Positions 1 through 10,337 of a DNA stretch of 10,337 bases are shown piece by piece. Position numbers and translations under genes: made by a program. Source of the DNA: an uncultured Ruminococcus sp. GTDB taxonomy: Bacteria; Bacillota_A; Clostridia; Oscillospirales; Acutalibacteraceae. The stretch spans positions 1 to 10,337 of the forward strand of contig CACYEJ010000219.1 of assembly GCA_902773395.1 (NCBI GenBank), written 5' to 3'. The number at the start of each line of letters is the position of its first letter. The stretch's first letter is position 1. The notes under the pieces were generated by a model that saw nothing but the letters and a program-made list of their open reading frames with translations, had not been told where the DNA came from and made no database searches.

Positions 1-86
1 CCACCCAAGTATTTTCGGCACTATTGAGCTTAACTTCTGTGTTCGGGATGGGAACAGGTGTACCCTCAACGTCAGCAATACCAACT
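1..86 (-). rRNA. rrf: 5S ribosomal RNA, 5' part, cut by the window edge
   Basis: Read on the minus strand, this stretch holds the conserved 5S core: the ACCTGTTCCCATCCCGAACA block and the following AGAAGTTAAGCTC block, with the 5' arm GTTGGTATTGC starting near 85-86. About 85 of roughly 117 nt are present; the 3' part lies beyond position 1. 5S rRNA is a structural part of the large ribosomal subunit. No 23S sequence lies upstream (the plus-strand right side), and a good promoter sits about 40 nt before the gene. It is therefore either a solitary 5S gene or the first gene of an rRNA operon with an unusual order. The exact 5' end is uncertain by a few bases. Confidence 0.93.
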
Positions 87-124
87 ATTTATTTGTTTTT
101 GCTGTCTTTCCTGACTGCTTGATT

Positions 125-153
125 ATTATATCACACTTTTTTAAAAAATGCAA
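125..153 (-). promoter_or_regulatory. Promoter of the 5S rRNA gene with A/T-rich upstream element
   Basis: On the minus strand there is a -35 box TTGCAT (148-153), a 17-nt spacer and a perfect -10 box TATAAT (125-130). Upstream, about 154-200, is a run of A- and T-tracts like the UP elements of rRNA promoters. Predicted initiation near 118 leaves a leader of about 30 nt before the 5S 5' end. Seen directly: boxes, spacing and A/T tracts. The link to the 5S gene is inferred from position. Confidence 0.75.
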
Positions 154-397
154 GTCTTTTTTTGAAATTTTTTAAAAATTTTTTTGATTTTATTTTTGGA
201 ACTATTTTTACAGTTTTGTAAAGAAGATACGTATTTTTTGTAAATTATTCTATTTTGCATTCGAATTTATGTTTAAGTTACATAAATAATAAAAAAAGTT
301 TTTGTATTAATATGACAACACGTTTGTTGAATTATCACAAACTACCCTAATAACTATTGTAGCAAGCCTAAAAATTATGATTTTTGACTAACCATTG
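154..397. other. AT-rich intergenic region without a recognisable gene
   Basis: This region is very AT-rich and has no convincing ORF on either strand. It separates the leftward 5S promoter from the rightward small-RNA promoter. The left part probably supplies the UP element of the 5S promoter. A short inverted repeat, TTTGT...ACAAA, lies near 323-343. I see nothing else that I can name. Confidence 0.5.
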
Positions 398-426
398 TTG
401 ACAATTTCTAAAAAACGTAGTATAAT
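398..426 (+). promoter_or_regulatory. Perfect-consensus sigma-A promoter for the small RNA
   Basis: The -35 box TTGACA (398-403) and -10 box TATAAT (421-426) match the consensus in all twelve positions, with the optimal 17-nt spacer. Initiation is expected near 433. No start codon with a ribosome site follows before the terminator at 540-565, so the promoter seems to serve a short untranslated transcript. It may also feed the PH-domain operon by read-through. Confidence 0.85.
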
Positions 427-432
427 TTAATT

Positions 433-565
433 ACGTTAAGAGAACAGTTGTATTGATTCGCAAGACTGCTTAACGACTATTAATATTGATTTTGAGTTTT
501 ACACATTTCTTTTCTTTTCTTTAAAACTTTATATGAAAGAGCACGTTGAGAAAACGTGCTTTTTT
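433..565 (+). ncRNA. Putative small non-coding RNA of about 130 nt, family not recognised
   Basis: A perfect promoter ends at 426 and an intrinsic terminator lies at 540-565, which defines a transcript of about 130 nt. A stem-loop sits at the very 5' end: CGTTAAG (434-440) pairs with CTTAACG (469-475), and CAGT (445-448) pairs with ACTG (465-468), with a one-sided AGAA bulge. The middle (about 500-524) is a U/C-rich single-stranded tract. There is no ORF with a ribosome site. I do not recognise 6S, SRP, tmRNA, RNase P or any riboswitch aptamer. It could be a free-standing sRNA or an attenuated leader of the PH-domain operon that starts 83 nt further on. The RNA call is inferred from promoter, structure and terminator. 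Confidence 0.55.
540..565 (+). terminator. Intrinsic terminator of the small RNA
   Basis: An 8-bp perfect stem, AGCACGTT (540-547) with AACGTGCT (553-560), has a GAGAA loop and is followed by a run of six T (560-565). It ends transcription from the 398-426 promoter, or attenuates it before the PH-domain genes. Confidence 0.85.
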
Positions 566-647
566 CATTTTATAGAACATTTTTGATATTCGAAAGAAAA
601 TTGCAAATACTATCAATACACACATCTCACAAGAAATAAGGTGCCCT

Positions 648-1064
648 ATGCCAGAACGCCGCCTGTCCACAAAAGCTGTAACAGTCAAACGAATTCAAGC
701 AACCGCCGTGCTTACCATACTGTTTTTTCTGATTGGCGGAGCTGCTGTATTTTCACCGTTACTTTCTGTCACGCTAGCCGCTGTTGCCTTGCTATTATAC
801 ATTTACACAATCAAAAGTTTTTTAAAATCTTGGTACAGCTCCTACTATTATGATATATTTTCCGACTGCATTAAAATTAAAAAAGGCGTATTTATATCAA
901 AAAATATTGTTATCTTCAGGAGCCGGATTCAGTATTCCGACATTATCCAAACTCCTCTGCAAAGATTCTTTCACACATGCACCGTCATTATTCACACTGC
1001 CGGAGCGGTAGTATATCTAAGTGAAATTGACGTCGAGAACGCTTCTGCTTTTAACGAAATTTAA
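648..1064 (+). CDS. Small membrane protein with a bacterial PH domain (bPH2, YdbS-like)
   Basis: This 138-residue protein probably has two N-terminal membrane helices (about 17-36 and 39-57), then a bacterial pleckstrin-homology-like beta domain (bPH2/DUF304) from about 65 to the end. The pattern Y-x-D-x-F-x-D-x-I-x-I-K-K-G-V-F followed by R-S-R-I-Q-Y-S-D-I matches the 'read-out strand then arginine, then IQ' pattern of the YdbS family. The ATG at 648 is chosen because AAGG lies 6 nt upstream; a GTG at 641 opens another frame only. It is a little shorter than Bacillus YdbS (about 160 aa). The next gene, 9 nt downstream, is the larger YdbT-like partner, and such pairs are common in Firmicutes. 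The biochemical role of the pair is not well established; an envelope function is inferred. Confidence 0.8.
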   Translation: MPERRLSTKAVTVKRIQATAVLTILFFLIGGAAVFSPLLSVTLAAVALLLYIYTIKSFLKSWYSSYYYDIFSDCIKIKKGVFISKNIVIFRSRIQYSDIIQTPLQRFFHTCTVIIHTAGAVVYLSEIDVENASAFNEI

Positions 1065-1073
1065 TCAACGACA

Positions 1074-2516
1074 ATGAAACAAAACAAAAAAGATAAAATC
1101 AATATTTACACACTGTTCGCAAATATTCCAAGATTTATATATCTTCTTCCGCTGCCGATACTACAGCATATTTTATTTGACCCCAAAAATATCTGGGAGC
1201 ACATTACGTCTTATTCTCTCAGCATACTGTTATTGATTGCAGCAAGTATTATTTCTACCGCCGACTACCACGCAAAAAGCTACAGTGTCTATCCGGAGCA
1301 TACCCATATCAAAGAGGGGTTGTTTATTCGTTCGCAGTTTTCTATTCCCTACAGACGTCTGCAATCCGTAATTATCCGCAGCACGCCGCTTCCGCTTCTG
1401 TTCTCAGCAGTTAAGGTTCAGCTCAACACCGCAGCCACAAAAGCAAAAAAAGGCGACGCTGTATTCTACCTCTCCAAGCGGAACGCAAACTGCCTGATTA
1501 CAGAAATCTACGACGATATCGGATATATCTCCCGAATGTACCGTGCCAAAAATTCCAGAATATTTTTCATGGCGGCAATATGGTCAAACCCCGTCAGCGG
1601 CTTTTTGCTGCTCTCGCCAATTATCAATAATACAGGAAAGCTTGTCGGAGAGCAGCTTCGTGATGAGCTTATTAACAATTTTGATTTTTCAAAATATCTT
1701 GTATATTTAGGGTTTCCGCCCACCTCAGCATTCATTGCGTATGTGCTGCTGATATGCTACGCTGTCAGTGTATGTGCAGACTATTTTCGAACGGCAAATT
1801 TCACATGTACTTCTTATCAAAACGGAATTATCATCAAGCGTGGCATTATAAAAAAGACTCTCTTTTTCACGCATGAAAGCAAGCTAAATGCTGTCACACT
1901 CAGTCAAAGTATCTTTATGATGCCGTTTAATCTCTACAGTGCATACGGCTACACCACCGGCTCAGGCAAAGCAAAGGGAGACCGCAGTCTGCTTATTGCC
2001 GCTGAGAAAAAGCAGGCAGTCAAGCATCTTCTAACGCTGCTCTTTCATAAGTTAGACCTACGCTTTGAGGGTGCTGTCAAACCCGTTCGAAAATCAATTC
2101 GAGCCTATTTAATGCTGCCGGCGTGTTTAACCGCAGCAGATATTATTATTTGCATTGCCGCAATGAATATATCTATAGTAAAAAATACTGCTTTACTGAT
2201 AATGATTTTCAGTTTAACTATGCTGTTATTATGGTGCTTTTTCAGAATTAAAGCTTTTGAGCAATCAGCTATCTCAGCTAATTCCGGATTTGTATATATT
2301 CGTTCGTATCGGAGAGTCACTTTAAGGTCAACGATTGTCCCTATAAGTAAAATTCAGCTTTGCGTCAAAAGGGTAAGTATTCTTCAAAAACGCACATCAA
2401 CCTGTAACATACGAATTTATATTCACGGTGAAAAGCGTACCTTTGTGGAGATAAAGCACCTTGACGAAAACGAAGCGGATAAGATAATAAAACAAATAAA
2501 TAATTCTGCTAAATAA
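1074..2516 (+). CDS. Multi-pass membrane protein with repeated bacterial PH domains (YdbT-like)
   Basis: This 480-residue membrane protein appears to repeat a unit of two membrane helices plus a bPH2 domain three times. Helices are near 20-35 and 46-63, 162-182 and 216-236, and 345-364 and 371-391. The beta domains are about 66-145, 242-320 and 402-475. The first two carry the family signature of a turn of the I-K-x-G-x-x type (79-83, 254-258), followed by a helix-leading S-x-L-x-x-V or R-L-Q-S-V segment. Size and layout match YdbT, which is encoded beside YdbS in many Firmicutes. The ATG at 1074 is 9 nt after the previous stop. I see no Shine-Dalgarno sequence, which suggests translational coupling to the upstream gene. 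It ends just before a strong terminator. The molecular function is not established. Confidence 0.8.
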   Translation: MKQNKKDKINIYTLFANIPRFIYLLPLPILQHILFDPKNIWEHITSYSLSILLLIAASIISTADYHAKSYSVYPEHTHIKEGLFIRSQFSIPYRRLQSVIIRSTPLPLLFSAVKVQLNTAATKAKKGDAVFYLSKRNANCLITEIYDDIGYISRMYRAKNSRIFFMAAIWSNPVSGFLLLSPIINNTGKLVGEQLRDELINNFDFSKYLVYLGFPPTSAFIAYVLLICYAVSVCADYFRTANFTCTSYQNGIIIKRGIIKKTLFFTHESKLNAVTLSQSIFMMPFNLYSAYGYTTGSGKAKGDRSLLIAAEKKQAVKHLLTLLFHKLDLRFEGAVKPVRKSIRAYLMLPACLTAADIIICIAAMNISIVKNTALLIMIFSLTMLLLWCFFRIKAFEQSAISANSGFVYIRSYRRVTLRSTIVPISKIQLCVKRVSILQKRTSTCNIRIYIHGEKRTFVEIKHLDENEADKIIKQINNSAK

Positions 2517-2550
2517 AAAAAGTCGGGAAAAAACCCGACTATTATTTTTA
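2515..2550. terminator. Bidirectional intrinsic terminator between convergent genes
   Basis: A 7-bp GC-rich stem, AGTCGGG (2521-2527) with CCCGACT (2534-2540), has an all-A loop. It is flanked by six A on the left (2515-2520, a U-run on the minus strand) and a T-rich tail on the right (2541-2549). It can end both the plus-strand PH-domain operon and the minus-strand pilin gene, whose stop codons lie 4 and 10 nt away. Confidence 0.9.
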
Positions 2551-2991
2551 TCATCTTCCGTCCTCAAGAGCACCAACTCTTGTTTGAATATCGAAAGCCT
2601 CAACACCCGTACCGGAATGAATACTTGTACCCTGAAGAGTGGACTCCCAATAGATAGCATAGCTTTCGCCGCCAATCTCTTGAACTTCCATTACACTTAC
2701 ATCAATATTATGCTGAATTAAAACGTCCTCTACAGTAGCATTTGAAAGTCTTTGACCATTATAAAGAGTTGTCATTTCAGCTTTTGAAGCGTTAATTGCT
2801 TCTTTCAACATCATTTCAACTGTAGCAGAGTTTGATTCCAAAGTGGATAATTTTCCGCTGTTAATAGTAGTTGTAATAACAGGAACCGCAATAGCCGCCA
2901 GAATACCCAGAACTGCAATAACAATAACAAGTTCAATCAAAGTAAACGCTTTTTTTGATTTTGCCTTTTTAATTTTTTCCGACATCAACAT
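2551..2991 (-). CDS. Type IV pilin-like / pseudopilin precursor
   Basis: This 146-residue protein has a class III signal sequence: a positively charged leader (1-15), then F16-T-L-I-E20 and a hydrophobic helix to about 43. This is the N-methylation/prepilin-peptidase motif, with the conserved Glu at +5. The residue before the cut is Ala15 rather than the usual Gly. The mature protein (about 131 aa) would have the pilin alpha-1 helix and a small C-terminal beta domain without cysteines. The ATG at 2991 is supported by AAAGGGG 9 nt upstream. Pilins of this kind form or prime type IV pili or DNA-uptake/secretion pseudopili in the cytoplasmic membrane. No ATPase, platform protein or prepilin peptidase lies in the window, so this is an isolated pilin gene with its own strong promoter and terminator. 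Confidence 0.88.
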   Translation of the reverse strand: MLMSEKIKKAKSKKAFTLIELVIVIAVLGILAAIAVPVITTTINSGKLSTLESNSATVEMMLKEAINASKAEMTTLYNGQRLSNATVEDVLIQHNIDVSVMEVQEIGGESYAIYWESTLQGTSIHSGTGVEAFDIQTRVGALEDGR

Positions 2992-3043
2992 GATACAATT
3001 CCCCTTTCACATAGACTATACATATACCCAGTTTTTTACTTTA

Positions 3044-3072
3044 ATTATATACCGGCTTTTTATAAATGTCAA
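3044..3072 (-). promoter_or_regulatory. Perfect-consensus promoter of the pilin gene
   Basis: On the minus strand, -35 TTGACA (3067-3072) and -10 TATAAT (3044-3049) are separated by 17 nt, a full match to the sigma-A consensus. The start is expected near 3037, giving a 5' UTR of about 45 nt before the pilin ATG at 2991. Confidence 0.88.
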
Positions 3073-3122
3073 TCAGAAAAATAAATTTCACGCAAAAAAC
3101 ACAAAAGTAAAAAAGATAAATA

Positions 3123-3177
3123 ACACCCACGGAACAAAAGATTAAAAATCCTTTTGTGTGGTGCGTTCCGCAGGTGT
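3123..3177. terminator. Long hairpin, likely terminator of the ROK kinase gene
   Basis: Nested inverted repeats form one long hairpin: ACACC (3123-3127) with GGTGT (3173-3177), CGGAAC (3130-3135) with GTTCCG (3165-3170), and AAAAG with CTTTT nearer the tip. The internal loop is a symmetrical CA/CA. On the minus strand a T-rich stretch ending in TCTTTTTTA follows, and the ROK stop codon is about 37 nt upstream. The minus-strand terminator role is inferred; on the plus strand no good U-run follows. Confidence 0.65.
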
Positions 3178-3213
3178 ATTAAGCAATATTAAATTTTCAA
3201 AACGCAATAAAGC

Positions 3214-4173
3214 TTACGCAAGCTGTCCAAGAAGAGCCGCACCAATTACGCCGGCATCGTTACCAAGCTTAGCCACACAAACGACTGTTTGTTTATCGTT
3301 ATGCTTTGTATAGCGTTCCTTTTCAACAATCTTCATCAATGGTGTAATGAGGTTGTCGCCCTCTTTGCTGATACCGCCGCCGATGCAAAGAACATCAGGC
3401 TGAAAAATATTTATTACATTAACGATACCCGTTGCAAGGTAGCCGATATATTCCTTAACAACAGCAGTACCAACCTTATCGCCTTCACGCATAGCGTTGA
3501 AAGCAGTAATACCGTTTACTTTGCTAACATCACCATTGACAGACTTCAACATATAGGATTGAAGCGGATTTTCCTTTTCGATAGCCTCTTTTGTCAGGTT
3601 AATAAGACCCGTAGCGGAAGCGTAAGCCTCCCAACAGCCGTTTCTGCCGCAATTGCAGTGTCTTCCGTTATGAACGATAACCATATGACCAAGTTCCGCA
3701 CCTGCCTTATTAGAACCGCTGTAGATCTTGCCATCAATAATAATTCCGCCGCCCACACCGGTGCCAAGTGTAATAGCAACTGCATTTGAGCTGCCCTTAG
3801 CCGCACCGGCAAGGTACTCGCCGTAAGCCGCAGCATTGGCGTCATTTTCTATTAAAACCTTCTTGCCAAGTCTTTCTTCCATCATCTTCACAATCTTCCA
3901 GTTATGGAAGCCGAAGTTTGCGGAGTACTCTATAATACCTGTATCGGGATCAACAGCGCCGGGAACGCCGATACCTACCCACTCAACATCATCAAGTGAA
4001 ACCTCTGCCTTTGCAAGTGCCTGTAAGGTGACAGAAGCCATTGAATCGCAAATCTCGCTCTCAGGACGAGGAACAGCGGTCTTACAATCAGCCTTTGCAA
4101 GGATTTTAAAGTTCTCATCAACAACGCCGGCAACGATATTTGTGCCGCCCAAATCTATACCAACATAGTACAT
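3214..4173 (-). CDS. ROK-family glucokinase
   Basis: This 319-residue cytoplasmic sugar kinase most likely phosphorylates glucose to glucose-6-phosphate with ATP. Visible motifs are the N-terminal phosphate loop G-I-D7-L-G-G-T, the catalytic block E-N-D111-A-N, the second phosphate loop G-T-G-V-G-G-G (about 137-143), and E-L-G-H163. The ROK zinc signature C173-x-C175-G-x-x-G-C180-x-E is also present. The adenosine-binding I-G-G-G is near 264-267. Length is normal for the family, and there is no N-terminal DNA-binding domain, so it is a kinase rather than a NagC/Mlc-type repressor. The ATG at 4173 gives the standard M-Y-Y-V-G-I-D start; TTG 4182 and GTG 4176 are in frame upstream, and the TTG has a poorly spaced ribosome site. 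The gene appears monocistronic. N-acetylmannosamine or fructose as substrate cannot be excluded from sequence alone. Confidence 0.9.
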   Translation of the reverse strand: MYYVGIDLGGTNIVAGVVDENFKILAKADCKTAVPRPESEICDSMASVTLQALAKAEVSLDDVEWVGIGVPGAVDPDTGIIEYSANFGFHNWKIVKMMEERLGKKVLIENDANAAAYGEYLAGAAKGSSNAVAITLGTGVGGGIIIDGKIYSGSNKAGAELGHMVIVHNGRHCNCGRNGCWEAYASATGLINLTKEAIEKENPLQSYMLKSVNGDVSKVNGITAFNAMREGDKVGTAVVKEYIGYLATGIVNVINIFQPDVLCIGGGISKEGDNLITPLMKIVEKERYTKHNDKQTVVCVAKLGNDAGVIGAALLGQLA

Positions 4174-4209
4174 CACAATCAACTTCTTTCCGAACTAAAT
4201 CTTATAGTT

Positions 4210-4238
4210 ATTATACCACAAATGCACAGAAATTTCCA
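4210..4238 (-). promoter_or_regulatory. Promoter of the ROK glucokinase gene (extended -10)
   Basis: On the minus strand there is a perfect -10 TATAAT (4210-4215) preceded by TGG, an extended -10 element. The weaker -35 box TGGAAA (4233-4238) has a 17-nt spacer. The start is near 4203, about 30 nt before the ATG at 4173. No operator or catabolite-response site is evident. Confidence 0.7.
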
Positions 4239-4333
4239 TTGAATAAACGTAAAAAATATATATTTTTTTATGTACACTTTAGCCAAATTGCAGTAATTAT
4301 TTATTAATTCTTATTGCATTTTGTAACTATTAT

Positions 4334-4368
4334 AAAAAATTGGTAAAGTTTATGTAAATATTTACCGA
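4334..4368 (-). terminator. Probable terminator of the D-2-hydroxyacid dehydrogenase gene
   Basis: On the minus strand, GGTAAA (from 4366-4361) pairs with TTTACC (from 4347-4342), followed by AATTTTTTAT (T-run at 4339-4334). The stem is short and AT-rich, with a C/A mismatch if extended, and lies directly after the stop codon at 4369-4371. Confidence 0.55.
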
Positions 4369-5331
4369 TTACGCATTGACCACATTTTTAGGGTTTCCTT
4401 CGAGGTAGCTTTTCAGATTATCGTAAACAATTTCAATTAACCGTGAGCGAGTTTCCAGAGGCGCCCAAGCGACATGAGGAGTAATAATCAAATTTTCAAC
4501 GCCAAGCAGAGGACAATTATCCGACATTGGTTCGGTATCAATCACATCGACAGCCGCCGCTGAGAGAAATCCGTTTTCAAGAGCTGACCTCAGTGCATAT
4601 TCGTCAACCACTCCGCCCCGTGAAGTATTGACAAACACTGAGCCTTTTTTAAATTTAGCAAAAAGCTCCGCATTAAACATCTTCTCACTGTCCTTATTAA
4701 GCGGACAATGAACCGTTACAAAATCGCTTTCGGCAACAAGCGTATTCAAATCTACCTGTAAAAAATCAGCATCGGCTTTTTTGGCGGAACGTGAATAGAA
4801 AAGCACTTTCATATTAAACGCACGGGCAATTTTCGCAACTGCACGACCGATGTTACCGAATCCGACAATGCCTATAGTCTTACCTGAAAGCTCGCTCATC
4901 TGATACACAAACGGTGAAAACACATCTGAATTAATCCAACCTCTGTTCTGCGCAAAAGCATTATACTCAGCCGTCTTTGAACAATGACTGAGGATAAGAG
5001 CAAAAACGTGCTGAGCCACAGCGTCTGTAGAATAATTCTGAGCATTGCACACAGTAATCCCACGGCTTTTTGTATATTCCAAATCAACATTATTATAGCC
5101 TGTAGCAAACAGACCGATATACTTTAAATTTTTTGCATTGTTGAGAGTTTGTTCATTCATTGGGGTTTTGTTGCACAGAATGATATCAGCGTCTTTAATA
5201 CGCTCAGGGAGAAGCTCAACACCGCTAAGCTCGTACTCTGTCACATCGGCTAAGCTTTTAAAGCAGTCAAAGCTGATATCTCCTGTAGATATTGTTTTCC
5301 TATCTGGGATTACGATTTTTAATTTTTTCAT
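4369..5331 (-). CDS. D-isomer-specific 2-hydroxyacid dehydrogenase (glycerate/hydroxypyruvate reductase-like)
   Basis: This 320-residue NAD(P)-dependent oxidoreductase interconverts a 2-keto acid and a D-2-hydroxy acid. It has the split catalytic domain (about 1-100 and 290-320) and a central Rossmann domain. The nucleotide loop is G157-F-G-N-I-G162 and the substrate loop T-G-Y-N-N-V-D is near 77-83. The catalytic triad is R238 (S-R-G-G), E267 (D-T-E-P) and H286 (T-P-H-V-A-W). The length and the A-W-A-P after the catalytic His resemble glycerate dehydrogenase/hydroxypyruvate reductase more than D-lactate dehydrogenase, but the substrate cannot be fixed. The ATG at 5331 has only a weak, distant AAAGG site. 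No clear promoter is seen upstream, so it may depend on read-through from the sirtuin operon past the hairpin at 5373-5403. Confidence 0.87.
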   Translation of the reverse strand: MKKLKIVIPDRKTISTGDISFDCFKSLADVTEYELSGVELLPERIKDADIILCNKTPMNEQTLNNAKNLKYIGLFATGYNNVDLEYTKSRGITVCNAQNYSTDAVAQHVFALILSHCSKTAEYNAFAQNRGWINSDVFSPFVYQMSELSGKTIGIVGFGNIGRAVAKIARAFNMKVLFYSRSAKKADADFLQVDLNTLVAESDFVTVHCPLNKDSEKMFNAELFAKFKKGSVFVNTSRGGVVDEYALRSALENGFLSAAAVDVIDTEPMSDNCPLLGVENLIITPHVAWAPLETRSRLIEIVYDNLKSYLEGNPKNVVNA

Positions 5332-5372
5332 TTGTTCATTACAGCCTTTCTAAAAAAACGATTTAAAACACT

Positions 5373-5403
5373 AAACGGAGCCTCTGAAATGCAGACTCCG
5401 TTT
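5373..5403. terminator. Hairpin terminator after the sirtuin gene
   Basis: AAACGGAG (5373-5380) pairs with CTCCGTTT (5396-5403), extended by TCTG (5383-5386) with CAGA (5392-5395) across a two-base bulge. On the minus strand it follows the sirtuin stop by about 25 nt and is trailed by T-rich DNA ending in seven T (5352-5358). The U-run is not immediate, so termination may be partial and allow some expression of the dehydrogenase. Confidence 0.65.
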
Positions 5404-5427
5404 TGTCGTATTCTTTAATTTATAACA

Positions 5428-6150
5428 TTACCAATCAAAGACCTCGCCCAGTCCCTGATGTATCACAAGGTCTGCCATATTATCATAAGGCGTAGATGAC
5501 TTATTAATAAGCACCATTTTATTTCCATTGAAATAACTGATATAACTGCTCGCCGGATATACTGTAAGAGATGTACCGCCAATAATCAAAAGGTCTGCAT
5601 TTGAAATCGCCTTAACTGCTCCTCTTACAACCTTTTCGTCAAGCGGCTCTTCGTACAGTACAACATCAGGCTTTACAAGTCCGCCGCACTCGCAGTATGG
5701 AACATCAGCAGAATTAAACACAAACTCAGCATCGTGGAACTTTCCGCACTTCGTACAGTAATTTCTGAGCACTGAGCCGTGAAGCTCGTACACCTTTTTT
5801 GAGCCTGCCTTCTGGTGCAGTCCGTCAATATTCTGAGTAACGACTGCCGAAAGCTTTCCTTGCTTTTCCAGCTCTGCAAGCTTATAATGGGTTGTGTTTG
5901 GCTCGTACTTCAAGCTGTTGAGCTTATCACGGTAAAACTTGAAAAATTCCGGAGTCTTCCTCATAAAGAAAGTGTGACTTAAAATCTCTTCCGGCGGATA
6001 GTCGTACTTTTGATTGTACAGACCGTCCTTGCTTCTGAAATCAGGTATGCCGCTCTCTGTTGAAACGCCTGCTCCGCCAAAAAATACAATGCGTTTGCTC
6101 TGCTCAACAAGCTTTCTGAATTCTTCAATCTTTTCGTTCAATGATATCAT
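5428..6150 (-). CDS. Sir2-family NAD-dependent protein deacylase (sirtuin, CobB-type)
   Basis: This cytoplasmic sirtuin uses NAD+ to remove acyl groups from protein lysines, releasing nicotinamide and O-acyl-ADP-ribose. The motifs are complete: NAD loop G26-A-G-V-S30 followed by S-G-I-P-D-F-R, then T105-Q-N-I-D-G-L-H112 and catalytic H124 in E-L-H-G-S. Zinc cysteines are C132-x-x-C135 and C153-x-C155, then V-K-P-D-V-V. The G-T-S-L-T-V-Y-P motif is at 192-199. At 240 aa it is full length for the class. The outermost start, ATG 6150, is given, but AGGAG abuts it directly. TTG at 6141, 9 nt from AGGAG, is probably the real start (237 aa). It sits 3 nt after the serine-hydrolase stop, so the two are co-transcribed. 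Acetyl versus other acyl specificity is not decidable. Confidence 0.92.
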   Translation of the reverse strand: MISLNEKIEEFRKLVEQSKRIVFFGGAGVSTESGIPDFRSKDGLYNQKYDYPPEEILSHTFFMRKTPEFFKFYRDKLNSLKYEPNTTHYKLAELEKQGKLSAVVTQNIDGLHQKAGSKKVYELHGSVLRNYCTKCGKFHDAEFVFNSADVPYCECGGLVKPDVVLYEEPLDEKVVRGAVKAISNADLLIIGGTSLTVYPASSYISYFNGNKMVLINKSSTPYDNMADLVIHQGLGEVFDW

Positions 6151-6155
6151 CTCCT
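6151..6155 (-). promoter_or_regulatory. Ribosome site that argues for a TTG start in the sirtuin gene
   Basis: On the minus strand, AGGAG overlaps the TAG stop of the serine-hydrolase gene and touches the ATG at 6150-6148, too close to serve it. The in-frame TTG at 6141-6139 stands 9 nt away, an ideal distance. This site decides between the two starts and shows translational coupling of the pair. Confidence 0.6.
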
Positions 6156-7155
6156 ACATTTTGGTAACAAGGTAGTTGTAGCTCTCGTTCGATATCTCCA
6201 CAATTGCGTCAATCGGCGTTTGATAATCTAGCACACCGTCTGACATAACACAAATAATATACGGCTGCTTTGCGAAAACAATTGCAGCGTCATTCTGCAC
6301 ATCTTCAAGCTCGCCCGTTTTATTTGCAATGGTAACGCTTGTTGGTATGCCTGCCGGAATTTTTGATTTGCGTTCCTGACGTTCAAGATGTCGGAGCATT
6401 TCTTTTGAATGAGGAAGCTCGCCGTCAAGTATCATTTCCAAAAAATGGGCTGTATCCTCAGTTGTGGTAAAATTATCGTTTACGTCATCGTTCTCATGAA
6501 TAAGCCTGCCCATTACAGTATTTGAAAGACCAAGCTTTTGACAATAATCTGTAACGGCTTTCTTGCCTGTTTTGCTGTTGCCTCTGCCAATCATTGTAAC
6601 AAGCTCGTCTGCACAGTCGTTGTCGCTTACTACAATCATTTGCTCAATAAGTTCTTCAACCTCATCTTCTCCGTATTTTTTTATAATTGCATCATAGTCA
6701 TCGTAAACCGCACCCATTACAAACAGCTTGATAACGCTTGCCGCCTGCATTTTTTTCTGATTGATACTCAGCGTACTATTTGACGAGGGAACAGAAATAT
6801 ACACTGACCATTCGCCGCCGGCAATCTGCTTTACGTTGTCGATAGTAGTTTCGATATCTTCCTGCAAAGGGTCAAAGTCAATTTTATATTGGTTTTCGTC
6901 AATATAATACTGCACCTGCTCCAGCTTCACCTCAGGTTCGTCCGGTGTTGCAGCCGCTGTTGAATCTATCATAGTTTTTTCTTTTTTATCCGCCTGCATG
7001 CTCAACAATACAAACGAAGCAGAAGCAATTGCAAGCACGGCAAGGCTGCATATTACAGCGGCAACAACAGTCCTATTTTTATTTTTCTTATTCTTTTTTT
7101 TGCTGACAGCCGACTTTTCATCAGCCTGAACAGCTTTCTTTTCATTTTCTTTCAA
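6154..7155 (-). CDS. Membrane-anchored beta-lactamase-like serine hydrolase (class A fold)
   Basis: This 333-residue protein has a lysine-rich cytoplasmic tail (1-29), one membrane helix (about 30-52), an acidic linker (55-100), and an extracellular domain of the class A beta-lactamase/PBP fold (about 105-333). Active-site motifs are S140-V-I-K143, S177-D178-N179 and K279-T280-G281. No E-x-x-L-N segment is seen after the SDN motif, where class A enzymes carry the deacylating Glu166. It may therefore be a slow beta-lactamase, a peptidoglycan-linked peptidase or a penicillin-binding protein; resistance should not be assumed. The start is TTG at 7155: AAGGAG lies 8-9 nt upstream and no in-frame ATG is near. 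The sirtuin follows after 3 nt. Confidence 0.83.
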   Translation of the reverse strand: MKENEKKAVQADEKSAVSKKKNKKNKNRTVVAAVICSLAVLAIASASFVLLSMQADKKEKTMIDSTAAATPDEPEVKLEQVQYYIDENQYKIDFDPLQEDIETTIDNVKQIAGGEWSVYISVPSSNSTLSINQKKMQAASVIKLFVMGAVYDDYDAIIKKYGEDEVEELIEQMIVVSDNDCADELVTMIGRGNSKTGKKAVTDYCQKLGLSNTVMGRLIHENDDVNDNFTTTEDTAHFLEMILDGELPHSKEMLRHLERQERKSKIPAGIPTSVTIANKTGELEDVQNDAAIVFAKQPYIICVMSDGVLDYQTPIDAIVEISNESYNYLVTKM

Positions 7156-7228
7156 TATGAAATCTCCTTACTGATTAGCAAATACCCCAATATTCTTTTT
7201 AAAAACACAAAAGAATTTCTTTAAATAA

Positions 7229-7257
7229 ATTATAAATCATAACCGCCCGAAAATCAA
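7229..7257 (-). promoter_or_regulatory. Promoter of the serine hydrolase-sirtuin operon
   Basis: On the minus strand, -35 TTGATT (7252-7257) and a perfect -10 TATAAT (7229-7234) are separated by 17 nt. The start is near 7222, giving a leader of about 65 nt. The -35 box and part of the spacer lie inside the hairpin that follows the aldolase gene, so the promoter and the upstream hairpin share DNA. Confidence 0.7.
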
Positions 7258-7274
7258 TATCTTTTCGAGCGGTT
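7241..7274. terminator. Hairpin after the aldolase gene
   Basis: A 13-bp stem, AACCGCCCGAAAA (7241-7253) with TTTTCGAGCGGTT (7262-7274), has one non-Watson-Crick position and an 8-nt loop. It lies 28 nt past the aldolase stop. On the minus strand the tail is T-rich but interrupted (ATGATTTATAATTTATTT), so it is a weaker terminator than the others, and read-through into the hydrolase operon is possible. Confidence 0.65.
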
Positions 7275-7302
7275 TAAAAATTTTACTTACTATTAATAAA
7301 AA

Positions 7303-8277
7303 TTAATCCTCAGAAGTAATTTCTTTATAAAACTCCGAGAAATCCTTTCTGCCATTCTTTGTAAAAGCAATAGCAGATCTTGGGTGCTGATTAAGCAGCC
7401 CTGTCAAGAGATACTGTACATCATAGCCCCAAACAACGCCGTCCTCACGAAGCTTATTAATATGCTTTTCAATAAACTTGAGAACAGGGTACACATCATA
7501 TTTCGGATTGCGGAGAAATCCCAAAAGCAGCTCCATTGCGCAGTTGCCGGCGCCTCTGCCCATTGACGAATACGTAGCGTCCAGCCAATCAACGCCTACG
7601 CCGACAGATTCTACCGTATTTGCAAAAGCAAGCTGCAAATTGTTGTGAGCGTGAATTCCAACCTTCTTGCCGTACTTTGCAGCAAAGTTGAGGTAAATAT
7701 CATCAAGTCGGGCAATCTGCTCAGGATACAGCGAACCAAAGCTGTCTACTACATAGAACACATCAACCGGAGTTTTGCCGAGAATATCGAGCGCTGCGCT
7801 AAGCTCGCTTTCACGCGCGTTAGAAATCGCCATAATATTGCAGCTTGTCTGATAGCCTTTCTTGCAGGCGTCCTCAATCATGTCAACAGCCTCTGGTATC
7901 GTGTGGATATATGTAGCAACACGGATAAGGTCAATTGCACTATCCTTTTTGTCGATGATGTCATTCTTATAATCGCATCTGCCAACGTCTGCCATTACAG
8001 CAATTTTAAGGTCGGTGTTATTATCGCCTACAACAGCTCTGATGTCGTCCTCGCTGCAGAATTTCCATTTGCCGAATTTGTCAACATCGAAAAGCTCCTT
8101 TGAAGCCTTGTAACCAAACTCCATGTAGTCTACTCCGGCTTTCAGGTTTGCTTGGTAAAGGTCACGTACAAATTCGTCTGTAAAGTAAAAATCATTTACC
8201 AATCCGCCGTCACGCAGCGTAGCGTCAACAACCTTTATATCCGAGCGGTAGTCAATTAATTCTGATACTTCTTTCAT
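7303..8277 (-). CDS. DRE-TIM (HMGL-like) aldolase domain protein, third gene of the SCIFF locus
   Basis: This 324-residue cytoplasmic metal-dependent TIM barrel belongs to the DRE-TIM superfamily, close to 4-hydroxy-2-oxovalerate aldolases. Key residues are D18-A-T-L-R22-D23-G-G, E53, the divalent-metal pair H209-A-H211-N-N, and G-R-G-A-G-N (240-245). The C-terminal W-G-Y-D (283-286) and N-Q-H-P-R (296-300) are typical of this aldolase group. The expected reaction is retro-aldol cleavage or condensation of a 2-keto acid with an aldehyde; the substrate is unknown. No acylating aldehyde dehydrogenase partner (DmpF/BphJ type) is nearby. ATG 8277 is chosen because AAAGGAAG lies just upstream; an in-frame TTG at 8295 would put that site inside the gene. 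It starts 21 nt after scfB, so it is co-transcribed with the maturase. Confidence 0.86.
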   Translation of the reverse strand: MKEVSELIDYRSDIKVVDATLRDGGLVNDFYFTDEFVRDLYQANLKAGVDYMEFGYKASKELFDVDKFGKWKFCSEDDIRAVVGDNNTDLKIAVMADVGRCDYKNDIIDKKDSAIDLIRVATYIHTIPEAVDMIEDACKKGYQTSCNIMAISNARESELSAALDILGKTPVDVFYVVDSFGSLYPEQIARLDDIYLNFAAKYGKKVGIHAHNNLQLAFANTVESVGVGVDWLDATYSSMGRGAGNCAMELLLGFLRNPKYDVYPVLKFIEKHINKLREDGVVWGYDVQYLLTGLLNQHPRSAIAFTKNGRKDFSEFYKEITSED

Positions 8278-8298
8278 TATATTTCTTCCTTTCAAATT

Positions 8299-9687
8299 TT
8301 ATTCATCATTATTTGCTTCTGCTGATTTTGCTGTCTGCATCATTATTGCACATTCAATTCTCTTTTTAAAGAGCTTGCAGCCGTACTCGTAAACACCTGT
8401 AATCGAACCTGTAGAATGATACGAATTTGCCGCACAGCCGCCGCTGCAATAGAGCTTTGCCCAGCAGTCACGGCACTCCTCTCTTGCGTAGGCATTACAA
8501 AGCTTAAACTCATTCTGAGCGTCCTTGTTCGTCACACCGTCCCAGATATTGCCGAGAAGATACTTATCATCTCCCACAAACTGGTGGCACGGATAAAGGT
8601 CACCCCACGGAGTAACTGCCATATATTCCGTACCCGAACCGCAGCCGGAAATCCTCTTGTAAATACACGGACCTGCTTTTAAATCAACCATATAATGATA
8701 GAAAGTAAAGCCCCTGCCCTCTTTCTCACGTTTAAGCATTTCCTTTGCGAGAATCTCGTACTGCTCGAAAAGCTTCGGCAAATCCTCCTCAGTCAACGCA
8801 TAGGGGTCATCGGGCTTACAGACAACAGGCTCCATTGAAAGCTCCGTAAATCCCAAATCCGCCATATGAAATATATCATTGGTGAAGTCAACATTATTAT
8901 GTGTAAACGTGCCGCGCATATAGTAGCCCCTGTCGCCACGCTTCTCGATAAAATGCTGGAACTTAGGCACAATTGTGTCATAGCTGCCCTTTCCGTTGAC
9001 CGTTTTCCTCAGGTGGTCATGAATCTCTCGTCTGCCGTCAAGGCTCAAAACAACATTGTGCATTTCCTTGTTTGCAAAGTCGATTACGTCATCATTCAGC
9101 AAAACGCCGTTTGTGGTGAGCGTAAAGCGGAAATTCTTATTATGAATTTTCTCAATTTCACGACCGTATTTAACAATCTCCTTGACAACCTCCCAGTTCA
9201 TCAGGGGTTCGCCGCCGAAGAAGTCAACCTCAAGATTTGTTCTTGTGCCGGAATTTTCAATCAAGAAATCAAGCGCTCTTTTGCCCACTTCCAGTGACAT
9301 TAACGCTCTGTCGCCGTGATATTTACCCTGACTTGCGAAGCAGTATTCACAGTTTAAATTGCAGGTATGTGCAACGTGCAGGCATAGAGCTTTGATAACG
9401 GTGTTTCTTTTTTTCAGGTCAAAAGCCTTATCGGCGTACACGTCCTCGGTGTAGAGTTTTCCGTTTTCTTTTAAAGTATCAATATCATCGAACAGTTCAA
9501 TCAGCTCATCTTTTGTAACGTCCTCTTTATCGCTGTACTTATCAAGCAGGAAATTTATTGTTGTTTCCTTATCATTTTTTTCGTACATTTGGATAGCGTC
9601 AAAAGCAACCTCGTCAACGTAATGTACGCTGCCGCTGAATACATCTAGTATGATATTATATCCGTTTAATTTATAGCAATGTAACAT
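8299..9687 (-). CDS. scfB: SCIFF radical SAM/SPASM maturase
   Basis: This 462-residue radical SAM enzyme modifies the SCIFF precursor encoded just upstream, forming Cys-to-Thr thioether bridges (ranthipeptide chemistry). Residues about 1-90 are the precursor-binding region expected for an RRE-like domain. The radical SAM core follows: C109-x3-C113-x2-C116 binds the SAM-cleaving 4Fe-4S cluster, and G-G-E-P is at 158-161. The C-terminal SPASM region carries the auxiliary-cluster cysteines, including C341, C349, C367, C397, C405, C408, C414, C418 and C437. Length and motifs match the family characterised as CteB and Tte1186. The ATG at 9687 has only a modest AGGAA site and follows an intercistronic terminator, so the enzyme should be made in lower amount than the peptide. 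An intact maturase beside a divergent precursor suggests the locus is active. Confidence 0.93.
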   Translation of the reverse strand: MLHCYKLNGYNIILDVFSGSVHYVDEVAFDAIQMYEKNDKETTINFLLDKYSDKEDVTKDELIELFDDIDTLKENGKLYTEDVYADKAFDLKKRNTVIKALCLHVAHTCNLNCEYCFASQGKYHGDRALMSLEVGKRALDFLIENSGTRTNLEVDFFGGEPLMNWEVVKEIVKYGREIEKIHNKNFRFTLTTNGVLLNDDVIDFANKEMHNVVLSLDGRREIHDHLRKTVNGKGSYDTIVPKFQHFIEKRGDRGYYMRGTFTHNNVDFTNDIFHMADLGFTELSMEPVVCKPDDPYALTEEDLPKLFEQYEILAKEMLKREKEGRGFTFYHYMVDLKAGPCIYKRISGCGSGTEYMAVTPWGDLYPCHQFVGDDKYLLGNIWDGVTNKDAQNEFKLCNAYAREECRDCWAKLYCSGGCAANSYHSTGSITGVYEYGCKLFKKRIECAIMMQTAKSAEANNDE

Positions 9688-9721
9688 AATTATTTAATTC
9701 CTATCTATCAACGATTGTAAA

Positions 9722-9764
9722 GCAAAAAAATAATGCCGTTTACGCTTATTCGAATAAACGGCAT
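9722..9764 (-). terminator. Intercistronic terminator between scfA and scfB
   Basis: A 10-bp perfect stem, ATGCCGTTTA (9733-9742) with TAAACGGCAT (9755-9764), has a 12-nt loop and is followed on the minus strand by TATTTTTTT (seven T at 9730-9724). It lies about 55 nt past the scfA stop and 35 nt before the scfB start. No promoter is evident between them, so scfB probably depends on partial read-through. The loop contains an inner palindrome, TTATTCGAATAA (9746-9757), that offers a competing fold. Confidence 0.85.
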
Positions 9765-9818
9765 AGGTCTGCTGCCGCAATGAATAAGTATCATTCGGCA
9801 CCGAAAGGTTCTGTGAGA

Positions 9819-9971
9819 TTACTTACTGCTTGTGCATTTCTCACACTGCTGATTAGCAACGCCGCAAGATGTTTTGCAGGCAGACTGACAAGAAGTCTGG
9901 CACTCACCGCAGCCGCCAGTCTTAGCACTCTTCTGCAAATCACGAGTATCAATTGTATGAATTCTTTTCAT
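9819..9971 (-). CDS. scfA: SCIFF (six cysteines in forty-five) ranthipeptide precursor
   Basis: This 50-residue ribosomal peptide precursor is recognised by the family start M-K-R-I-H-T-I-D-T and the core G-G-C-G-E-C-Q-T-S-C-Q-S-A-C-K-T-S-C. Cysteines are at 21, 24, 28, 32, 36, 43 and 46, so there are seven rather than six. Position 37, the thioether-accepting Thr of the characterised peptide (Cys32 to Thr37), is Gly here, and the tail C46-T47-S-S-K is extra. Remaining threonines in the core are 26, 34 and 47. The ATG at 9971 has an ideal AAAGGAGGT 9 nt upstream and a strong promoter. The scfB maturase follows. The biological role of SCIFF peptides is unsettled; quorum-type signalling has been proposed for ranthipeptides. 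The open frame antisense to it is a shadow. Confidence 0.95.
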   Translation of the reverse strand: MKRIHTIDTRDLQKSAKTGGCGECQTSCQSACKTSCGVANQQCEKCTSSK

Positions 9972-10005
9972 AAGCGGACAACCTCCTTTATAAAATCACA
10001 TTTTC

Positions 10006-10034
10006 AGTCTATCATAATTTGTCGATTTTGTCAA
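10006..10034 (-). promoter_or_regulatory. Promoter of the scfA-scfB-aldolase operon
   Basis: On the minus strand there is a perfect -35 TTGACA (10029-10034), a 17-nt spacer, and -10 TAGACT (10006-10011) preceded by TGA, an extended -10. Initiation near 9999 gives a leader of under 30 nt carrying AAAGGAGGT (9981-9989). It predicts strong expression of the peptide. Confidence 0.82.
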
Positions 10035-10080
10035 TGAGTTTCCAATAATTGTTACTGAAATCAAATTTTGTCTTATCATC

Positions 10081-10116
10081 AAAAAAGATGTTCTGCCGCT
10101 AATATGACAGAACACC
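10081..10116 (-). terminator. Intrinsic terminator of a transcript entering from the right
   Basis: On the minus strand, GGTGTTCTG (10116-10108) pairs with CAGAACATC (10095-10087) in a 9-bp stem with one G-U pair and a 12-nt loop, followed by six T (10086-10081). It insulates scfA from the upstream unit. The only coding trace just before it is the broken frame at 10122-10304. Confidence 0.85.
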
Positions 10117-10121
10117 CTAAT

Positions 10122-10304
10122 TTATGTAAAAGCCTTACATCGCACATAGAGAACAAATATATAAAAACCTTCCAAAATCCTTAACTGTAAATTCTCCGTG
10201 CGAATCAGACGCAGCATAACCACTGTAATTAATAGTGTGTACATCTGACAGCAATAAATTAAAATATATTTTCCAATAATTTATCCTATAATTATTTTTT
10301 TCAT
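10122..10304 (-). pseudogene. Probable decayed small gene upstream of scfA
   Basis: On the minus strand an ATG at 10304, with AAAAGGG 5 nt before it, begins M-K-K-I-I-I-G and then meets TAA (10283-10281). The same frame then stays open for 52 codons to TAA at 10124-10122, six bases before the terminator stem. A second frame is open from 10314 to the stop at 10137-10135 and has a more protein-like tail (S-D-V-H-T-I-N-Y-S-G-Y-A-A-S-D-S-H-G-E-F), but no good start. One stop mutation or one frameshift would restore a protein of about 50-60 residues. I recognise no family. It may be non-coding; the good ribosome site and the terminator are the main reasons to list it. Confidence 0.35.
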
Positions 10305-10337
10305 ACGTTCCCTTTTAAAAACAAATTCTGACGCAGG

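Follow-up and report, generated by a model that had tools for sequence, protein, structure and literature searches.

The locus raises the question of where the thioether bridge of a SCIFF peptide would lie when the threonine at position 37 is absent. In the window, which is the whole stretch of 10,337 nucleotides analysed from a contig of an uncultured Ruminococcus sp., the scfA gene was translated to a peptide of 50 aa, MKRIHTIDTRDLQKSAKTGGCGECQTSCQSACKTSCGVANQQCEKCTSSK, with cysteines at positions 21, 24, 28, 32, 36, 43 and 46, a glycine at position 37, the segment GVAN and the tail C-T-S-S-K (Table 1). The first-pass annotation had described these residues in a SCIFF precursor without giving a strand; they are confirmed here on the minus strand, and translation of the plus strand over the same positions yielded no SCIFF peptide. 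It had also claimed that a variant bridge topology must follow, and the premise of this claim was the older Cys32-Thr37 assignment alone.

The bridge end is disputed in the reviewed work, with Thr37 on one side and Thr34 on the other. A Cys32-Thr37 bridge was obtained in vitro for Tte1186a and CteA in two studies, as reviewed (PMC8326336, PMC8172795), whereas CteA produced with CteB in E. coli carried a Cys32-Thr34 bridge with a C-gamma bond, according to the same reviews, which cite Hudson et al. 2019. The SCIFF maturases are described there as making C-gamma bonds. According to the account of the CteB structure in one review, Cys21 of the precursor extends to the open site on the first auxiliary cluster.

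Table 1. Features of the scfA-scfB locus, in coordinates of the window
Feature	Position	Strand	Basis
SPASM cysteines of ScfB, Cys341 to Cys437	8377..8667	-	Cys in 98.7 to 100% of rows
Tyr330-His331-Tyr332 of ScfB, shortly ahead of the first SPASM cysteine (Cys341)	8692..8700	-	row comparison
scfB, radical SAM/SPASM SCIFF maturase, 462 aa	8299..9687	-	TIGR03974, 776.7 bits (cut-off 425)
Radical SAM motif of ScfB (residues 108-116), TCNLNCEYC; Thr108 and Asn112 are the Gly37-branch forms	9340..9366	-	row comparison
Terminator- or attenuator-like hairpin in the scfA-scfB gap, 10-pair stem ATGCCGTTTA/TAAACGGCAT, then TTTTTTT	9724..9764	-	fold, sequence
scfA, SCIFF (six-cysteine ranthipeptide) precursor of the Cys32/Gly37 type, with Cys46	9819..9971	-	TIGR03973, PF13165, family comparison
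Cys46 codon (seventh cysteine)	9834..9836	-	translation, pooled loci
Gly37 codon; Thr there in 300/312 members of the phylum sample	9861..9863	-	translation, family comparison
Thr34 codon, acceptor reported for CteA in E. coli	9870..9872	-	Thr in 508/508 pooled loci; reviews
Cys32 codon, thioether donor reported for CteA/Tte1186a	9876..9878	-	translation; reviews
Thr26 codon	9894..9896	-	Thr in 136/136 Thr37-less loci, 188/372 others
Ribosome-binding site of scfA, AAAGGAGG, 10 bases before the ATG	9982..9989	-	sequence
Promoter-like TTGACA-17-TAGACT with TG, upstream of scfA	10006..10034	-	10/12 consensus match only

ScfA was assigned to the SCIFF precursors by TIGR03973 (83 bits, E 1e-23, cut-off 50) and PF13165 (82.9 bits, cut-off 27), and it has the six cysteines of the family (21, 24, 28, 32, 36 and 43), with Cys46 as an extra one. 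In its alignment to the family-built profile all 45 columns were occupied with zero gaps and each residue number equalled its column number, so numbering from the start Met is safe. The threonine needed for a Cys32-Thr37 bridge is replaced by glycine, and Thr37 is no requirement of the TIGR03973 model. Both residues of a putative Cys32-Thr34 bridge are present. A search of solved structures with the peptide sequence gave chance-level matches only (E 0.096 and 0.15). The GVAN segment had been counted as part of the oddity, but in the order draw 56 of 61 peptides with Thr37 have Ala39 as well.

The scfB gene adjoins scfA, as is expected for a SCIFF maturase of TIGR03974, and its product scored 567.1 bits against NF040492, the "not ScfB" exception model, below the cut-off of 855. 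The CteB structure 5wgg matched residues 1-451 of ScfB with 574.8 bits; the alignment begins at residue 1. The predicted structure of ScfB, built on 26 rows, had a mean pLDDT of 91.5 and showed strands and helices at the N-terminus, where a leader-binding (RRE) domain may lie. The CX3CX2C motif (Cys109, 113 and 116) and the SPASM cysteines (341, 349, 367, 405, 408, 414, 418 and 437) are all present; at these cluster positions, 98.7 to 100% of the rows in every group have Cys. Among the named relatives, uncultured Ruminococcus genomes are closest, with an ScfB identity of 89% in L001.

Gly37 is rare across the phylum and common near the window. An even draw of 398 genomes across the phylum to which Ruminococcus bromii belongs was searched with the family model, taking one locus each (a second match in each of the genomes G248 and G266 was not taken). 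A match was found in 313 genomes, and 312 loci had a real SCIFF peptide; L173, a 22-bit match in a 1138-residue frame, was no SCIFF and was dropped. Position 37 was Thr in 300, Gly in 11 and Ser in 1 of these loci, while Thr34 was present in all 312 and Cys32 in 311. Position 36 was Cys in 289 loci and Ile or Leu in 23, the latter being five-cysteine SCIFF peptides with segments such as SITVSNQ and SLTVGNQ (for example L124, L135, L115 and L122). In a draw of 127 genomes from the same order, 91 matched, with Thr37 in 61, Gly37 in 28 and Ser37 in 2.

Closer to the window, Gly37 was found in 78 of 78 readable peptides among the named loci, which were the best 80 of 573 confirmed loci, picked as closest to the ScfB of the window (L064 and L077 were excluded, as no SCIFF was found there). 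Of 5242 protein relatives, 120 were listed; the 118 of these that were anchorable all had Gly37 too, and 116 had the arrangement Cys32-Thr34-Cys36-Gly37. The pooled set comprised 508 loci, after 34 of 542 peptide rows, which were re-fetched loci, had been removed, and at least one genome, that of R. bromii (L031 and L081), was counted twice in it. It held 372 Cys32/Thr37, 128 Cys32/Gly37 (the window included) and 8 Ser32/Ser37 loci. Because the named loci were picked by closeness to the ScfB of the window, the Gly37 shares in the 80 named and 508 pooled loci are biased; the phylum and order draws are less so. The idea that a nearly universal Thr37 is absent here holds (300/312), but its absence is not special to the window, and uniqueness of Gly37 is rejected by the family counts. 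A sequencing or frame artefact can be set aside with practical certainty, as the same residues occur in 128 loci and in the protein relatives.

The loci without Thr37 form one group. In a FastTree phylogeny of 416 ScfB proteins there was one change between Thr and non-Thr at position 37, and the 118 Thr37-less rows made up one clade (support 100) with no Thr37 row inside it. An IQ-TREE analysis of 92 of the 450 distinct ScfB proteins (8 Ser32, 34 Gly37 and 50 Thr37) gave this clade 100/99, the 34 Cys32/Gly37 rows 100/100 and the 8 Ser32/Ser37 rows 99/94; its long branches and two joins with warnings lie among distant Thr37 rows, away from the clade node. Rows with an ScfB under 400 or 415 residues were excluded from the trees. 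One change on 416 rows and the 100/99 support would point to a single loss of Thr37. The Cys32/Gly37 branch comprises Ruminococcus, Faecalibacterium and their kin, and scfA of the window belongs here. In the second, Ser32/Ser37 branch the donor Cys32 is lost too. The leader residues Thr9-Arg10 were found in 12 of 12 Thr37-less against 2 of 300 Thr37 peptides of the phylum draw; for the order draw the corresponding counts were 23 of 30 and 0 of 61. By sequence, the window carries an ordinary scfA-scfB pair of a Thr37-less SCIFF branch: a precursor, a maturase with its cluster cysteines, and membership of the clade.

Whether Gly37 and the extra cysteine co-occur in one clade had been raised by the first-pass annotation, and they do, on both trees (100; 100/99) and in the pooled loci. 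A cysteine after Cys43 occurred in 0 of 372 Thr37, 67 of 128 Gly37 and 5 of 8 Ser37 pooled loci, in 0 of 300 Thr37 against 4 of 12 Thr37-less peptides of the phylum draw, and in 0 of 119 Thr37 protein rows. The tail cysteine changed 12 times among the 118 tree rows. The extra cysteine would thus be a mark of the Thr37-less clade that comes and goes; as it is not rare there and is unstable, this argues against a fixed extra bridge, and Cys46 was ruled out as a fixed bridge partner. Thr47, once suggested as an acceptor, was rejected: position 47 is unconserved, with Leu, Lys, Glu, Ser or other residues in clade members, and 9 of 128 Gly37 loci have a Thr anywhere within the first eight residues of the tail. 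Of the alternative acceptors that had been proposed, Thr34 is the best, in the light of the reviews, and Thr26 a possible one. Because a Cys32-Thr34 bridge is reported for CteA and Thr34 is present here, as in all 508 pooled loci, the claim of a necessarily variant topology is weak.

We therefore favour, at a probability of about 0.55, a Cys32-Thr34 bridge like that of CteA in E. coli, with Thr37 dispensable in the clade. The ScfA leader would be bound by ScfB, whose 5'-deoxyadenosyl radical would take a hydrogen from the methyl group (C-gamma) of Thr34, and the sulphur of Cys32 would then be joined at this C-gamma in the register of CteA in E. coli. Gly37 would be no acceptor, Thr37 having become dispensable once, at the base of the clade, and Cys46 may be an accessory cysteine, free or disulphide-forming. 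The family and maturase assignment, the conserved cluster cysteines and the presence of both Cys32 and Thr34 in all 128 Gly37 pooled loci would support this bridge, as would the bridge reported for CteA in E. coli and the single origin of the Thr37 loss. Position 38, beside Gly37, changed 5 times inside the clade but 2 times outside, where the tree is seven times longer, which would fit a relaxed 37-38 end in the clade. Invariance of Thr34 as proof of the acceptor was dropped, as Gln29, Ala31, Lys33 and Ser35 are equally invariant (508/508); Cys21 was also found in 508 of 508 loci.

Several observations speak against the Cys32-Thr34 bridge. Thr34 is retained where its putative partner is gone, in all 8 Ser32/Ser37 pooled loci; two Gly37 protein rows (P0003 and P0220) lack Cys32 too. 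Outside the clade Thr37 showed 0 changes over 118 ScfB tree-length units, apart from the basal loss, and such stasis would be unneeded for a mere bystander. According to the reviews, the bridge found in both in vitro studies was Cys32-Thr37, and the clade-specific changes of ScfB, some of them at the radical SAM motif, could mean altered selectivity. P0003 is a two-core peptide of the Ser32/Gly37 type with Ser32 in both copies; whole or partial tandem SCIFF cores were also seen in L073 and in the proteins P0005, P0049 and P0075.

With a strict filter, two ScfB sites proved to be fixed differently in the Gly37 branch, 108 with Thr for Asp and 112 with Asn for Arg, and both sit in the radical SAM motif (HDCNLRC to HTCNLNC); most Thr37 members have Asp and Arg there. 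A looser filter, using near Thr37 relatives only, gave 17 sites, including 108 and 112. The Ser32 branch retained Asp108 in 9 of 9 rows. Two further sites lie 11 and 9 residues ahead of the first SPASM cysteine: position 330 was Tyr in 127 of 128 Gly37 and 8 of 9 Ser32 rows, position 332 was Tyr in 128 of 128 and 9 of 9, and the near Thr37 rows had Phe at both (74/74); among the 239 far Thr37 rows, Tyr occurred at 330 in 40 and at 332 in 16. A placement of residues 328, 330 and 332 on one strand face found no support in the model, in which 328-329 are strand and 330-332 helix. The stem of the Thr37-less clade is long (0.26 changes per column), so many ScfB sites changed there, and the clade-specific changes are consistent with altered substrate handling without proving it. 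Two further cysteines of ScfB were also observed: Cys397, eight residues before Cys405, in 98% of Gly37, 3 of 3 Ser37 and 3% of Thr37 rows, and Cys290 in 90% of Gly37, 3% of Thr37 and no Ser37 rows.

A bolder reading is less likely than the Cys32-Thr34 bridge with a dispensable Thr37: one switch of register in the family, from Cys32-Thr37 to Thr34 or Thr26 in the gut clade, with a retuned ScfB active site, and a loss of Cys32 allowed later in one branch, where the bridge would come from, for example, Cys36. In a narrower form, which seems unlikely, the Thr37 members would have Cys32-Thr37 and the clade would use Thr26 as acceptor or Cys36 as donor, so that Cys32 became dispensable and was subsequently lost in the Ser32/Ser37 branch. 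Cys32 and Thr37 share a fate, as would be understandable if the two formed a unit outside the clade and the register had changed within it. Cys32 was absent in 0 of 372 Thr37 against 8 of 136 Thr37-less pooled loci, and the tree had 0 changes of Cys32 outside the clade and 1 inside. Recurrent loss of Cys32 was seen, among the matches listed, only where Thr37 was already gone. Of the 976 rows from a search with a Ser32/Ser37-type peptide, 120 were listed and 114 of these were new; all 114 have Thr34, and 88 are without Cys32. The 88 (within P0123-P0236) comprised 81 Ser32/Ser37, 1 more of that type with Ser36, 4 Ser32/Ala37, 1 Arg32/Ser37 and 1 Ser32/Gly37, and none had Thr37. The names of the sources of this branch include Anaerovoracaceae and Anaerovorax. 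One phylum-draw peptide (L394) has Ser32 and Ser37, and ScfB adjoins in all eight such loci (L394, L460, L475 and L516-L520). However, each of these events is a single branch, so the co-occurrence is of little statistical weight, and none of the 128 Gly37 loci has lost Cys32. A Thr37 query with Cys32 replaced also found, among the 120 listed of 2309, four stray Thr37 peptides without Cys32 (P0249, P0321, P0336 and P0345). They are likely due to error or decay, since each is a single member sequence on a single contig, Thr34 and Cys36 are missing as well from P0345 (Ser32, Ser34, Phe36, Thr37), and Cys43 is missing from P0321.

The candidate acceptor and donor of this narrower register switch give a similarly mixed picture. 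Thr26 was found in 188 of 372 Thr37, 128 of 128 Gly37 and 8 of 8 Ser37 loci, and on the ScfB tree it changed 44 times outside the clade and 0 times inside; the number expected inside was between 4.2, judged from near relatives, and 6.2, judged from all. This freeze is a hint only, because Gln25 and Glu44 are equally frozen within the clade, as is Gly22, and because the clade includes protein rows with Ala26 (P0077) and Pro26 (P0159). Cys36 was lost 3 times on the tree, each time among Thr37 rows, which would suit a new role as donor in the clade, but two Thr37-less protein rows have Ser36 (P0045 and P0124). The changes D108T/R112N and F330Y/F332Y of ScfB would also fit a switch.

It is improbable that the clade makes no Cys32 thioether at all, with free or metal-bound cysteines at work or a decaying system. 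A subclade has lost Cys32 with the other core cysteines in place, and the extra cysteine, in the pooled loci, is confined to this clade, which would both agree with such a state. On the other hand, ScfB is intact with every cluster cysteine and adjoins scfA, and core residues 20 to 36 changed in the clade 2 times (one at 23, one at 32) over 16.6 tree-length units, so that the core is under strong selection.

A bond of the Cys32 sulphur to the alpha carbon of Gly37, as in sactipeptides, which would keep the place of the bridge and change its chemistry, is very improbable. In its favour, Gly and Ser are thioether acceptors in streptosactin. Position 37 is Gly, Ser or Ala (4 rows) in the Thr37-less peptides seen, and radical SAM enzymes forming alpha-carbon thioethers are described in a review. 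Against it, ScfB belongs to TIGR03974, a family with C-gamma bonds according to the reviews, and the Ser37 branch lacks Cys32.

The gap between scfA and scfB is 131 bases long and as a whole folds with a z of -2.97; a terminator scan of the window did not list its hairpin. A partial stop at this hairpin, favouring the precursor over the enzyme, is plausible in the window and not general among the relatives, because, by a rough rule, 34 of the 76 examined have a hairpin plus T run. Right after scfB, an HMGL-like aldolase (7303-8295, minus strand) weakly resembles 4-hydroxy-2-oxovalerate aldolase, under the cut-off; it was ruled out as part of the system, since 8 of the 70 relatives with over 1.5 kb of downstream sequence have it. 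A protein with the class A beta-lactamase fold (PF13354; 6154-7155, minus strand) is probably no resistance gene, with 60.4 bits against a class A beta-lactamase cut-off of 200. A prepilin-like protein with an N-terminal methylation motif (PF07963) is encoded at 2551-2991 of the minus strand.

ScfA of the window shares with SCIFF/ScfA (TIGR03973, PF13165) its length, the six cysteine positions, the QSACKTSC core and the adjacent ScfB; it differs from most members in Gly37 for Thr37, the additional Cys46, the Thr9-Arg10 leader and its place in the Thr37-less clade. The maturase family and domain plan are those of CteA/CteB (thermocellin, Clostridium thermocellum) and Tte1186a/Tte1186 (Caldanaerobacter). 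As far as the reviews present these precursors, Cys32 and Thr34 are shared with both, while Thr37, present in CteA and Tte1186a, is absent here. ScfB has T, N, Y and Y at 108, 112, 330 and 332, where CteB has D, R, F and F. Freyrasin (PapA/PapB) is a ranthipeptide made by a related radical SAM/SPASM enzyme, but ScfB scored 283.6 bits against the PapB model, below its cut-off of 340, and freyrasin has six Cys-Asp C-beta links according to the reviews, in contrast to the ScfA core, which has no Asp.

This locus is a clade variant of a known family and no new kind. The passages of the open-licence literature consulted contain no description of the Thr37-less clade, the SCIFF consensus of the pig-gut paper (PMC7738495) being a figure outside those passages. 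In one such passage all clear ScfA homologues are said to appear functionally equivalent (PMC5300114), and the Thr37-less branches are a place to test this equivalence. The conflict between Thr34 and Thr37 could be tested on the natural Gly37 and Ser32 peptides, with no need for site-directed variants.
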